From positions 1 through 64,000 of the forward strand of contig VCMS01000178.1 in assembly GCA_022539475.1 (NCBI GenBank): a DNA stretch of 64,000 nucleotides, in the 5' to 3' direction. Within the stretch, counting starts at the first letter, position 1; each line of letters opens with the position of its first letter. Shown piece by piece: positions 1 to 64,000 of this stretch. The position numbers and the translations under genes are program-made. This DNA comes from Gracilaria domingensis (taxonomy: Eukaryota; Rhodophyta; Florideophyceae; Gracilariales; Gracilariaceae). Under the pieces are notes generated by a model. It was not told where the DNA came from. It saw only the letters and a list, made by a program, of their open reading frames with translations, and searched no databases.

Positions 1-2514
1 ATGGGGATTAAGCATGCTGTTTCCGACAGTTTCATGGAGGATTATATCCGAGATACAACAGTTCAAGATGAGCCACATCTTCGTTACTCTTCATTCAAAG
101 GCGTAAGAGAGGCATTGCTGCGAAATTCTGGTGTTGAATCGAGTGAGCATCCGTGCTGTGGTAGATTTCATAAGGCACTTCGCGTGAGAACGGATCATTC
201 TGTAACCAATTGTAGCTACTGTTCTCAGCCTGATGGTGCAACGTTTGCCACATATGAATACATTTCAATATGGTGTAGGTTGCAACGACTTTTGGCAAGC
301 CCAATTGAAGGTCCAAGACTCTTTGACTACTTTAGGAAGGGTTTGTTTGGTGAGACGACTGGAGGCTACAGAGACTTCTTCTCCGGAAAGATCTTCAGGG
401 ATATTGTAAGTGACTTAGGTGGACCGGAAAGCGTTCAGAACGACATCTTTCTTTCCATTTCTGCAGATGGAGTTCAACCTTTTCGATCCGACGACTACAC
501 GTACTGGCCATTCGTTTGTACAGTTCTTAACCTTCCGCCGTCTGAAAGGTTCAAGATCAAACGCCTCCTGCCTTTGTTTATCATTCCCGGTCCGAATGAG
601 CCAAAAGATCTTACGTCCTTTCTTCATCCGTTTCTTTCAGAGCTTCAAGACCTGCATAGTGTCGGGCGAAGAGTAAGACTGTGGAACGGAGAGGTAACGC
701 GAGTACGAGTTCATCTACTTTTCGTTCTTGCTGATCTACCTGCCATGAAGAAGCTCACCCATCTGAAGGGAGCAAACGGACTTGTGCCGTGTCGCTTCTG
801 CTCCATTCGCGGGATCTACCAAAACCACACATATTTTCCTCCCACTTTGGTTGAGGAAGGAGCAATATCTCGAACAACAAGAGCGAGAACCAATGTTCCG
901 AACTTGAAAGTACTTTGGGAAGTGGACAATCTTCCCATGCGATCGCACAGTGAAGTTCTTAGTGCGTACGAAGAGTTACAGATGCAAAGTAGCACAATGA
1001 CCAACCAGGAACTACAGCGTCAGCTAAAACATCATGGATTTTCGAGCATCACTATGACACCCTTCTTAAGCATACCAACTGTACGGGCATTCAGCTCATT
1101 CCCAATTGACATAATGCATCTTCTCTTCGAAAATGTGGCTCGCGATATGATCTCAATATGGATGAACGACTCTGGCCGCCATCCGGAACTAGGATGCCTT
1201 ACCAGTCCTAGGGTGCTCAAGGCCGTCTATGAGAATATTCGCTCTTGCAGAAGAGGTTTTGGCTCCGACTATTGCAGAGCACCACGTGGACTCGACAAAA
1301 AGGGACTTTGGAAGGCAGCGGAGTGGAAATTCTTTGTGACTTCAACCAGCGTGGTCGTTTTGGACGGATGGATACCAGAGAAAACATTAGACGGGTGGTA
1401 CTTATTTGTGCAACTGGTCCAAAGAGTGTGTCAATGGAGCCTCACGGAGGATCTTGTTTGTGATATTGAGCGACTTTCTCGCGAGTTCTATCATCATTTT
1501 GTCAATCATTACTACCAGAACAAGAGAGAGCGGGTCCATATGTGCAGATACGTCTATCACTTGCTTCTACATCTAAGTCAATGTATCCGAGATTGTGGGC
1601 CAGTCTCTTTGTTGGGTCAATGGACCATAGAGAATTATATTGGCCAGCTGAATCGGGTTACAAATGCTAAGTATTTGTTTGCTCAATCTGTGAATGAGAA
1701 GATCAAGTACCACGCGGCAGCCTCGTTGTACAGTCTGCAATTCGGAACTGTCATCCCTCATCTTGCTCCAGAAGAAGATGAAGACTCCGACCTTTCGAAC
1801 GCAGAAGGTAACCCAGAGGTCTACTATGATGCTGACATGAGTCGATTTTATTTCCTACCGCCTTCTCGCATTTCATCAGTTACTGTGGGACAGGATTCAT
1901 TTCCCAATCTAATGTCGCTGCTGGCCCGGTACTATGCTACTGTTCTTGGCGTTTCCACAAGTGAAGCCGCCAATTTTTTGGCAAGTGAAGAAACAATATC
2001 GGTTTTCTCTCGTGCTAAGGACGAGAAAACAAGGTTGCTTATGCCGTGGACCTATCATACTGTATCGAGAAACGAACGGAAGTCTTGCTACTTTTCTGGA
2101 GTGTTTCGTGATGGGAATGACACTCACGCTACTGTTTACTACGGTAGGGTGTTGGCATTTTTCAAGCACACTCTAAATGGGACTACCCACAAGCTTGTAC
2201 TTGCTGACTGGGCAACTCGTTTTTTACAGACTGGGAGGCAGGGACAGGTGTATTGTCGATCATCTGTTGACGATGAGAGCTTGTTTCCTTGTCGCACTAT
2301 AGAAAGTGTCTGCTCTATGAGCCATCCTGTTGGAGTCGTCCAGATCCAGTATCCTAGATCTGCAACCTCCACAAGCCAAAGGACTTACATCATTGACGAT
2401 CTTCGGCATTCTCAGGGTTTGTTGACGGGAACCAAGTGGTTTCCAGAAGATTTGTCTCTTCAACTCGGAGGCTTGTCAAAATCCTCACGAAAGAGGCTGC
2501 ACAGGGAAATCTGA
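1..2514 (+). CDS. tnp2/CACTA-type DNA transposase
   Basis: The 837-residue frame is open from the first base, so the true start may lie outside the window. It resembles the tnp2 (En/Spm, CACTA) transposase family. A CxxC pair is near residues 71-74, and the first putative catalytic Asp is in SADGVQPF (D156). A second Asp (D245) is in FVLADLPAMKKL, followed by the knuckle CRFC at 264-267. The family signature DIMHLLFENVA lies near residue 369, and a later HLLLHLSQCIRDCGPV segment matches the C-terminal part of tnp2 proteins. There is no internal stop, so it may be recently active. It should act in the nucleus, cutting and joining element ends. Terminal repeats were not located because the left end is off the window. 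The CACTA family call is sure; residue roles are inferred. Confidence 0.82.
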   Translation: MGIKHAVSDSFMEDYIRDTTVQDEPHLRYSSFKGVREALLRNSGVESSEHPCCGRFHKALRVRTDHSVTNCSYCSQPDGATFATYEYISIWCRLQRLLASPIEGPRLFDYFRKGLFGETTGGYRDFFSGKIFRDIVSDLGGPESVQNDIFLSISADGVQPFRSDDYTYWPFVCTVLNLPPSERFKIKRLLPLFIIPGPNEPKDLTSFLHPFLSELQDLHSVGRRVRLWNGEVTRVRVHLLFVLADLPAMKKLTHLKGANGLVPCRFCSIRGIYQNHTYFPPTLVEEGAISRTTRARTNVPNLKVLWEVDNLPMRSHSEVLSAYEELQMQSSTMTNQELQRQLKHHGFSSITMTPFLSIPTVRAFSSFPIDIMHLLFENVARDMISIWMNDSGRHPELGCLTSPRVLKAVYENIRSCRRGFGSDYCRAPRGLDKKGLWKAAEWKFFVTSTSVVVLDGWIPEKTLDGWYLFVQLVQRVCQWSLTEDLVCDIERLSREFYHHFVNHYYQNKRERVHMCRYVYHLLLHLSQCIRDCGPVSLLGQWTIENYIGQLNRVTNAKYLFAQSVNEKIKYHAAASLYSLQFGTVIPHLAPEEDEDSDLSNAEGNPEVYYDADMSRFYFLPPSRISSVTVGQDSFPNLMSLLARYYATVLGVSTSEAANFLASEETISVFSRAKDEKTRLLMPWTYHTVSRNERKSCYFSGVFRDGNDTHATVYYGRVLAFFKHTLNGTTHKLVLADWATRFLQTGRQGQVYCRSSVDDESLFPCRTIESVCSMSHPVGVVQIQYPRSATSTSQRTYIIDDLRHSQGLLTGTKWFPEDLSLQLGGLSKSSRKRLHREI

Positions 2515-5480
2515 AGTTTGTTAGGTAAAAGATGGTTGTGGCAGGGAGTTCGTCTGAGTTTGTGCCTGTGTATGTTACTGGTCTTTTGAAGACGTTCGTT
2601 GTCGTAGATGCTGACATGATGGCCTCACTAATGGTGTCTGGAAAGAAGGAAAAGTTTTCGAAAAGTTCTGGTAGTTCAGGTTTACTCGAAAGATCAAAAA
2701 GTTTTGGAAAAGGGAAGAACCTTTTTCACTCCGAAGTTCAGAGTCCGAACGTGGTTGAAAAGAAACCTACCACAAGCAACAATTTCCGTTCACATTGGAC
2801 GAAAAGCCGTTGTGTGCCGCTCGCCGGCGCTCTCCTCTCCTGATACTATCTACCGCTTCCCTGTTCAACATTTCATCTCACCCTCTAGACCACTAGGCTC
2901 CGTCTTGTATAGCAGTTTATGCCTGGAGCGGAGCACGTCTCGCTGCGAGCCTTTCCCTACGACTCGGAGGGATCATCTTACAGCCAACGCGGACGGCACG
3001 AACATGGTTTATGGATTATGAACGCGGCCTCGGTTCTAATTCACACAGTGATTGACGTTGCAAGGCACCAAGGTCTTCCCAGCTGCAGCTCTTCTTCTCG
3101 CTACACGCACTCATTCGTTCACTGAGGCATCAACTTGGGGCAATTTTGCATAATGAGAGAAGCCATTGGTTTCGCACTGCTGCTTATGAGAGGTATGGAT
3201 CATAATTTGAATCAAGGCTGACGATGTTAAGCCAGAAGCGTCTTCAGAGCGTGACTTCGACCTACGTCGTGCATGCTACTGCGCGTTTGTTTGCGCCCGT
3301 GCAGAGAATGAGATGGCTACCGAACGAACAACTTATGGACGGGGAAAGTGGCTTTGCAACGGGACTACGTAAGACTCTCTGGATAACCAGTAGCCCAACG
3401 AGCGTGATTTCGAGCCAGGCGTCCCTTTGCGACCGCGACCTTGCCATCTGCCTTGCTAACGACTATTACTGGGTACGCAACATTGCAGTAATAAACTCTT
3501 AGAGAGTTTACACCAGCAGTTATCGGGTGTTCCAAGTGTATCGTGTCCATGCAATAAGGTCACAATACCTTTGTTATCCCACTGCTTGTAGAGCTAGGCT
3601 GAGATTGATTGCTACAAGAAGGGCGTGTCATGGCTTCATTGGTGTTGATCGCTTGCTTGTACTCTCGACGCTTGAGCAGCACCCACTCGTTGTCAGAGTC
3701 GCGCATGTTTGAACTGTATCTATAGACAACAGGAGGTGCATTTCAGAGACAGCATGGCCGTGGTTATGTCCTTGTGCTGGTTGGAGCATGAAGCGACGCA
3801 CCTAAACAAGCTGCTAACGCAGAGAAAGATGGTTACGTTCTAAGAAGGGGTACGCCGCACGCAGAAGCGCTTCACGTTGCACTCTTTTCAAATCATTCCC
3901 ATCGCCTGCACGAATGGAAAGGTCTTGAACCCCCATCGTTGCTCCAGCTATTTTCGTGCTCAACTGGGGCAAGATGTATATATGGAGGACTTAGAAGAAC
4001 TCCATCTGGAGGAAACAATGTTTCAACAAAATATTAGCATCGATTGGCAAGCGAAGATATGGCTGTACGACAGTGTCCAGGTAGCGAAAGGAAGGCGACA
4101 GCAGCGTACCACACCTGCGCGTTTCAGGAACGAGGTAGCGGCTACGGGGTACGTGACGTATACTGTCAAGGTAAGAACTCGGCGAGAACTCGTTGAAAAT
4201 ATGGCTGAGCTTACCGACGATGGAGGGGCTTGTCTCTTCGCAACAAGAAGGGCAAGCGGGACTTGCGAACAGACAGGGCTCGTGTATCCATGAAGAGTTT
4301 TGGCGGTGCGCTGTAACAGGCTAGCACAGGTCATGCGAATGAGGTTAGCTGAGATGAATGGAAAGAAGACGGAACTTCCGTTGAAAGAAGATGTATCACG
4401 ATCGCTGAGTGGCTCTCCAGTGCTCTTTGCATGTGGCTTACAACCGGCTTGGGCGCGGAGGCCCATTGCTGGCGAAGGAGTGGGATGGTACATACCCCCG
4501 ATCACCTCGAGATCTCTGAACAACGACGCTCCGAGACGCAAGTGAAGCGCCACTTCCGCTGTTCTTTCGTACACTTTCACAGTGAAAATTTGTGCTCGAT
4601 GGTGTCAATCATCTCTCATCGACGATGGAGTTTTCGTTGATTTCTGTACAACACGGGCCACAGTGCGCATGCTCTTTGTACTTTGCAAATGGTAGCTAGC
4701 GATACTTCATCGCTGGCAGCCTGCTGGGGGCGTCGGATTCTCTTCCTTCTCCTGCTTTTCCAGACGCAGCAAGAAGTGCATACTGCCTTCCAAGCCGGCT
4801 ACCAAATGATTCTTGCTTTTAAGCTTTTGTGTATTGGTTTTGGGTGTGCGCACATGCCGCCCTATTTCGTTCTTGATCGCCAATGCTCGTTCGACACATG
4901 ACTTTCGCCCTCGTCTTGGTCACAGCTTTCCCTACAATTCATGGTTCGTTTCTATCGGTTATTCACACTGTGGATACTGGTATAACAATCACTTTTGAAT
5001 TGTGAGCAGACAAAGTGCTCGATGCGGGTAACCAAAACATCATCGCTCAGTCAAGGTCATCTTCATCGAAGATACTGCAGTTCATACAATGCTCTGGTCT
5101 CAACTGAGGAGGAGGTTCAACCGCAGCAGGTCACCAAGGACGGTTCTTCCCGATGATGTCAATTGTAATATCGAAGTCATTAGGAGAAAAGGATTGGGTG
5201 AAACCCGGACTTGATTTCCTGCTCTCCTTGAAACAAGAAAGATGGCTTGGAAGGTATAGTTCCAGGACTAGAATAGGCAGCACGATTTTGAACATCATGT
5301 AAATTTAGAAAAAGTAAAGTGACGATCTTGAGCTACATCTGTCGTACACCGGACTTCCTTTTGTGCTACTCCGTTTTAAGAAATGTCGTACTTAAGTTTA
5401 GTCTTCATGTAACTTTGGTATGCATCTAGTGCAAATATTGTTCATTAACGGTAGGCATATTGTCCCTGTGAGCTCCTTGA
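2515..5480. other. Decayed sequence downstream of the transposase, no supported gene
   Basis: About 3 kb in which only short frames occur. The frame at 2532-2843 (103 codons, Ser/Lys-rich) directly follows the transposase stop and could be a remnant of a second element gene. Overlapping frames at 3877-4293 (+) and 4023-4580 (-) resemble nothing I know. The stretch is probably the 3' part of the CACTA-type element plus degenerate sequence. Confidence 0.5.
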
Positions 5481-5491
5481 TTTTTTGACAT

Positions 5492-5648
5492 GTGGCGTAC
5501 CCGACTGACGCTATTGGCGAACAACTGGCGCACAAATCTAGTCCAGTACGCCACTTGTACGCCAGTTGTAACCATGGGTAGCACTTTCGTATTAATTTCG
5601 AAGCATATTTTGTACGCCACTTGTAAATACCATTAGTACGCCAATAGT
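5492..5648. repeat. Cluster of direct and inverted 12-bp repeats (GTACGCCA-type)
   Basis: Four forward copies occur: GTACGCCACTTG at 5547, GTACGCCAGTTG at 5557, GTACGCCACTTG at 5612 and GTACGCCAATAG at 5637. Three reverse copies lie to the left: GTGGCGTAC at 5492, CTATTGGCG at 5511 and CAACTGGCG at 5522. The arrangement is roughly symmetric about 5540. CACTA elements carry short subterminal repeats bound by their own proteins, so this may be the subterminal region of the tnp2 element. That link is inference. Confidence 0.6.
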
Positions 5649-6016
5649 GTCAATATCGTAGTTATTAAATTCTTCTAGGGAATCGCATAACGTTTGACTA
5701 CTGGACTTGCGCTGTGCATTCCATTAAGAATGTTGTTCACCCTTATAGGTGGACCCAAACGAAGTTCTAGACAGACACGCGGCTCCGAAAGTACGCTAGG
5801 AAAGCGCCGGAACTCAAAGACTTTGAATGGGCCGAAGTTGGCCTCGACACGTACCTATAGGGGCTGGTTGTTGTGCTCAACCTCTCACGAAAGCAGAGCA
5901 TCTCTGAACGCTTCTGGCCGACGGTAGAGCGGAAGACGGGGGCACACTACTTCGGAGCTTGGTTAACGGACGATACGGGAGATAGCGTATATTATGCGAT
6001 TCCCAAAGGTGACGAT

Positions 6017-8044
6017 CTATACTCCAGGACCATCCAGCTTTCCGGACGACGCAGCTTCAGCGTAATGAACTCCAGTTATGTTGTTCACATCGGCCATCAT
6101 GTTGGCTGGCTCTCCAACAGTGCTCAAAAGCCTTCGGCGGCTATTACCTCTCTGGAACAAGTTGAGAGCTAAACGATTGAGTTCTGCGAGGAATGAGGCA
6201 AACTCAATACCCATCAAATTGATGGTTCGTAGCGGTGTGTTCTTAATAAAACAGTCTACAGTCTGGATAATGTTGTAGACTGTCATTTCATCCAATGTTG
6301 ACTGCCTAGCCAGATCGAGAGCAAACGCCAAACAGTCGCGATCGTGATAAGAATTCGGGAAAGAACTGCAGTAAATCTTACGAGAACCACTAGAGAGATC
6401 GAAAGAATACTCCATTCTTGCTGCCAACAGCTCCTCTGTGGAGATTGTTTGGCGCTCGATTAGGTTTCGAGTCGATGACAGATTTCCTGCCAGGAATTCT
6501 GAATCAAGAAGTTTCAAGGCCAAGTCATGTACGAGTTGCGTCCATGTGTGGTCATCACCGTAGTTAAACAACACATTCAAGTACGACTGGTAGTCACGAG
6601 CTGTGCTAGACTCATGTACAGTTACATGCTTCGAGAGCGTAGCCTCATTGAGTAGAGCTTTTCCTTGCATATCGAACAGTAAAACACTCAACTCATAACT
6701 TCCTGCTCTACCGACCTGGAAGTACACAACGTTGTAACCAGTGCAAACTCCAAGGCAGAACTTGTTTCCTTTCTCGTCGGTCATGATGAAGTAATAAGAA
6801 AAGGTAGACTTAGTTGAAGGAATGCCCGCCGTAGCAGTGAAGACAGTATCTGTGGTTCCATTTGTGACAGAGGGTTCTGGGAAACCGACAGTCGGTGCAT
6901 CTGCAGTTCGAACAGAGAGAACCAGAGATGTTGCTTCCACCTCCCTGGTAGACGCGCTAAACACAATCTTGAACCTGTATGTTGTTGACGGCTTCATTTT
7001 CCCAGCCTCTATGCCAAGGGGCTTCGTATTTCCCGAAACCGAGAAGATATTCGATTCTTCTGAGTAAAACAAAGGATTGTTGATGACACTAGAAGAAAAG
7101 AAATCTGGAACTGAAGGTTCCAAAAGTTCGTAGGTCCATGTTATATTAGATCCTGCCCCCACATTTATGATTGTCTGCTCGTAATGCGGGACATGGTTCC
7201 AGTCCAGTACGCTGTCATCTACATTGGTCAGCTGAAGAGAATAATCATCTAGATGCGGTTGGGAACCACCATTTTGCACAATGACTGTCAAAGATTGAGC
7301 GCTTGATACTCGATCCATCCCCTTTCTTACAATTAACTTGTACTGGATGAAGTTCACGTCCCCAAGCGCTTCCACTACGTTGATAGGAATGGTGAATGAC
7401 GACGTGAAAGAGTCTGGTACAAGAACATCGTCACAAGTACTGGATTCTTCGGGGGTGAAGTTGTTCTTCGCCGACTGACGACAAAGCCATTCGTACGAAA
7501 GACCGGAGTTACGAGAGCCGGAGTTACGAGAGCCAGATAGTACATCGGGATCATACGAGTTATTGCCATACGAACTCAGTGTAGTATGACTGTTCACTGT
7601 AATAGATTCTTCCGCTTCCCGAATGACTGCAACCAGAGGCGAGGGATCAATGAGAACGTATGACTGAGCTTGTCCTAAAATCATATCACGCTCCCGCATC
7701 CACACCTTAACGGTTACCGTGTGATTCCCGGTTGTTAAACGTTCTCGAGGAACAACGTATTCCCACCCCAGTCGCGCTGGAGTGTTGGTTAGTTCACCAA
7801 CTGCTGGAGTGCCAGTAGTATTTAGAGCTGAGTACCGCTGAACTTGGCCAAATGCTTCCCACTCGAAAATCATGCTAGAGTTTCCCACGTAGCACTCTCC
7901 CGGAGGTGTTACGACCGCCGAAAGTCGAAGAAGAGTAGCGGGACTCGCAATGTAGCGATCCGGAGGCTTCAAGATAAATGCTCCAATTGAAACAATATGC
8001 TCGCGAAGCAAGAAGATTTCGTTCTCCAAAACTGTTCCACTCAT
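6017..8044 (-). pseudogene. REJ/polycystin-1-like extracellular fragment
   Basis: The frame encodes about 675 residues from the first ATG. It stays open a further 60 bases upstream without an ATG, so a 5' exon or the true start is missing. The middle part has the REJ (receptor for egg jelly) look: VNSHTTLSSYGNNSYDPD followed by LSYEWLCR, then beta-rich Ig/PKD-like segments and several N-glycosylation sequons. Such modules lie on the extracellular side of polycystin-1-like membrane proteins. No membrane span, GAIN/GPS or PLAT domain follows; the frame stops soon after EAASSGKLDGPGV. A tandem SGSRN duplication is visible where the DNA repeats gagttacgagagcc. It is either a truncated gene flanked by mobile DNA or one exon of a larger gene. 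Confidence 0.55.
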
Positions 8045-8555
8045 GAACAGAGATATCTTTAGTGCGTACAAACCTGCTTCGAATCACTCCGGACGGAGCT
8101 CAAGCGTCTGTACATGATAGTAGCCGAATCACGCTTTATTGAGATCCGAGGTTTGTCACGATTTGGGCCTCCTCCATAGAAACGATGCGCTGGTGAGATG
8201 GAGTGACAGCACTGACCAAGGAGCTGATGGAATGAAGCTGGACGCTCAGCAAATGTTGAAGCTCATTCAAGCTATCCCCTACATCTCGACTTCGCGCTGA
8301 GTTCTCGCTGGACTTTCTTGCAGACGCTTTGTCGGATCATCCGACTCTGAGGTAAGTCTAGAGAAGGCGAACTTGGAATCTGAATGCTTCGAATCATACA
8401 TACAACATCTGCCAGTTCGCACCGCATTGCAAATTTATTAATATTATTCAACTTTTTAATATAATTCATTCCCATGAGTCAAGGTCCATGGCAACTTGAC
8501 ATCCTGCTGCACAGCGCAAGTAGGCAGCGGGGAATCTCTCTCGCACATCTTGCAG
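8045..8555. other. Spacer between REJ fragment and mobile element
   Basis: No gene seen. AT content rises towards the right, and the first dispersed palindrome of the element (8556) marks the provisional left boundary. Confidence 0.5.
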
Positions 8556-8567
8556 GACATGTATGTC
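8556..8567. repeat. Dispersed palindrome copy 1
   Basis: GGACATGTATGTCC (8555-8568): GGACAT/ATGTCC arms around GT. Leftmost copy, noncoding. Confidence 0.7.
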
Positions 8568-8602
8568 CACCTCACATCCTTTCCATTCAAAACCTTCACA
8601 AT

Positions 8603-8650
8603 TTATTTCATTTCCAAACAATAAAAGTAACGCCACTCTACGCTTGAAAC
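8603..8650 (-). pseudogene. Short coding repeat, copy 1 (fragment)
   Basis: Translates as VSSVEWRYFYCLEMK then stop. It matches the last 15 residues of the segments at 8903 and 9669 (EW-YFHCL-M). Only the 3' end of the repeated coding unit is recognisable. Confidence 0.45.
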
Positions 8651-8902
8651 ATCAGTTCATCTACACCTTTTTATCACGTTGAGTTGCATGGCTCATTCCT
8701 CGTAATAGAGCAACATTGAATGACAAATAAAGCCACTATGTCATAACTAACGTTGCCTAAATAACTGCACAACACTTTCACACGTTCCTATACTAAGTAG
8801 AACCAAACATTTGCAATGAATTAACTTCAACTTTCTCTAAACATGTACAATCCATATATGCTCTTAAATCAAGGTTTAGATATACAAAATTATTTGCCTA
8901 TC

Positions 8903-9106
8903 TCATTTCATTTGTAAGCAATGAAAGTAACACCATTCTAGATCATGTTCAGATAATGAATTGCTTCTTGTCTTAAACTTCTCTGTCAATTTTGCTTCGG
9001 CTTTAATGTTTCGAATTAACGCTTGGCAGAAACAAGAAAATTTAATCTGCTCATTGCACGGCATTCGTGAGCACCACCACCGCATCTGTGTACCTAGATT
9101 GCCCAA
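8903..9106 (-). pseudogene. Short coding repeat, copy 2
   Basis: An open stretch of 67 codons with no good ATG at its head. It ends in LSEHDLEWCYFHCLQMK. The segment QALIRNIKAEAKLTEKFKTR aligns residue by residue with copy 3. The shared stop position and conservative substitutions argue that this was translated, possibly as the last exon of an element protein. Function unknown. Confidence 0.45.
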
Positions 9107-9224
9107 AGGTGGGCGAAATTTTTTCTTGTAAAATAGTATACAGTTAATAGCAGCAAGTCATTTACGGAATTAGTTTAGGTCACAGACACCATCCTGGACC
9201 AGAGTGCGCAAACCAGTACTGCGA

Positions 9225-9236
9225 GACATATATGTC
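9225..9236. repeat. Dispersed palindrome copy 2
   Basis: Perfect 14-bp palindrome AGACATATATGTCT at 9224-9237, noncoding, between short-repeat copies 2 and 3. Confidence 0.8.
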
Positions 9237-9613
9237 TAAGCCAAAATTTTTGCTTTACAGAAACCACACACAGATATCCGCGACTGCAAGGAGCACGCAA
9301 AAGCTGCTTTCACATGCTGCTTCCTATTTTCCAGAGCAGATCTTTAGTCACCAAGCATCTGACAACGCAGCAAAGCAAGAACATATCGCTTTGCAAGCAG
9401 AAAATCAATTTATCTTCCACCGACTACTAAGTTTTTGGAAAGCAACTTTGTGTTAAAAGCCCACAAATGATAGTTGTGGTAATTTTTGTCATACGTACAA
9501 GTCTTTACTGTTCGTCTTTGCAGCGTAAGAAGAGAATTTATCAAGAATGCTTGAAGGTATAATGCTGCCTTTCCAAGGGGAGATCAAAGAAATAAATTGC
9601 GATCAACAACCAA

Positions 9614-9625
9614 GACATATATGTC
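9614..9625. repeat. Dispersed palindrome copy 3
   Basis: Perfect 18-bp palindrome CAAGACATATATGTCTTG at 9611-9628, about 40 bases beyond the stop of short-repeat copy 3. Confidence 0.8.
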
Positions 9626-9668
9626 TTGAGTAGTATTCTTTTAATTAAAAGACAACTTTGGAATAAAA

Positions 9669-9884
9669 TCAGTTCATATTCAAACAGTGAAAATAAGACC
9701 ATTCTAAATCATGCTCTGAAACGAAGCTCTCTCTCGTTTGATACTTCTTGGTCAGCTTTGCTTTGGCCTTAATATTCTGAATTAATGCCTGGTAAGCGAG
9801 CAAAGCAATATAATAGCCATGACCGCCATTTCGTAACGATCGTCCAATAACTCTAATGCCGCTATTTCTCTGTTCATGGGACAC
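9669..9884 (-). pseudogene. Short coding repeat, copy 3
   Basis: An open stretch of 71 codons beginning with a non-ATG codon. It carries QALIQNIKAKAKLTKKYQTR and ends VSEHDLEWSYFHCLNMN. About two thirds of its C-terminal 40 residues match copy 2. It lies 3' of the transposase-like gene on the same strand, so it could be a displaced terminal exon. No known domain. Confidence 0.45.
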
Positions 9885-9962
9885 AGTGTTCTTTGTGTCG
9901 AGTTCAACGTAAACTCTTGGATTATACGAGGGAGAGCAGTGCTTGTGGTTTTCAATATGGAA

Positions 9963-12900
9963 TTAGTCACTTACGATTGTTGACTCCGCTAATGCCCACC
10001 ATAGAGTGTTAACACAGGAATTAAAAAGCCCACATGAAAAATCGTACACGATAAACCTTGGGATCTTTGGAAATCGGGACACAATCATATCCAATACCAC
10101 TTTTGGACCTTCGTTACGATAAAGGACTTTAATACCAAGCGTTACAGGACTAGCACATGCACAAGATATTGTCATAGCGCCGGGTGTAAAACTGTTTTGC
10201 TTTTGAAAGAACTGTTTTGAACATAGACCAAAGACCCCCATTTCAGATTCTCCAACTTCATCGTTATTGAATGGGAGTGGTCTGACTTGCTCACGTCCTG
10301 GAAAGTATGATCCAGTATAAAGAGCTTCATCTAAACTTGAAACTTTTTCCAATTTGTCTGCTCTGTATTTGTTAGACATTCTTTGTAAGAGTTCGTCTTT
10401 GTTTGTTGAACTCCATTCTTGAGCATATGTAAATGCTGAGCTTTTTCGAGGAGGATCTTCATAATATCCGTAAAACTTCTGTACGCAATCGTGACAACGT
10501 AGTAGTATACAGCCCATTGCAAACCGCATTTCTCTTCCCTTTTCGACAGATCCATGAAGCTCAATTTCGACAATTGTCTGTAGTCCTGCTTGAAGCAAAC
10601 GGGATGTGGATAGAATATTGGTTTGTTCCACGGCATTAACCAGCGTCTCGGGATTGCTAAGAACATAGAGAGTTGATTGCGTCTCTGGTTCGAGACATAT
10701 ATGTCCCAGGCACCAAACTGCCGGCAGATCTGATCTTCTAATAAACTGACATACTGGCCCTTTGAAAAACATAGCAAACATATGAAACAACTCTTTCCTT
10801 CGATCACTTCTTCCCTGGGAGCCCAATAAGTCCGAATTGAGCCAAGGTATACCTGTATTCTGTAACCTAGATTCGTTTTGCAGCAAATCAAGCTTGTTTG
10901 AAATTATGTCTGTAATCGAATGAGGATCCGATCCTAGAGCCCCAAAAGTTTCCAATGTGGTTGGGGAAAGACCAGAGATAAAATAATGGAGTGGTAGCAG
11001 AAAACGATGTAAAAGAGAAGCTTGATCGAAGAAGGAGCTTGCCAGCCTTCGAATTGAGAATAAGTGGCAATGATTACCAATATCATTTGAGGTATCATTC
11101 GGAGTACTACCGCATATGGATTCCGTACAAAACGTGTGAGGAATAATATTGTCACTAACGAGTCGAATACACATGACAAATTCTTTCACATTTGTTCTCG
11201 TGCAAGTCCCAATATTTCCTTTCAATGTGGACATAAACAATTTGACCGCTGTGTCCTTTCGTATGAGTCCGGTTAGTGGTCGATATGTGCTCCCTTTGGA
11301 CCTGGCCATTGACCGCGGAAGTGGCTCACATTTCTGAGAAATATTCCTAAGCCTAACTTGTTTGTTCTTCAGATACCCCAATTGGATACCGTCTATACAT
11401 ATGATCGGAATAGTTTCAGAAGAATCTTCACAAGTGTCGCACCTAAACAGTGCGACATCTGGTTCCATCGTCATGAGCTTAATCATCAAGATACACATGT
11501 CCTGAATGGTTCGAACCGATCTGCATGGAACAGTACTGGAGCCAAAATATCCAGCATTTACGTTAGCTTGCACCTGTGAATGGAAGTGTTTTAAACGACT
11601 GTTCAATGTCCCGTTTCCTAGCACGACTCCGATAAGTTCTTGTCGTAACACTGCATGAGTCCCGGCAGTGCACATGTTCAACAGCAAAACAAACTGTTCT
11701 CGTCCTTCTGGTTGAATTGGTGAGTTACATGTTTGATTACTACAAACATATTCTTCTACATGAAGTGCACAAGGTCCTCTTGTACACATGAGCACCCCAT
11801 CTTTCCAAAGTTTTTGCGAGCTTTCTTGTCTCCGAGAGCCACATTTTTGACAGTGTGTGGGTGCATGTATCTGAAACGGTTTCCCCATAGATGCTAAGTT
11901 GCAAGCGTTCAGGTCTACCTGTATTGCTTTCGAGCAACTTACTGGTGGTAGGGGTAGATAGGACAAAGACTTCGTATAAAACGGAGTTCCGAACACCCCT
12001 TCTTCTTCGCCCATACTTTCGACTTTCAAAGTGCTTTCTGAGTCATCACTGCGAGCCTGTAGTTCGGCTTGAACTGCACGAGTGTGTTCACATCCTCCAT
12101 GATATGCTGTGTCACAAAATGCACAAATATATTGCCCATGGCGCATGCATCGAACAGGAATCATGCAAAGCACATCCTTGACGGAAACTTTTGAGACAGA
12201 AGACAATACGCATATTCTATTATTAAACAGAATATGAGCATTAGAACGGGACATATATGTCTCATGATGAGATCCAAATATAGTTTTATACATCTCGGCT
12301 AGAAGTTGCCCAACATCAAGGGGCCTGATCCCACAAGTACTGGCTATACATTGAAGAAATCCATACAATCCTTTAACATGTAGGCATTGGTTCTCTTCCG
12401 GCTGTCCATCTGTGCCAAGGATCCGAAATTGAGTCAGTCCAATACATGTGCAAAGAACCACACCATCGAGTGATATCCATGTGCAGGCCACATGACGTTC
12501 CATTGCGTTACATTCATCTATTCCAACCTGTGAGAACTGCGTTCTTGTGCAGAGACATAGAACTGGGCAGTTTGGAACCAGTTGAAACATAGACGCAGCG
12601 ACACGATCCACATTTCGCAAGAGCTGCCCAAGATAAGTTTTCAAGTTATTTTCCCATCCAGGTGATAGAGGAACGGCCAAAGATCGAAATCGCAATCCTT
12701 CGAAAATTCTGTGAATGGCCTTTTCGATGCCTCCTAGAGCGTGAGAAAGAAACTTCCACACCATCGTCTTCAGGGACTCGGGGATTTTGGCTCTCTGCTC
12801 TGCCGCCCCAGCAGCATGACGACGCCCACCTTTCCCATGTTTCGTGCCTGGTCGTGATTGTAACAGAGTTTGATAGGAAAAGATAACATCATTGCTACTT

Positions 12901-13211
12901 AAGTAAACAGTTTCATTGACGAAATCTTCATCTGCTTGTAGTTCCTGCTTTTTCTGATTGAGCTCTCTCATAGCGGTGTTCATTTGAATAATTGTTTGCA
13001 GGTCAAAGCCGAAGGCAGGAATTGCTTGATAAGATTCATTTGTGGGGACAGATATGTCTTGATGTTGCTCTGTTCCATCATTTGTGGCAATGCAGGGGTG
13101 TGGTATTGTATAGGGTTCGTTCGATAAATCTTTCCCTCCGGTATCCAATTCTATCTGATTTACCGCAATGTTCATGCGATGGATATCAGACTCGGTCCAT
13201 TCAGAATCCAT
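9963..13211 (-). CDS. Cys-rich transposase-like protein of the large element
   Basis: A 1082-residue protein starting MDSEWTESD. The frame stays open upstream to 13472, but that extension reads through a 62-bp tandem duplication and is probably not coding. Several Cys/His clusters suggest zinc binding, among them CPVLCLC, CAFCDTAYHGGCEH, CQKCGSRR with CALHVEEYVC, and FRCDTCEDSSE. The segment IPIICIDGIQLGYLKNKQVR looks like the first Asp strand of a DDE/RNase H-like catalytic core. The pattern recalls the CxC-cluster KDZ transposases or the domesticated HMGXB3-like core, without a confident match. It is divergently paired with the helicase across 480 bp. Dispersed palindromes at 10694, 12250 and 13047 lie inside the gene. 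Transposase role is inferred. Confidence 0.6.
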   Translation of the reverse strand: MDSEWTESDIHRMNIAVNQIELDTGGKDLSNEPYTIPHPCIATNDGTEQHQDISVPTNESYQAIPAFGFDLQTIIQMNTAMRELNQKKQELQADEDFVNETVYLSSNDVIFSYQTLLQSRPGTKHGKGGRRHAAGAAEQRAKIPESLKTMVWKFLSHALGGIEKAIHRIFEGLRFRSLAVPLSPGWENNLKTYLGQLLRNVDRVAASMFQLVPNCPVLCLCTRTQFSQVGIDECNAMERHVACTWISLDGVVLCTCIGLTQFRILGTDGQPEENQCLHVKGLYGFLQCIASTCGIRPLDVGQLLAEMYKTIFGSHHETYMSRSNAHILFNNRICVLSSVSKVSVKDVLCMIPVRCMRHGQYICAFCDTAYHGGCEHTRAVQAELQARSDDSESTLKVESMGEEEGVFGTPFYTKSLSYLPLPPVSCSKAIQVDLNACNLASMGKPFQIHAPTHCQKCGSRRQESSQKLWKDGVLMCTRGPCALHVEEYVCSNQTCNSPIQPEGREQFVLLLNMCTAGTHAVLRQELIGVVLGNGTLNSRLKHFHSQVQANVNAGYFGSSTVPCRSVRTIQDMCILMIKLMTMEPDVALFRCDTCEDSSETIPIICIDGIQLGYLKNKQVRLRNISQKCEPLPRSMARSKGSTYRPLTGLIRKDTAVKLFMSTLKGNIGTCTRTNVKEFVMCIRLVSDNIIPHTFCTESICGSTPNDTSNDIGNHCHLFSIRRLASSFFDQASLLHRFLLPLHYFISGLSPTTLETFGALGSDPHSITDIISNKLDLLQNESRLQNTGIPWLNSDLLGSQGRSDRRKELFHMFAMFFKGPVCQFIRRSDLPAVWCLGHICLEPETQSTLYVLSNPETLVNAVEQTNILSTSRLLQAGLQTIVEIELHGSVEKGREMRFAMGCILLRCHDCVQKFYGYYEDPPRKSSAFTYAQEWSSTNKDELLQRMSNKYRADKLEKVSSLDEALYTGSYFPGREQVRPLPFNNDEVGESEMGVFGLCSKQFFQKQNSFTPGAMTISCACASPVTLGIKVLYRNEGPKVVLDMIVSRFPKIPRFIVYDFSCGLFNSCVNTLWWALAESTIVSD
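10694..10705. repeat. Dispersed palindrome copy 4 (in CDS)
   Basis: CGAGACATATATGTCCCAGG at 10691-10710. Read on the minus strand it encodes LGHICLE; the codon phase is GGA CAT ATA TGT. Confidence 0.8.
12250..12261. repeat. Dispersed palindrome copy 5 (in CDS)
   Basis: CGGGACATATATGTCTCATG at 12247-12266. It encodes HETYMSR on the minus strand with phase GAG ACA TAT ATG, different from copy 4. Confidence 0.8.
13047..13058. repeat. Dispersed palindrome copy 6 (in CDS)
   Basis: GGGACAGATATGTCTTG at 13046-13062. It encodes HQDISVP with the third possible phase (CAA GAC ATA TCT GTC). Arms are intact and one central base differs from the consensus. Confidence 0.75.
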
Positions 13212-13245
13212 TGGAGTAGCCACGAAAGGAGAGCAGTGAGACAAA

Positions 13246-13369
13246 GTGGAATGAATGAATGAACAAGGAAGGATATGGGTTTGCTTCTTCAGATGTGGGG
13301 CAGATGCGTGGAATGAATGAATGAACAAGGAAGGATTTGGGTTTGCTCCTTCTGATGTGCAGCAGATTC
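13246..13369. repeat. 62-bp tandem duplication in the divergent promoter region
   Basis: Two copies begin at 13246 and 13308 with GTGGAATGAATGAATGAAC and share most of the next 40 bases (the GGATnTGGGTTTGC stretch). They lie immediately upstream of the transposase-like gene's ATG and may carry regulatory or transposase-binding sites. Confidence 0.75.
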
Positions 13370-13550
13370 CAAATCGTATTCTCGGTGCCTCTACCTGTAC
13401 ACGTACGATAAATACTGACATCATGCTGGCACTGCTGGCCACCAGAACAGGATGGAAAGCCTTTGGCGCCAAAATTCAAAACCACTTACACTATATTATC
13501 CAAGTTAGGGAGCTTTGTTCTAGAAACATATGGCACAGAAAGTGCAGATC

Positions 13551-13587
13551 CATCCTTTCTCAAAACCTCAGGTTTTGAGAAAGGATG
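13551..13587. repeat. 37-bp inverted repeat with a one-base spacer
   Basis: The 18-bp arm CATCCTTTCTCAAAACCT (13551-13568), spacer C, then its exact reverse complement (13570-13587). It sits between the divergent transposase and helicase genes and covers the first ATG of the open helicase frame, supporting a downstream start. A cruciform or dimer-binding operator-like site is possible. Confidence 0.85.
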
Positions 13588-13669
13588 ACATGCTACCAAC
13601 GGAGGCAAATATCTCATGTTGCTCCCTCTCTTGAGCAAAGCGTGTACGTAATATTCGTGTGCCCCATCA

Positions 13670-13681
13670 GACATTTCTGTC
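13670..13681. repeat. Dispersed palindrome copy 7
   Basis: CAGACATTTCTGTCTCGAG at 13668-13686, lying 12 bases before the helicase ATG at 13693. The N4 centre (TTTC) is the most diverged. Confidence 0.65.
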
Positions 13682-13692
13682 TCGAGAACGTC

Positions 13693-15072
13693 ATGAAAGA
13701 TATTCTGGATCCTCTTCAACGCCGCACAATGGAGGCCTTCAAGAGTGGAAAATCTATTGCTCTCCTTGGCTGTGCAGGAAGTGGAAAGTCGGTGCTGGTT
13801 CAATCTATGATTCAGTACGCATTAAAAAATGTTGGAGAGTATCCTGTAGTGATTGCATGTTCCCATACTCACCAAGCTTCAAGACCAATCGGAGGAAGAA
13901 CAGTAAGCGCAGTTTTTGGTATTCATGCTAACTGGGCTCTCTCGAAAGAGAAGCTTCTTGATGAAATTAAAAAGAACAAATGGAGAATGAATGAAATTCG
14001 TCAAGCTCGTGTTTTGATTATTGAAGAAGTTTTCTTGCTCAACTCAGAGACTTTGGACGCAATCGATGCGATACTAAGATATTTAGTTCGAAATGATGTA
14101 GACTGTGCTCTACCATTTGGAGGCCGACAAGTAGTTCTTTCAGGAGATATCTTCCAATTGGGGCCAGTTGAGCAATTTGATTCTCTCCCATCGGAAAATC
14201 GATACGCTCATCTTTCCCGTCCTTGGTCTCTTACTTTCGGTGGTTTTGGGACGGGCATTGTATCCATGCTTTCCGCAAATCATAGACAAAAGAATGATAA
14301 AGAGTTCTTTGCAATTCTCCAACGTATTGGTCGTGGAAAGGTTACACAAGATGATGTCCACCGCATAAATAAGACAAGCAAAGGAATCCTGAAACCACCT
14401 GGATCTCACACAAAGCTGTTCCTTTATCGTTCACAGGTATCCGAATATAATGATCGTGTTTTAGGTCGATTGTCTGGAAAACTGTATCATTGCACTGCTC
14501 GAGACACATATGTCCCAATATCTTCTGCGGGTCACATTTCTCACGGAGTGCTGAGAGAGAGGCTTCACAACGCGGCGCCAGAAGTTGTCGACGTCAAAAT
14601 AGGAGCTGCGGTGTTGTTAACTAGAAAATCGGGCTCATTTCTTCCTGGGGAAAAGTTAATTATATCCGAAGTTACGCTTGGAACATCAGCACGAGTACAA
14701 TATCTGAAATATAGGCTTGAGGATGGCTACGATGAATATATTCTACGGAAGGAAACTTTTTCGATTCGTGCTAGGGATGCATCTATTTTGGCGTCCCGAG
14801 AGCAGTTTCCAATAATACCTGCATATGCCGTAACTATTCACAAGTGCCAAGGTCTAACGCTCCAGAATGTTGCTGTTGATTTCATTCCGAGCCGTTGGAA
14901 ACCGAACGGTATGGTCTATGTTGCCCTTTCGCGATGCAAGTCATTAAGCGGATTATGGGTCAGCGGTCTCACAAAAGAACATATTCAGTATAGTAAGGCT
15001 GCTGAGGAATACATGAAATACATTCAGAAGCTTCAAAAGCATTATCCTGGAAGGGTAATTTTGGATAACTAA
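13693..15072 (+). CDS. PIF1-like SF1B DNA helicase of the large element
   Basis: A 459-residue protein from MKDILDPLQRRTMEAF; the longer frame from 13585 would start inside a hairpin. Helicase motifs appear in order: Walker A GCAGSGKS, Walker B region VLIIEEVF, motif III GGRQVVLSGDIFQLGPV, motif V AVTIHKCQGLTL, and motif VI VYVALSRCKSLSGLWVSGL. The Walker B Asp-Glu pair of most PIF1 proteins reads Glu-Glu here. PIF1-type enzymes unwind DNA 5' to 3' and are known passengers in mobile elements. Length fits a minimal helicase core with no extra nuclease or Rep domain, so this is not a Helitron RepHel. It probably assists transposition or repair of the element; palindrome copy 8 lies within it. 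Confidence 0.88.
   Translation: MKDILDPLQRRTMEAFKSGKSIALLGCAGSGKSVLVQSMIQYALKNVGEYPVVIACSHTHQASRPIGGRTVSAVFGIHANWALSKEKLLDEIKKNKWRMNEIRQARVLIIEEVFLLNSETLDAIDAILRYLVRNDVDCALPFGGRQVVLSGDIFQLGPVEQFDSLPSENRYAHLSRPWSLTFGGFGTGIVSMLSANHRQKNDKEFFAILQRIGRGKVTQDDVHRINKTSKGILKPPGSHTKLFLYRSQVSEYNDRVLGRLSGKLYHCTARDTYVPISSAGHISHGVLRERLHNAAPEVVDVKIGAAVLLTRKSGSFLPGEKLIISEVTLGTSARVQYLKYRLEDGYDEYILRKETFSIRARDASILASREQFPIIPAYAVTIHKCQGLTLQNVAVDFIPSRWKPNGMVYVALSRCKSLSGLWVSGLTKEHIQYSKAAEEYMKYIQKLQKHYPGRVILDN
14503..14514. repeat. Dispersed palindrome copy 8 (in helicase CDS)
   Basis: CGAGACACATATGTCCCAAT at 14500-14519, encoding ARDTYVP on the plus strand. Confidence 0.8.
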
Positions 15073-15370
15073 CACTGAGGCCAACCATGTAGTAAAACCG
15101 AAAATCCGCTCAGAACAGTTGTTTGATTTGAACTGTTTGTTTGAAATGATAAGATAAGATTTCCAAGTCTTTGTACGGATACGTTTATGTTTTATTTGAA
15201 TCTCCTCTTACAAATGTGTGTCAATTATAAAAAATATATATAGTCGATACTGTCCCTGAGACACATATGTCTCGGATATTTCCAAAATGCGGCTTTTGCT
15301 CAGAAGCAATTTCAACTAATTTATGAATGTATTTTTCAGTTTCTCTTTTGTTCACTCTCTTTTCGCATCC
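15073..15370. other. Spacer between convergent element genes
   Basis: AT-rich spacer between the helicase stop and the end of the accessory ORF. It contains palindrome copy 9 and no gene. Confidence 0.6.
15260..15271. repeat. Dispersed palindrome copy 9
   Basis: TGAGACACATATGTCTCGG at 15257-15275; arms GAGACA/TGTCTC are perfect. Noncoding. Confidence 0.8.
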
Positions 15371-16222
15371 TTAAATTTTTGTGATATAATTTCTGTGCCA
15401 TATGAAGGCCCTGCTTTTCAGCAAATGTGAAACTGTAACTGGCATTTTCTCAAAATGTTTCTTTCTGAGATGAGAAAAGCTTTTCAAACTGTACCATTCC
15501 AAAAACGGATACCTTATGCTCAAGATCTCACAGTGAGACATATTTGTCTCACCACGTGGTTGAATTACATGTTTTGGATCTTCGAAAAGCTTGAAATCAC
15601 AAAGTTCACATGCATAACTGATATCCATATTGTTGTTCTCTGAAACTGGACCTTCTACCAGTGTTTCCCGTACCATAATTGCTGTCCCTAGATCTTTAGA
15701 GAATTCGCTTTTCACCAGTACTCGACTTATAGCACTTCGTTCCCAAGTAACAGGATACCTCACGATCTGATCCGCCTTAAGGCTTAAATCTTTCGTATTC
15801 TCAAGCAGCAATGGGTTAACCAATTTTTCGAAATTCACTAACAATGAGTGCAGAGGAATCCTTTGGCCCAGTATGTAAGTGGCGAATGGATCAACTGTAC
15901 CGACACCAAGCTTTTCATCTTCGGTATGAACGTCATTTCTATATATTCCATTCTTGAATAGAGACCGATTTGTACATTCTTTTCTGCAATCTAAAACCTT
16001 TCTGCAATTTTGAAGTCCTTCTAATGCAAAAGTTTCCATGTCTTCTCGAATGCTGGTATTCCCAGTTTCGTTCATTAACATAAATGATAATAGTGCGATG
16101 TTGGTCTCCTTATGGTTCTTGCTCGCCTTTGAGACCTGGGTCGAAATTCGTTCATTACGTAAAAGTTGGTAGGGTTCTGTGTTGCTTCGTACAAGCTCAA
16201 GAGACGGTAGTTCTAAGATCAT
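15371..16222 (-). CDS. Element accessory ORF B with a partial zinc-finger-like motif
   Basis: 283 residues, unrecognised. Near the C-terminus YACELCDFKLFEDP and a later FSHLRKKH give a CxxC...H pattern that may bind zinc. The start overlaps the end of accessory ORF A by 26 bases in another frame (ATG within catgatctta). The frame is open 12 codons above this ATG, so the two ORFs may be joined by an intron or frameshift into one protein of about 590 residues. Palindrome copy 10 falls inside it (GETNMSH). Confidence 0.55.
   Translation of the reverse strand: MILELPSLELVRSNTEPYQLLRNERISTQVSKASKNHKETNIALLSFMLMNETGNTSIREDMETFALEGLQNCRKVLDCRKECTNRSLFKNGIYRNDVHTEDEKLGVGTVDPFATYILGQRIPLHSLLVNFEKLVNPLLLENTKDLSLKADQIVRYPVTWERSAISRVLVKSEFSKDLGTAIMVRETLVEGPVSENNNMDISYACELCDFKLFEDPKHVIQPRGETNMSHCEILSIRYPFLEWYSLKSFSHLRKKHFEKMPVTVSHLLKSRAFIWHRNYITKI
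15537..15548. repeat. Dispersed palindrome copy 10 (in CDS)
   Basis: The longest copy: GTGAGACATATTTGTCTCAC (15533-15552), 8-bp arms. It encodes GETNMSH on the minus strand. Confidence 0.8.
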
Positions 16223-17120
16223 GTTCTTCTTTTGTAGCTGAGTAGGGAATCAACGTCATGTATTTCATGCCATTTACATTTCCACCGTTCTTCTTTTTCA
16301 TGGCTTTCTGCTTCTGAAATATCCTTGTCACAATTTTTTCACTAACACGAGCATTCACAGAAGCTATTGTCCTGGGTTTCTTGCTACTAGAATGTAGAGT
16401 TACTGAGCTTGCATCCAAAAGTAATGACAAACAAGTGGCAACGATGTGTCGGGATAGTTGAAAAGTAGACAGAACTGCTTTTTTCTTCCTAACAGCACCC
16501 AAGTTCAAGGTGCCTGGCAGAGAAACCAATGTTTTAAGAGATTCTCGAACAGGAAAGAGTTCTGCAGAACCTGGACGTGGCATCAGAGTCAAAAGCGGCT
16601 CTCTTCCGGGAGTAGAAATGGGACAATTAGTACGACCCACAGGATTTGATATTCGAGACATATCTGTCCCGCGAATGGTTTGATTGAAGAACGGAGTTTG
16701 AGGCGAACTGTCCGCAATCTTCAAAGGTTTTGACGCTATGTGGCCACGTTCTATTCGATTTAATTCACCATCGTTTGATTGAATGGGAGCGTTACATATA
16801 TTTCCGTTGCCTTCCATTTCCAGAAGATCAATGTCCACAATTTCATCAACATCATTGCAGTGCGGAAGTTCAGAACCGACCAAACAAAATGTTTTTGTCG
16901 ACGAGGAATGCCCTTGAATTCCTCTTCTGCCACATTTTGCATAAATTGCAAATCCCATTGATCCCAATGATGGATTTCGACATGTTATGTGCTCCAAAAA
17001 TTTTGAAAGATTGACGAGTGTTTTCAATCCATTCTCGACAGTATCTTTGAGAGCCTTATCCTCTCTTGGTAAGAACGAAAGTATGAATGACGCACAATCA
17101 TCGGTTTGGCCGCGTTTCAT
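16197..17120 (-). CDS. Element accessory ORF A, unknown function
   Basis: 307 residues from the first ATG (MKRGQTDDCASFILSF). The middle is polar and low in structure, with the basic run AVRKKKAVLS and KKPRTIASVNARVSEK. No family recognised. It is on the same strand and immediately upstream of ORF B, overlapping it. Palindrome copy 11 lies inside (RGTDMSRI). Its place in the element suggests a DNA-binding or accessory transposition protein, but that is a guess. Confidence 0.5.
   Translation of the reverse strand: MKRGQTDDCASFILSFLPREDKALKDTVENGLKTLVNLSKFLEHITCRNPSLGSMGFAIYAKCGRRGIQGHSSSTKTFCLVGSELPHCNDVDEIVDIDLLEMEGNGNICNAPIQSNDGELNRIERGHIASKPLKIADSSPQTPFFNQTIRGTDMSRISNPVGRTNCPISTPGREPLLTLMPRPGSAELFPVRESLKTLVSLPGTLNLGAVRKKKAVLSTFQLSRHIVATCLSLLLDASSVTLHSSSKKPRTIASVNARVSEKIVTRIFQKQKAMKKKNGGNVNGMKYMTLIPYSATKEEHDLRTTVS
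16657..16668. repeat. Dispersed palindrome copy 11 (in CDS)
   Basis: CGAGACATATCTGTCCCGCG at 16654-16673, encoding RGTDMSR on the minus strand. Confidence 0.8.
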
Positions 17121-17475
17121 GATCAATAGAGTTATCTAAACTTCTGGCGGACGTTATCATGGAAGAAGACTAGTTTCTGTTGCTCTTTAACTTTCGCAAA
17201 AGGACGTTATCCACCTTCGAAGAACGGTTGATATTTAGTGTACGGGTCATCAACGGTTCTCAATGTAATAATAAAGATTTTCACCAGAAACGGTCGAGAA
17301 ATTCAAAGCTTATTTATCCGTTAAGCTTTAAATTAATAGCCATTTTAATGTAACGGTCATGGTTTACTTTTCAACGTATATTTTAAGGACTGTTTGATGC
17401 CAGCAGCTGCATGTAGGATGTTCCAGAACTGTTCTTATATTTATTTGCAATTTTTTGCTACTGAAAAGAGTTTGA

Positions 17476-17487
17476 GACATACATGTT
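17476..17487. repeat. Dispersed palindrome copy 12 (degenerate)
   Basis: TTGAGACATACATGTTTAGG at 17472-17491. The right arm has one change (TGTT for TGTC). It is the rightmost copy and marks the provisional right end of the element. Confidence 0.5.
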
Positions 17488-17570
17488 TAGGCCAGAAACA
17501 TTCATGCTGGCAACAGTATTGAGCCAACAACCAATTCTTATCCACAGTGTCTTTGAGCAAAAGAAAAATT

Positions 17571-17815
17571 GCAGAAGCAGCCAAAATGATTTGATTGGAT
17601 CTGTGAGATTTCATGATACATTTCATTGGCTGCAGGAAGCCGTCAGTGGCCTTAAAGCCGCAGAAAGAACATTATTGGTTACTGTACGAGAGAAATCGCA
17701 GAAGCAGCCAAAATGATTTGATTGGATCTGTGGGGTTTCATGATACATTTAATTGGCTGCAGGAAGCCGTCAGTGGCCTCAAAGCCGCCGAAAGAACATT
17801 ATTGGTTACCGTACG
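17571..17815. repeat. 127-bp tandem duplication
   Basis: Copies start at 17571 and 17698 with GCAGAAGCAGCCAAAATG and differ at only a few positions, for example the change of TGTGAGATTTC to TGTGGGGTTTC. The low divergence implies a recent event. It lies just outside the last palindrome. Confidence 0.88.
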
Positions 17816-19017
17816 CCGCATGGGGCTTTTTATGGCGACAAATATCATTTCATTGGCCGATTGACGTGTAAAGTTAATTAAATTATTTCTCTATGTTTGT
17901 TTGTATTACTCGTGTACGAAAAATATTACTTGTATAATATCAAAGTGACAAAGAGAATTACGCCAAAAATGATATTCGATAAAACGAGGAAAAAGTGATG
18001 AGAAAAAAGAAATTAGAAATAGATGAAGATCAAATAAATTTGGTTTATATTCGTGTAAAATATTTAACTAATAGATGTTTTGTTTTGTCAATATGGATAG
18101 ATAAAATGTAGGGAATGTCTTTGGTGAGTGTTATTTTAAGTTGTTATATAACATTAATGCTTTAACGAGAAATATATGTTGGTGCTTCTGATATAGACGC
18201 ATTTTTAAGGAACAAGTATTTAATGGTTATATTTAATGGTTAGTATTTAACATAAGAAAAATGTCAAAAGGTTTAGAAGTGTGACAGTCACGTAGAGCAA
18301 GAAAGTTGGAATTAGTGGCTCAGATCCAATGAAATCGTGTCCCTGTTCCACATTGTTTTCTTTTCGATTTCCATGTTTTTCTACTAAGGTCAGAGGTCTA
18401 CATTTACTTTTGCGGCGATGCGGCCGTTCTACGACCAATCACGTTTTGTCTGCGGCCACCGCAGTTTCCAAGGTTCAGAGTGGATGTGGACGGGGGGGAT
18501 GTCATGCTGATGGACGCTGTTCTTGGACATGGACATTAAATTAAACAAATTTTCTTCTTGAGAACTGACACATCGGTCAACTGGACGACGTGTATAATGT
18601 CCAGATATCCATTCTTGTGTTCGTTTTGTATTCATCGCCGTCGGATCAACATTCCTCCCGATGATACTGCGGTAACGTAGCTTGTTCTAACGGGAACTCG
18701 AATCGAATCATCCTCGAGTTATGAGGCTTCAAACTGGGTTCTCACAGTATGGGCTCCAGTTAGGACGCAGTCTCCCAATGTGCTTCTTGAAGTACGTTGA
18801 GGTGTCATGAATAAGAAACAGCTGCTTATTCATTGAGGACAGAGGTATGTGAGCAAGTTTTTGTTTGGCGATCCATCTGTTCTCAAGGATGTTATCCATA
18901 GCCAACCCTTCGACACAAAAACGTGGGAATCTATACTTTTCCATATACTCTAATTTTTTGCTGAGAGACCAGATACATATCGGTCCGGAACGGCCTGTTT
19001 CGTTCTACTTTTACTAA
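17816..19017. other. AT-rich intergenic DNA
   Basis: About 1.2 kb without a supported gene. Short minus-strand frames at 18429-18635 and 18729-18944 show no recognisable motif. Confidence 0.5.
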
Positions 19018-19347
19018 CTAGTCGCCGTTTTGATTCATTTCTTTTATGATTTGGAATACAGCTTCTCCACATTTACAACAACCGCTTTCTGGACTGTTAC
19101 AAAATCCGGAAGCCTCTAGTGCGTTCGACGAGGTAAGCACGAAGCACTTCTTCTCATTTATGCGCTCTGATGAGTACATTATTAAACAGTCGTTTGATCC
19201 TAATGAAAACAACTTTTCACTATAACCCTGACGCGCCACTTTTAAATGAAATCGATCCGTAGTATACAATGCTAACCAGCTGTCATTCATTGCACCTTCG
19301 AGCTCATACACAGAGATTGCGCTCAACATGTAACCGCGCAGTTGCAT
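19018..19347 (-). CDS. Hypothetical protein, 109 aa
   Basis: ATG start, MQLRGYMLSAISVYELEG. It ends with a small Cys cluster, CNSPESGCCKCGEAVFQ, which might bind metal. It lies 51 bases downstream of the 175-residue gene on the same strand. In this intron-poor setting the two could be separate genes or exons of one. Nothing recognised. Confidence 0.35.
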   Translation of the reverse strand: MQLRGYMLSAISVYELEGAMNDSWLALYTTDRFHLKVARQGYSEKLFSLGSNDCLIMYSSERINEKKCFVLTSSNALEASGFCNSPESGCCKCGEAVFQIIKEMNQNGD

Positions 19348-19398
19348 TTATCTGCTATAGGTTTTGCTGAAGCAGAAATTGTGCTACTGCAAAAAGTT

Positions 19399-19926
19399 CT
19401 ATCTCGAAAACTTCCAAACCCGAACAGTTCTCATTAAGCCAGGCACCGCAGTGTCTTCAAATTGTACGTCAGGGGCAGAACCGTCCGGCAACTCTCTTTG
19501 CACCTCATCGTAGTTACAGCAAGCGCAGCTCACTACGGCAACGCGCTCTCGAAATGAGCGTTCCCTCAAGTCCGCCTCCAAAAACCGTAAACAAGAAACA
19601 GCTTCTTGTATAGATGTATGGCAATGCCACATGATGACAACAACACGTGAATTGCATTCAACATCAATAGTAACGTCCTGGACGCGAGCTGCTTTGGTCT
19701 GAAGGTTTTTGACGTTGTCCCAATCCCCTTTACGCATCATAGGATCGATTGACACACATTTCCAAGAGGTACGGAATGCAAACAAGGCAGCTGTTCGTGG
19801 AGTTACGCCGTCACCAACGGCGACAAGCGTTATATTGCGAGCTGAGAATGACAGCACACCATCTTGTTCTTCATGATCAGGACCATGTTTGACGAGGTAT
19901 TGTCGCACCGCTGCATAAGCACTCAT
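19399..19926 (-). CDS. Rossmann-like hypothetical protein, possible SAM-binding fold
   Basis: 175 residues from the first ATG (MSAYAAVRQYL). Coding-like sequence (FSQIPQELAES) continues 13 codons upstream without an ATG, so a short 5' exon may exist. The core ITLVAVGDGVTPRTAALFAF followed by WKCVSIDPMM has the glycine loop and acidic strand end of a Rossmann nucleotide-binding unit, as in SAM-dependent methyltransferases. A later RVVVIMWHCHTSIQEA strand fits the same fold. No catalytic motif IV of a known methyltransferase was seen. Its role is unknown. Confidence 0.5.
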   Translation of the reverse strand: MSAYAAVRQYLVKHGPDHEEQDGVLSFSARNITLVAVGDGVTPRTAALFAFRTSWKCVSIDPMMRKGDWDNVKNLQTKAARVQDVTIDVECNSRVVVIMWHCHTSIQEAVSCLRFLEADLRERSFRERVAVVSCACCNYDEVQRELPDGSAPDVQFEDTAVPGLMRTVRVWKFSR

Positions 19927-20097
19927 CGATTCAGCAAGTTCCTGTGGTATTTGGGAGAACGTCACGATGTCAGATCTCGAGAAGTGGATGCCGTTTTTTA
20001 AAGGCTTCGTTGGAAACAGCTTTGCTCTTCTTACCTTTCCATTCGGAAATATCTGCGACGCACGGGATGTGATAGTGATGGATGTTTTTGTTTTGTG

Positions 20098-20826
20098 TTA
20101 GAGCTTCTGAATCTGAACATGACATAGATGTTGTTGTCTACTTTTACAAGCGTTGTGTTCTGGAGGAAAACATGATAACCGAACCTTTAGTCTTGTAAGA
20201 TCTTCAGCGCAATTAAGCGCAAGAAATTCGTCAACATATCTGAAGCTAAGGAGCTGAGGTGTAGCTTGATCATCTTGTTCACAGCGTTGCTCCTTCCTTA
20301 CCCGTCTAATTTCCCTCAACCGTGCGACATCCTCGCTATGTTTTGCACGTTCAATACGTCTAACGGCGTTATCCCGTTTAAGCTGCCTAATAGCATGCTT
20401 CATATTAATACATTCACACTGAGGAGAAACAAGTGAGATGTACTCCCTCCACCTGCTTATATCCGCCTTGTATGATAACGCATACTCGCCGGCGCTGTGC
20501 GGCGGATGCAGCACTCTCCCCAATGTGGAACGGAAACGTTCGTGCAGCTGCGCAGAATGCGACTGCTTGGTCTGATAGAGATAAATCTTATATATGTCAT
20601 AAACGCGGGTGTAATGCGTCGTACTCGGCTTAAATGCATAGTCGTATATCGTGCGTCGAACGTCATCGCGAATGGACGGGCACTCGCTTTGATCCGGTAC
20701 AGGCCACGGCGAGTACGCCCTCGCTTTGTTCCCGTTCATGGTGCTACGACAGAAGCGGAGTGTGCTCTGTTGCGCTTCTTGTGATTGACGAAGACGCTTG
20801 CGACATGTACAGATGCTGGCCAGCAT
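20098..20826 (-). CDS. Hypothetical basic protein, 242 aa
   Basis: The start is taken at MLASICTCRKRLRQ. The frame is open further upstream to a GTG at 20895, but that part is encoded by a 39-bp hairpin and is unlikely to be coding. Tyr/Arg-rich middle (RRTIYDYAFKPSTTHYTRVYDIYKIYLYQ) and a charged, probably helical segment (KHSEDVARLREIRRVRKEQR). No family recognised. Confidence 0.4.
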   Translation of the reverse strand: MLASICTCRKRLRQSQEAQQSTLRFCRSTMNGNKARAYSPWPVPDQSECPSIRDDVRRTIYDYAFKPSTTHYTRVYDIYKIYLYQTKQSHSAQLHERFRSTLGRVLHPPHSAGEYALSYKADISRWREYISLVSPQCECINMKHAIRQLKRDNAVRRIERAKHSEDVARLREIRRVRKEQRCEQDDQATPQLLSFRYVDEFLALNCAEDLTRLKVRLSCFPPEHNACKSRQQHLCHVQIQKL

Positions 20827-20854
20827 ACTGCCTAGTAGTGCGCCGAGTAGGCGT

Positions 20855-20911
20855 GATTGTTGCACCGTCGGCGCCGCCGACGGTGCAACAATCACTGATT
20901 GTCAATCAGTG
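20855..20911. repeat. Two adjacent inverted repeats (39-bp odd hairpin plus 19-bp hairpin)
   Basis: GATTGTTGCACCGTCGGCG (20855-20873), spacer C, then its exact reverse complement (20875-20893). The next hairpin starts on the last base of this one: CACTGATT-GTC-AATCAGTG (20893-20911). A run of about 16 A residues follows at 20925-20940. On the plus strand the order stem-then-A-run, and on the minus strand T-run-then-stem, would suit a transcript boundary. Confidence 0.85.
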
Positions 20912-21102
20912 AGAAAAAGCAGTGAAAAAAAAAAAAAAAACGAGACACACGGACACCGTGTACCGCGAGAATCTCTTCGAACAAACAGCATAAACATACG
21001 GAGTTCGTAAGAAATACGGAGTTGGTAAGAATTACGGACTTCGCACCAGAGAAAGGACGAGATTGCACAAAAAAAACAGCTGCGAGTCTCGAATGAAACC
21101 GG

Positions 21103-22212
21103 CTAAGTCTGGGCGGCACCACCTGCCGCTTCATCGCCGGCTTCATCGTCGTTATCACTGTTCATTCGATGAATGCGGCTGCCCATGTAACTGACCCCCC
21201 TCGGCATCTGCTCCTGGTCGGCAATGTGGTCAATTCTAGTCCTGCCATACGCGTCCCTTTCCAGGTAGTCGTCGCCTTCAAGCCCCTCGCCCGGTCGACC
21301 CCAAGTGAAGCCCGTAGCACGTAGACAGAACACACTACTGACACCCCCTCGTCGCGTAGTGAGCCCCATCTTGGCCATCTCCAACGTGACATGAGCGTGC
21401 TTCATGGTGGAGCCTGGCACAGGCACCATGTACAACTTGCCGCCAGGCTTGGCGTACTTGAATGCGGACGCCGACGTCTGTACAAAACCCAGCGGGATGT
21501 GGGGGCCGGACGAGTTGTAGTGGAACACTTCGAAGCGAAGGCCGCGGTTCTCGTCCATGCCGTACAGGTGCTCGGCTCGCAGAGAGGCGCCCTCAAACAT
21601 GATGTCCTCGTTCGGACAGTCGTAAGGGTCAAGAATCTCTGAGCGATACACAGGTGTCCAATCCTCGTCGGCTACACCGTTGATGATGGCGCGATAAATG
21701 ACGTAAAAGCAGCGCTTGGCCTTTCTTCCGGTGTAGGGTCCCCACGCGTTGCTCTGCTTGGAGAAGCCAAACTGAATAGAGTACATATGTTTAACATCGG
21801 ACGGGGTGACTTTCTCGCCGCAAATGACCACACTACCCCTCTTGCGATCCGACTTTCCCGACTTGCCCCTCAGCACGCGCTCGATGACCCCATCCTGCTT
21901 GGACAGCACCCTCTGCAGCGTGAAGTCGACGGAGCCCAGAAAGGTGTTCTTCCTGAGCTCATCCGAGCGACTGCTCTTCGAGTACAAGAGCAAGCGAAAC
22001 TCGCACTCCGGCAAGGCGTCGTTATTCAGCGGCACCTCAAACGAAGTGACAAAGGCCGGATTGCAGTCGAGCCACACGATCTCGGTCCTGGCAATCTCGT
22101 CCAAGTCGGAGGCGGGGGCGGCCCTGGCCAGCACGGCGAACGGGTCGAGACGCCTGCCGCGCAGGTTTGCGGCGGCGACCTTGAGCTCCACGTACGAACG
22201 GCGCTGCTGCAT
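21103..22212 (-). CDS. Tandem C2-domain (copine-like) protein
   Basis: 369 residues from MQQRRSYVELKVAAANLRG; a GC-rich frame extends upstream but looks non-coding. C2-A spans roughly residues 5-125 (VELKVAAANLRGRRLDPFAV ... RKNTFLGSVDFTLQRVL). C2-B follows (FYVIYRAIINGVADEDWTPVYRSE ... LRFEVFHYNSSGPHIPLGFVQTS), with DPYDCPNEDI between strands. The pair resembles the N-terminal half of copines, which bind phospholipid in a calcium-dependent way, but no von Willebrand A domain follows. The C-terminus is acidic and Gly/Ala-rich (DNDDEAGDEAAGG). A membrane-binding adaptor role is inferred. Confidence 0.65.
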   Translation of the reverse strand: MQQRRSYVELKVAAANLRGRRLDPFAVLARAAPASDLDEIARTEIVWLDCNPAFVTSFEVPLNNDALPECEFRLLLYSKSSRSDELRKNTFLGSVDFTLQRVLSKQDGVIERVLRGKSGKSDRKRGSVVICGEKVTPSDVKHMYSIQFGFSKQSNAWGPYTGRKAKRCFYVIYRAIINGVADEDWTPVYRSEILDPYDCPNEDIMFEGASLRAEHLYGMDENRGLRFEVFHYNSSGPHIPLGFVQTSASAFKYAKPGGKLYMVPVPGSTMKHAHVTLEMAKMGLTTRRGGVSSVFCLRATGFTWGRPGEGLEGDDYLERDAYGRTRIDHIADQEQMPRGVSYMGSRIHRMNSDNDDEAGDEAAGGAAQT

Positions 22213-22406
22213 ATCGACGCACCTCGAAGCGCAAAAACGCCCCCCCCCCCCGCGCCGCAACACGTCGACAAGCCGTCGCGCAACATAAGCGCCGCGTGCG
22301 TGGTAACGGCCACGCGGCGGGCACAGCGCGCGGCAAGCGGCGCCACGGGCGCGCTGACGCGCCGCGCTTACAGCGCGCGGCGCGTGCGCCCGATTTAGAC
22401 ACCGCC

Positions 22407-23786
22407 TTACGGCCCCCCGTCGGACGCGCCCTCGTCGCGCGGCGGCTGCCCGAGGCGCCACACGCTCAGTCGCTTGCCGCGGCGGCGCGCGCGCGCCATC
22501 TCGCTGGACAGCGCGCGGAACGGCACCGTCTTGACGCGCTCGCCCTCCACGCGCACGCAGAACAGCTTCTGCTCCCTCGTCTCCACGTCCGCCTGCGCGC
22601 CGCGCGCCACCCACGGCGCTGCGCGCTGCGTCGCTGCGCGCTGCGTCGCGCGGAGCAGCACTGCGCACGCCGCTGCCATGGGCGCCAGGAGCACGATGGA
22701 CACCACGCTGGGAAGCGCCACCAGCGCGTCGCCAAAGTGGCGCTGCGCCAGCACGAACGACAGCGCCGGGCTCTTGAAGCCTGTTTCAAACGCGATGGTC
22801 ACCGCTTCCTTGCGCCCGCCGCGCATGGCTAGCGTTGCAACAAAGCCTACTGCGCCGCCGAGAATGTGCAACAGGGTCACAGCCTGCGCCAGTTGCCCCA
22901 AGCCCAGATGAACCATCGCGGCGCTCTTGGAGACGGGTCCAAGAATCAGTATCAGCACCGCCGCGATGCCGACCAATGGCAGCACGGGCTTGAGCTTGCT
23001 CACAGCCTTCTTGAACGTGGCCGCGATGGTGGCTCCCAGCAGCACTGGAATCAGCACCAAGGTGCTCAAACTTTTCGCCATTGCCAACGGCTTTACGTAC
23101 AACACCTGGCTCAAAAGCAATGCAGAGAGAGAGGGAAGAGCCGCTGCCGAAAGAACAGTACTGGCCGTCGTCATAGTCACCGAGAGCGCAACATCCCCGC
23201 CCGCAATCAGTGTGCACAAGTTGCTGGCCTGTCCACCAGATATGATCCCAAGTAGCACCAGCCCCGCGTGCAAAGCAGGCGGCAGCGAAAACAAACGAGA
23301 TAGCAGCACTGCCAAGGCAGGCATTAACACATAACACCCAACCAATGACAACGCGATCAGTCGCGTCCGTCCTGTAGCCAGTCGGATCTGCGCTGGCGTC
23401 AGTGTCATGCCCGTAGAAAGCATGAGCACCGATAGCGCTGTCTGAACAACTGTGGCCGAAGTGAGTGGAACAAACGAAGCCGGGTACTTGAGCGCAAGCC
23501 ACGAACACACAACGGTCCATACCGGAAACAATGACGTTGCAGCGTCAGTGATTTTACCGAGCAACATGCGAGTGCTCGCAACGCCCGTTCCCGATTGCAC
23601 ACGCTCACTCATCACAGCACGGCGGAGCACATTGCGCGCAAACGACGAGACGCCAAGTGATGACAACACGCGTCGCCGTGAGCATTGCACTGGCATGCTC
23701 CTTGACGCCATCGGCACCGCAATGGAGCTCGAAAACGCCCAGCCGCCTCGCGGCCTAACCATATGCGTAGCGGCAAGCGCCGTCAT
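22407..23786 (-). CDS. BASS-family (bile acid:sodium symporter-like) transporter, probably plastid envelope
   Basis: 459 residues. The first 70 or so are Ser/Arg-rich with few acids (MASRSMPVQCSRRRVLSSLG), as in organelle transit peptides. About nine to ten hydrophobic segments follow. BASS signatures are clear: SGGQASNLCTLIAGGDVALSVTM and IAFETGFKSPALSFVLAQRHF, the latter matching the sodium/substrate-site region. Plant plastid BASS proteins move pyruvate and other organic acids with sodium; the substrate here cannot be read from sequence. The C-terminal 60 residues are a basic, Ala/Arg-rich tail in GC-rich DNA. It ends 194 bp upstream of the C2 protein on the same strand. Confidence 0.82.
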   Translation of the reverse strand: MTALAATHMVRPRGGWAFSSSIAVPMASRSMPVQCSRRRVLSSLGVSSFARNVLRRAVMSERVQSGTGVASTRMLLGKITDAATSLFPVWTVVCSWLALKYPASFVPLTSATVVQTALSVLMLSTGMTLTPAQIRLATGRTRLIALSLVGCYVLMPALAVLLSRLFSLPPALHAGLVLLGIISGGQASNLCTLIAGGDVALSVTMTTASTVLSAAALPSLSALLLSQVLYVKPLAMAKSLSTLVLIPVLLGATIAATFKKAVSKLKPVLPLVGIAAVLILILGPVSKSAAMVHLGLGQLAQAVTLLHILGGAVGFVATLAMRGGRKEAVTIAFETGFKSPALSFVLAQRHFGDALVALPSVVSIVLLAPMAAACAVLLRATQRAATQRAAPWVARGAQADVETREQKLFCVRVEGERVKTVPFRALSSEMARARRRGKRLSVWRLGQPPRDEGASDGGP

Positions 23787-24135
23787 ACTTGCGCACGCCC
23801 AGGAGCGCTTAGGTGGGAGTAGCCAAGTTCGCGAGTGTCATGGAGATGGCGATGGCGAACTTGCGAGGAGCAATTCGTGCGCATGGCTCGCCCAGCTCGC
23901 ATTCTCGCGCGTGCGGGGTGCTAGCTCTAAATGTGCCACGCGCACACGTGTACGCATTCCCGCGCACTGTGTCCCGTCAAGTCCTCAGCACTCCTGATCA
24001 GCTCCGTCATGCTTGCCTTGCGACTCGCAAGTTGCGAGGGCTACAAGCCTTGTAGTACAAGAGTATCCTTCTCTAGCCTTCCTCACGATCTACCTTCCCA
24101 CAATACCTTTGTACCTTCGTCATCATCAGATTACA
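23787..24135. promoter_or_regulatory. Hairpin-rich spacer upstream of the BASS gene
   Basis: It holds CAAGTTCGC (23824-23832) with its complement at 23855-23863. It also holds CTTGCGA-C-TCGCAAG (24017-24031) overlapping CTCGCAA-G-TTGCGAG (24024-24038), then CTACAAG-C-CTTGTAG (24041-24055). The three one-base-spacer hairpins are mutually close, and the first two are alternative folds of shared bases. Regulatory role inferred. Confidence 0.55.
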
Positions 24136-24567
24136 ATGCATAACCTTCGCCATCGAAGCGCTGCACTGTTTCCCACTGATCTCGCCGTATCTTCCACTCA
24201 ATCGCCACAAAAGCCACCCCCTTCTTCCATCACACGCGTTCGATTTGCATCCGTTTTCCTGCTGCTGTTCTCCGTCACCTTTGCGCTGATATCGCTGGCA
24301 TCTCAGCTCCGAGCAGGCGCCACAAATAGCGGTCGGCACACATTTTACATCCCAACCCTTGCGTACAGACGTCCGCAGCCGTTTGTATCCCCCAAACCGC
24401 CCACACAACGCATTCATCCCACCACAGAACAAGTCGTCAACGCCGCGTATGCTTTCTGTTCCACCTTATCTCCGCCATTCCCCAAGCACTGCTCATACAT
24501 GTACGGAGATCCACAACCTCAATCACATCCACGCGACTCGGCCACAGCACGAATTATTGCAACGTGA
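24136..24567 (+). CDS. Small putative membrane protein
   Basis: The frame from MHNLRHRSAALFPTD gives 143 residues with one strong hydrophobic segment, RFASVFLLLFSVTFALISLA, near residues 36-55. A Pro/Thr-rich luminal-type region and three Cys follow. Layout suggests a type II membrane protein. It converges on the PPR gene with 41 bases between them. No family recognised, and it may not be real. Confidence 0.35.
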   Translation: MHNLRHRSAALFPTDLAVSSTQSPQKPPPSSITRVRFASVFLLLFSVTFALISLASQLRAGATNSGRHTFYIPTLAYRRPQPFVSPKPPTQRIHPTTEQVVNAAYAFCSTLSPPFPKHCSYMYGDPQPQSHPRDSATARIIAT

Positions 24568-24608
24568 AATCAGCGACACATTTCCATATCCGTTGTGCAA
24601 GCAACAGC

Positions 24609-26993
24609 CTACGACCATCTCAGCGCTAGCAGCTTTTGTCTTAGCCTTACTCGCTTTCTACATACTTGCTCCGGCAATATGGGCACCTTGTCCAAAACCT
24701 GCAATAACTTCTGCAACCATTCGGTCTTTAACTGCCCTTCCTGCAACGCGATATCTGCCAACAAACTCAACGTGGCCCCATTCGGCTCGGCAGTCCGATC
24801 CGCCAGCATCAAATCAAACGCTTCAAACGAGAACGAAGGCACTCCGCACTTCCATGCCGCATACATCATCGAATTGTAAGTCCCTACCGTTGCAGCAGGG
24901 AACTCCAGTTCGCTTTCAAACGAATGGTATTCTTCTCCATTCACCTCATCGCGCGCCACGTACACCACATTGCGGTTGTTCCTCGTCGTCATTCTGTTGA
25001 AGATCTGTAATGAGAGATCAAACTCGCCCACCGCGGCCGCTGCTGCCAGTACCGTATTGTACACATATGCCGCCTGACGGCTCACCCTTGCTACACCATC
25101 CACATGCATCTCTTCAATGAGACGCACAATCAACCCGATCCATTGCCCAAAGTCCTGGGTGTGCACACCGTTTTTTTTGGTTCCATCTGCTATCCCAAGC
25201 GTTTGTAGCAGGTGTCCTTCCTCCCTATCACCGCTGGCATCTTCATATTTTACATGCACTTGGCTCTCCCTTGAAGCGGCCTTTCTGACATGAGTTGCCA
25301 GACCATAGATTAAGCTCTCGTACACCTCAAAGTTGGGTTTCAATCCAGCCTGCTTCAGGGATTCGAACACTTCAAGCGCGCGTCCATGCTCCCCACAAAG
25401 GAAGCAAACTTGCATAAGCACTGTAGAAACATAAAGCGGTGCTAATTCGCCACCGGCATCGCCCCTTAGCTGAAGTTGAAGCGCATCAAATGCAGCCTCC
25501 AACTGGCGTACCTTTCCACAGGCGCTAATAAGTGCCATCCGAATGGCCTCAGCACTACCAACATCACCAAACACTACAACGTTGCCGAAACGCTCTGCCA
25601 GCCGCCTTGTTTCTTGAAACGCGTTCTGGATTCCATCCATATCGGCGACAAGCTCCAGGTAGGACTTGATTAAACTGTAATTGGGGCGCTCATTCACATG
25701 CTCCAAATGGTCAAGAAGCTCATCGGCCATAACTCGGTTGCGCGTATTGGCGGCGGCTTGCATCATGTGACTAAACGTAATTCGGTTTGGGTTGCTCATA
25801 GAACGGTACAAGTTGAGGGCTTCTTCGATCTGATCTCGGAACACAAATGCCCTTATGAGTGTATTGCATGTGGCGGTAGTTGGCTGGATATTCTGCTTGT
25901 TCATCTGTTGCACTATTAACAAGGCTCGATCAGCTGCAACGCCGCGATCCTCTACACCTGTTCCCGCGGAGAGACCGCGCAGAAGGAGATTGTAGGTACG
26001 CGCCGTTGGTGAGGGAAAGAGAGTGGCAGCGGAGCTAGCCATGCGATCAACAAATTCGATGGCGGTCTCGTGTAGACGTAGCAGGGCGCACTGCTTGACA
26101 AAGGCGTTACAGCTTTGGACGTCGAGGAACGCCGGGCCGTACCTTGCAATGAGGGATTCGGCCTTGGAGATGGCATTGGACGCGACATACGCTCGGAACA
26201 GGGCGCTGAGGACACGGTCACTTGTACGGAGATGCGCTAAATGGGGACTGAAGTACAACTGCTCGGCTTCGTTTGAGCGGTTACACTTGCCCAGACAGAG
26301 AATGAAGGCGGCAGTGGCCAGCTCGCTCGACCGGGCGTTTGGGGAGGCAGGGCGCGCGTGCGGAACGACGGGATCGTTGGTCTGCAGGCGAACGCGGCGC
26401 GCAAGTGGGAGGTTATTGCAATCGGCACACACCCTGTACATGAGCGCGGTGGAGCGCGGACGAACGTGCGAGCAGCCGCGGCCCAACTGGTTCCACATGT
26501 GCGTGGCAGTGCGCAGCACGTAGGCGGTAGCGTCTGGGTTATGCGTGAGTCGAGCGGCGTCCCTCGCACACGCCGTGAGCACGACGTTGTAGGCCGCAGC
26601 GCCGAGCTGGCGCCTCGCGTCGCGCAGCACCTCCACCATGGCAAACAGGCGCTGCCGAGGGGCCGTGAGGTGCGGCGCGTTGAGCAGCACCAGCAAGCAC
26701 TCCAGCACGTCGCGCTCGTCGCGGCTGAACCTGAGCGCGGCGGCGCGCACGACGCGCAGCGCGGCCGCGAAGTCGCCGCGCTGCCTGAGCTGGCGGGCGC
26801 GCACGCGCGGCGCGTCGGCCTCGGGCTCGGCGAGCGCGCACACCCACGACGGGCCGTCAACGAGCGTGAGCGAGCGCCACGCGGCGGCAGGCGGCAGCGC
26901 GGCGGGCGGCTCGCGCGGCGGCCGCGCCGCGGCGGCGCGCACCGCGGCGGCGGCGCGGAGCGCGAGCGCGCGGCGCGCCGCACACCGCATCAT
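24609..26993 (-). CDS. Pentatricopeptide repeat (PPR) protein, organelle RNA-binding
   Basis: 794 residues from MMRCAARRALALRAAAAVR, an Arg/Ala-rich leader typical of organelle import. Degenerate PPR units run through most of the protein, for example TYNLLLRGLSAG, TCNTLIRAFVFRDQIEEALNLYRSM, TFSHMMQAAANTRNRVMADELLDHL, FEVYESLIYGLATHVRKA and VGTYNSMMYAAWKCGV. PPR proteins bind specific organelle transcripts to stabilise, process or translate them. No E/DYW editing domain or SMR domain is visible at the C-terminus (LRQKLLALRWS). The long extension above the ATG is GC-rich shadow frame. It is divergent from the RCHY1-like gene across about 375 bp. Confidence 0.85.
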   Translation of the reverse strand: MMRCAARRALALRAAAAVRAAAARPPREPPAALPPAAAWRSLTLVDGPSWVCALAEPEADAPRVRARQLRQRGDFAAALRVVRAAALRFSRDERDVLECLLVLLNAPHLTAPRQRLFAMVEVLRDARRQLGAAAYNVVLTACARDAARLTHNPDATAYVLRTATHMWNQLGRGCSHVRPRSTALMYRVCADCNNLPLARRVRLQTNDPVVPHARPASPNARSSELATAAFILCLGKCNRSNEAEQLYFSPHLAHLRTSDRVLSALFRAYVASNAISKAESLIARYGPAFLDVQSCNAFVKQCALLRLHETAIEFVDRMASSAATLFPSPTARTYNLLLRGLSAGTGVEDRGVAADRALLIVQQMNKQNIQPTTATCNTLIRAFVFRDQIEEALNLYRSMSNPNRITFSHMMQAAANTRNRVMADELLDHLEHVNERPNYSLIKSYLELVADMDGIQNAFQETRRLAERFGNVVVFGDVGSAEAIRMALISACGKVRQLEAAFDALQLQLRGDAGGELAPLYVSTVLMQVCFLCGEHGRALEVFESLKQAGLKPNFEVYESLIYGLATHVRKAASRESQVHVKYEDASGDREEGHLLQTLGIADGTKKNGVHTQDFGQWIGLIVRLIEEMHVDGVARVSRQAAYVYNTVLAAAAAVGEFDLSLQIFNRMTTRNNRNVVYVARDEVNGEEYHSFESELEFPAATVGTYNSMMYAAWKCGVPSFSFEAFDLMLADRTAEPNGATLSLLADIALQEGQLKTEWLQKLLQVLDKVPILPEQVCRKRVRLRQKLLALRWS

Positions 26994-27369
26994 GATGCCG
27001 GGGGCGCACGCCGCGGCAGCCAAGGCGGAGGCCGCGCCGCCAGCCGCGCGCCACGCACAACAACAACGGCAAGGCGCGTGCGCGCGGCGCGCGCGTACAA
27101 CAGCTCCGAGCTGCGCCGCGCGGCTGAGAGGCTCAAAGCGGGCACACGTGTGCGCGACGTGGTGGGCGCAACACAGCGCACACGCGCACACGCGCGCACG
27201 CGCGCGCCGCTCGCTGCGCCGCCCGTCATGTGCGATCATCGCGCGTAAACAACTGCCGCCTCCCGCGCCGCGCCGCGCCCGCCCCGCGCCCAAAGCGACG
27301 CCTTCCTCCTGTGCTCCTTCATGAAATCCCGCCCGCTTCCCCGTGCCTCCCCCCCCCACACCGCCCAAG
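26994..27369. promoter_or_regulatory. GC-rich divergent promoter region (PPR / RCHY1-like)
   Basis: Very GC- and CpG-rich spacer between two genes read outwards. It contains alternating GC/CA tracts (acacgcgcac repeats near 27175-27200) with Z-DNA-prone character and no hairpin of note. Confidence 0.5.
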
Positions 27370-28812
27370 ATGCAGTCGCCGTCTTCCGCGTCCCCCTCCT
27401 CCACGTCGCCCTCCTCGCCGTCGCCCGATGCCGTCCCGCCGCCGCAGCACCAGCAGCACCAGCAGCACCGACGACGGCCGCCCCAGCCCAACCACCGGCA
27501 CCCGCTCTTCCGCCAACCACAGCACCAGCACCCGCAGCACCACCCGCAGCCACGGCAACAGCAGCAATCACAATGGCAGGTCCCCTCCGCCTACACCTCC
27601 TTCGAGCAAATCCAGACTCTCATCCGCCAAATCTCCCGCGACCCCACCCTCTCGGATGCCGAGAAGAACCGCCGTCGCCAGACCATCTTCACCCACCGCT
27701 TCAGGCAGCAACTCTCACAGCAAGCGCAGAGCTATTCGCATCAACTAGAAGCCAACAGCCATCAAACTTCCTACTCCAACGTCATCGATCCCGTCACCAA
27801 GCAACGAAAGCCTGGCTGCGAGCATTACCCGCGCAATTGCAAGCTGCGCGCTGAGTGCTGTGGTCTGTGGGTTGTGTGTCGCCTCTGCCATGATCAGAAC
27901 ATGGACCATGAAATGGTGCGCTTCGACACCAAACAAGTTCGTTGCATGCTGTGCGATTGCGTGCAACCAGTGTCAAACAAGTGCGTGCAATGTCATGTAC
28001 AGTTTGCGCGATACTTTTGTGAAAAATGCAGGTTCTACGATGACACACCCGGCAAGGATATATACCACTGTGACAAATGCAAGATCTGTCGCGTGGGGAA
28101 AGGAATTGGACATGATAACTTTCACTGCGACCGCTGCGATGCTTGTATATCCATTGAACAGTCAAGAACTCATCACTGTCTAAAAAAGTCGTTAGACGCC
28201 AACTGTCCTATATGCGGCTCGTATTTGTTCACTTCTACGCGTCCTGTGGTTTTTATGCGATGTGGTCATACTATGCATGCACACTGCTTTGATGAATACA
28301 CGGTTGAAAACTTTCGGTGCCCGCTGTGTCAAAAGGCTTTGACCAACATGTCATCATACTATGACCGAATTGACGAAATGCTTAAACACGAAGTAATGCC
28401 CCCAGAACACCGCAACAAGTTTTCGGAGATTCTATGTCATGACTGTGGCAAACGGTCTACTACTACATTTCATTTTGAACACCATAAGTGTCAGGGCCAG
28501 AAGTGTGGCAGTTATAACACACGCGTACTGCGTACGTTTCGACCGCACGGTGGCAGCCGAGACGCGGAAGCATCTGCGTCTTCATGGCAGCGCGATGCAG
28601 TGAGTGCGACCGAGAGGGAAGGCCCCTGCGCCGGTGGCGCCAGTGGTGCAACGGCTAGCGCGAGTGGTGGTACTGGCTCCGCGACAGCAACTCGCATGGA
28701 CTGTGAGTCTCGTGGGTGTGAAAGTGAGGAAATGTGCAATGAAGATGGGCGGAATAGTAGCGGCGAGAGTCTGCGCATGGACGACGTTCGCATGGACGAC
28801 GTTCAAGGGTAG
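27370..28812 (+). CDS. RCHY1/PIRH2-like RING E3 ubiquitin ligase (CHY, CTCHY and RING zinc fingers)
   Basis: 480 residues from MQSPSSASPSS; the frame opens a few codons earlier without an ATG. The N-terminus is low-complexity Pro/His/Gln. The CHY finger begins at PGCEHYPRNCKLRAECCG, with CRLCHDQNMDHEM and CMLCDCVQPVSNKCVQC. A CTCHY finger follows (YFCEKCRFYDDTPGKDIYHC ... HCDRCDACISI), then the RING CPICGSYLFTSTRPVVFMRCGHTMHAHCFDEY...CPLC, and a last CHDCGKRSTTTFHFEHHKC ribbon. All metal ligands appear intact. Animal RCHY1 ubiquitinates p53; plant homologues (MIEL1 type) act on transcription factors. The tail has a duplicated RMDDV. The substrate here is unknown. Confidence 0.92.
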   Translation: MQSPSSASPSSTSPSSPSPDAVPPPQHQQHQQHRRRPPQPNHRHPLFRQPQHQHPQHHPQPRQQQQSQWQVPSAYTSFEQIQTLIRQISRDPTLSDAEKNRRRQTIFTHRFRQQLSQQAQSYSHQLEANSHQTSYSNVIDPVTKQRKPGCEHYPRNCKLRAECCGLWVVCRLCHDQNMDHEMVRFDTKQVRCMLCDCVQPVSNKCVQCHVQFARYFCEKCRFYDDTPGKDIYHCDKCKICRVGKGIGHDNFHCDRCDACISIEQSRTHHCLKKSLDANCPICGSYLFTSTRPVVFMRCGHTMHAHCFDEYTVENFRCPLCQKALTNMSSYYDRIDEMLKHEVMPPEHRNKFSEILCHDCGKRSTTTFHFEHHKCQGQKCGSYNTRVLRTFRPHGGSRDAEASASSWQRDAVSATEREGPCAGGASGATASASGGTGSATATRMDCESRGCESEEMCNEDGRNSSGESLRMDDVRMDDVQG

Positions 28813-30588
28813 ATCGATTAGTGCTTGTCTTAGATAGATTCGAAGATAGTTGTCCTGCTGTTTTGACGCTGAGCTTTTTGGAGGCAGGATGCTCACTTGA
28901 CGCTTGGTGGTGCGCATGATGAGGCTAACGCACATGGTTTTGAGTCGTACTGGGTGAGGAATACAGTGTGGTGTATACCAGTACACTTGCAATAACCCTC
29001 TCAAGGCTAATACATGGGTAGAGGTGATTCCTCTTAGAGGTACACAACTGTTACATTTTGCCGTTTGTTGTACGGGTGCAGGCGTAGGGGTAGTGTGGAG
29101 CGTGTAGATTGTATATTCTCGTTCGAACGAGAAAGCATGGGTTAGCCAATACGCGAGCAGATGGGATTGAGAGGGTTGTAAAAGGAAGAAGCCGTTCGAC
29201 TGGGTAGAACGCAGCCGCGAAAGGGGCGAGCTGATCTAGCACGGGGTAGGGCAGGTTGTGCACGGTCGCACGTGGTCTAGTCGCAAGTCGCAGAAGGCTA
29301 ATCAAAATCTTATTTGTACTTGTAGCAACATCATTTGGCAGTGCAAGCTGTGTGCCGACGACGGCTCTGGCCGCCAGAGTCTGGCGGGGCATTTTGGTGG
29401 AATGGAGCGAACCAATGATCAGTCTAAGCGACAATCGTAGTTAGAAGAGTCCCAGTGTAGTCTTTCAATTTGAGAGACTTGAGAGTCTCAAATACACCTG
29501 AGCGCGAGAGGCACAACGTACGCAGTACAACAGTGGGTCACGTGATTATCGTGTTGTACGCCTACGGATGTTGGTCGCAGGTCAATTATTGACCTGATTC
29601 CCCAGCACCGACCAACATCCGACCGTACCGCCGTATTGTTTCACAGTGAAACTTCCCACTGTATCCTTCCCCGTCATGACGCGAACTTCGCGTGCAAACA
29701 ATCACTCTTTCTTTTTTATTCCATCAACACACACAAAAAAAGAGAAGAAAAAAACGCCAAACTGTCGCCCCGAACGTGAAGCGAGAAAAGCTTGGTACCA
29801 AGCTATGGCTCTGATGTCTAATGTCTGGCATGAGGAGAGCCTGTGGTACGTAGAATTCTTTTATCGAAGTAGGCTGATCAATAGCACCTGCTGCTTGGCC
29901 TCGTTGGCCTAGCTCGGTCTGAGCGAACAACAAGAGTTGCACGAATGACAAATTTATTTTGTATGATTTACAACCAGTTTCGATATTGTCCCGCGTGCCG
30001 GTTCTGCCAATGCTTTGCAGTTCGTCAGTGCTATCTACTCACTCTGGAGAACAAATGGTTTCAGTGGACTAGAGGAGCGATAATTAAAGCTATTCGAATC
30101 GTAGAAACCGTTGAAGCTGCTTTCACGATACAAACTCAATTGCCGCAACTCTTTGGTCCAAAATGCGGATAAACTTCACCACGGTGGTGATGAAACATCA
30201 GGAGAACCCTTGAACAAAATCGATAACCGACAAGACCGCGATGAAACTTTGTGAGAAGACAAAACCTGTATCATACAGTAACTTACAATATGGTTGTTGC
30301 GCATGGACCTATAGCTGTAACTAGAAAATGCTTGTGGCCCTGCGCGACAATCGTAGTGGAACGAATTCGCATCACTAACGATCAAGAAAGACATCTCATT
30401 AGGTAAATTCAGAATAAATTCCGAACTTACAAGGCCAGATATTGGGCCTCACGGGCCTGACGTTCACGCCTTGTTAAGAATGGGCCTGAGGTACAGGGGT
30501 ACCTGTTTTCAATACCATTCACTTGTACAACTGATCGTACAAAAAATAGAAAAGAAAGAAATGCACTTTGAAAAAGCAATTGTCAACC
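28813..30588. other. Hairpin-rich intergenic region
   Basis: 1.8 kb without a supported gene, rich in inverted repeats: a perfect 18-bp palindrome TTCTCGTTCGAACGAGAA (29116-29133), ATTTGAGA/TCTCAAAT (29468-29493), and GTACAAC/GTTGTAC (29525-29559). CGGATGTTGGTCG (29565) pairs with its complement at 29609 and encloses CAGGTCAAT-T-ATTGACCTG (29578-29596). GTTTCAC-A-GTGAAAC (29638-29652) and TCACCAC-G-GTGGTGA (30176-30190) follow. Short frames there have no recognisable content. Confidence 0.6.
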
Positions 30589-30674
30589 AGCCACATGCGA
30601 GGCTTGAACTCGCGACCTCAGGATTGCTGCTAGTGATTATGAGACCTGCGCTCTGCCGACTGAGCTAATGTGAC
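30589..30674 (-). tRNA. trnM-CAU: tRNA-Met (CAT) with a 13-nt intron
   Basis: Cloverleaf on the minus strand: acceptor GTCACAT pairs with ATGTGGC (one T-G pair), D stem GCTC/GAGC, anticodon stem CAGGT/TCCTG, and T arm GCGAG-TTCAAGC-CTCGC. The anticodon loop CTCATAA is interrupted after position 37 by ATCACTAGCAGCA, the canonical place for eukaryotic nuclear tRNA introns. The T31-T39 mismatch also occurs in known elongator tRNA-Met. A-box (TTAGCTCAGTCGG) and B-box (GAGTTCAAGCC) are visible. CCA is not encoded. The discriminator reads T, which is unusual for Met. Confidence 0.85.
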
Positions 30675-30792
30675 TTGACTCGGTTGACCATTTGCAGCAC
30701 TGTATACATCTTTATTGCGATAAACTTTGTCATGAAGGCCCCGCCGGTAGCCTTACCAGTGGAAAGTTACCACCACCGCTCGAGGCGGAGGC

Positions 30793-30999
30793 TCACTGAA
30801 TGAATGTGTACTGATTCTCCTCGTAGAGGCGGTCAAGTTCGCCCTTGATCAACTGCTGAGCGCTTTCTTTTACCAGCACGTGAGTCTCGTCTAGATCGCT
30901 GATGATAAACTTTTGCATCTGTCTCTCGTCCAAGTGCAGAAGGAACTGCTTCACAGGGATGTCACATGAAATCAACAATCCCGCCGTCGCATTCACCAT
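30793..30999 (-). CDS. TFB5: TFIIH subunit TFB5 / GTF2H5
   Basis: 68 residues, the usual size of this family. MVNATAGLLISCDIPVKQFLLHLDE and FIISDLDETHVLV match the strongly conserved N-terminal strand and helix of TFB5/TTDA. The protein stabilises the TFIIH core by binding the p52/Tfb2 subunit and stimulates nucleotide excision repair and transcription initiation in the nucleus. The frame is intact with an ATG. It is divergent from the MED1-like gene, sharing a 291-bp spacer, and lies about 120 bp from the tRNA gene. Confidence 0.92.
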   Translation of the reverse strand: MVNATAGLLISCDIPVKQFLLHLDERQMQKFIISDLDETHVLVKESAQQLIKGELDRLYEENQYTFIQ

Positions 31000-31290
31000 A
31001 GTTTACGCTTTCCAGATTCTCTTGCGATACAGTGTACGTAGATGATAAGCTTGTCTGCTCTCGACGCGTCTAGATGTCGGTGCGATTGATGTAGACAGCG
31101 TCGTTCGGCGCCACAATAACGAAGCGCAGCGTCGTTGAATACCAGCGCTCTCGTCGGAAATCGAATTTTGAATTGTGCGCCCCTTCGATTCTCAACTTTG
31201 CATGCGTTCATCATTATTCTAACGAAAGTTCGCACCGCACCTTGCAATCCCTCTCGCCATCATCATCATCACTCATTCATCCTCACCATT
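31000..31290. promoter_or_regulatory. Divergent promoter region, TFB5 / MED1-like
   Basis: Spacer of 291 bp. It ends in a run of CATCATCATCATCACTCATTC just before the MED1-like ATG, and AGCGTCGTT is repeated at about 31088 and 31127. No clear TATA box. Confidence 0.4.
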
Positions 31291-33138
31291 ATGACAGCAG
31301 CTCTAGCCCGTCAAGCAGACCAAGCCGAACGAATCCATGCCACACAACCACCTGAAACCGCTCGCGAAGCTTTGTACCGCATAACCGCCCTTCTGCGCGC
31401 CCTTGCAGCCCCGCACGCTTTCAACCTGTCCCAGCCCAGTTCCTCCACTCAATCTGCTGCAGCTAAAGCCGCCCTTACGTCAACACAGGGCTCAGCCGAC
31501 GTTCGCGTTCCTTCGCCCGCTGTTACAAGATCTTCTGATGGAACGCAAACTGATAGTCGTGCCGATCTACATCCGCTATCAACAGTATGCCTTCCGTACG
31601 TTCGACGAGCGATTTATTCCTCCCTAGAGGTCCTAAAGCATGCCACTGAGGCTCGTGAAACATGGGGAAGAGATACAACACTTCACCTTCGACGCATTCG
31701 ATATGATTCCTTGCTCCGTGAAAACGCTACGCTCGATGCGCGTCTTTCGTATTCCATTTGTCGCAACCTTGCTCAAACCAGTGATCCTTTCGCACCGCCA
31801 TACTTCTGTATTCTCAATCGTCTCAGACATCTTGCTGAGCATCTCAAGGCAATTACTACCCTTGACGTGACGGAAGATTCCAGTCATCTCACTGTTTGCA
31901 GCGCCTCCTTTCTTGCTGACTTTCATTTCAAGCATACTTCCAGTTCGCCACCTGAAGTTACGGCAAAGTTGCGTGTTCTACTATCAAACGATCAAGAAGG
32001 AGTTGATGATAACGCTGACTCACATCTTTCGCGATTGGTCACCGCTTCTCGCTTCGACATTTTGCAACGTGTGTTTGCGAACCTCATGAGAATAGAAAAG
32101 CTTAGTGCTCTCGCAGAGCTCCCTCTGGTGGATGCTCTTCGATGTTTCGAAGAAGACTTGCTTCGTGCGGCATCTATTGAGAGAACGACTGATCCCTTCT
32201 TGTATCATGGTCATATAGTACGCACTGCACTTGGTTTACGCATGCAGTTTTCTACATCGCATGCTGCCTTTCTTGGAATGGAACATGTCCTGTCCAAGAG
32301 CGAAATATCTGTAGCTCGTGCTCAAGTCATTCGCACAGACCCAAATGCACAATGCACTTTTGTTCAAGGGAAGAAGGCGCCAGTATCTGCTCAATATGTT
32401 CTTACTCTTACGTCTCCGATTCCAGCGTTTTTGTCTGTGCTACATACGCTTCATAGAATTTCTGCTGATCTGGTGCATCTTCATGCTAAGCGTTCAAGTC
32501 TGATGCGTGCGTCTGGTACATCAAGCGAGCTGTACGGGAAAGGAGACAGGGATGATGCCGGTAAGCCGACGTGGCCGTCTTTATCCGACCTTGTTATTCC
32601 CCGCTCTGTTAAGAAGCAAAAGGTTATTGCAGCTAAAACCAGTTCATCTCGGGATGAGTCTGACGGTCTGCTTTCACCAGCTTTACCTGATGCGAGCTTT
32701 CTCCAGTTCCAGCAGAATGGGATGAATCCAGCCCCTGCTATGAGGATTAGTCGTATTCCGCTAAGAACTATGAACGATATTTTTCCAGTGCTTCAGCTTT
32801 TGCGTCAGCAACTTGTTTTCAACGAGTTGTTTTGCAGTTGTGTTGGCGATGATGGTTTTGCGACGCAATCCAGAAAAGATGGTAATGTGCGCAATGTTGA
32901 GATGGTATTGGAAGGCTCTCCAGGCTTTATGCAATTCAGCGTCTACATTGAGGCCATGAATGACGTGCTGAGCATGGTTGTGCACATTGCTCGCGGGGGA
33001 GCGATCTCTGTTAAATTGAAGACAGCAAGCATGGGCCAGGTGATGTGCTCAGACGCAAAAGCTACACAGATTTTGCGAACCTGCAGAAGTATACCTATTA
33101 CTCTGCACACCCTTATTTCCATGTCCAAACGAGAGTAA
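31291..33138 (+). CDS. Mediator subunit MED1-like protein
   Basis: 615 residues from MTAALARQADQAERIH; the 52 codons above it include a His run from a CAT repeat and are probably 5' leader. The section ADFHFKHTSSSPPEVTAKLR, followed by LSRLVTASRFDILQRVFANL and EKLSALAELPLVDALRCFEEDLLRA, has the order of features in the MED1 N-terminal domain (a beta strand, helices around the L-x-R-D/F-F region, then the E-DL helix). The C-terminus has a beta-rich part (MEFVLEGSPGFMQFSVYIEA-type). MED1 joins the Mediator middle module to activators. Assignment is by pattern only. Confidence 0.5.
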   Translation: MTAALARQADQAERIHATQPPETAREALYRITALLRALAAPHAFNLSQPSSSTQSAAAKAALTSTQGSADVRVPSPAVTRSSDGTQTDSRADLHPLSTVCLPYVRRAIYSSLEVLKHATEARETWGRDTTLHLRRIRYDSLLRENATLDARLSYSICRNLAQTSDPFAPPYFCILNRLRHLAEHLKAITTLDVTEDSSHLTVCSASFLADFHFKHTSSSPPEVTAKLRVLLSNDQEGVDDNADSHLSRLVTASRFDILQRVFANLMRIEKLSALAELPLVDALRCFEEDLLRAASIERTTDPFLYHGHIVRTALGLRMQFSTSHAAFLGMEHVLSKSEISVARAQVIRTDPNAQCTFVQGKKAPVSAQYVLTLTSPIPAFLSVLHTLHRISADLVHLHAKRSSLMRASGTSSELYGKGDRDDAGKPTWPSLSDLVIPRSVKKQKVIAAKTSSSRDESDGLLSPALPDASFLQFQQNGMNPAPAMRISRIPLRTMNDIFPVLQLLRQQLVFNELFCSCVGDDGFATQSRKDGNVRNVEMVLEGSPGFMQFSVYIEAMNDVLSMVVHIARGGAISVKLKTASMGQVMCSDAKATQILRTCRSIPITLHTLISMSKRE

Positions 33139-33333
33139 TCCTTGGACTAAACTTTGGACTTGAAGTATCTGCAAGTTGTTCCTCGGAACGAACGTTGGCA
33201 CTGCGCGGCATCGCTGCCCTCCTTAGGTTGATATACACACGGCAAACGCACGTTTCCAGGGAGAGTCAATGTTTGCCCTTGAACAAAGTTTAAGTAGTAC
33301 TCGAACTCCCGTAGTATCTATTTATTTCCAGCT
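33139..33333. other. Convergent spacer, MED1-like / TMF golgin
   Basis: 195 bp between two gene 3' ends. No hairpin or gene seen. Confidence 0.5.
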
Positions 33334-35379
33334 TCATCTTGCTGCTTCCTCTAGCTTCAATAACAACTCTGTAATCTGCTCCTTGTACATTTGCTTCACA
33401 TCAGCAAGGTCAGCGTCTAACTCCGTAATTCGTTCCTCTCGTTCACCCAGCAGCTCTAGAAGTGCTGTGTGCCGCTTTTGCAACTCTGCAAGTTCTGCTC
33501 TCAAAGCTGGTGTGTCACCGCGATCCTTCTTTAGAGTCTCCACTTCCCCTGTGAGTTTGACTACGTCTTCTGCGAGAGTCTCGGTAGCAGTCTCTTTCCG
33601 TTTTAGGCGTGATTGTAATGCAGCAACTTCACCGTCTCTCTTTCGCAAAGAAAGTTTTAGTTGGTCCATTGCGTACAAAACCCCTGAAGAGTGTGGCTCT
33701 GAAAGAAAATCTGCGGACTCTGAGTTATCGAAACTGAAGTTTGGTGACGAAATGTTTTCTGCGCTATTTGATACTTGTATTGACCGTGATCCGTTCAGGC
33801 TTCCGGTGCTTTGCCTCTTACTAGATGTTTGTGTGTCTGAAGCTCGTTTTGGAGTGCTGTACAGCTGAGATTCCAAACTGCTGAGTTGATCTCTCAAGCT
33901 CTCTTCACGTTTGCCGACAGATTCCAAAGCCGTAATATGCGCAACACGATCACGTGATAGCTCGTGTTCTGCAGCTTCTTTAGCCTTGATAATTTTTCGC
34001 AGTTGCTTCTTATTCTCCTCCATTTCGTGCTTGTGTTCGAGCTCAAGTTTGTCGAAACTTTGACGAACGGTATCCAACTCGGAAACTGCTCGTGTTTGTT
34101 CCGCCCGCGCTGCTTTTATTTGACTCTCCAATGTCATGACACGGCCTTGAAGATCTCGAATCTGATCGCTTGCGACACGCTCACGATTCTGGGATGCGTC
34201 AAGAGCAGCTTCTGCTGCTCGAAGTTGCTCAGATTGTGAGCGTTCGACTGCTGACTTAGTCCGGTTTCGCTCCAGCGCCGCCGCTTGTAAAGCCTCAACT
34301 TGTCTCACCAGAGGTCTCGTTGCGTTCGGAATTGCAGCCACTAGTTCTTCATTCCTCGCCTTCAGTTCCTCTGCTAGCCTTCGGCTTTCACCAACTTCAT
34401 AGCGAAGTTCATCTTCTCTCTGTCCAGAATCTTGGATGACCTTTGTGAGGTGTGCTTGAAGTTCAATCATGGCTTTGTTCATGGCATCCTCGGTCATCTT
34501 CGACTTTGCAGCTATGGTTCCAATGTATGTTTCATGCTCCGCTTTTAGTTTGCTCGCTTGTTCTTCTAATGAACTTGCCTGATTCCTTCTCAGAGTTTCG
34601 AGTTCGGTTCTCACAGCATCCAACGCGGCCGAATTAGAGCTGCTCGTACGAGCGTCATTTTCCGCACGAGCTAGACGTTCCTCTTGGGCAGAAAGCGCAT
34701 CCCGAGATGCTTTTTCCGACTCTTCGAGCTGGCTCTGCCTCTGGAGAGCATTCTTGAGTTTAGCTTCATTCGTTGCGACAATTGCTCGCAGCTCTTCAAT
34801 GTGAGCATCCCTGTCCTTCAAGTCCCTCTTCAACGCCCTCGCAGCCGCCTCCTTTTCCGCAACTCGTATGGATAGTTTCTCACCCTCCTGAAGAATAGCT
34901 TGTATCTGACGTTCCTTGGCCTGCAGGTCAGCAGTTCGGGAAACCTGTTGATCAGAAGAGCGTCGCATATTGTCGCGTTCTCTTGTCACAATGTACAGCT
35001 TCCTTTCAGCGGCAGCGGCTCTTTGAAGGGCTTCAGAGAGCTTGTTTCGTGTGACCTGCAACGACTCAGATTCCTTTTCCGAGCGCCCGTCGGTGGAGTC
35101 ATTGAGAAGTTGTCCTTTCTTGTTATCGTCTACGTCTTGTACTGGTAGCGTTTTGTTGTCATCTGGCCGTGTTTGGTCCTGTTCCCCTTTTGAAACTACC
35201 TTTTCAGGCGAAGATTGTATCCGAGACGGTAGAACATCGGCAACGTCTTCCCATGCATCATCTTCCCCAGCCCATGACGTCCAACCAGCGTTCCCTCGTT
35301 CATTTGCTTTTGAACTGGCATCTGCATCCAAGCTCTTCATCGTATTAGATGCTCCCTTTAAGAAATTAGAAAGATCCAT
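33334..35379 (-). CDS. TMF1-like golgin (Rab6-binding coiled coil)
   Basis: 681 residues from MDLSNFLKGASNTMKSLDAD; the longer open frame has no family-like N-terminus. The start has tryptophan-containing acidic segments (GWTSWAGEDDAWEDV) like the N-terminus of TMF/ARA160 and plant golgin candidate 5. Continuous coiled coil spans about residues 110-520, then a Ser-rich linker. The last 110 residues (DQLKLSLRKRDGEVAALQSR ... LLELLGEREERITELDADLADVKQMYKEQI) match the TMF TATA-binding/Rab6-binding C-terminal domain. TMF tethers vesicles at the Golgi. All in one frame, and divergent from the TFIIIC-6-like gene. Confidence 0.82.
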   Translation of the reverse strand: MDLSNFLKGASNTMKSLDADASSKANERGNAGWTSWAGEDDAWEDVADVLPSRIQSSPEKVVSKGEQDQTRPDDNKTLPVQDVDDNKKGQLLNDSTDGRSEKESESLQVTRNKLSEALQRAAAAERKLYIVTRERDNMRRSSDQQVSRTADLQAKERQIQAILQEGEKLSIRVAEKEAAARALKRDLKDRDAHIEELRAIVATNEAKLKNALQRQSQLEESEKASRDALSAQEERLARAENDARTSSSNSAALDAVRTELETLRRNQASSLEEQASKLKAEHETYIGTIAAKSKMTEDAMNKAMIELQAHLTKVIQDSGQREDELRYEVGESRRLAEELKARNEELVAAIPNATRPLVRQVEALQAAALERNRTKSAVERSQSEQLRAAEAALDASQNRERVASDQIRDLQGRVMTLESQIKAARAEQTRAVSELDTVRQSFDKLELEHKHEMEENKKQLRKIIKAKEAAEHELSRDRVAHITALESVGKREESLRDQLSSLESQLYSTPKRASDTQTSSKRQSTGSLNGSRSIQVSNSAENISSPNFSFDNSESADFLSEPHSSGVLYAMDQLKLSLRKRDGEVAALQSRLKRKETATETLAEDVVKLTGEVETLKKDRGDTPALRAELAELQKRHTALLELLGEREERITELDADLADVKQMYKEQITELLLKLEEAAR

Positions 35380-35810
35380 CTTAACGAGCCAACGGGCCCT
35401 AGCATGACAAGACCAGGCCTGAGCTTCGTTCGGGAGCTGGAAGAAACACAAATGTATCAACACTAATGCCGAAACGGCAACAGAAGGACGGTCAGCACGT
35501 TCGCATCCGCATGATGATGCAGGTATGCCAGTGGCCCCTGGCCATGCACCAATTAAATCTGAGTCTCCATATTGGCTGGTGTCAGGAGAGCAGGATTCGC
35601 CTGCACAGTTCCAAATTTTCACCTCATTGCAATATTTCACGTGGCAGCTGAGCTTGTGTCAACTTCAAAAGTGTGGAGTTTGTATCCTACACAAGCGACG
35701 GGATGCCGCTCTCGCAGACTCGTGTGCATCTTCTGAGAAGTATACAACTTTTCCTATACTGACAGAAACTCTTCAGCTTTATCCTGCGTAACCTCAGCAA
35801 TCAGCGAGTT
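35380..35810. promoter_or_regulatory. Divergent spacer, TMF golgin / TFIIIC-6-like
   Basis: 431 bp between two outward-reading genes. The minus frame stays open through most of it but lacks family-like sequence. No defined motif. Confidence 0.4.
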
Positions 35811-36169
35811 ATGGTGGTCAATCGAAAGAGTGGAACTACCAAGAAGAATGTACGTGTTCTGCTTCAAGTGCCCGAAAATGTAGCAAAGCTTTTGAATGAA
35901 TCAAACGGGCAGGTGCAGCTGAAGGTATGTTGAGAGCGTTTTCTTCTTTACATAATGTGGTGCCGGTCTAATGAGTTCTCGACTAACAACAACGCACGTT
36001 TTAGTTCGAAAGCATGGACCCCCCCATTCTCACTGTGGGTGACAAGCGTCTCAGAGGCCGCTTTGAAGATGTTATTGGTACTGATATGGTTTTCGATCGT
36101 TCGAAAAGTGAGAACGACGGTTACATTGGAGGGTGTACGAAGAGATTGATCTGCACGGAGGAGGAATAA
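35811..36169 (+). CDS. TFIIIC subunit 6 (GTF3C6/tau55-related)-like, two exons
   Basis: Exon 1 35811-35924 (MVVNRKSGTTKKNVRVLLQV...VQLK), intron 35925-36004, exon 2 36005-36169, total 92 residues in phase 0. The intron is a clear GT-AG type: GTATGT donor, a CTAAC branch-like sequence and TTTTAG acceptor. Exon 2 (MDPPILTVGDKRLRGRFEDV then IGTDMVFD) fits the TFIIIC subunit 6 signature, in which a Gly-x-Tyr/Phe-Glu-Asp strand is followed by a GT-x-x-x-F strand. TFIIIC binds the B-box of tRNA genes for RNA polymerase III. Neither exon was long enough to stand out alone. A further 3' exon cannot be excluded. Confidence 0.6.
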
Positions 36170-37114
36170 TGTCAATGTCATATATTCATTCAAGTTGCTC
36201 TCGTTTCCAAGCTTCAATTTCACGGGTCTCAAGTCGACTAAGGTTACAAGTACAGTTGTTGTACAGCATTATCCGGGACTTCCAATGTGTTGAACCTTTC
36301 GATGCTGATAGTAGTTAATACTTCGAAAGTACCAGGAGTGGTAAGGGGAGAAAATCCGGGCGTAGCACTTGACGCCTGGCTGGAACGTCTGTTCTCAGCT
36401 CGTGACGTTTTTGCTAGGCGGCGCACAGTCACGCGTGTTTCGAACTTGCAGCCAAAGAGGAGGACATAAGCGTTTGCGCTGACCTCCTTGTTCAATACTA
36501 CAGTTGAGCCACTAGAGTTGACCGCAACGTTCACGCAGTACAAGCACTTCCCTCTGAGCAACCAAAGGGGATGGGATAGTGCTTTGAGAGCTTTGTCCAA
36601 CAAACATGTGCAAGAGACCTGAAACGCTCTAAAAATGGGAACGAACCACAAGGGTAATAAGTCAATGCGATGATCTATGAAAATTCACAGAGGAGCTGAG
36701 CCGGGTCTACACCGTGGACTCCTCGGTCGATGAAGCCGTCTTCCAGTAGAAACAACCTCGTGTGCGAATGTGACTGAAAGACATTTTCATGTTCATCATT
36801 GTGGCCGGGGGAATAAAACTTGGAAGTTCAGTGAAGTGCCTGCCGCCTTGGAAACGAGGTTTAGTGCTGGGAAACTCTACCGCGGCAGCTGAAGGAAACT
36901 GATAGATGATTCTTGAAAGTGTTTGTTGTTTAGTTTCTATTAAAAAAGTACGTGTTGGTGTAACAGGGGCGTCTTGTTCGTACAGCAAACGTCGCGCGGG
37001 CGGAAAACCTCCTCAAAGAACCAGACATGCTCTATATCACTGTTTCGCTCCGAGCAATCGCGAGCTAGTTAACATGCCAAAGGGTGGCATGTTTGCTTCA
37101 AAATCTTTTGCTTG
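36170..37114. other. Intergenic, with unassigned minus-strand coding-like stretches
   Basis: Open minus-strand stretches at 36244-36651 and 36707-36988 have plausible protein sequence (for example CLYCVNVAVNSSGSTVVLNK) and could be exons of an unrecognised spliced gene. They match no family I know, so no gene is called. Confidence 0.35.
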
Positions 37115-38152
37115 TCATGACGAAAGTCTCTGAAGACGTGCAAGGGTATCTTGAGCATTCGTAAGAATCCAAGGATGTTGCAAAACATGCTTTAGCGGTA
37201 ATCTCTTACCAGGTTCTCTAACTAGCAAGCGCCCAATGAGGTCTTGCGCCATATCGCTCATAGCACAAGGGGGAATTCTGTAATCAATCTTGACGATGCG
37301 ACGCTGCGTCTCTTCCTTATCACCTGCATCAAACGGGGCCCTACCGAGAATAAATTCGTATACGAGCACGCCCAAGGCCCATTGGTCAACTGCGTGATCA
37401 TGGGAGCGGTTCAAAATCATCTCAGGCGGGATATAATCCAAAGTGCCGCACATAGTAACTCGACGGTCACTCGGCGCATGTACGCTCCATCCAAAGTCGG
37501 CAATTTTGATCTCACCGTTAATGCCGAGCAAAATGTTCTCTGGCTTGATATCGCGGTGAATGACATGTTTTGAGTGACAATAGTCGAGGGCGTGCGCAAC
37601 ACATGCTGCATATGATGCAGCTCTGCGTTCGTCAAAGCTTCGATTGCGAAGATGCTTGTAGAGTTCGCCTTTGGCGGCGTATTCGAGGATGAGAAACACG
37701 CGGTTATCATCGTAGAAGTAGCCAAACAAGCGGAGGATGTTCGGATGTCGCAGATGGGACTGAATCTCGATCTCCCTCCGCAACTGGTGCTCGACCTTGC
37801 TCTTGAGCAGTTGCTCCTTGAACAAGACTTTGAGAGCGACGATGTACTTGGAGCGTTTCTCGCGTGCGAGGTATACACTGCCGTACTTGCCCTTGCCCAG
37901 CGGCTTGCCAATTTGGAAGTCGCTGAGCTGCCAGGCACGGGGAGGGTCTGCGTAGGAGGGGCCGCCGCCCATCGGGTAGCCATGCGAGGAGGAGCGGGGC
38001 CTGGTAGGATTTGAGGGGATGCAGTTAGTGGCGGAGGTAGAGTTGTTGAAGAGCTTAGTGGAGACGTAGATTGGGGCGGTGCGGGGATGATTAGGAAGAG
38101 CATTCTCTTTCCCTGGGGCGATGGGATCGCGGGCGGTGAATTGGAGTGGCAT
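37115..38152 (-). CDS. Aurora-family mitotic Ser/Thr kinase
   Basis: 345 residues from [20 protein letters not shown]. The short N-terminal tail has a KEN motif (residues 15-17), a known APC/C degron type. Kinase domain from about residue 79: Gly loop GKGKYGSV (86-93), catalytic Lys in VALKVL (K108), HRDIKPEN (199-206) and [13 protein letters not shown] (219 on). The activation loop [16 protein letters not shown] carries the expected phospho-Thr (T233). DFGWSVH and the RR-T-MCGT loop are Aurora hallmarks. Aurora kinases drive spindle assembly, chromosome segregation and cytokinesis. All essential residues are present. Upstream open frame (poly-Pro) is taken as leader. Confidence 0.93.
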
Positions 38153-38571
38153 GGTTGAGGAGAGGCGAGCGGGTACGGGGAAGGGGGGGGGGGGCGGGGG
38201 GAAGGGGATGGACGGAGGGGTTCGGGAATGGGGAATCGCCAGGAGATGATGGTGGGCACGCTGGCACTGAGAACGAGTGAGCGGCGGCGCATAAATGGGG
38301 CTAAATGCGACGCGAAGAAGACGCGTGGGCACCAGGCGAGGGCGCGAACGTGAACGGATACGAGCGTGGCGGACGTGGGAGCTCGTAACGGTAGCGTGGC
38401 GCGCACGCGCCGTAACGGCGCGTCAACGCTCGCCAATCGCACCGTTTCGTTTGAAACGGGTGTCCCAAATGGCGGCGCCCATTCAAATCGGTGTCACTTG
38501 TCACCGCGCGCGGCGCGTCGGTGACAAGCGACCGCCGTTTAAACGGGCGCCGCGACCGTCCGCGCACCGCG
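38153..38571. promoter_or_regulatory. Spacer upstream of Aurora with stacked inverted repeats
   Basis: It contains a 13-base G run near 38187, CCGTTTC-GTTT-GAAACGG (38442-38459), CTTGTCACC (38497-38505) pairing with GGTGACAAG (38520-38528), and the palindrome CGTTTAAACG near 38536. The repeats sit closer to the 3' end of the Exo84 gene than to the Aurora start. Confidence 0.5.
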
Positions 38572-40611
38572 CTAGCGCCCGGCGCGCCCGCGCTGCTGCG
38601 CCAGGAACAGCTTTGCCCGCAGCTGCAGCGCGCGCTCGTCTTCGTCCGCGTCGCCCAGCTCGTCCTCCCCGCCCTCCACCGCGCGCGCGCGCGGCGCCGC
38701 CCGCCCGCCCTCCCTGCCCGCGCTCTCTCTCCGCGCGCCGTCCCCGCGCCCGCCCGCCCACCGTCCATCGCTCGCAACGCGCTCCGAGTTCGCCCGTTTC
38801 AGTTCCCTGCTCAGCGTGTTCACGGCCCCCACGTCTCGAGACCGCAGAGCGCGAGCCGCGCGCTCTACCACTTCCACGCGCACCTCCCGAGGTCGCATCC
38901 GCAGCAGCGCCTTTCCAATCATGTTCATCGTCTCGATCAGCCCCGCCTGCACATCATGCATGCTCAGATTCGCCTCCTCCTTCACACTCTTCGCGCACAT
39001 GTCCACTAGTGTCGCGCAGTAAGTCACTGCCGGTCTCACCAGCATCCGCCCAACAACCGCCTCCTTGTTGCTCTCGATATTCAGAATACCCCCCAGGCTA
39101 CGACTTATCATGCTCAGCTCGTCGCACATTGCCGTCCCGGACTGATACGGTCCCTCTTTCCAGCTTGCCGGTATCGCACACGCCAGCGTCTTTGCTCGCT
39201 CCCACAACTGCCGCTCTGCTTCTTGCATAGGCCCGTGCAAGTCCTTGCGCAACATGCTGCTCATCCGACTTTGAAACACCGACAACAGGCTACTTTCGCT
39301 CGCTTTCAGCGGTTGATCCGTCGGTTCACGCCTCTCCTGAGCTGCCTCAATCACGCTCAAGATCGTAATTGGGTCCGCTTTGCAGGCCTTCGCCACAACC
39401 GATCGCACAAATTCGTCATACACCTTATCGGACTGCTCCAGGATCCACAGCAGAAACGCAGATGAATTGTGATCATCGGCAAATGACATTGCTGTGTAAA
39501 TCTTGTGTGCTCGCCGAAACAAACACAACGTCTTATTCAGGATCACATTCAAGTAGCGCGGTGCCGCGTCGTGCGAATGTGTTGCCGCATGTCGCAACTC
39601 AGCGAATAGATCTCGTCTCATATCCTCCAAGACAACACCTCTGGCTTGGTGACCTGCATCAAGAGTCTTCAAAAGCAGGCCATAAGTTTCCGCCGCTTGT
39701 GGCGCAGTAGAGCACAGCGACGCTAGTTCCGTCACCAGCTGATGCCGGAGGTAGAGCAATTTGGTACGCGAACGAGGAGTCATCCTCGAACTTGATTCCT
39801 TTAGTTGTCCAATTGCTAACGCGCAATCTTCATACCTCTTCTCGGTCATGAACCCCTCCAAATCCCACAGGCGTTCTGTGAGTTGCATTTCTGCTAAACA
39901 GCGATCTCCATCCTTGTCAATATCATTGTCAGTCTTGTTATCCAATAAGCCCTGAAAGCGAGCATGTCTCGCGAAAGGCAGCGTTTCCGCGAACTTCATC
40001 GCATCCTGAACCTCATTCTGTACCTCCTGCAAAACGTTTGTGAGTTCTCCGATCTGAGTGTTAACGATATGAGCGAGTTGCTGAGCAGCTCTGACGTCTT
40101 CGTTTTTGACGGCTGCCTCTGATAAGCTGACCGCTCTCAGAATATCTCGCTCATGAATGCTTTGAAAGTCCGCATCTGGATCGTATGAACGCTTCCACAA
40201 GGAGCTCCTCTTCCTCAGAGTACTTGCGGAGCTATAGGAAGCCGGCTGGCTTGTTATGTCAATATTTGACTTGGTGCTTTCGTCCTCTTTGCGTGGGCGA
40301 TCATCATTTTCGCTTGGCGAAAGAGCTACTGGTACATCATCGTTGAGAAACGGGTCGCGTGACGCATGCGTAGAGGGCAACGATGAGAACGAATCGTCGT
40401 TTCGCTTGAGAGGAGCTGGTGGCAGAGGAACTGGGAGCGGGGTTTCATCCTCTTTAGACTTGCGGCGTGGAAACAGATGGAAGGGCTTCTGCAAAAGATC
40501 AATGGAAATATTGCGGAAAACGCGAGGTTGACGGTCCTCATGGAGAGCAGCTTCGTACGGGACCCGACGACGTCGGCGAGAGCGAAGACGGTTGCGTACA
40601 CCCCGAAGCAT
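38572..40611 (-). CDS. Exocyst subunit EXO84-like protein
   Basis: 679 residues from MLRGVRNRLRSRRRRR; the frame opens five codons earlier at a TTG. The N-terminus is basic, then Ser/Pro-rich. From about residue 185 the order of helices fits the Exo84 family, with FQSIHERDILRAV, AAQQLAHIVNTQIGELTNVL and AEMQLTERLWDLEGFMTEKR. It continues with the C-terminal Exo84 domain (LYLRHQLVTELASL, LNKTLCLFRRAHKIYTAMSF and FLLWILEQSDKVYDEFVRSV). Exocyst tethers secretory vesicles at the plasma membrane. The last 90 residues are Arg/Ala/Gly-rich from GC-rich DNA. Confidence 0.75.
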   Translation of the reverse strand: MLRGVRNRLRSRRRRRVPYEAALHEDRQPRVFRNISIDLLQKPFHLFPRRKSKEDETPLPVPLPPAPLKRNDDSFSSLPSTHASRDPFLNDDVPVALSPSENDDRPRKEDESTKSNIDITSQPASYSSASTLRKRSSLWKRSYDPDADFQSIHERDILRAVSLSEAAVKNEDVRAAQQLAHIVNTQIGELTNVLQEVQNEVQDAMKFAETLPFARHARFQGLLDNKTDNDIDKDGDRCLAEMQLTERLWDLEGFMTEKRYEDCALAIGQLKESSSRMTPRSRTKLLYLRHQLVTELASLCSTAPQAAETYGLLLKTLDAGHQARGVVLEDMRRDLFAELRHAATHSHDAAPRYLNVILNKTLCLFRRAHKIYTAMSFADDHNSSAFLLWILEQSDKVYDEFVRSVVAKACKADPITILSVIEAAQERREPTDQPLKASESSLLSVFQSRMSSMLRKDLHGPMQEAERQLWERAKTLACAIPASWKEGPYQSGTAMCDELSMISRSLGGILNIESNKEAVVGRMLVRPAVTYCATLVDMCAKSVKEEANLSMHDVQAGLIETMNMIGKALLRMRPREVRVEVVERAARALRSRDVGAVNTLSRELKRANSERVASDGRWAGGRGDGARRESAGREGGRAAPRARAVEGGEDELGDADEDERALQLRAKLFLAQQRGRAGR

Positions 40612-41612
40612 GGAGGGCAAAGTCAATGAAGACTGGGTTGCAGTCTACGCTCGGGCTAGGTAACGGTTTCGCTCCAGGATGCGTGGTTCTATAATTGTTC
40701 GTTGCATGTAAGCTCCTGAAGAGACGCACTATGGCAGCGCCTTCCGACCCAAGTTGTTCCAGCGCGACCGCGAGGTAGTCGTTGATTCGATACTCGAAGT
40801 TTGGGCTCGCGCACGATGGCAGGACGCGCGCGTATTCAAGGAGCTTTCTTCCGCTCACAGTGCGTGGAATTGAGTTCCTTTCCTGGCAACGCAGACGGCA
40901 ATCGCTCACTGTCGGTGTGCACCTTCGTGTTCAGGCGCGCTCATAGTCGTCCGACGTTTGAGGATCCCCATGTACCCATAGGGTGAACACAAGCGTACTT
41001 GTCAACGTGACTATTATGCAATGCACGTCGCACACGTGGTTCTAAACCGCATGGTTTCCCATGTATTTTTAGCATCGAGCCACCGGCGATCGCCTCGTGT
41101 TGTCTTCATGCCCTTCAGAGAGTTCGTCGTCAAGCTGGCGACGCAATGGCCCCAGCACTCTCAGCCTGATCATCAGGCTGAGACTTTTGCCTGTCATCAA
41201 TGACGATACTGTGGCCAACAGGTAAGTTTATTGTCCTTCAATGGCAGCATCTGCCGGCAGATCATCTGCCTGTATGTTTGCTTGTATTTCAGTGCACTTT
41301 GACGCGCCAGCCATCCACAAAGGCTTCCTTCCCGGACAAGCTGGTTTGTTGCCACAGCTGGTCACGTTATCACAGAGCTCTGCTTATCTCAATAGCCTCT
41401 CAATGCGTTGCATACCGGATCCACCAAGCATTGTTTCCCCTGTAGAAGATGCTCTATACAAACCGCTCTGCGATACCTTTTACAGCCGACTTCCCCGAAC
41501 CATAAATGGTATTAGTTTGGGGTTCAGCAAGACGCAACGCGCACAGGGGAGGCACCATTGCGAACCTGCGTTGCTCACATTTCCATGCAGAGCTCCATGC
41601 ACCTACCTCTTT
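40612..41612. other. Intergenic region between EXO84-like and DHAD genes
   Basis: A minus-strand stretch at 40690-40860 reads RKLLEYARVLPSCASPNFEY and RINDYLAVALEQLGSEGAAI with no ATG; it looks coding and could be an orphan exon. Two palindromes lie here: CTCAGCCTGAT-C-ATCAGGCTGAG (41160-41182) and ATCTGCCGGCAGAT (41248-41261). No other gene seen. Confidence 0.4.
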
Positions 41613-43481
41613 TTAATGAGTTACCGCACCTTCACTTGCGGAAGAAACTAGCTTGGCGTACTTGGTAAGAACTCCTCTGGTACGTTCCTTTTGATAAGGA
41701 GTCCATGATTTTCTTCTAAGCTCCATTTCGGCATCATCAATCTCCACCGTCAGCAGTTTCTTTTTAGGTTCCAGTCGGACTATATCTCCCTCCTTCAAAA
41801 TACCAATTGGGCCCCCAACAGCTGCCTCCGGAGAGACATGACCCACCATGATGCCATGGGTACCGCCAGAAAAACGGCCGTCTGTGATAAGCGCAACAGT
41901 CTTTCCGAGCCCGGCTCCCATAATCGCGGCGGATGGAGAGAGCATTTCCCGCATACCCGGTCCACCGCGCGGTCCCTCCTGACGAATAACCACTACATCA
42001 TTATCGACGATCTTGCCTGCAAGGATAGCGTTTAAGGCATCTTCCTCGCTTTCAAACACACGAGCCGGTCCGCGATGGAGCCGCAGTTCTTTTCCCGAAA
42101 GTTTGATGACGGCCCCCTCGGGAGCAAGATTTCCCCTCATGATGACAATGTGGTTGCCAGCAGGGGCATATGGATCTTCCAGCTTTCTAATGACGTCCTG
42201 AGTAGCGGGTAAGTCGGGAACGTCTGCCAAGTTCTCTGCAACCGTCTTTCCGGTGACAGTCATACAGTCGCCGTGCAGAAGCCCGTTGTCAAGTAGATAC
42301 TTCATAACCAAAGGAACGCCGCCAATCTTCTCGAGATCAGCCATTGTGTACTTTCCGAATGGTTTGAAGTCTCCGATGAGAGGGACTCGCTCGCCGATTG
42401 CATTGAAATCGTCAATTGTAAGTTCAACTTCAGCTTCGTGAGCAAGCGCTAGGCAATGTAGTACAGCATTCGTACTACCGCCAAGCGCCATGCAAACCGT
42501 GAGCCCATTCTCAAACGCCTTTCGCGTGCAGATCTGTCGGCTTGTAATACCGCGTTCCATGCAAGTAAACAAGGCTTCAATACTACGGACGCAATCGTTC
42601 AACTTATCCTTGCTGATGCTATTCTGGCGGTCCACGGCTGTGTGAGCTGCCGAATACGGAACACTCATTCCCATTGCTTCGATGATACTGGACATGGTAT
42701 TTGCAGTGAACATCCCGCCACAGCTACCACTTCCTGGGCAAGAGTTACGCTCCACGCGTCCCAGCTGAACGTCGTCGATCTTTCCCGCGGAGTGGGCACC
42801 GATAGCCTCGAAAGCGGAAATGACGGTAGTATCGGCGCCATCCAAGTGACCTGGGAGGATGCTACCACCATACAACATAACGCCTATAGAATTGTTCCTG
42901 AGGATCGGCATAAGTGCACCTGGAATACTCTTGTCGCAGCCACCAATTGTTATCATGGCGTCTGCCAAATAGCCCTCATGCATCGTCTCGATGCAGTCGG
43001 CAATAAGGTCTCGCGAAACAAGTGAATAGCGCATGCCACTGGTTCCCATAGTCTCTCCGTCGGAAATGACAGGGGTGCCAAACACAAAGGCCTTTCCACC
43101 GGTTTTCTCAACCTCGTGTTGAAGGGCTTCGCCAAGGACATTGATATGTGCGTTACAGGGAGTAGCATTAGTGTGGGTGCAGGCAATGGTCACGATTGGC
43201 TTTCCAAAGTCCTCATCGCTAAAATCAACGGCTCGCAACATGGCGCGGGCTGCAGTGCGTTTGTTCCACTCCGGTGTTCCAGGCTCATTGCCGACCAACG
43301 AAGATGATCGGGAACGCAGGTTGTGCGAGCTGGACACGGTCATGTGGAGCGTATTGGAGCGTCGGGGAGTGATCTTGTGTCTGAAAGCATTGCGTGAGCG
43401 AGGGGGGTGGACTGACTTGGAGTCCGATGTGAAGGAAGTTGTGGAGACAGGCGATGATGCGACAAAGGCGTGCGAGGCCAT
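41613..43481 (-). CDS. ilvD: Dihydroxy-acid dehydratase, organelle-targeted
   Basis: 622 residues from [20 protein letters not shown], a Ser/Thr/Arg-rich leader of about 55 residues typical of plastid transit peptides. The enzyme dehydrates 2,3-dihydroxy acids to 2-oxo acids, the third common step of valine and isoleucine synthesis. Iron-sulfur ligands are visible: [24 protein letters not shown] and the signature [18 protein letters not shown]. The C-terminal signature [19 protein letters not shown] is intact. Length is normal for the family plus leader. It is divergent from the MRM1-like gene. Confidence 0.96.
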
Positions 43482-43801
43482 GTTGCGCACTGAAGCTAGA
43501 AACGCGAGAGAAGACTGGGAGGCGGGCTGCTGTTGTGGTTGCGGCTGACGGTATTTGTGGGGTGTTGATGATGCAAAGTGCAGACAAGGGCGGATCGCGA
43601 CGAGATATGATAGCACTGATGATCCGGCTGTGCTGGCCTCCGTGTTCAGATCGGCAGCCGCTTGCTTAGGTGTCGACACGTAAACGGCAACGCCTTACAG
43701 AAGCTAACGGGTCTCACATTACACTGTTGAGCTGAGCGCGCCGGCGACCAGCTCGCGAGCACCCGCCCACATCTGTTCACGACACGCCGCCGCCGCCGCC
43801 A
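43482..43801. promoter_or_regulatory. Divergent promoter region, DHAD / MRM1-like
   Basis: 320 bp between the two ATGs. The DHAD frame stays open through the left 198 bases without a family-like sequence. No clear TATA box or hairpin. Confidence 0.45.
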
Positions 43802-44839
43802 ATGTGGCACAACCTGCGCGCGCGTACCAGCCCCATGGCCGCCTTCGTCACCGCGGCAGCCGTCCGCCTCCGCGGGCGCGTGCGCACGCCAGCCACCCAC
43901 ATTGCCCGTCGACATATCTGCGCCACATGGTCTCTGCGCGACGTGGAGCACGACCACGCGCAACGCGCATCGCGCCCGCGCCGCGCGCAGCGTCCACGCG
44001 ACGACGCGCGGCGCTATGAAGCGCAAAGAGAGATGCGACGCCCCGGCAGAGCGCCGCCATCAGAGCAGGAGACCAGCTTGGTGCGACAGGTGCGCGACAG
44101 CGGCGATGATGTGCTGTACGGCGTCAACCCCGTGCTCAACGCCGTGTACGCCGGGCGCCGCGACATCCGTCACGTGTTCTTCCAACGCGCGTCAGAAGGC
44201 ACCGCGCGCAAGCGCGACAACGCCGCAGCGCTGCATCGCATCCGCGCCGGCGCCTCCGCATTAGGCGCCGCCGTAACCGAAGTGGACAAGGGCGTGCTCA
44301 ACGTGCTGGTGGGGCATCGCAAGCATCAGGGCGTCGTCGCACAAGCCTCCGCGCTGGAATACCTGCCCGAGCGAGAGCTGCGCGCGAGCGACGGCGTGCT
44401 TCTGGCGCTGGACGGCGTGTCCGACCCGCACAACGTCGGCGCCGTGCTGCGGACAGCGCACTTCCTGGGCGCGACGGGCGTCGTGGTGTCGGCGCGGAAC
44501 TGCGCGCCGTTGGGGGCCGCCACCAGCAAGGCGTCTGCCGGCGCGGCGGAGGCGGTAGCGGCGTTTGCGACGCCGTCGCTGCCGCGTCTGCTGCGCAGGC
44601 TGCGCGCGGAGGGATGGCGCGTCGTGGCGCTGGCCGCGGACGGCGACAGAATGCTGCGCGAGGTGGCGCCGACAGCGCGCACCGTGCTGGTGGTGGGCGG
44701 CGAGGGCGACGGGCTGCGCGCGCTGGTGAGGAGGGAGTGCGACGCCGTGGTGGCCATCGACGGCGGCTGCGCCGAGGTGGACTCGCTCAACGTCAGCGTG
44801 GCCGCCGCCATCGCGCTGCATCACCTGCTGCCGCGCTAG
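43802..44839 (+). CDS. TrmH/SpoU-family rRNA 2'-O-methyltransferase (MRM1/RlmB-like)
   Basis: 345 residues. The first 55 are Arg/Ala-rich and nearly free of acids (MWHNLRARTSPMAAFVTAAA), consistent with organelle import. The substrate-binding N-domain begins DDVLYGVNPVLNAVYAG. SPOUT motifs follow: LLALDGVSDPHNVGAVLRTA (motif 1), VLVVGGEGDGLR (motif 2) and VDSLNVSVAAAIALHHLL (motif 3), which form the knotted SAM site. RlmB/MRM1 enzymes methylate the ribose of a conserved guanosine in large-subunit rRNA. The target organelle is not decided by sequence. GC3 is very high, as in neighbouring 5' regions. Confidence 0.88.
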   Translation: MWHNLRARTSPMAAFVTAAAVRLRGRVRTPATHIARRHICATWSLRDVEHDHAQRASRPRRAQRPRDDARRYEAQREMRRPGRAPPSEQETSLVRQVRDSGDDVLYGVNPVLNAVYAGRRDIRHVFFQRASEGTARKRDNAAALHRIRAGASALGAAVTEVDKGVLNVLVGHRKHQGVVAQASALEYLPERELRASDGVLLALDGVSDPHNVGAVLRTAHFLGATGVVVSARNCAPLGAATSKASAGAAEAVAAFATPSLPRLLRRLRAEGWRVVALAADGDRMLREVAPTARTVLVVGGEGDGLRALVRRECDAVVAIDGGCAEVDSLNVSVAAAIALHHLLPR

Positions 44840-45015
44840 GTAGCCGCGCGGCCACGCGTGCACACGTTGCCAGCGGCGCCTGCGTGACTCGTCGTGTACA
44901 CTGTGCAGGTGTGGTACAGGCCCTGTACTACAGGGCTGCTTCGTCATGCGTGTGTGAGGCCCGCGAGTGGCGCAGCGTTGCACCCCCCCCCCGGTACCCG
45001 TATTTAGCCTGCCCC

Positions 45016-46686
45016 ATGCGCCAGCGCCCGCGCGTCATTCTCCACTACGCGCACTTGCTAGCGCCACCGGTTGTCATGCCGCCGGTCAACCCCAGTCCCC
45101 CCAAGGACGCTCCGCCGCGCCCGGTGTCCGTGCTCGATGAGAACGGCTTCAAGTGCTTGCCCGACTCGGATGTCGTCGTCGCGCCGCCGCTGCCGGCGGC
45201 CTACACGCTTGACCGCCATTCGCTCATGCCGCCAGATCTCCTTGAGAGTCAGGGGCTGCCGAGCTCGGCCGCCGTGATTGAAGTGCCCAATGGTTCTTGC
45301 TCGCTTTACGTCTCCATTTTGCGCTATGCTGCCGAATTTGCTGTCGATCTCTCGCAGGATATTTCGCCGCAGGACGACTTTCCGCATGTCTCCGTTTCGG
45401 AGTCGTCTCGCGTTGAAAAGCTTTGCGATAATGTTCCTGTGCCGCTCAGAGATGGTCAGGGGCGCTTGTCCAATCTATGGAATTGTCCGGATGACCGATA
45501 CACCCCGGCGGATCTCTCGGACTCGGACTCTGATTCCGACTCTGATGCCGGCTCTGATACTACCGACTATTCCAATGATGGTTCGGACGAATTGCATCAC
45601 CTTTCATCTCGCAGCTTGAACAGAAAGCAAGAGCCTCCTGTCAGAAGGTATCAGCTCGGACTTGGTTACGCCAAGCTCTATGTGCGAGACAAGCTTGTCA
45701 TTGTTCGTCATTGGGCGTATGGCATGCCCTTGACCGACTCCTTTTCCACCATACTATATCGTGCCGTTGTTGTTGCTGCAGAGGACCCGAAGACTCTCAA
45801 AGAGTTCTGTGCTGTCGCCTTGAAATGGCGGACTGACAGAGACCAGGCTAACGATCACGCAAAGCCAGGCAAGTTTACCCTCTTTCGCTTTCGCACTTCT
45901 GGTCGCGGGTCCGGCGATTGGGCTAACCAAGGCTTTAAGAAGGCGCGTCCGGCGAAGAGCGTCGTTTTGCAGCAGGGGCAGATGGACTCCATCATTACCG
46001 ATATCAAGGACTTCCTCTCGCGAGATACTAGAGCTTGGTATCAAGCACACGGCTTGCCGCATCGTAGGAGCTATTTGTTTTACGGGCCTCCGGGGGTTGG
46101 AAAGACCAGTACAATTCGCGTTGTTGCTGGAATGTTTCGACTAAATGCCTGCTTCCTTAGTTTGACAGCCGCGGACTTTAGTAACCAAGTGTTGCATGAT
46201 GCGCTTACTTCTCTTCCACGCTGCGCTCTTTTGGTTCTGGAGGATGTTGACGTTTTATTCAATGAGGACCGCAAGAGCGAGTCTACAGCGCTTACCTTTT
46301 CTGGAATGCTCAACGCCCTGGACGGCTTAATCTCCGTTGATGGTATCATCACAATCTTCACTACTAACCACATAGAAAAGCTAGACCCGGCTCTGATTCG
46401 AGCAGGTCGCGTCGACAGGCGCTTTGAATTTGTTCACCCGAGGATGGATCAAATGTGTTCCTTGTTTAAGAGTTTCTACGAAAGTGCTTCCGATGAAACT
46501 GCCAAGAAGTTTGCGAAAACCGTGTTTGACAGACCTGAAGAGGAAGCCCAAAGCATTGCTACGCTGCAGCAGCATTTCATCTACACCAGAAAGAAGAGTG
46601 CCGAAGAATGTGTTGAGCTAATTCCACAATTCTTCAAAGAGTTTTACCCTAAGGGTGCACATGGTAAGACTTCCATCTATTCGTAG
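45016..46686 (+). CDS. BCS1-like AAA ATPase without a clear membrane anchor
   Basis: 556 residues from MRQRPRVILHY; a second ATG at 45076 (MPPVNPSPPKD) is favoured if the TATTTAG at 45001 is a TATA element. An acidic Ser-Asp run lies near residue 172. The AAA module has Walker A FYGPPGVGKTS, Walker B LLVLEDVDVLF, sensor 1 TIFTTNH and the arginine-finger region ALIRAGRVDRRFEF. The GRVDR and post-helix order are those of the BCS1 family. Mitochondrial BCS1 inserts the Rieske protein into complex III and has an N-terminal membrane helix. None is obvious here, so this may be one of the diverged non-mitochondrial BCS1-like proteins. Tandem with the MRM1-like gene. Confidence 0.85.
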   Translation: MRQRPRVILHYAHLLAPPVVMPPVNPSPPKDAPPRPVSVLDENGFKCLPDSDVVVAPPLPAAYTLDRHSLMPPDLLESQGLPSSAAVIEVPNGSCSLYVSILRYAAEFAVDLSQDISPQDDFPHVSVSESSRVEKLCDNVPVPLRDGQGRLSNLWNCPDDRYTPADLSDSDSDSDSDAGSDTTDYSNDGSDELHHLSSRSLNRKQEPPVRRYQLGLGYAKLYVRDKLVIVRHWAYGMPLTDSFSTILYRAVVVAAEDPKTLKEFCAVALKWRTDRDQANDHAKPGKFTLFRFRTSGRGSGDWANQGFKKARPAKSVVLQQGQMDSIITDIKDFLSRDTRAWYQAHGLPHRRSYLFYGPPGVGKTSTIRVVAGMFRLNACFLSLTAADFSNQVLHDALTSLPRCALLVLEDVDVLFNEDRKSESTALTFSGMLNALDGLISVDGIITIFTTNHIEKLDPALIRAGRVDRRFEFVHPRMDQMCSLFKSFYESASDETAKKFAKTVFDRPEEEAQSIATLQQHFIYTRKKSAEECVELIPQFFKEFYPKGAHGKTSIYS

Positions 46687-47093
46687 ATTGTGCTTTGTTT
46701 TTTCTTGTTTTGCTTGCATGTCGTCGTCGTTTGACTAGAATGAACTCTTTTAACTTTTTGCTTTAGCAGCAAGAGGCGGATGCATCGGATGGAGCACTCG
46801 TCGACTGCGGCGTTTTGGCACTTTTTCATTCGCATCTTGAAACTTGCCGTATATGTAAACCTGTTTTAACTACTTTTTTGACAGAGTATGGACTCTTTCT
46901 CAGCGAGTTCGGTTTTCCTCTTCTACCTCAGTATTCCGCTTGCTTTCGAAAGAAAGTCGTCATGACGCCAGTGGCTATAAACGGACCTGCGACATGTAGG
47001 ATCTGTACCTCGAGTCCTGTCTCTAGCTGGGCCTGAGGAATGGTGAATCAATCGACGCAGATTGGTGTACCGCAGGACAGATTTACAAATGCT
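46687..47093. other. Convergent spacer
   Basis: 407 bp between two gene 3' ends; T-rich after the AAA gene. No supported gene. Confidence 0.45.
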
Positions 47094-47924
47094 TTACACG
47101 AAGCATAGTGGATTGCATCGCACCTGGCAAAGACCAGCTGTCTGAGTAATGGGAATGACTATCGTTCCTTGTGTCACATTATCCAGAGCAAGTTCTTCTA
47201 AGTTGAACACCTCACCAATATAAATTCCTTCCTCACGCAATAGATAGTTGTGGACCGGATAGTCCGTCCATAGACCAGGAGCGTGCACCTCTAATCCAAC
47301 CGTGTCACCCGCGATCATGAGAGGTTTCTTCTGCCCAAGATAAGTGGCGGCGTCAAGTCCTGGTCCCGGTTCAGAGAGGTTGAACGTTTCCGGGTCATTC
47401 AGATGACGAGTCCATCCTGAACGAAGCAGTATGATATCGCCTGCATTGAAAGTGATGCCAGCAGCTTTGGCAGCACCTTCAATATCTGCGCTGGAATATT
47501 CTTTTTCGCGGTCAACAATTTCTACACCATAGTATGCGGCCATGTCGAGCATCTTGAACTTGGCAATGAAGAAAGGGACATTCTCCGCCAGACCCAAAAC
47601 TTGAACTCCCTCTTTGTGGTAAACTTCGGCTTTGGAGTATCCTGCGTAGTAGGTATCATCTCTCTCACAATGCCCAAGCCCATCCACATGAGTTCCGATA
47701 CCTACACTTGCGTTTTGGCTATCGTCGTTAAAGACGGTGCTATCCGGACATGGAATCTGCCTGATTGTGACGTTATGGCTACGATCTCCCCATGCAGGAG
47801 TGTTCTTGTCCACAATCACGCCCAGATGGTAGATGCGAGTAAAGTTTGCCCGGACGATGGCGGCAAGCATGCTCTCCTGGGTCATTAACGCCGCCTTGCC
47901 GAGTTTGTCCCGAACAGTCGTCAT
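47094..47924 (-). CDS. Cyclase-family (kynurenine formamidase-like) metal hydrolase
   Basis: 276 residues from MTTVRDKLGKAALMTQ. The putative cyclase family motif appears as GTHVDGLGH, giving the His-Asp-His metal ligands (usual form HxGTHxDxPxH; the Pro is Leu-Gly here). Other family features are DIILLRSGW and GDTVGLEVH. Related bacterial enzymes hydrolyse N-formylkynurenine or act as isatin hydrolases; the substrate here is unknown. No signal peptide is convincing. Frame continues 23 codons above the ATG from a TTG. Confidence 0.8.
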   Translation of the reverse strand: MTTVRDKLGKAALMTQESMLAAIVRANFTRIYHLGVIVDKNTPAWGDRSHNVTIRQIPCPDSTVFNDDSQNASVGIGTHVDGLGHCERDDTYYAGYSKAEVYHKEGVQVLGLAENVPFFIAKFKMLDMAAYYGVEIVDREKEYSSADIEGAAKAAGITFNAGDIILLRSGWTRHLNDPETFNLSEPGPGLDAATYLGQKKPLMIAGDTVGLEVHAPGLWTDYPVHNYLLREEGIYIGEVFNLEELALDNVTQGTIVIPITQTAGLCQVRCNPLCFV

Positions 47925-48347
47925 GGCGTGAAGTATCCGTACAGCTATCCGACTTCGTAGATGAAGGCACTGCGCCGGCAGCAACCAACCCAAACATATC
48001 TTGTCGACATTTACATAAGTCGGACGTGAGTTAAGAATATACGGTCCTGTCCAGAGTGTTACGCTCCGGAGCCACTGATTGGAAGACGTATCCGCCTCGC
48101 GACGAGTAACATTTGTTCACATAGAGGAAACATACTTTGCAACTGAACTATGACTATAGCATCCTTCTGAACAGGTGAAGCACATGAACAATGGAAGCCG
48201 GACATTTGGGCGGGATAATAAGAAACTACCGTCCAAAATAAAGAAGAAGACCTACTATGGCTAGCCATTTTAGGATTGAGTTCAAAAGTCTACTTTCTGG
48301 ACCTACTCTTGGTAAAGGTTGATCAATCGGTTTTTGAACTCTTAACG
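47925..48347. other. Divergent spacer upstream of the cyclase-family gene
   Basis: About 420 bp, with the palindrome GCTCCGGAGC near 48061. No gene seen. Confidence 0.4.
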
Positions 48348-48665
48348 ATGAAGTTTAAGCTCTTTTTGGACACATGCGATTCCCCTTCACGTGGTGAGTC
48401 CGTCTTTCTTCGGGAAGCAAAACCGATCCGCGGTTGGCTCTTTAACGGAAGAACATGGAGAAGGAGAGAGAAGCTCTTCCTTTGTCTAGCCTTGGAAGTT
48501 CCAAGTTGGAACATTACCAAATACCCTGTGCACATGTACACATACACGGACAAAGGTACATTTGTGGCCACAGCAGTACCAAAGGTATCCTTCTACCTGA
48601 AGGAAAAGCGTGACGATTCGCAACTACGTGTACAGCAAGCCACTTCGGATATTCATCACTGTTGA
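48348..48665 (+). CDS. Hypothetical protein, 105 aa
   Basis: MKFKLFLDTCDSPSRGESVF; the frame opens 24 codons earlier at a TTG. Mixed beta-like sequence (KLFLCLALEVPSWNI, GTFVATAVPKVSFYLKEK). Its 3' end runs into an inverted repeat (CACTTCGGATA at 48641, complement at 48667) whose loop contains the stop codon. Not recognised, and may not be a gene. Confidence 0.3.
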   Translation: MKFKLFLDTCDSPSRGESVFLREAKPIRGWLFNGRTWRRREKLFLCLALEVPSWNITKYPVHMYTYTDKGTFVATAVPKVSFYLKEKRDDSQLRVQQATSDIHHC

Positions 48666-48677
48666 TTATCCGAAGTG
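48641..48677. repeat. 11-bp inverted repeat around a stop codon
   Basis: CACTTCGGATA (48641-48651) and TATCCGAAGTG (48667-48677) flank a 15-base loop containing the TGA of the 105-residue frame. It would form a strong RNA hairpin at the transcript's 3' side. Confidence 0.75.
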
Positions 48678-49534
48678 TGTGTTCAAGCAAGTTGCGAAAG
48701 AACCACTGTGTGGCTGTCTGAGACAGCGTCGCAATAAATGGTGTACGACGTAAGGCTACACGTACAATGTACGACGGTGCAGTACGTGCTCTGCTCTATC
48801 AGTGCAAATTCACGGCGAATCTCTGAGATTTGCAGGCGTCCTCATGACTCATGAGTCATGAGCACCGTATCATTAGCAAAGTCTGCAAAGCGCGGTTATC
48901 GCACATAGCATATCGGCCCGTCCCACACCGTCTTCTTGGTTGCAACACAGCGCGGCTCTCGCCGGCAACCGTTTCCCTTCAAGTGTCCGTAAATCTAAAT
49001 TCCGTGCCCATGCCACCGGTACAAAGGTAAACGGTAGAAGGCTACCTACTGTACCAACGGTAGCACGTGATCAAAGCGGATGGAGTTTTCTGTGAACCGA
49101 AGACGGACAGAAGACGGACAAAGGTGCCGACGGTACCTTAGTACAATGTATCAAAAGTATCACCCAACGCTTCCGTCAAAAACTAACATGTCCGCCGTGG
49201 ATAAACAACTAAACAATGTTCACGCACGTGAAATACGCAATGCAATTGAGCAAGCTGTTTTCAGCTGGTCCATCGCTTTCGTTTGGCTTAGACAAACATG
49301 GCTTATAAAAATTCGTGCTCGCAACGTCTACTCTCGAATTCGTAGCTGCGATATGATGACGCCTTGTTACCATTATCAATACACCATAATGATGCATGAC
49401 TCCGCAGCTGTCGTATCTGCTGAGAGCTTGCGACCAAGAGGCTCTTATCTGAGCAGTCACACACTTCCGCCTCTTTCATTCTGCAATGCTTCCCGCTGTG
49501 CACATATCTGCCCCCTTCCATATCCCCTTGAATC
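48678..49534. other. Repeat- and palindrome-rich spacer
   Basis: It contains GCTGTCT-G-AGACAGC (48713-48727) and a perfect 22-bp palindrome at 48841-48862 (half CTCATGACTCA, holding TGACTCA/TGAGTCA bZIP-type sites). Also present are short direct repeats of GTACGAC (48740-48780), GGTAC/CGGTAG (49018-49065) and AGACGGACA (49100-49118). No supported gene. Confidence 0.55.
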
Positions 49535-51034
49535 ATGCATCTGCGCAAGCAGCGACAACCTTCAGGTATCAAATACCTGTTACCTATCCTTCTTCTCCCG
49601 ACCTTATTCATACCTATTTTGAACCGTCCTCCTCCAATCTTGCCTCCCCCCTTAGCCCCGCTGACATCTCAGTTTACCGTAACATACCCTCCCTCTACAA
49701 ATGACTGGAAACGCCCGCTTACCATTGCCGCTTATGCCCGAATACTCGGGTCTAAATATGAGCTTTCCTTGTTAACGTCTGGTATTGATCTTCGCTCGTT
49801 TGGTCGAAGCTTCCGAGTCTTCGGTTGTTTGATTGGGAACGTGCCCATAAGCGCCACTCAAGTCTTTCCGGAACTCACAGTGTGTGAAGTGGATCCCTGC
49901 CTTTTGACTGGCAATATTCCAATTACCGTCTTGCTTTACGATGACGACAATCTTCGTCAAGCGATGGAATTGAGCTTTATCAGCAAAAGTGAAAACTTTA
50001 CTATACATCCTGGAGATGTAGTTCCGTTTCATCCCAATGACACTTATAAATTAGAGGAACCGCTGGCTTCAGTACGTACCTCGGTACACTGGGACGAAAA
50101 TCTGTTGGACATCGAAAATGGTCTGAGATATGAGTTATGTCTCATGACCGCAATGCGTCAAGAGCCGTTCCTGCTTCCTGGATGGATCGAGTATTATAGA
50201 AGAATGGGTGTGGACTATTTCTACATATATGAGAACAATGCTGAAAACCCCCTCAATCTGAGAAAGTATGCCAATTTTGTGGAAGTCGTCCGATGGCCGT
50301 GGTCTCGCTCACAAATGCAAAGCAACAATCACTTTTTGAAAGCCTCTGCTGCGCGTTGCAAGTATGTTGCATTCTTTGATGCCGACGAATACACGATGGT
50401 TGGTGATGTCCGACCTGGTGCCCTTAAGCGTTATATATTGCAGAAGACTTTCATGGAAGGGTATCAGCAGATTTCTTTCCGTTTCTTGAACATGATCAAC
50501 AACGGATACGTTCGCCGCCCAAGAGGATTTTTACCAGAACTTTATACGACCAGAGAAAAGAATCAGACTTCTGTACTCGGGAAAGTGCTCATAGACACGG
50601 ATAGTATGTGGACGTGGAATAGCGTGCACAAAGTTAACGCGCATACAAACTATACAGTCCGCACCTATTGGAATAAGACTCAGGAGTATGAGCCCACGTC
50701 ACTTAAGCACAACTCCATGCTTGTACACTTCACACATAGAAGTTGGGAAGATTACTGTGCCAAGAACGCAGCTGGTGGTGCGAGCACTTTAACGGCCATG
50801 CCCGAACGGGAAATGAACGTGAGTAAGCCTGATCCGAAGTACATGGAAAGAGATGGAGTGGAGTTCATATTCTTTCGCAGTTTGTGGCGTGAGATGATGA
50901 ATCATCCAGATCGTAAAGGCATAACCCTCGTGTGGAAGAACGCTAAGGGAGAGCAGTGTCATCAATTGTATTGTCCTCATTGCGTATTTCTTCGGTTGGG
51001 ACACTCCCAGTGTTTGGATGATTATGCTTACTGA
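49535..51034 (+). CDS. GT92-type glycosyltransferase, type II membrane protein
   Basis: 499 residues. A short cytosolic tail (MHLRKQRQPSGIK) precedes one membrane anchor (YLLPILLLPTLFIPIL) and a Pro-rich stem. The catalytic domain, in the Golgi lumen, has GWIEYYRRMGVDYFYIYENN, FVEVVRWPW, the metal-binding KYVAFFDADEY (DxD-type) and a late HFTHRSWEDYC. This order is that of the DUF23/GT92 family, which in animals and plants adds beta-linked galactose. N-glycosylation sequons (NQT, NYT, NKT) fit a luminal protein. Intact; donor and acceptor unknown. Confidence 0.85.
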   Translation: MHLRKQRQPSGIKYLLPILLLPTLFIPILNRPPPILPPPLAPLTSQFTVTYPPSTNDWKRPLTIAAYARILGSKYELSLLTSGIDLRSFGRSFRVFGCLIGNVPISATQVFPELTVCEVDPCLLTGNIPITVLLYDDDNLRQAMELSFISKSENFTIHPGDVVPFHPNDTYKLEEPLASVRTSVHWDENLLDIENGLRYELCLMTAMRQEPFLLPGWIEYYRRMGVDYFYIYENNAENPLNLRKYANFVEVVRWPWSRSQMQSNNHFLKASAARCKYVAFFDADEYTMVGDVRPGALKRYILQKTFMEGYQQISFRFLNMINNGYVRRPRGFLPELYTTREKNQTSVLGKVLIDTDSMWTWNSVHKVNAHTNYTVRTYWNKTQEYEPTSLKHNSMLVHFTHRSWEDYCAKNAAGGASTLTAMPEREMNVSKPDPKYMERDGVEFIFFRSLWREMMNHPDRKGITLVWKNAKGEQCHQLYCPHCVFLRLGHSQCLDDYAY

Positions 51035-51917
51035 GATTTGATCCCGTCTGGGAGAACGATAAACCAGCGTTTTTAGGATTTCTGAAGATCATCTGGAGGT
51101 GATCATGTGTTACGTGTTCGGGGTCACGTCCGTGCAGGGGGGGGGGGGGAATGGTTTCTAGTAGAAACTTCCTACCCATTGCTATTGAAAATAAAATCGA
51201 ACCCACCCTCTGAGCCTTCTTCTTTAATTCCGCATTGGTTGTTGGCCTCCGTTGGAGATCCATCTGCCGACTCATTTCGCCCCGATCGCCGAAGCGTCCG
51301 GACCCAGCTACACCGCGGGGAGGCGAGTAGCACGTTCCCGAATTGAGCCTTTATAGTATTAAGTTACTACCAGAAGTTGTGAGATACGGGTATAGGAGTG
51401 CTTCTTTATTACGGGCAAGGTTTTCTGTTACAAAACTGGAGTGAAGCTTCAAGTGAGGCTTTCTTCAGAAAGGCAAAGAATCCTTGGGGTTCGTGTAGCT
51501 TCAAACGACAAGACCGTCGCACTATCTTCTGGTCACGGCGTGAGTTGCAATAATGTCTAATACGGATTGGATCACATCAAATGTATCCAAGATTCTTAGA
51601 TACAAGTCCACTGACCGTGTGATGAGCCGGTGAGCTTCGACCAGGCGAAGCAAAGAAAGGCAAAACCTATTCAAACATTGATTTCGAAGCAACTTGGTAG
51701 AACAATCGACTTCCTTCACGGGCCAGATCGGTCGGGCTAAATTGTACCTATCATACAAAGGTCGCTGTAAGGATACTCTCGTACACGAGCTTCGTATCAC
51801 GTTTATCTCATGAAGATGATAGACGCCAAACAATGTCGCAAAAGGATTGATGATACATAGACTTCGTCAAAGATCCAATGAGATTCTCATCACACGGAGC
51901 ATGTCATAATCTTGCTT
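51035..51917. other. Convergent spacer, GT92 / poly(A) polymerase
   Basis: It contains a 13-base G run near 51140 directly followed by GTTTCTA-G-TAGAAAC (51154-51168). A minus-strand stretch at 51522-51833 (RVSLQRPLYDRYNLARPIWP, then CLSLLRLVEAHRLITRSVDL) looks coding but has no ATG and no known relative. Confidence 0.45.
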
Positions 51918-53531
51918 TTATTTCCGAGAAGACAAAACCATGTCATAGTCACCTGCGGCCTCATAATCTTCTCGCTTTCTCTTCCTCCCAGATCCTGTCG
52001 CATTTTGCTCCGTGCTCCCCTCAAGAGGACCCCTAATACCTGTTGACAGGCGGACAATCAAACTCATTCCCGGTTTTTTGAACTTCCAAGAATTCATCAT
52101 ACATTCCCAACTAGATATGGCTCTTTTGATTGACGGATCAAGCACAGAGCTCGGCCTCGGAATATTCCCAACGGAAGCTGAAGTTCCGAGCCCAACAAAG
52201 AAACTGCTTGTTTTTTCGCTTGTTTGGTGACAGACTGACTTCACTGCCTCCGGAAAAGGTCGAATGTCTTCCAAACCACATGTTTGTTCCAATTCATATG
52301 TCAATCTTCTTATTCTGGACTCCACAAAATTCTGCCACTCTCTATAATTCGTTGGATCCTTTGCTTTCACCTCAATCACCAAGTAAAGCGGAAAGCAATG
52401 GTCGAAGGGGTACATTTCCACAAGCCTCAGAAGGCCTGCATCTATAGAAAGTGATGCTCGCGTAACTTCTTCCATAATTCGGCAAGCGCGACGAATTTCC
52501 TTCATGATGGCATTATGAGTCGTTCGACAAACATTGTAAGAAGTATTCGTAAATGGAACGACAGGGCAGATGATTTGCATTGGATTTTGGTAGTATGTAC
52601 TCGGTGGCATCCAGTTGTCCCAGTTCCTCCACATGCCATCATACTTTTCGAATGTCATTCGTACAGGCCTCCAAAGAGGAAAAGGAGCCCATTCCCATGC
52701 TGCGTATGTTTTGAAGAATAGGGCTAATAGTCTTATCTCAGAATATCCTTCATAAGTTTGGCATATTCGTGCAGTCAAGATCGCCCAAGAAATTCCACCT
52801 AGGTATCCATGCAAACTCGAATAGATACAACGCCGTTTCGCCCACAACTTCACCATTCTCAGTACGGAGCAGAATGTATCATAGTTTGGAACACCTCGTA
52901 TCATAGCTTGGTCGCTTCTAACTCCTGAGGCACTACGACTTGTGCCGGGATCCACATCCTTTAGAAGTGAGTTGTCCAAGACATCCAAAGGGAATGGAAT
53001 ATAAGAGACGGCCAAAGGAGCGCATTGCATATCCACATTTACTCCATGAAAGAGGAAGCGAATCACCGGAGCATAAGCATCTCGAAGATCTACAATTTGT
53101 TCCGCTTGTCCAGTACGATACAGTAAATCGAGCATGCAAGTGCCCGAATATTCCTCTCCTTTAGCTCGGCAATTGGCTCGATTCTGCGGACCGAAGAAAT
53201 GTTGCTTTCTGGAAACGAAGATGGGGGTGATCACAACAATATCTACGTCCGACCCAGGTCCATCAACGCCTAGAGCATGTGAACCGAAAGAAAACACCCG
53301 TGACAGCTGCTCAACACGCTCTGGAAGCTGAATATGAAACAGATGCGCAACATTTCTAACCCATCGTTGAGCAACTGAATCTAGTGAACTCACGACAAAT
53401 GTTCGTCGTGCCCGCTCTTCATTCGTTAATGACTTCTGATGACGGTCAAGGAAATTTCGAATATTACATCCGTTCATGGTCTTCATTGCAGGAGCTACCC
53501 CAGGGATTTTAATCGAATCAGCCAAGTTCAT
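51918..53531 (-). CDS. Canonical nuclear poly(A) polymerase
   Basis: 537 residues. The nucleotidyltransferase signature FGSHALGVDGPGSDVDIVVI places the helical-turn GS at 83-84 and catalytic Asp at 95 and 97, with the third Asp in NVDMQC (D167). The central domain shows LRMVKLWAKRR, GYLGGISWAILTARICQTY and MQIICPVVPFTNTSYNV, followed by an RNA-binding domain (FDHCFPLYLVIEVKA). This is the eukaryotic PAP type that extends pre-mRNA 3' ends with ATP after cleavage. The C-terminus is short and basic (GSGRKRKREDY), a probable nuclear localisation signal. Confidence 0.92.
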   Translation of the reverse strand: MNLADSIKIPGVAPAMKTMNGCNIRNFLDRHQKSLTNEERARRTFVVSSLDSVAQRWVRNVAHLFHIQLPERVEQLSRVFSFGSHALGVDGPGSDVDIVVITPIFVSRKQHFFGPQNRANCRAKGEEYSGTCMLDLLYRTGQAEQIVDLRDAYAPVIRFLFHGVNVDMQCAPLAVSYIPFPLDVLDNSLLKDVDPGTSRSASGVRSDQAMIRGVPNYDTFCSVLRMVKLWAKRRCIYSSLHGYLGGISWAILTARICQTYEGYSEIRLLALFFKTYAAWEWAPFPLWRPVRMTFEKYDGMWRNWDNWMPPSTYYQNPMQIICPVVPFTNTSYNVCRTTHNAIMKEIRRACRIMEEVTRASLSIDAGLLRLVEMYPFDHCFPLYLVIEVKAKDPTNYREWQNFVESRIRRLTYELEQTCGLEDIRPFPEAVKSVCHQTSEKTSSFFVGLGTSASVGNIPRPSSVLDPSIKRAISSWECMMNSWKFKKPGMSLIVRLSTGIRGPLEGSTEQNATGSGRKRKREDYEAAGDYDMVLSSRK

Positions 53532-54568
53532 GGTCTCAATCTAGCGTAGCCGATTGATGAATTGGAGGTAGGAAAAAGATTCTCAAACACAGCCCAAGGA
53601 GTATGCAACTCACTGAAGGAACAAGCTCAGGAAATACTACCAAGTTTCAATCTGTACTATCTTCTTTGCAAAGGCCTGAAACGTTCTGGTCACGGTTGTC
53701 TTTGCCCCTCAACGGAAACAAGAAATTATGACTCGAATGCATACGTTCACGAAAATTCTTTGTTCGGAACCAAAACGAGCATATCTGCTAGTGTAGGAAA
53801 GTTTCTTTACTTCCCAGGAGTCTTACGTTACCAATTGACTCTCTCCATCTGTGGTTTTATGGTATTGGGAACTTGGAAGGATGGTCAAAAAGCTATCGGC
53901 AGGAAACTATTTTGCTACGATATGAACATCCTTCTTTCAATCACGAGACTCATCTTTACGCCGAACTTCAGTGCTCTATTTCTGAGCTCATGTCAATCTA
54001 CCGTAGTGGTACTCTTCTCACAACAGCAACCGAGCACTTATTTGTCCCGTGTTGTATCGAAGCTCTCAAAGAGGATGTCGGGCATATGTTTTGATGCGTG
54101 TAAGGGATGGACGGGGGATCACGACTATTAAAGTTTGAACCTTTCGAGAGGGGGGCCGGATGTTCTTTTTTTCCAACAGAATTTCGTTGCAACTACCGTC
54201 GTAGATGGGCGCCTGAGAACGGACATCAAGTCAGTTTCTTGGTCTCGTGTGTCCATACCTGCGGAAGTAAAAAAATTCTGCCTTTCGTTCTCTTAAGCTG
54301 TTCTTTTTGAACATGCATGCTTCTTTCTCCTCTAGGAGACGAATCTATGTTCATTCAAATGTATGTGTTCTGACTTTTAAACTCCTATATTCCTGGGAGC
54401 CTGGTTGAACTTGGAGAGTTTCTTCTTCCCTGTTTAGACGAAGAAAACAACTTTATAACCGTGCCCCATTCCTGCAATTCGCTAGACACGAAGTGACCTG
54501 CACTGTCTTCTACGTCTTGGCTCCGTTCGCTACTTAAGAAGTTCATATCCTTTTCATCAGTTAGAACA
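53532..54568. other. Intergenic, coding-like fragments but no gene
   Basis: Plus-strand open stretches at 53562-54131 (no ATG at its head) and 53873-54094 overlap in different frames. Segments such as HETHLYAELQCSISELMSIY look protein-like, so a spliced or decayed gene is possible. Nothing recognised. Confidence 0.35.
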
Positions 54569-55669
54569 ATGTGCATTGCAAGCAGAGCAGCGTTTCATAA
54601 TCGACTAGGTTCCATGAACTTTTCCAAAGGCAAAGAGGCTCTGCTACGGACACATTTTCCTAAGTGTTCAGAAGAAATTGGGATTGTTCTTGAGTCCAAA
54701 CATGGTAACTATGGTCTTGCATACGACGAACTTTCAGGGATGAATAGGTTGAAGAAGATGAATAGTGAGTGGAGTGAAGCCATGGCGCGGGCCGAAAAGA
54801 TCACTGCGAGCTATATAGAAGCTGTTGACAGAGATTCCGAGAATCTTCTTGAGTTCTGGAGCAGTCAGTGGAATGATTCCTATGAAGGCTTTTGTCGTGT
54901 TCGTGATGAACTTGCCAATTTACGTGAAATCGTGTTTCATGGTCACTCAGAGAGATCAAGTGAACGAGAAATGTTTCGGAAGCTTTTGAACATCATGATT
55001 CGTTCAAATGCGAAAGAATGGTTTGCAGTTTGGGGAGAACTCGATCTTCACAGATTATCTCCATATCATGCCCTCGAGACATTGAATCGATGCATATGTA
55101 CATGGATGTGGGATGAAGTTCGGATCATATCTGGACAACGGGCGCACAATGGGGCCCATGTTTCGAAAGGGATTCTGTTCAACCTGATTCACAGCGTCAC
55201 TGGGAGAACAGAACCGGATGCTACAAAGTTCGACAAAAATAGAATCAAGACGATAAATGATACAAGGAAGTATATCCATGATAACGGAGTAGAAGTCTTC
55301 TTCTACTCCGATGGTGGTGCTCTATATCTCAGGAGGTCTGAAGATGCGCAGAGAGACTACTTAAGGAACCTGAAAGGCAATCTTCGTTCGCCGAACCTAT
55401 CACGCACGTCACGTCTATCACGCTCAGCACGCTCATCGCGTCTATCACGTTCTTCGCGGCGGAAGAGTGAGTGGTCGGAAGCGGATTGGAAGAATATGAG
55501 GAGCAGTGCAGTTGAAAAGCCGGTGCAGTCCGAGAAGAAAAGGAAACAAGAATCACGCAGAAAGACTATTTGTTCTGCAGCCTGGCGGAGCAAGAGTAAG
55601 CGATCCCCTACATCGCTAAGAAGATCTCCAAGACTGTGCAAGGTGCTGAACAAGGATTCCCGTTCGTAA
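54569..55669 (+). CDS. Hypothetical protein with an SR-like C-terminal tail
   Basis: 366 residues from MCIASRAAFHNRLGSMNF. Residues 1-230 are mostly helical and unrecognised (EFWSSQWNDSYEGFCRVRDE, CTWMWDEVRIISGQ). Residues about 280-310 are an Arg/Ser repeat (RTSRLSRSARSSRLSRSSRR), and more SR pairs recur near the end (RSKSKRSPTSLRRSPR). SR-type tails are common in splicing or nuclear RNA-associated proteins, but no RRM is present. The underlying DNA has tandem cacgtctat/cacgctcag units. Confidence 0.5.
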   Translation: MCIASRAAFHNRLGSMNFSKGKEALLRTHFPKCSEEIGIVLESKHGNYGLAYDELSGMNRLKKMNSEWSEAMARAEKITASYIEAVDRDSENLLEFWSSQWNDSYEGFCRVRDELANLREIVFHGHSERSSEREMFRKLLNIMIRSNAKEWFAVWGELDLHRLSPYHALETLNRCICTWMWDEVRIISGQRAHNGAHVSKGILFNLIHSVTGRTEPDATKFDKNRIKTINDTRKYIHDNGVEVFFYSDGGALYLRRSEDAQRDYLRNLKGNLRSPNLSRTSRLSRSARSSRLSRSSRRKSEWSEADWKNMRSSAVEKPVQSEKKRKQESRRKTICSAAWRSKSKRSPTSLRRSPRLCKVLNKDSRS

Positions 55670-55800
55670 GGACAAAAGACCTGTGAACTTTAGTTGAAAA
55701 CTATACAAAAACTGTCATCCTTCCGGAAGCATGAGCCTCTTCAAAATGGACCTCGCCCTCCTATCCTTGTTTCGTTGCAGCCTATAACTCTTGGTCGGGC

Positions 55801-55968
55801 ATGGCACAAACGTTCTCGCGCTATTTAGCAAATCCTATTCTGCCGCCCCTGAGCGAACGTCAAGGTCTGACAGTTAGTGATATTGTTTCCAAGTGGCGCG
55901 ACAAAGTGTTGGCCTTTCTGTTGAGGGAGCGCTTCTTTGAAGATCGCTCTGCATCAAGTTCTCGTTAA
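55801..55968 (+). CDS. Small conserved-looking protein, 55 aa
   Basis: MAQTFSRYLANPILPPLSER then LTVSDIVSKWRDKVLAFLLR. The frame is open about 22 codons above the ATG, where GTTGCAG could be a splice acceptor, so this may be the last exon of a longer gene. Amphipathic C-terminal helix; not recognised. Confidence 0.3.
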   Translation: MAQTFSRYLANPILPPLSERQGLTVSDIVSKWRDKVLAFLLRERFFEDRSASSSR

Positions 55969-56278
55969 GCTTGTGTCCCCAAAAGAGAGAGAGCAAATCC
56001 TATCTTGGAACCCTTTGTTGCCAACCGACAGTGCACATAAATTTCATTGAAACGCTCTTTCTCGCGGCTAAATTTGTGTTCTTGTCACGCTTGTATCCCA
56101 CACGAGAACCGCACACTTCATGGCCTGCTACGGTGGTCTCACCACACAATGTTCGTTCGGGCCCCGGGACCAATGTCGCTGAGTCCCATGTTGGCTTTCT
56201 GAGACGATATGGAAATGCTCACAAAGCGTTCATTAAAGGAATTATCAAGAGACGTTTTCTGTACATATCCCCAAGGAT
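55969..56278. other. Spacer upstream of the SDR gene
   Basis: 310 bp; an open plus frame (55971-56282) shows no protein-like signature. Confidence 0.35.
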
Positions 56279-57403
56279 ATGAATTCGCGTCCAGGCTTTG
56301 CTAGCCCACACAATTCAAGCTTTCGCACATTCGTCAGATCATCGCACCACGCATTCTCGCAGGCTTCAAGAATGTCTCTCAACCAGCGTACAGTTGTTAT
56401 CACGGGAGCAACGCGTGGTATTGGGCGTGGTCTTGCAATCGGGGTTGGTGAAGCAGGTGGACATGTGATCATCACAGGCCGCACCAAATCCGGACCGCTT
56501 TCACTGGAGGCCACAGCGCAGTGTGTTCGTGAAGCTGGTGGCACCTGTGACTTTCATGTGGTTGACCATGGGGACGATGGTGCCGTATCATCTTTTTTTG
56601 CGACTCTTAAGCAGAGTTTGCACGAACAAAACAGAACTCTTGATGTCTTCGTCAATAATGCGTATTCGGGGGTAGGCTTCTTGACGCAAAGTATAGACAT
56701 TCCATATTGGCTGAAGAGCGCTTCCCGACCCAATGTTGAGGACAGGGAATCGGCTCCCGGTGAAATTTGGGATCTCATAAATGGAGTTGGACTACGGACA
56801 ATCTATGTCTGTGCGATCTATGCTGCTCGTATTATGGCAAACCAACCGAAAGGTGGTCTAATCGTTAACATCTCCTCTTGGGGAGGCCTGGTTTCTATAT
56901 TTGACCCAGTCTATGGTATCGGGAAGAGCGGGGTCGATCGGCTTTCAGCTGAATTAGCTCAAGGTGCGCCCCCCGATGTGCAGTGTTTCACTTTGTATCC
57001 TGGTACTGTTGCAACTGAGGCTATGCGTGAAGCAGTGAAAACCTTCGAAGCAGCTGGGAATAATGAGAAAGCAAAAAGCACGACACAGCCAGATGTGAGC
57101 ATGTGGAACGCCGAAACGCCTCTGTTTGTCGGGAGAGTTCTGGCAGCCATAGTAGCTAGTGATAAGAAGATGTTCGATTCGATGAACGGGCGAATTGTGA
57201 TCGCAGCTGAGGCTGCGCAAAGCCTGAAGATTAGCGACGAATATGGATTTCGGCCTCTATCCTTACGTTCTTTTCGTTTTGCACTGCTAAAGGCACTTCC
57301 AGGTCTTCGGAAGAGCTCTGTTCGCCATCTGATCCCGGCTTCGCTTTGTGTGCCATGGTGGTTAGTTCAAATGCTAGCAGGCGCCGTCAGAGTATGGAAG
57401 TAG
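56279..57403 (+). CDS. Short-chain dehydrogenase, DHRS1-like
   Basis: 374 residues. M1 gives a 31-residue Ser/Phe/His leader with few acids that may target an organelle; a second start at 56372 (MSLNQRTVVITGAT) gives the bare enzyme. NAD(P)-binding TGATRGIGRG, the NNAYSG motif, catalytic Ser in NISSWGG and the YGIGKSG (Tyr-x3-Lys) pair are all present, as is LYPGTVATEAM. NNAY-x-G and the long insert before GLRTIYVCAIYAARIM match DHRS1, a membrane-associated carbonyl/steroid reductase in animals. The C-terminus has a hydrophobic segment (SLCVPWWLVQMLAGAV). Confidence 0.88.
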   Translation: MNSRPGFASPHNSSFRTFVRSSHHAFSQASRMSLNQRTVVITGATRGIGRGLAIGVGEAGGHVIITGRTKSGPLSLEATAQCVREAGGTCDFHVVDHGDDGAVSSFFATLKQSLHEQNRTLDVFVNNAYSGVGFLTQSIDIPYWLKSASRPNVEDRESAPGEIWDLINGVGLRTIYVCAIYAARIMANQPKGGLIVNISSWGGLVSIFDPVYGIGKSGVDRLSAELAQGAPPDVQCFTLYPGTVATEAMREAVKTFEAAGNNEKAKSTTQPDVSMWNAETPLFVGRVLAAIVASDKKMFDSMNGRIVIAAEAAQSLKISDEYGFRPLSLRSFRFALLKALPGLRKSSVRHLIPASLCVPWWLVQMLAGAVRVWK

Positions 57404-57449
57404 AGCCGACTTGACCTCAGAGTTAAGTACGTGGTGGATAAGAAATGGA
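57404..57449. other. 46-bp convergent spacer, SDR / COG7
   Basis: The two genes end 46 bases apart, so their 3' UTRs must overlap as antisense RNA. Confidence 0.7.
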
Positions 57450-59882
57450 TTATAATGGCACGCTGATACCTCTTAAAGCTGCGATCCGACGAGCAAGCTT
57501 CTTGTGGTCTATAGTAGTGTAACCCTCCATAGCCTGAAGAAAAGAGGATCTTTCTGATTTTGCTTCTAGAAGCTTGCAGATTAACGTCATTTCGGGAGAA
57601 GGCGAAACTCCCAGGGATGCTATAACGTTGCATATATAATCAACGTCCGTGGCTAGCTGGCGAGTGCCGCCTTCTGAAAGACGTGATAAGCTACCTATTT
57701 TCTCGACGTAGAACTCCATTGTGGCAATTGTAAGCACTGATATCCACATCCCCGCAAAAGAGAGCTCGTCATCCACGTTTGCACTACGTTTGCAAAAAGC
57801 GTACGGGGACTTTGGCATAGCAAAACGAGCGTCTTCTTCGTCAGGGATGAATGGTTCTAGTTGTTGCGGAATGGTCATTAGATAGTCCGCTACCTCTGTT
57901 GCATAGGCTAAAGGAGAGCTCGATACACTGGATAATGTTTCATCATCACCGTCGACATTCCAAAAGTCTTCACCATTGAAAGCGTTGAAGCGGTCTTGGA
58001 CCCCATTGAACATGCTTTCATATACAAGACGATGTACAACATCGATTAGATTTCCGAAGTCATTGGCGCTCTCCAGCATCTCAAACTCCGATACAGTCCT
58101 GCGGGTAAGCCCCGAGTCTCGAACAAGTTCCCACACAATGCCAGCTTCAGCGGGACTTGTTTCGGCCTGAGTCAAAAACTGTTGAATCCTTTTCTTGCGT
58201 GAAACCTGTACTACTGACGCAACTTCCAGGACAGGGGTAGCGGTTCCAACTGCTATCGCAAACAAAGACTCTTTCTTTCCGTCCCATGTCCTTTTTAGAA
58301 TACTTGTGGACGTCAATAAACGAAGGACGTCGCTTATGTTAGTCCATTCATCTGTGCTCTGCGCACTGGACGACATTCTGAGTACAGCAATTATCCGCTC
58401 TGAGAGTTCTGATGCAATAGCGCCGCTTGTTCTTTTCATGACATCAATCCCGATGCCGCAAGTGCGCTCAATAAGAATTGTCAAAGTGCCGTCGAGCAAT
58501 GTAAGAGCGTCCTTGGACAAAACATCCACATCTTTCGCGATAAGACCGAGAATTGGTCGCCTCACATCTGATCCCCCTTCCCGCTGTGCTGAAGGGCTCA
58601 CAGAGTCCAGGGCTCCGAGCTTTATGCTGCGCGCCAGTCGTCGAGCACTTTGCACGGATATCAAAGAGAAGTTATCCCAAAACTTTCGATAGGGAAGTAG
58701 GAGAGAAGAAATGGCATCTTGAATAGCGAGCATAACCTCGTCGCCCACGTCAGAAATTTCCTCTTCTCCTCCTTCGACCTCTACAACGTTGTCCATAACG
58801 CTCGGTAGGAAGGTGCGGCCGATTCTACCACATGAACGTATGCTGCGAAGCGCGACTGAATACAGATTGAAATCAGCGCTATCTCCAGCTTTTACGACTA
58901 GTGGAGGTGAAAGACCACCCATGCTTGCCGACACCAACTCGGGCAAAACTATATCACAAAGATCGGGAAAAGCCTCTAGCAACCATGTACGCTCTGCGAC
59001 AAGCATTTCTTCGAGCTTATCGTAGAAAGTTTGCAGCGCACTATCAGATTTCGGAGCGCAAAGGTTTGCTTCGAGAATGCGAGAACTGACGGAGTCGTTG
59101 TCTTCATCTCTATCTTCCAAGAGTACCGACCATGCTCTAGACCAGAGGCTCCGAACCTCGGCTGCACGGAGGGAGCCGTATTGGGTACGAAACGCATTCT
59201 CGCGACCGGCGTGATCGTAAACTATTCGTGCGTTACGTGCTGCAGACGTATTGCGTTGTTCCAAAGCTCGCTGTAACTGTGGCTTGGCGAGCTGCTCTAG
59301 AGAGGCATCCGCTCCTTCAAGTTGAGTGACTCGCGAATTGAACTCTGATATTTGCCGCAATGGAAGCAGCGAGGTCCGAAGTTGAGAGACGAGATCAGCA
59401 GCCTGTACAAGATCAGCTCCATCTGCTGCAGAAGAAGCCAGCAGCGACGACAATCGATCAAGCAGAGTATCGACGGTGACGGCAGTGCTCAGCAATTGGG
59501 CTGTGTCCTGAACGCGTCGAACCACGGTGTCAGCGTCGGCGATCGTTTTCACACTAGAAACGACTGAAGTTTCAACGCCGGCAACTCTTTCACCAACACC
59601 GTCAACACTGGTTCGTAGAGCAGTAGCTCGCTGGCGGACACGCTCGGTTTCTCGTACGACCCACGGGATTGCGGATAACGCAGACTTTAAAGACTGGTCT
59701 AACGTAGAGTGTGCCTCTCGAACAGCATCGTTTGTTGCATCGAGTAGCTGATTCAGGGTGATGGCATTTTGGGTCGTCTGTGTGTGAGATAAGACTGCGT
59801 TCAGCCATGTTGAAGAATGAAATGAGTCAGGGTCCAAATCGAAATCATGAGATCGAGGCAGGGGAGCATCGACGGAAGACAT
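57450..59882 (-). CDS. COG7: Conserved oligomeric Golgi complex subunit 7
   Basis: 810 residues, near the usual length for COG7. The N-terminal part (DSFHSSTWLNAVLSHTQTTQ, then DQSLKSALSAIPWVVRETER) matches the conserved COG7 opening, in which a single helical segment is followed by a heptad coiled coil. Later features are LQRALEQRNTSAARNARIVY and YGSLRAAEVRSLWSRAW. COG7 belongs to lobe B of the COG tether, needed for retrograde Golgi transport and glycosylation. Single open frame, divergent from RLP24. Confidence 0.85.
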   Translation of the reverse strand: MSSVDAPLPRSHDFDLDPDSFHSSTWLNAVLSHTQTTQNAITLNQLLDATNDAVREAHSTLDQSLKSALSAIPWVVRETERVRQRATALRTSVDGVGERVAGVETSVVSSVKTIADADTVVRRVQDTAQLLSTAVTVDTLLDRLSSLLASSAADGADLVQAADLVSQLRTSLLPLRQISEFNSRVTQLEGADASLEQLAKPQLQRALEQRNTSAARNARIVYDHAGRENAFRTQYGSLRAAEVRSLWSRAWSVLLEDRDEDNDSVSSRILEANLCAPKSDSALQTFYDKLEEMLVAERTWLLEAFPDLCDIVLPELVSASMGGLSPPLVVKAGDSADFNLYSVALRSIRSCGRIGRTFLPSVMDNVVEVEGGEEEISDVGDEVMLAIQDAISSLLLPYRKFWDNFSLISVQSARRLARSIKLGALDSVSPSAQREGGSDVRRPILGLIAKDVDVLSKDALTLLDGTLTILIERTCGIGIDVMKRTSGAIASELSERIIAVLRMSSSAQSTDEWTNISDVLRLLTSTSILKRTWDGKKESLFAIAVGTATPVLEVASVVQVSRKKRIQQFLTQAETSPAEAGIVWELVRDSGLTRRTVSEFEMLESANDFGNLIDVVHRLVYESMFNGVQDRFNAFNGEDFWNVDGDDETLSSVSSSPLAYATEVADYLMTIPQQLEPFIPDEEDARFAMPKSPYAFCKRSANVDDELSFAGMWISVLTIATMEFYVEKIGSLSRLSEGGTRQLATDVDYICNVIASLGVSPSPEMTLICKLLEAKSERSSFLQAMEGYTTIDHKKLARRIAALRGISVPL

Positions 59883-60239
59883 TTTCTGCGTATAGCCGTC
59901 ATTGAGCAGAAGAGTTCAATTGCGGTGGGCGGTTTCTCCCTTGAGGACAGCGTCAGCAGTTGGATGCCACTGGAAGTCTGGATTCTATCTGGACTACTTC
60001 GCCACTTTTCCAAAGTTAAAAATATTTATACATTCTGTACACCTTACGAGCGCCCTTGTGGGCGGGGCTTCGTCGTCGTAAGAGCAAAGAGACCAAGCAT
60101 CCACCTTCGTAACATATTTGCTACGCAGTTGCCTTCCCGCTTTTCTAAGAGTTCTGAGCTTTCTTCCTGTGTCACCTTAGCTCTACTACCGCACTCAATC
60201 GTTCAATCCAGTCTTTTCGAATCGTTCTAAGATAGCGGG
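59883..60239. promoter_or_regulatory. Divergent promoter region, COG7 / RLP24
   Basis: 357 bp between the two ATGs. No TATA box or hairpin stood out. Confidence 0.45.
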
Positions 60240-60734
60240 ATGAGGCTTGAAAAATGCTATGTATGCTCCTCAACAATCTATCCAGGACATGGGAGCATGT
60301 TTGTCCGCAATGACGCAAAGATATTCAGGTTCTGTCGATCGAAGTGTCGCCGAAACTTTAATTTAAAGCGTAACCCCCGGAAGCTGCGTTGGACAAAAGC
60401 CTTCCGCAAAGCCGCTGGAAAGGAGCTTGCGATTGACACCACTTTCGCTTTTGAGAGACGGCGAAACAGAGCTGTCAAATATGATCGTGAGCTGGTCGCC
60501 AAAACTCTGCAAGCTATGCCTGTAATCCAAAAGGTTAGGAGCGACAGGCAGCATGACTTTTACAGGACACGAATGGTCGAAAGAGAGAAAGAAACAAGGA
60601 AGGATGCGTTGCGCGAGCTGGCTACTGGCTTGGATGTCATTCGCCCACTTGTCGTGCGGGAGAAGTTGCGCGAACGAGAAGAGAAGGAAGGCGCGATGGA
60701 AGTTGTCGAAGAGGGCGCTGTGGAAACGAAATAG
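60240..60734 (+). CDS. RLP24: Ribosome biogenesis protein RLP24
   Basis: 164 residues. [20 protein letters not shown] with [10 protein letters not shown] is the L24e zinc ribbon (Cys at 6, 9, 32, 36). [19 protein letters not shown] is diagnostic of RLP24 rather than cytosolic eL24. RLP24 holds the eL24 site on pre-60S particles and recruits the Drg1 AAA ATPase for release in the cytoplasm. The acidic/basic C-terminal tail ([17 protein letters not shown]) is the Drg1-binding part in yeast. Confidence 0.94.
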
Positions 60735-60781
60735 AAGTAGGATATGATTTCACTAAACATCCGATTGCTGCCCATCATCTG

Positions 60782-60818
60782 GAATCTGTACGGGGTCAAC
60801 TAGACCCCGTACAGATTC
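60782..60818. terminator. 16-bp inverted repeat just past RLP24
   Basis: GAATCTGTACGGGGTC (60782-60797), loop AACTA, then the exact reverse complement (60803-60818), 48 bases after the RLP24 stop. Likely an RNA hairpin in the 3' UTR or 3' end; function inferred. Confidence 0.6.
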
Positions 60819-61359
60819 TAAGATGCTGTTTCACGTTAGTTTTGTGTGTGTTAAACGCGTGTTCACTTCGTAGAGCCATAGCAAGACACAAGCTGTCACG
60901 AACTCTAGATCTCTGTACAACATAAATATACGCCATGCCCACATCTCAGTCTGACAAAACGACCCTCTTCTTTGCCACACACGCTATTGTCCTTCTCCTC
61001 GTTCTCCATGTTCATATTAAACTGCGCAACAAACCGGCGCAGTCTTCGAAACGACTTCGAGTATCCAAGAACGTTAAATTCTTGCAAACAGGTATTGTAA
61101 GACCACACGCCCATACAATGCCTTGGAGAAAGTTATTATTGCGTTGCGGGGAAGATACGGTATTCATCGGAAACCGGCCTTGCGAACAGTGCGGCGCTGA
61201 CGTCGGGCGCAGCGCTTGTGATTCTAGTGTCCTAGAGTCGGGCACAGCGATAGTAAACGTCATATGCTGGCGAGTAGTTAGTGACGGCGCGACGACGATG
61301 ACGACAGCGACGGTACCAGCAACAACGGGTTGTGGTGCACGTCCTGGCAGCGCTTTACC
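60819..61359. other. Intergenic, no supported gene
   Basis: Overlapping frames on both strands (60935-61375 +, 61012-61371 -) have no recognisable motif. The plus frame has one hydrophobic segment (FATHAIVLLLVLHVHI), too weak to call. Confidence 0.4.
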
Positions 61360-62484
61360 AGGCTGGACCACTTGATGGTGCCAGATGTGGTTGCCGCGGT
61401 CGACAACTTGATGCGGCAGTGCTCGCAGGCTAATAAGTTGATGCGCAGGCGCACGAAGTGCACGTGCTTGTTGAGGTCAGAATGCTGCCAAAGCGTCTGC
61501 TGCAGTGCGGACATACTTTCGGCCTCTTGTTGAGGTGTACCACGCGTAGATGCTTGACGGCGTGGTCCTTCTTGATGAAGAGGTAGTTACACACGTTGCC
61601 CTCGAACCGGCGCTCGTCCTTGTGCTGCGCGCCGATGGGCGACATGAGGTTGTTGCGGCGGCGGAACGTGAGCGCACACATCATGCACTGGTGCGGCTAA
61701 GCGGCGGCGTGCGCGCGCGACACCAGCTTGAAGACTCACCGATGACGGGCACGGGCGGCGTGTAGTTGCGCAGCTGCGCGATGAGCGCGTCGTCGCCGAC
61801 GGGAGCGGTGGCGTGGCGGCTGGGCGTGCGTCTAGCCGATGACTAGAGCGAGCGAACGGACGGCAGCGGCGCGTTGAGCTGCGGTGGCGGCGCCAGCGGC
61901 AGCCACCGTCTGAACAAGGTGATACGCTCACCAGTGACGGAGAGGAGAAAGTCGACCAGCGTGCGCACCGCGACGAAGTTTGGATTCTAAACTTTGAAAC
62001 TTCGGATGCTGGAGGGAGAAGAGCCATCGCAGCGGGCGTGAGACGATGCGCGTGGTGTTCTGCTCTGTCGATTGAGTTGGAAGCGGCAGGGGAGGCGGCT
62101 GCGGCGGCGTGGTCGTCGTCGCGCACGACGGCGCGCATGGTGGAGAAGGAATGCTGCGCGGCGGCCAGCACGTGCGTGTCGCGCAGCGAGAGCGCGCGCA
62201 CGGCGCCGCGCGACGCGTCCACCAGGGGGCAGAAGCAGCACGCGGTGGTCGGCGTACGCGTCGTAGTTGGTGTCGTTCTCCGCGTCGCTCAAGAGCAGCG
62301 CGCGCGCAAAGTGGCGCGCGCATCGTCCTCCTCCTCCATCGCGCGGCGGCGGATGCGGCGGCGGTGGTGGCGCTGCGTGCGGGCGCGCGGTGGCGGTGGC
62401 GCAGCTCGTGCGCGGCGGCGAGCTCGTGACGCTGGGCGCGCCAGTGCACACGTAGCGACGCTGAGCGCGACGCGCACAGCGCCA
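61360..62484 (-). pseudogene. Broken C2H2 zinc-finger gene
   Basis: Three fingers are readable, each with a lesion. Finger 1, CMMCALTFRRRNNLMSPIG, has Pro where the first His belongs. Finger 2, FEGNVCNYLFIKKDHAVKHL, has Gly where the first Cys belongs. Finger 3, CPHCSRRF, loses one base and continues in another frame as WQHSDLNKHVHF. Upstream an in-frame TAG interrupts the coding sequence (61843-61845), and the N-terminal part (DAENDTNYDAYADHRVLLLP, then VDASRGAVRALSLRDTHVLA) jumps frame near 62227. A possible intron lies at 61697-61739 (GTGAGT...TTAG). The original gene was probably a nuclear DNA-binding regulator. Sequencing error in this GC-rich DNA is possible but would not explain the lost ligands. 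Confidence 0.7.
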
Positions 62485-63544
62485 TTTACTTTCCAAGGCG
62501 AAATTGCTTCTTTGCACGTTCGTACCACCTATTCACCACCATCCCTGCACATTCCAACCTTTTCACAACCTAGATTCTGAGCACTTTTCCAGTCTATCAA
62601 GAGCAGGGATATCTCTTAACCAGGTCAAAAGAATCATGGCATCGTGGAGCTTCAATTATTTAGGAGTCGTAGTATACGACGGCGATCGTGTTTGCTCAAG
62701 AGAGCTGGGGTTTGAAGTCGCTGTCTTCGTGACTTCGACTTGTGACCCATTAAATGGGCCGCTCCAGCTCGTGCACGGTAGTACAACCCCTTCTCTTCCG
62801 GCTTGGTGGCAGGGTAAAACCTAGCTCTTGCAGCTTGATTAGACTTCCCTGGTCGCGGGAAATAGCGCACCTGTTGTTGGAAGACTCTGCGCAAATACAG
62901 AAACATGACGATTGTGGATCTGGATTGCGTACGCGTTTGGTCCTTTCCTCAGCGATAAAGACCCAGGTGATTTCTAATACGCAAGAGCAGGTCTGAACGT
63001 GCGTCGACGATGTCAGGATGTGTATCAAGAGTCTTGATTCAAGACGATCATCTACGACGATACCGCGGTACCTGTACCGTCGTAGGTAATCGAATCGCAC
63101 TGGTGCGAATTGTCACGCTCATTTCGATTTGACCTTTGCCCCACCTTCGGGAGAAAGTCATCACGTTCTTTAAGAGTAAGTAACCTTCATATTCTCCCAG
63201 TGGGGATACCAAAGGTTCGAACGGGACCGTTTTTTGGGGCTGTGGGCCGATATGTTCCCGGACCATGAGGCCCATAGAGTTCAATTCAGTCGATGCATTT
63301 TTGCAGATCATATCATGGGGTCAACCTGAAACGCCCAAAATGGTACTGCAAACAACGTTTCGCTTCCGCTTCGTCGCATTCAGCTTCGTTCCAAACGAAA
63401 CGGTGTGCTCAGTTTGTGATACATCTCTCACAGACTAGCAGTGCCCACCCCTTTAATTGCAGCTGAGTTCAAGCGGTTGAGAATTGCCGGAATTGACAAC
63501 GTCTTCATCTCCTTCCCCTTGGTTTGTCCCGCAAAGGTCTGAGC
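62485..63544. other. Intergenic between zinc-finger pseudogene and TMEM120-like gene
   Basis: No supported gene. It holds ATCAAGA-G-TCTTGAT (63024-63038), CTACGACG/CGTCGTAG (63052-63085) and the palindrome TACCGCGGTA (63061-63070). Confidence 0.5.
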
Positions 63545-64000
63545 ATGGTGGTCACCGCAGGCAGATCAACTTCCGCAAACAGCCTTGATTCTTCTATTTT
63601 GAACAGCCTCAAAGCGTCACAAGATGATCTGGATCGTTTGGCTGATGCCCTGCAGTCCAGTTTGAAAGAACTCCATAGTTTGCAGGACAGTTTCGAGACA
63701 GCCGTGAAGAAGCAACAGAAAGCCCTTAAAGCTGCTTCCAAGGTCTGTTCCGCGATGTCATCTCGTCGAAGAAGACGTGGCCGCGATGCCGAGGAGGATG
63801 TAGACAATCGTGCAGCCGCTGAGTCAGAGTCATCTGAATCAGCAACTGGCGCAAATGATTCGGTATCTCTCGAACACGTTTCCGAAGAACTACGTTCGAT
63901 TTCGAATCGGCTGCATAGCAGTCAACAACTCATGCCGGCAACTGGAGGATTTTTCGTGGAATGCTTCTTGGGATCAATCAATGTCCGCTTTGCCCGCAAG
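63545..64000 (+). CDS. TMEM120 (TMPIT)-like membrane protein, 5' part
   Basis: The frame starts MVVTAGRSTSANSLDSSILN and runs open for 152 codons to the window edge. A coiled coil (DLDRLADALQSSLKELHSLQ then KKQQKALKAASKV) precedes a basic/acidic linker, then LPA-type QLMPATGGFFVECFLGSINV. TMEM120 proteins have the same order: coiled coil with a Leu-x-Asp/Gln motif, then a Leu-Gly-x-x-Asn-Val strand before six membrane helices. They are multi-pass proteins of the nuclear envelope and ER with a coenzyme-A-binding pocket. The membrane part would lie beyond this window. Confidence 0.55.
   Translation, partial: MVVTAGRSTSANSLDSSILNSLKASQDDLDRLADALQSSLKELHSLQDSFETAVKKQQKALKAASKVCSAMSSRRRRRGRDAEEDVDNRAAAESESSESATGANDSVSLEHVSEELRSISNRLHSSQQLMPATGGFFVECFLGSINVRFARK

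Follow-up and report, generated by a model that had tools for sequence, protein, structure and literature searches.

A dispersed palindrome in the machinery genes of a KDZ-like transposon family of Gracilaria domingensis and its putative role as a protein-docking site

A truncated copy of a large transposon and its family

The window, a 64,000-nucleotide stretch of a Gracilaria domingensis contig, contains a truncated, internally deleted derivative of a large transposon in which the transposase and ORF3 frames are broken. The genes and landmarks of this copy are:

5679..5679, left boundary of the similarity with C30 (C30 element position 5540)
6028..6029, junction at which C30 has 7.16 kb extra (element 5890-13052)
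6017..8071, minus strand, remnant of a REJ-domain gene from the middle of the element (PF02010, E 3.3e-22), inside the C30 element
9963..13211, minus strand, KDZ-like transposase ORF of 1082 aa with a conserved MDSEWT start and a premature stop; the frame continues in other copies
13585..15072, plus strand, PIF1-like helicase ORF of 495 aa (PF05970, E 1.6e-22), with the shared start ~36 codons in
15371..16222, minus strand, C-terminal piece of ORF3 (frame split in the window copy)
16197..17126, minus strand, N-terminal piece of ORF3 (frame split in the window copy)
17657..17678, plus strand, subterminal motif GCCGCA-N11-ATTGG
18435..18456, minus strand, GCCGCA-N11-ATTGG at the right end
18432..18476, plus strand, right terminus of the element (ends CCAAGGTTC), common to C30, C118, C124, C7, C99 and C323

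A protein search of the 77.9 Mb host genome found PIF1 and ORF3 encoded at seven places (the window copy, C30, C118, C124, C7, C99 and C242), and a repeat search gave the same seven. The original prediction assumed a 9-kb element, but the two complete relatives, C30 and C118, measure 25.5 and 23.9 kb. These are the only copies with both ends, and they are flanked by 7-bp target duplications (GGACGCT in C30, GTTGATC in C118), with C30 ending in CAATAG..GGTTC. Complete elements comprise a left block encoding a 502-aa protein and a Ulp1-type protease, a middle of ~10 kb of mostly differing "cargo" genes, including in one element a REJ-domain gene, and a right block with the KDZ-like transposase, PIF1 and ORF3. 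The subterminal repeat of the family, GCCGCA-N11-ATTGG, is distinct from the palindrome described below. Inverted-repeat and duplication searches beside the 9-kb block found nothing, as the left ends are ~15 kb beyond it; tracing this terminal motif led to them.

The 1082-residue Cys-rich protein singled out in the original prediction is identified here as the KDZ-like transposase, its length being set by a premature stop in the window copy; an intron was rejected, as other copies have an open frame there and the window copy a stop. The transposase translations contain D.FH..NH..CS..YNP and EQRNS, which, judged by eye, may be KDZ-like catalytic-region residues. The Pfam KDZ profile (PF18758) matched none of the element ORFs scanned and nothing in a search of the genome, the latter being a weak result since the control also matched nowhere. 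Solved structures included PIF1 helicases matching the PIF1 ORF and no match at E 1 for the C7 transposase or ORF3. Among 5528 candidate transposase homologues, and then 7991 scored, none reached E 0.001, and the viral contigs searched held no relative of the transposase or ORF3.

The family resembles the KDZ transposons (Kyakuja, Dileera, Zisupton), as described in the available parts of two accounts, in having a transposase of >1000 aa, a length of tens of kb and accessory genes (PMC12730594, PMC12477816). Its target duplication, observed in two copies, has the 7 bp of Kyakuja and falls in the 7-8 bp of KDZ elements. Unlike in KDZ transposons, PIF1 and ORF3 adjoin the transposase here; a literature search for KDZ together with PIF1 returned only an unrelated fungal genome paper. 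No Pfam match to a TET/JBP gene, a feature of fungal KDZ members only, was obtained among the subset of element ORFs scanned. A CACTA/EnSpm identity was rejected on the 7-bp rather than 3-bp duplication and on C30 ends that are CAATAG..GGTTC and not CAC..GTG. A Helitron, suggested by the PIF1 gene and the constant right end, was rejected on the 7-bp duplications and on PIF1 being a separate 495-aa ORF.

Distribution of the palindrome in the window and the genome

Eleven exact copies of GACA-N4-TGTC and a one-base variant at 17476 had been listed, and all are present. Together with a further one-base-off site, the (unstranded) sites in the window copy are:

8556..8567, site 1 (GACATGTATGTC); also in C30
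9225..9236, site 2; also in C30
9614..9625, site 3; exact in C30, C118 and C124, and 110 bases left of the same match in C117
10694..10705, site 4; transposase coding, phase 1; exact in 6/7 copies, C242 not alignable
11490..11501, one-base-off site; same place exact in C118, C7 and C99
12250..12261, site 5; transposase coding, phase 2; exact in C30, C118, C124 and C7, with one mismatch in C99, no longer present in C242
13047..13058, site 6; N-terminal region of the transposase ORF; exact in C118 and C124, with one mismatch in C30
13670..13681, site 7; within the PIF1 ORF, upstream of the start common to copies
14503..14514, site 8; PIF1 coding, phase 0; exact in 7/7 copies
15260..15271, site 9; flanked by the 3' ends of PIF1 and ORF3; exact in C30, C118 and C124
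15537..15548, site 10; ORF3 coding, phase 2; exact in C30 and C242, with one mismatch in C118
16657..16668, site 11; ORF3 coding, phase 2; exact in C30, C118 and C124
17476..17487, one-base variant; same place exact in C30

Site 7 is probably in the 5' leader because it lies upstream of the PIF1 start common to copies; counted from shared starts, 6 of the 11 exact sites are coding. At 17 columns from the place of site 9, C7 and C99 carry another exact site. The window as a whole holds 12 exact matches (mean 1.37, sd 1.09 expected; 0/100 shuffles reached 12). One of them, at 45688, lies elsewhere in the window, where the original eye scan had found none, and is a stray in line with about what chance would give.

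The coverage of genes and spacers alike, as first described, is borne out by sites within coding sequence as well as between convergent 3' ends. This distribution bears on whether the sites are operators for an element-encoded repressor, or boundary or nucleosome-phasing marks timing machinery-gene expression. Dimeric regulators typically use palindromic operators, and sites lie on both sides of the divergent start region near 13200-13600; that sites also occur well inside coding sequence and between the 3' ends of converging genes, not just near starts, nevertheless makes this unlikely.

Every other copy also carries the motif, each of the seven holding 5-11 exact sites, so that copies lacking it, which would have spoken against the prediction, were not found. 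The sites do not, as proposed, mark the whole element: they mark the transposase/PIF1/ORF3 block, are sparse in the Ulp1 block and are missing from the ~10-kb middle (left, middle and right counts of 3, 0 and 11 in C30 and 1, 0 and 10 in C118). Right-block density in these two elements is ~1.2 sites per kb. The absence of a fixed period was confirmed, but sites are spaced more evenly than chance would give in the window copy (CV 0.46, P 0.007), C30 (P 0.006), C118 (CV 0.28, P 0.0001) and C124 (P 0.002), evenness not being significant in C7 (P 0.15) or C99 (P 0.18). Mean gaps between sites are 810 bases in the window copy, 892 in C30, 873 in C118, 1127 in C124, 1076 in C7, 1503 in C99 and 924 in C242.

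In the 77.9 Mb host genome, GACA-N4-TGTC occurs 2041 times against 1564 for the reversed control, or ~0.24 per 9 kb for eight fixed bases where 0.14 had been estimated. The eight bases by themselves are without element specificity and the longer forms are specific: GACATATATGTC occurs at 50 places (control 7), many of them within this transposon family, GAGACANNNNTGTCTC at 30 (control 5) and GAGACANATATGTC gives 57 strand-hits (control 1), some places being counted on both strands. A similar density in host DNA, the other outcome that would have counted against the prediction, was thus not observed, the extended forms being family-specific. The flanking extension exists but is weaker than first written, at about YRRGACATA per half-site. 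In a letter-order control with four clade representatives, GACA palindromes numbered 34 and each of 11 other orders 0-3. A few palindromes lie outside the family, one of them in C5 close to where an unrelated ORF starts. GAGACATATATGTCTC is present in six viral contigs.

Such sites elsewhere, C5 included, would suit a host factor that binds the palindrome and is exploited by the element or targets it. We regard this as distinctly improbable, given the rarity of the extended word elsewhere in the 77.9 Mb (the 50 places against 7 above) and the expectation that selection would not maintain a site read by a silencer alone.

Conservation of the sites at the DNA level

Sites are kept while flanks drift, as had been anticipated. 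Between the window copy and C118 (81% identical), 8/9 gap-free aligned sites are exact against a background of 19%, with 71/72 fixed bases identical and flanks at 0.71. In more distant comparisons, 3/9 sites are kept in place in C7 (background 2.9%) and 3/7 in C242 (background 4.4%). Codons for the same amino acid whose third base is a fixed base of a site are identical in 22/23 comparisons, against 2012/3475 elsewhere (P 6e-5; 25/27 in an earlier count with longer ORFs). The same test in C118 alone was not significant (8/9 against 1139/1578, P 0.24). Between C30 and C7, synonymous positions have reached saturation.

These results bear on whether the palindrome is a by-product of conserved peptides, or chance. 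A left-block site does encode TYMS in C30, C481, C117, C111 and one frame of C269, but for the right block we reject this explanation, which is extremely unlikely overall, on the use of reading phases 0, 1 and 2 by coding sites, conservation at synonymous positions, the noncoding sites and the letter-order control. An RNA hairpin within element transcripts is also very unlikely. The palindrome could form a short stem with a 4-base loop, but the outer R and Y positions are unpaired and without covariation (A...C in 12/34 sites, Fisher P 0.71) and one site lies between convergent genes; the hairpin was rejected on the lack of covariation. Independent variation of the half-sites fits double-stranded DNA bound by a symmetric protein rather than a hairpin in RNA. 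Similarity beyond the sites is absent, and they are therefore not tandem copies. The family clearly exemplifies a DNA-recognition signal that is kept within the protein-coding genes of a mobile element and missing from its cargo.

A putative docking site for an element-encoded protein

The functions first listed for the motif (binding site, compaction site, silencing mark, methylation site) narrow, on sequence evidence, to a putative protein-binding site. From the observed family specificity, DNA-level selection, symmetry without pairing and distribution, we infer a binder and an effect of binding. Our tentative preference, held at slightly less than even confidence, is that the palindromes are docking sites for an element-encoded dimer, working in the manner of VANC anti-silencing motifs, and would keep the machinery block active against silencing. 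A symmetric, probably homodimeric protein would dock on half-sites of about YRRGACATA and keep this block accessible and expressed despite host silencing; candidate binders are ORF3, the 502-aa left-block protein and the transposase. Each site may reach a few hundred bases, which would explain both why genes and spacers are covered alike and why single sites turn over as density stays near one per kb. It is possible, though rather doubtful, that the sites form a self-address code in the coding DNA of machinery genes, by which an element protein would distinguish engine from cargo and host and keep the engine alone active.

CpG ratios are 0.83 and 0.85 in the right blocks of C30 and C118 and 1.01-1.10 in their other parts, and CpG transitions between close copies are ~3-4 times as frequent per position as other transitions. 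Depletion confined to the right block and the excess of CpG transitions are as expected of a methylation target, but the depletion may alternatively come from the low G+C of the block (0.41). The ratio is not raised close to the palindromes, where it is 0.80 (within 100 bases) compared with 0.94 at >450 bases, so no protection is seen.

Anti-silencing of VANDAL transposons by VANC in Arabidopsis is, in the published sections at hand, sequence-specific (PMC5735166, PMC10398659), through non-palindromic YAGTATTAY motifs that occupy noncoding parts and build up as tandem repeats (PMC5735166). As far as those sections go, both systems have a family-specific short motif that recurs many times per element (PMC5735166), but the word here is palindromic and single at each place, without flank similarity, and about half of its sites (the 6/11) are coding. 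No relative of VANC came to light in searches aimed at other targets. If an element protein binds the palindrome, the system would serve anti-silencing or self-recognition with a grammar unlike that in Arabidopsis and would be a possible sequence-specific tool.

In En/Spm (CACTA) elements, the element protein TnpA binds a repeated short motif, with subterminal sites, and affects methylation. The repeated short motif is common to both, with binding by an element protein putative here. The palindromes differ in being internal, with a different repeat at the ends and a target duplication of 7 bp, not 3. The available parts of the KDZ descriptions (PMC12730594, PMC12477816) make no mention of a dispersed palindrome, and none of this kind was found in a literature search that covered few subscription papers.

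Whether the putative docking sites serve silencing evasion as we favour, or the transposition machinery, is a question of function that the site list makes directly testable. A transposase, PIF1 or accessory protein might bind the palindromes and so shape, synapse or unwind the element, or keep it from inserting into its own sequence, a role that we consider somewhat unlikely. The ends have their own repeated motif, dense sites lie on one side only, with a site-free gap of 11-14 kb in C30 and C118, and about ten internal sites would seem more than synapsis needs. For such a role, 5/33 non-core palindrome loci lie <=2.5 kb from GCCGCA-N11-ATTGG (P 7.5e-8); palindromes acting in mobilisation would show giant cargo transposons recognising themselves beyond their ends. 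The noncoding relatives C69 and C323, which have similar termini and carry sites together with the terminal motif, would suit mobilisation too; at 67% identity, they have one site at the same place.

Occurrence of the palindrome and the transposon that carries it

The eleven exact GACA-N4-TGTC sites originally noted in the window (8556, 9225, 9614, 10694, 12250, 13047, 13670, 14503, 15260, 15537 and 16657) are all present, as is the variant at 17476, with one mismatch, but the palindrome is not confined to this region as supposed, since a stray exact match at 45688 brings the count in the window to 12 (vs 1.37 expected). Taken by themselves, the eight fixed bases show just a slight enrichment across the host genome (2041 vs 1564 for the reversed word); the extended forms GACATATATGTC (50 genome places vs 7 for the control) and GAGACANNNNTGTCTC (30 vs 5) are specific. 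Copies of the element, located by protein search with the PIF1 ORF without use of the palindrome, comprise the window copy and the host-genome places C30 (99%), C118 and C124 (82%), C7 (71%), C99 (68%) and the decayed C242 (48–72% in three pieces), with only weak, distant matches further afield, and a search with ORF3 returned the identical seven places and none besides. The aligned regions of these copies contain 11 (window), 11 (C30), 10 (C118), 8 (C124), 8 (C7), 6 (C99) and 5 (C242) exact sites. A tandem array (period near 161 bases, ~2.9 kb long, from self-matches) adjoins the decayed copy (L031/L032).

The element ends were reached by tracing a second motif, GCCGCA-N11-ATTGG, which on its own is only moderately specific, as it gives 67 strand-hits in the genome vs 45 for the reversed control.

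Second motif and complete elements
Window 17657-17678 and 18435-18456: GCCGCA-N11-ATTGG
C30:184128-209626: complete element, 25,499 bp, flanked on both sides by GGACGCT
C118:63101-86961: complete element, 23,861 bp, flanked by GTTGATC, left end ambiguous by one base

This motif, with fixed spacing and often repeated, lies at element ends in C30, C118, C124, C7, C99, C59, C69, C323, C117 and C154, and aided the discovery of the true termini and of noncoding relatives. The complete C30 (25.5-kb) and C118 (23.9-kb) transposons have 7-bp target duplications, and an imperfect inverted repeat is common to both element ends (26/45 in C30, ungapped); the 9 kb first taken for the whole element fall well short of either. 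The window copy corresponds to positions 5540-5889 and 13053-25499 in C30 element numbering, with the left block missing and a further 7.16 kb absent from the middle, and has a premature stop in the transposase ORF and a split ORF3 frame, both frames being open in other copies.

From left to right, C30 encodes a 502-aa ORF (sole Pfam matches sub-cutoff and coiled-coil-type), a Ulp1-type protease (PF02902, E 4e-17, scanned in a C481 stretch 99% identical to C30), a ~10-kb middle that includes, among other ORFs, a 1084-aa one with a REJ domain, and a right block of a 1251-aa transposase-like ORF, PIF1 and a 582-aa ORF3. The outer blocks of C118 are as in C30 and its middle genes largely different, with one middle ORF in common (about 40–54% in pieces, inverted). 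We infer from these two copies that the middle is cargo, and that C30 and C118 belong to an apparent cargo-swapping family of giant transposons. The REJ-domain (polycystin-type) gene carried within the transposon spans C30 element positions 11814-15107, and a middle-region ORF at 8020-8880 matches a UvrD-like helicase C-terminal domain (PF13538, E 6.5e-9).

The C-terminal region of the transposase has residues that, by eye, we take to be KDZ-like; because of these and the fitting 7-bp duplication, and because the Pfam KDZ model gave no match to the transposase, we call it KDZ-like, not KDZ. Published work describes a duplication that agrees with this one for Kyakuja (PMC12730594), and giant KDZ elements carrying accessory genes in Ectocarpus (PMC12477816).

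Conservation and form of the sites

The expectation that the motif is kept while its flanks drift was borne out by alignment. Between the window copy and C118, 8/9 gap-free aligned sites are exact (2/11 window sites not being alignable) against 1512/7836 background windows in which all eight corresponding bases are unaltered, and 71/72 fixed bases match, compared with 0.71 in the flanks. Exact sites number 3/9 in C7 (background 2.9%) and 3/7 in C242 (4.4%). Among codons for the same amino acid, in coding sequence from starts common to the copies, those with a fixed site base in third position are identical in 22/23 comparisons vs 2012/3475 elsewhere (P 6e-5); by relative, the counts are 8/9 for C118 (P 0.24), 7/7 for C7 (P 0.003) and 7/7 for C242 (P 0.009), comparisons that use one common reference and are not independent. 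The count over full ORFs is 25/27, including site 13670, which probably lies in a 5' leader. Coding sites occupy phases 0 (RDTYVP), 1 (LGHICL) and 2 (HETYMS, GETNMS, RGTDMS). Between C30 and C7 synonymous differences are saturated (pS 0.74–0.76) and the proteins constrained (dN/dS 0.07 for PIF1, 0.12 for ORF3). The identity of site codons, the use of three phases and synonymous saturation together indicate that selection keeps the DNA word itself.

The profile of 68 half-sites from four clade representatives prefers Y at -3 (58), R at -2 (61), R at -1 (67), GACA, T (51) and A (59), with no preference beyond these positions. The R and Y at the outer edges are independent of each other (Fisher P 0.71; A...C in 12/34 sites), which argues for two half-sites read by a putative dimer rather than for RNA pairing.

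Outside the core regions, motif match lists gave 33 palindrome loci, a count that includes the C30 element's own left block and one C117 core fragment and takes the near-identical C182/C513 twice. As these were mostly found via the motif, some site is present by construction and only agreement in placement is informative. The noncoding relatives C69 and C323 (67% identity over 1839 bases) share one exact site at the same place, a second being one base off in C323, and the left-block stretches of C30, C481, C117, C269, C111 and C118 all carry an exact site in matching position. Five of the 33 loci lie <=2.5 kb from GCCGCA-N11-ATTGG (P 7.5e-8), a tally that leaves out C118:85721; most other single sites look like chance matches, with no R/Y flank, or are without family attribution.

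Distribution and possible effect

Right-block sites are on average 0.8–0.9 kb apart in C30, C118, C242 and the window copy and 1.1–1.5 kb apart in C124, C7 and C99. Their spacing is more regular than expected by chance in 4/6 copies tested (copies related in pairs), and evenness beyond chance was not found in C7 or C99. The first 5 kb, next 10.5 kb and last 10 kb of C30 hold 3, 0 and 11 sites, and the corresponding parts of C118 hold 1, 0 and 10; if sites were as dense there as in the right block, the empty stretches would have P ~1e-6 and 2e-8.

The best-supported reading of these sequence comparisons is that one transposon family uses the palindrome as a putative DNA docking site, of dimer type and under selection. 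As to what the putative docked protein would do, our tentative preference is that it activates the machinery block or shields it from silencing (anti-silencing), given that sites cover genes and spacers and skip the middle, that the right block alone is CpG-depleted, and that CpG transitions are raised. CpG ratios are 0.83 and 0.85 in the right blocks of C30 and C118 vs 1.01–1.10 in other parts (window flanks: left 0.90, right 1.11), and CpG transitions per position are ~3–4 times other transitions in close copies. Against anti-silencing, CpG decay is no lower near sites than away from them, and the depletion could be due to the low G+C of the right block. The presence of sites in noncoding relatives also counts against it and would suit a direct role in mobilisation, which we consider less likely. 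In C30 and C118, low G+C and CpG depletion are restricted to the right block, sparing the left block and middle.

In Arabidopsis the noncoding parts of VANDAL21 contain YAGTATTAY, the motif bound by VANC21, and methylation is lost through whole elements (PMC5735166). A family-specific protein-binding motif of a transposon is a known kind, of which the palindrome would be a variant; no dispersed palindrome of such kind was found in searches of open-licence literature.

Further features of the window copy

Only a remnant of the REJ-domain gene (6017-8071) is left in the window after the 7.16-kb deletion. Near the left of the block, 8580-9026 and 9650-9780 are apparent partial degenerate copies of the 3' end of the transposase gene (by alignment, the shortest by eye). 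Where similarity to C30 ends, the flanks of the window (5500-5690, with TACGCC-type repeats) and C481 (L033 3390-3460) are alike (..TTAAATTCTYCTAGG), and this flank may be where another transposon ends. In several host-genome places (L033 7865-9070, L007 2104-2962, L038 1-1203, L057 2650-3201 and L047), family pieces abut a repeat of at least 1.2 kb at a recurrent junction; this repeat may be either a nested transposon or an alternative end.
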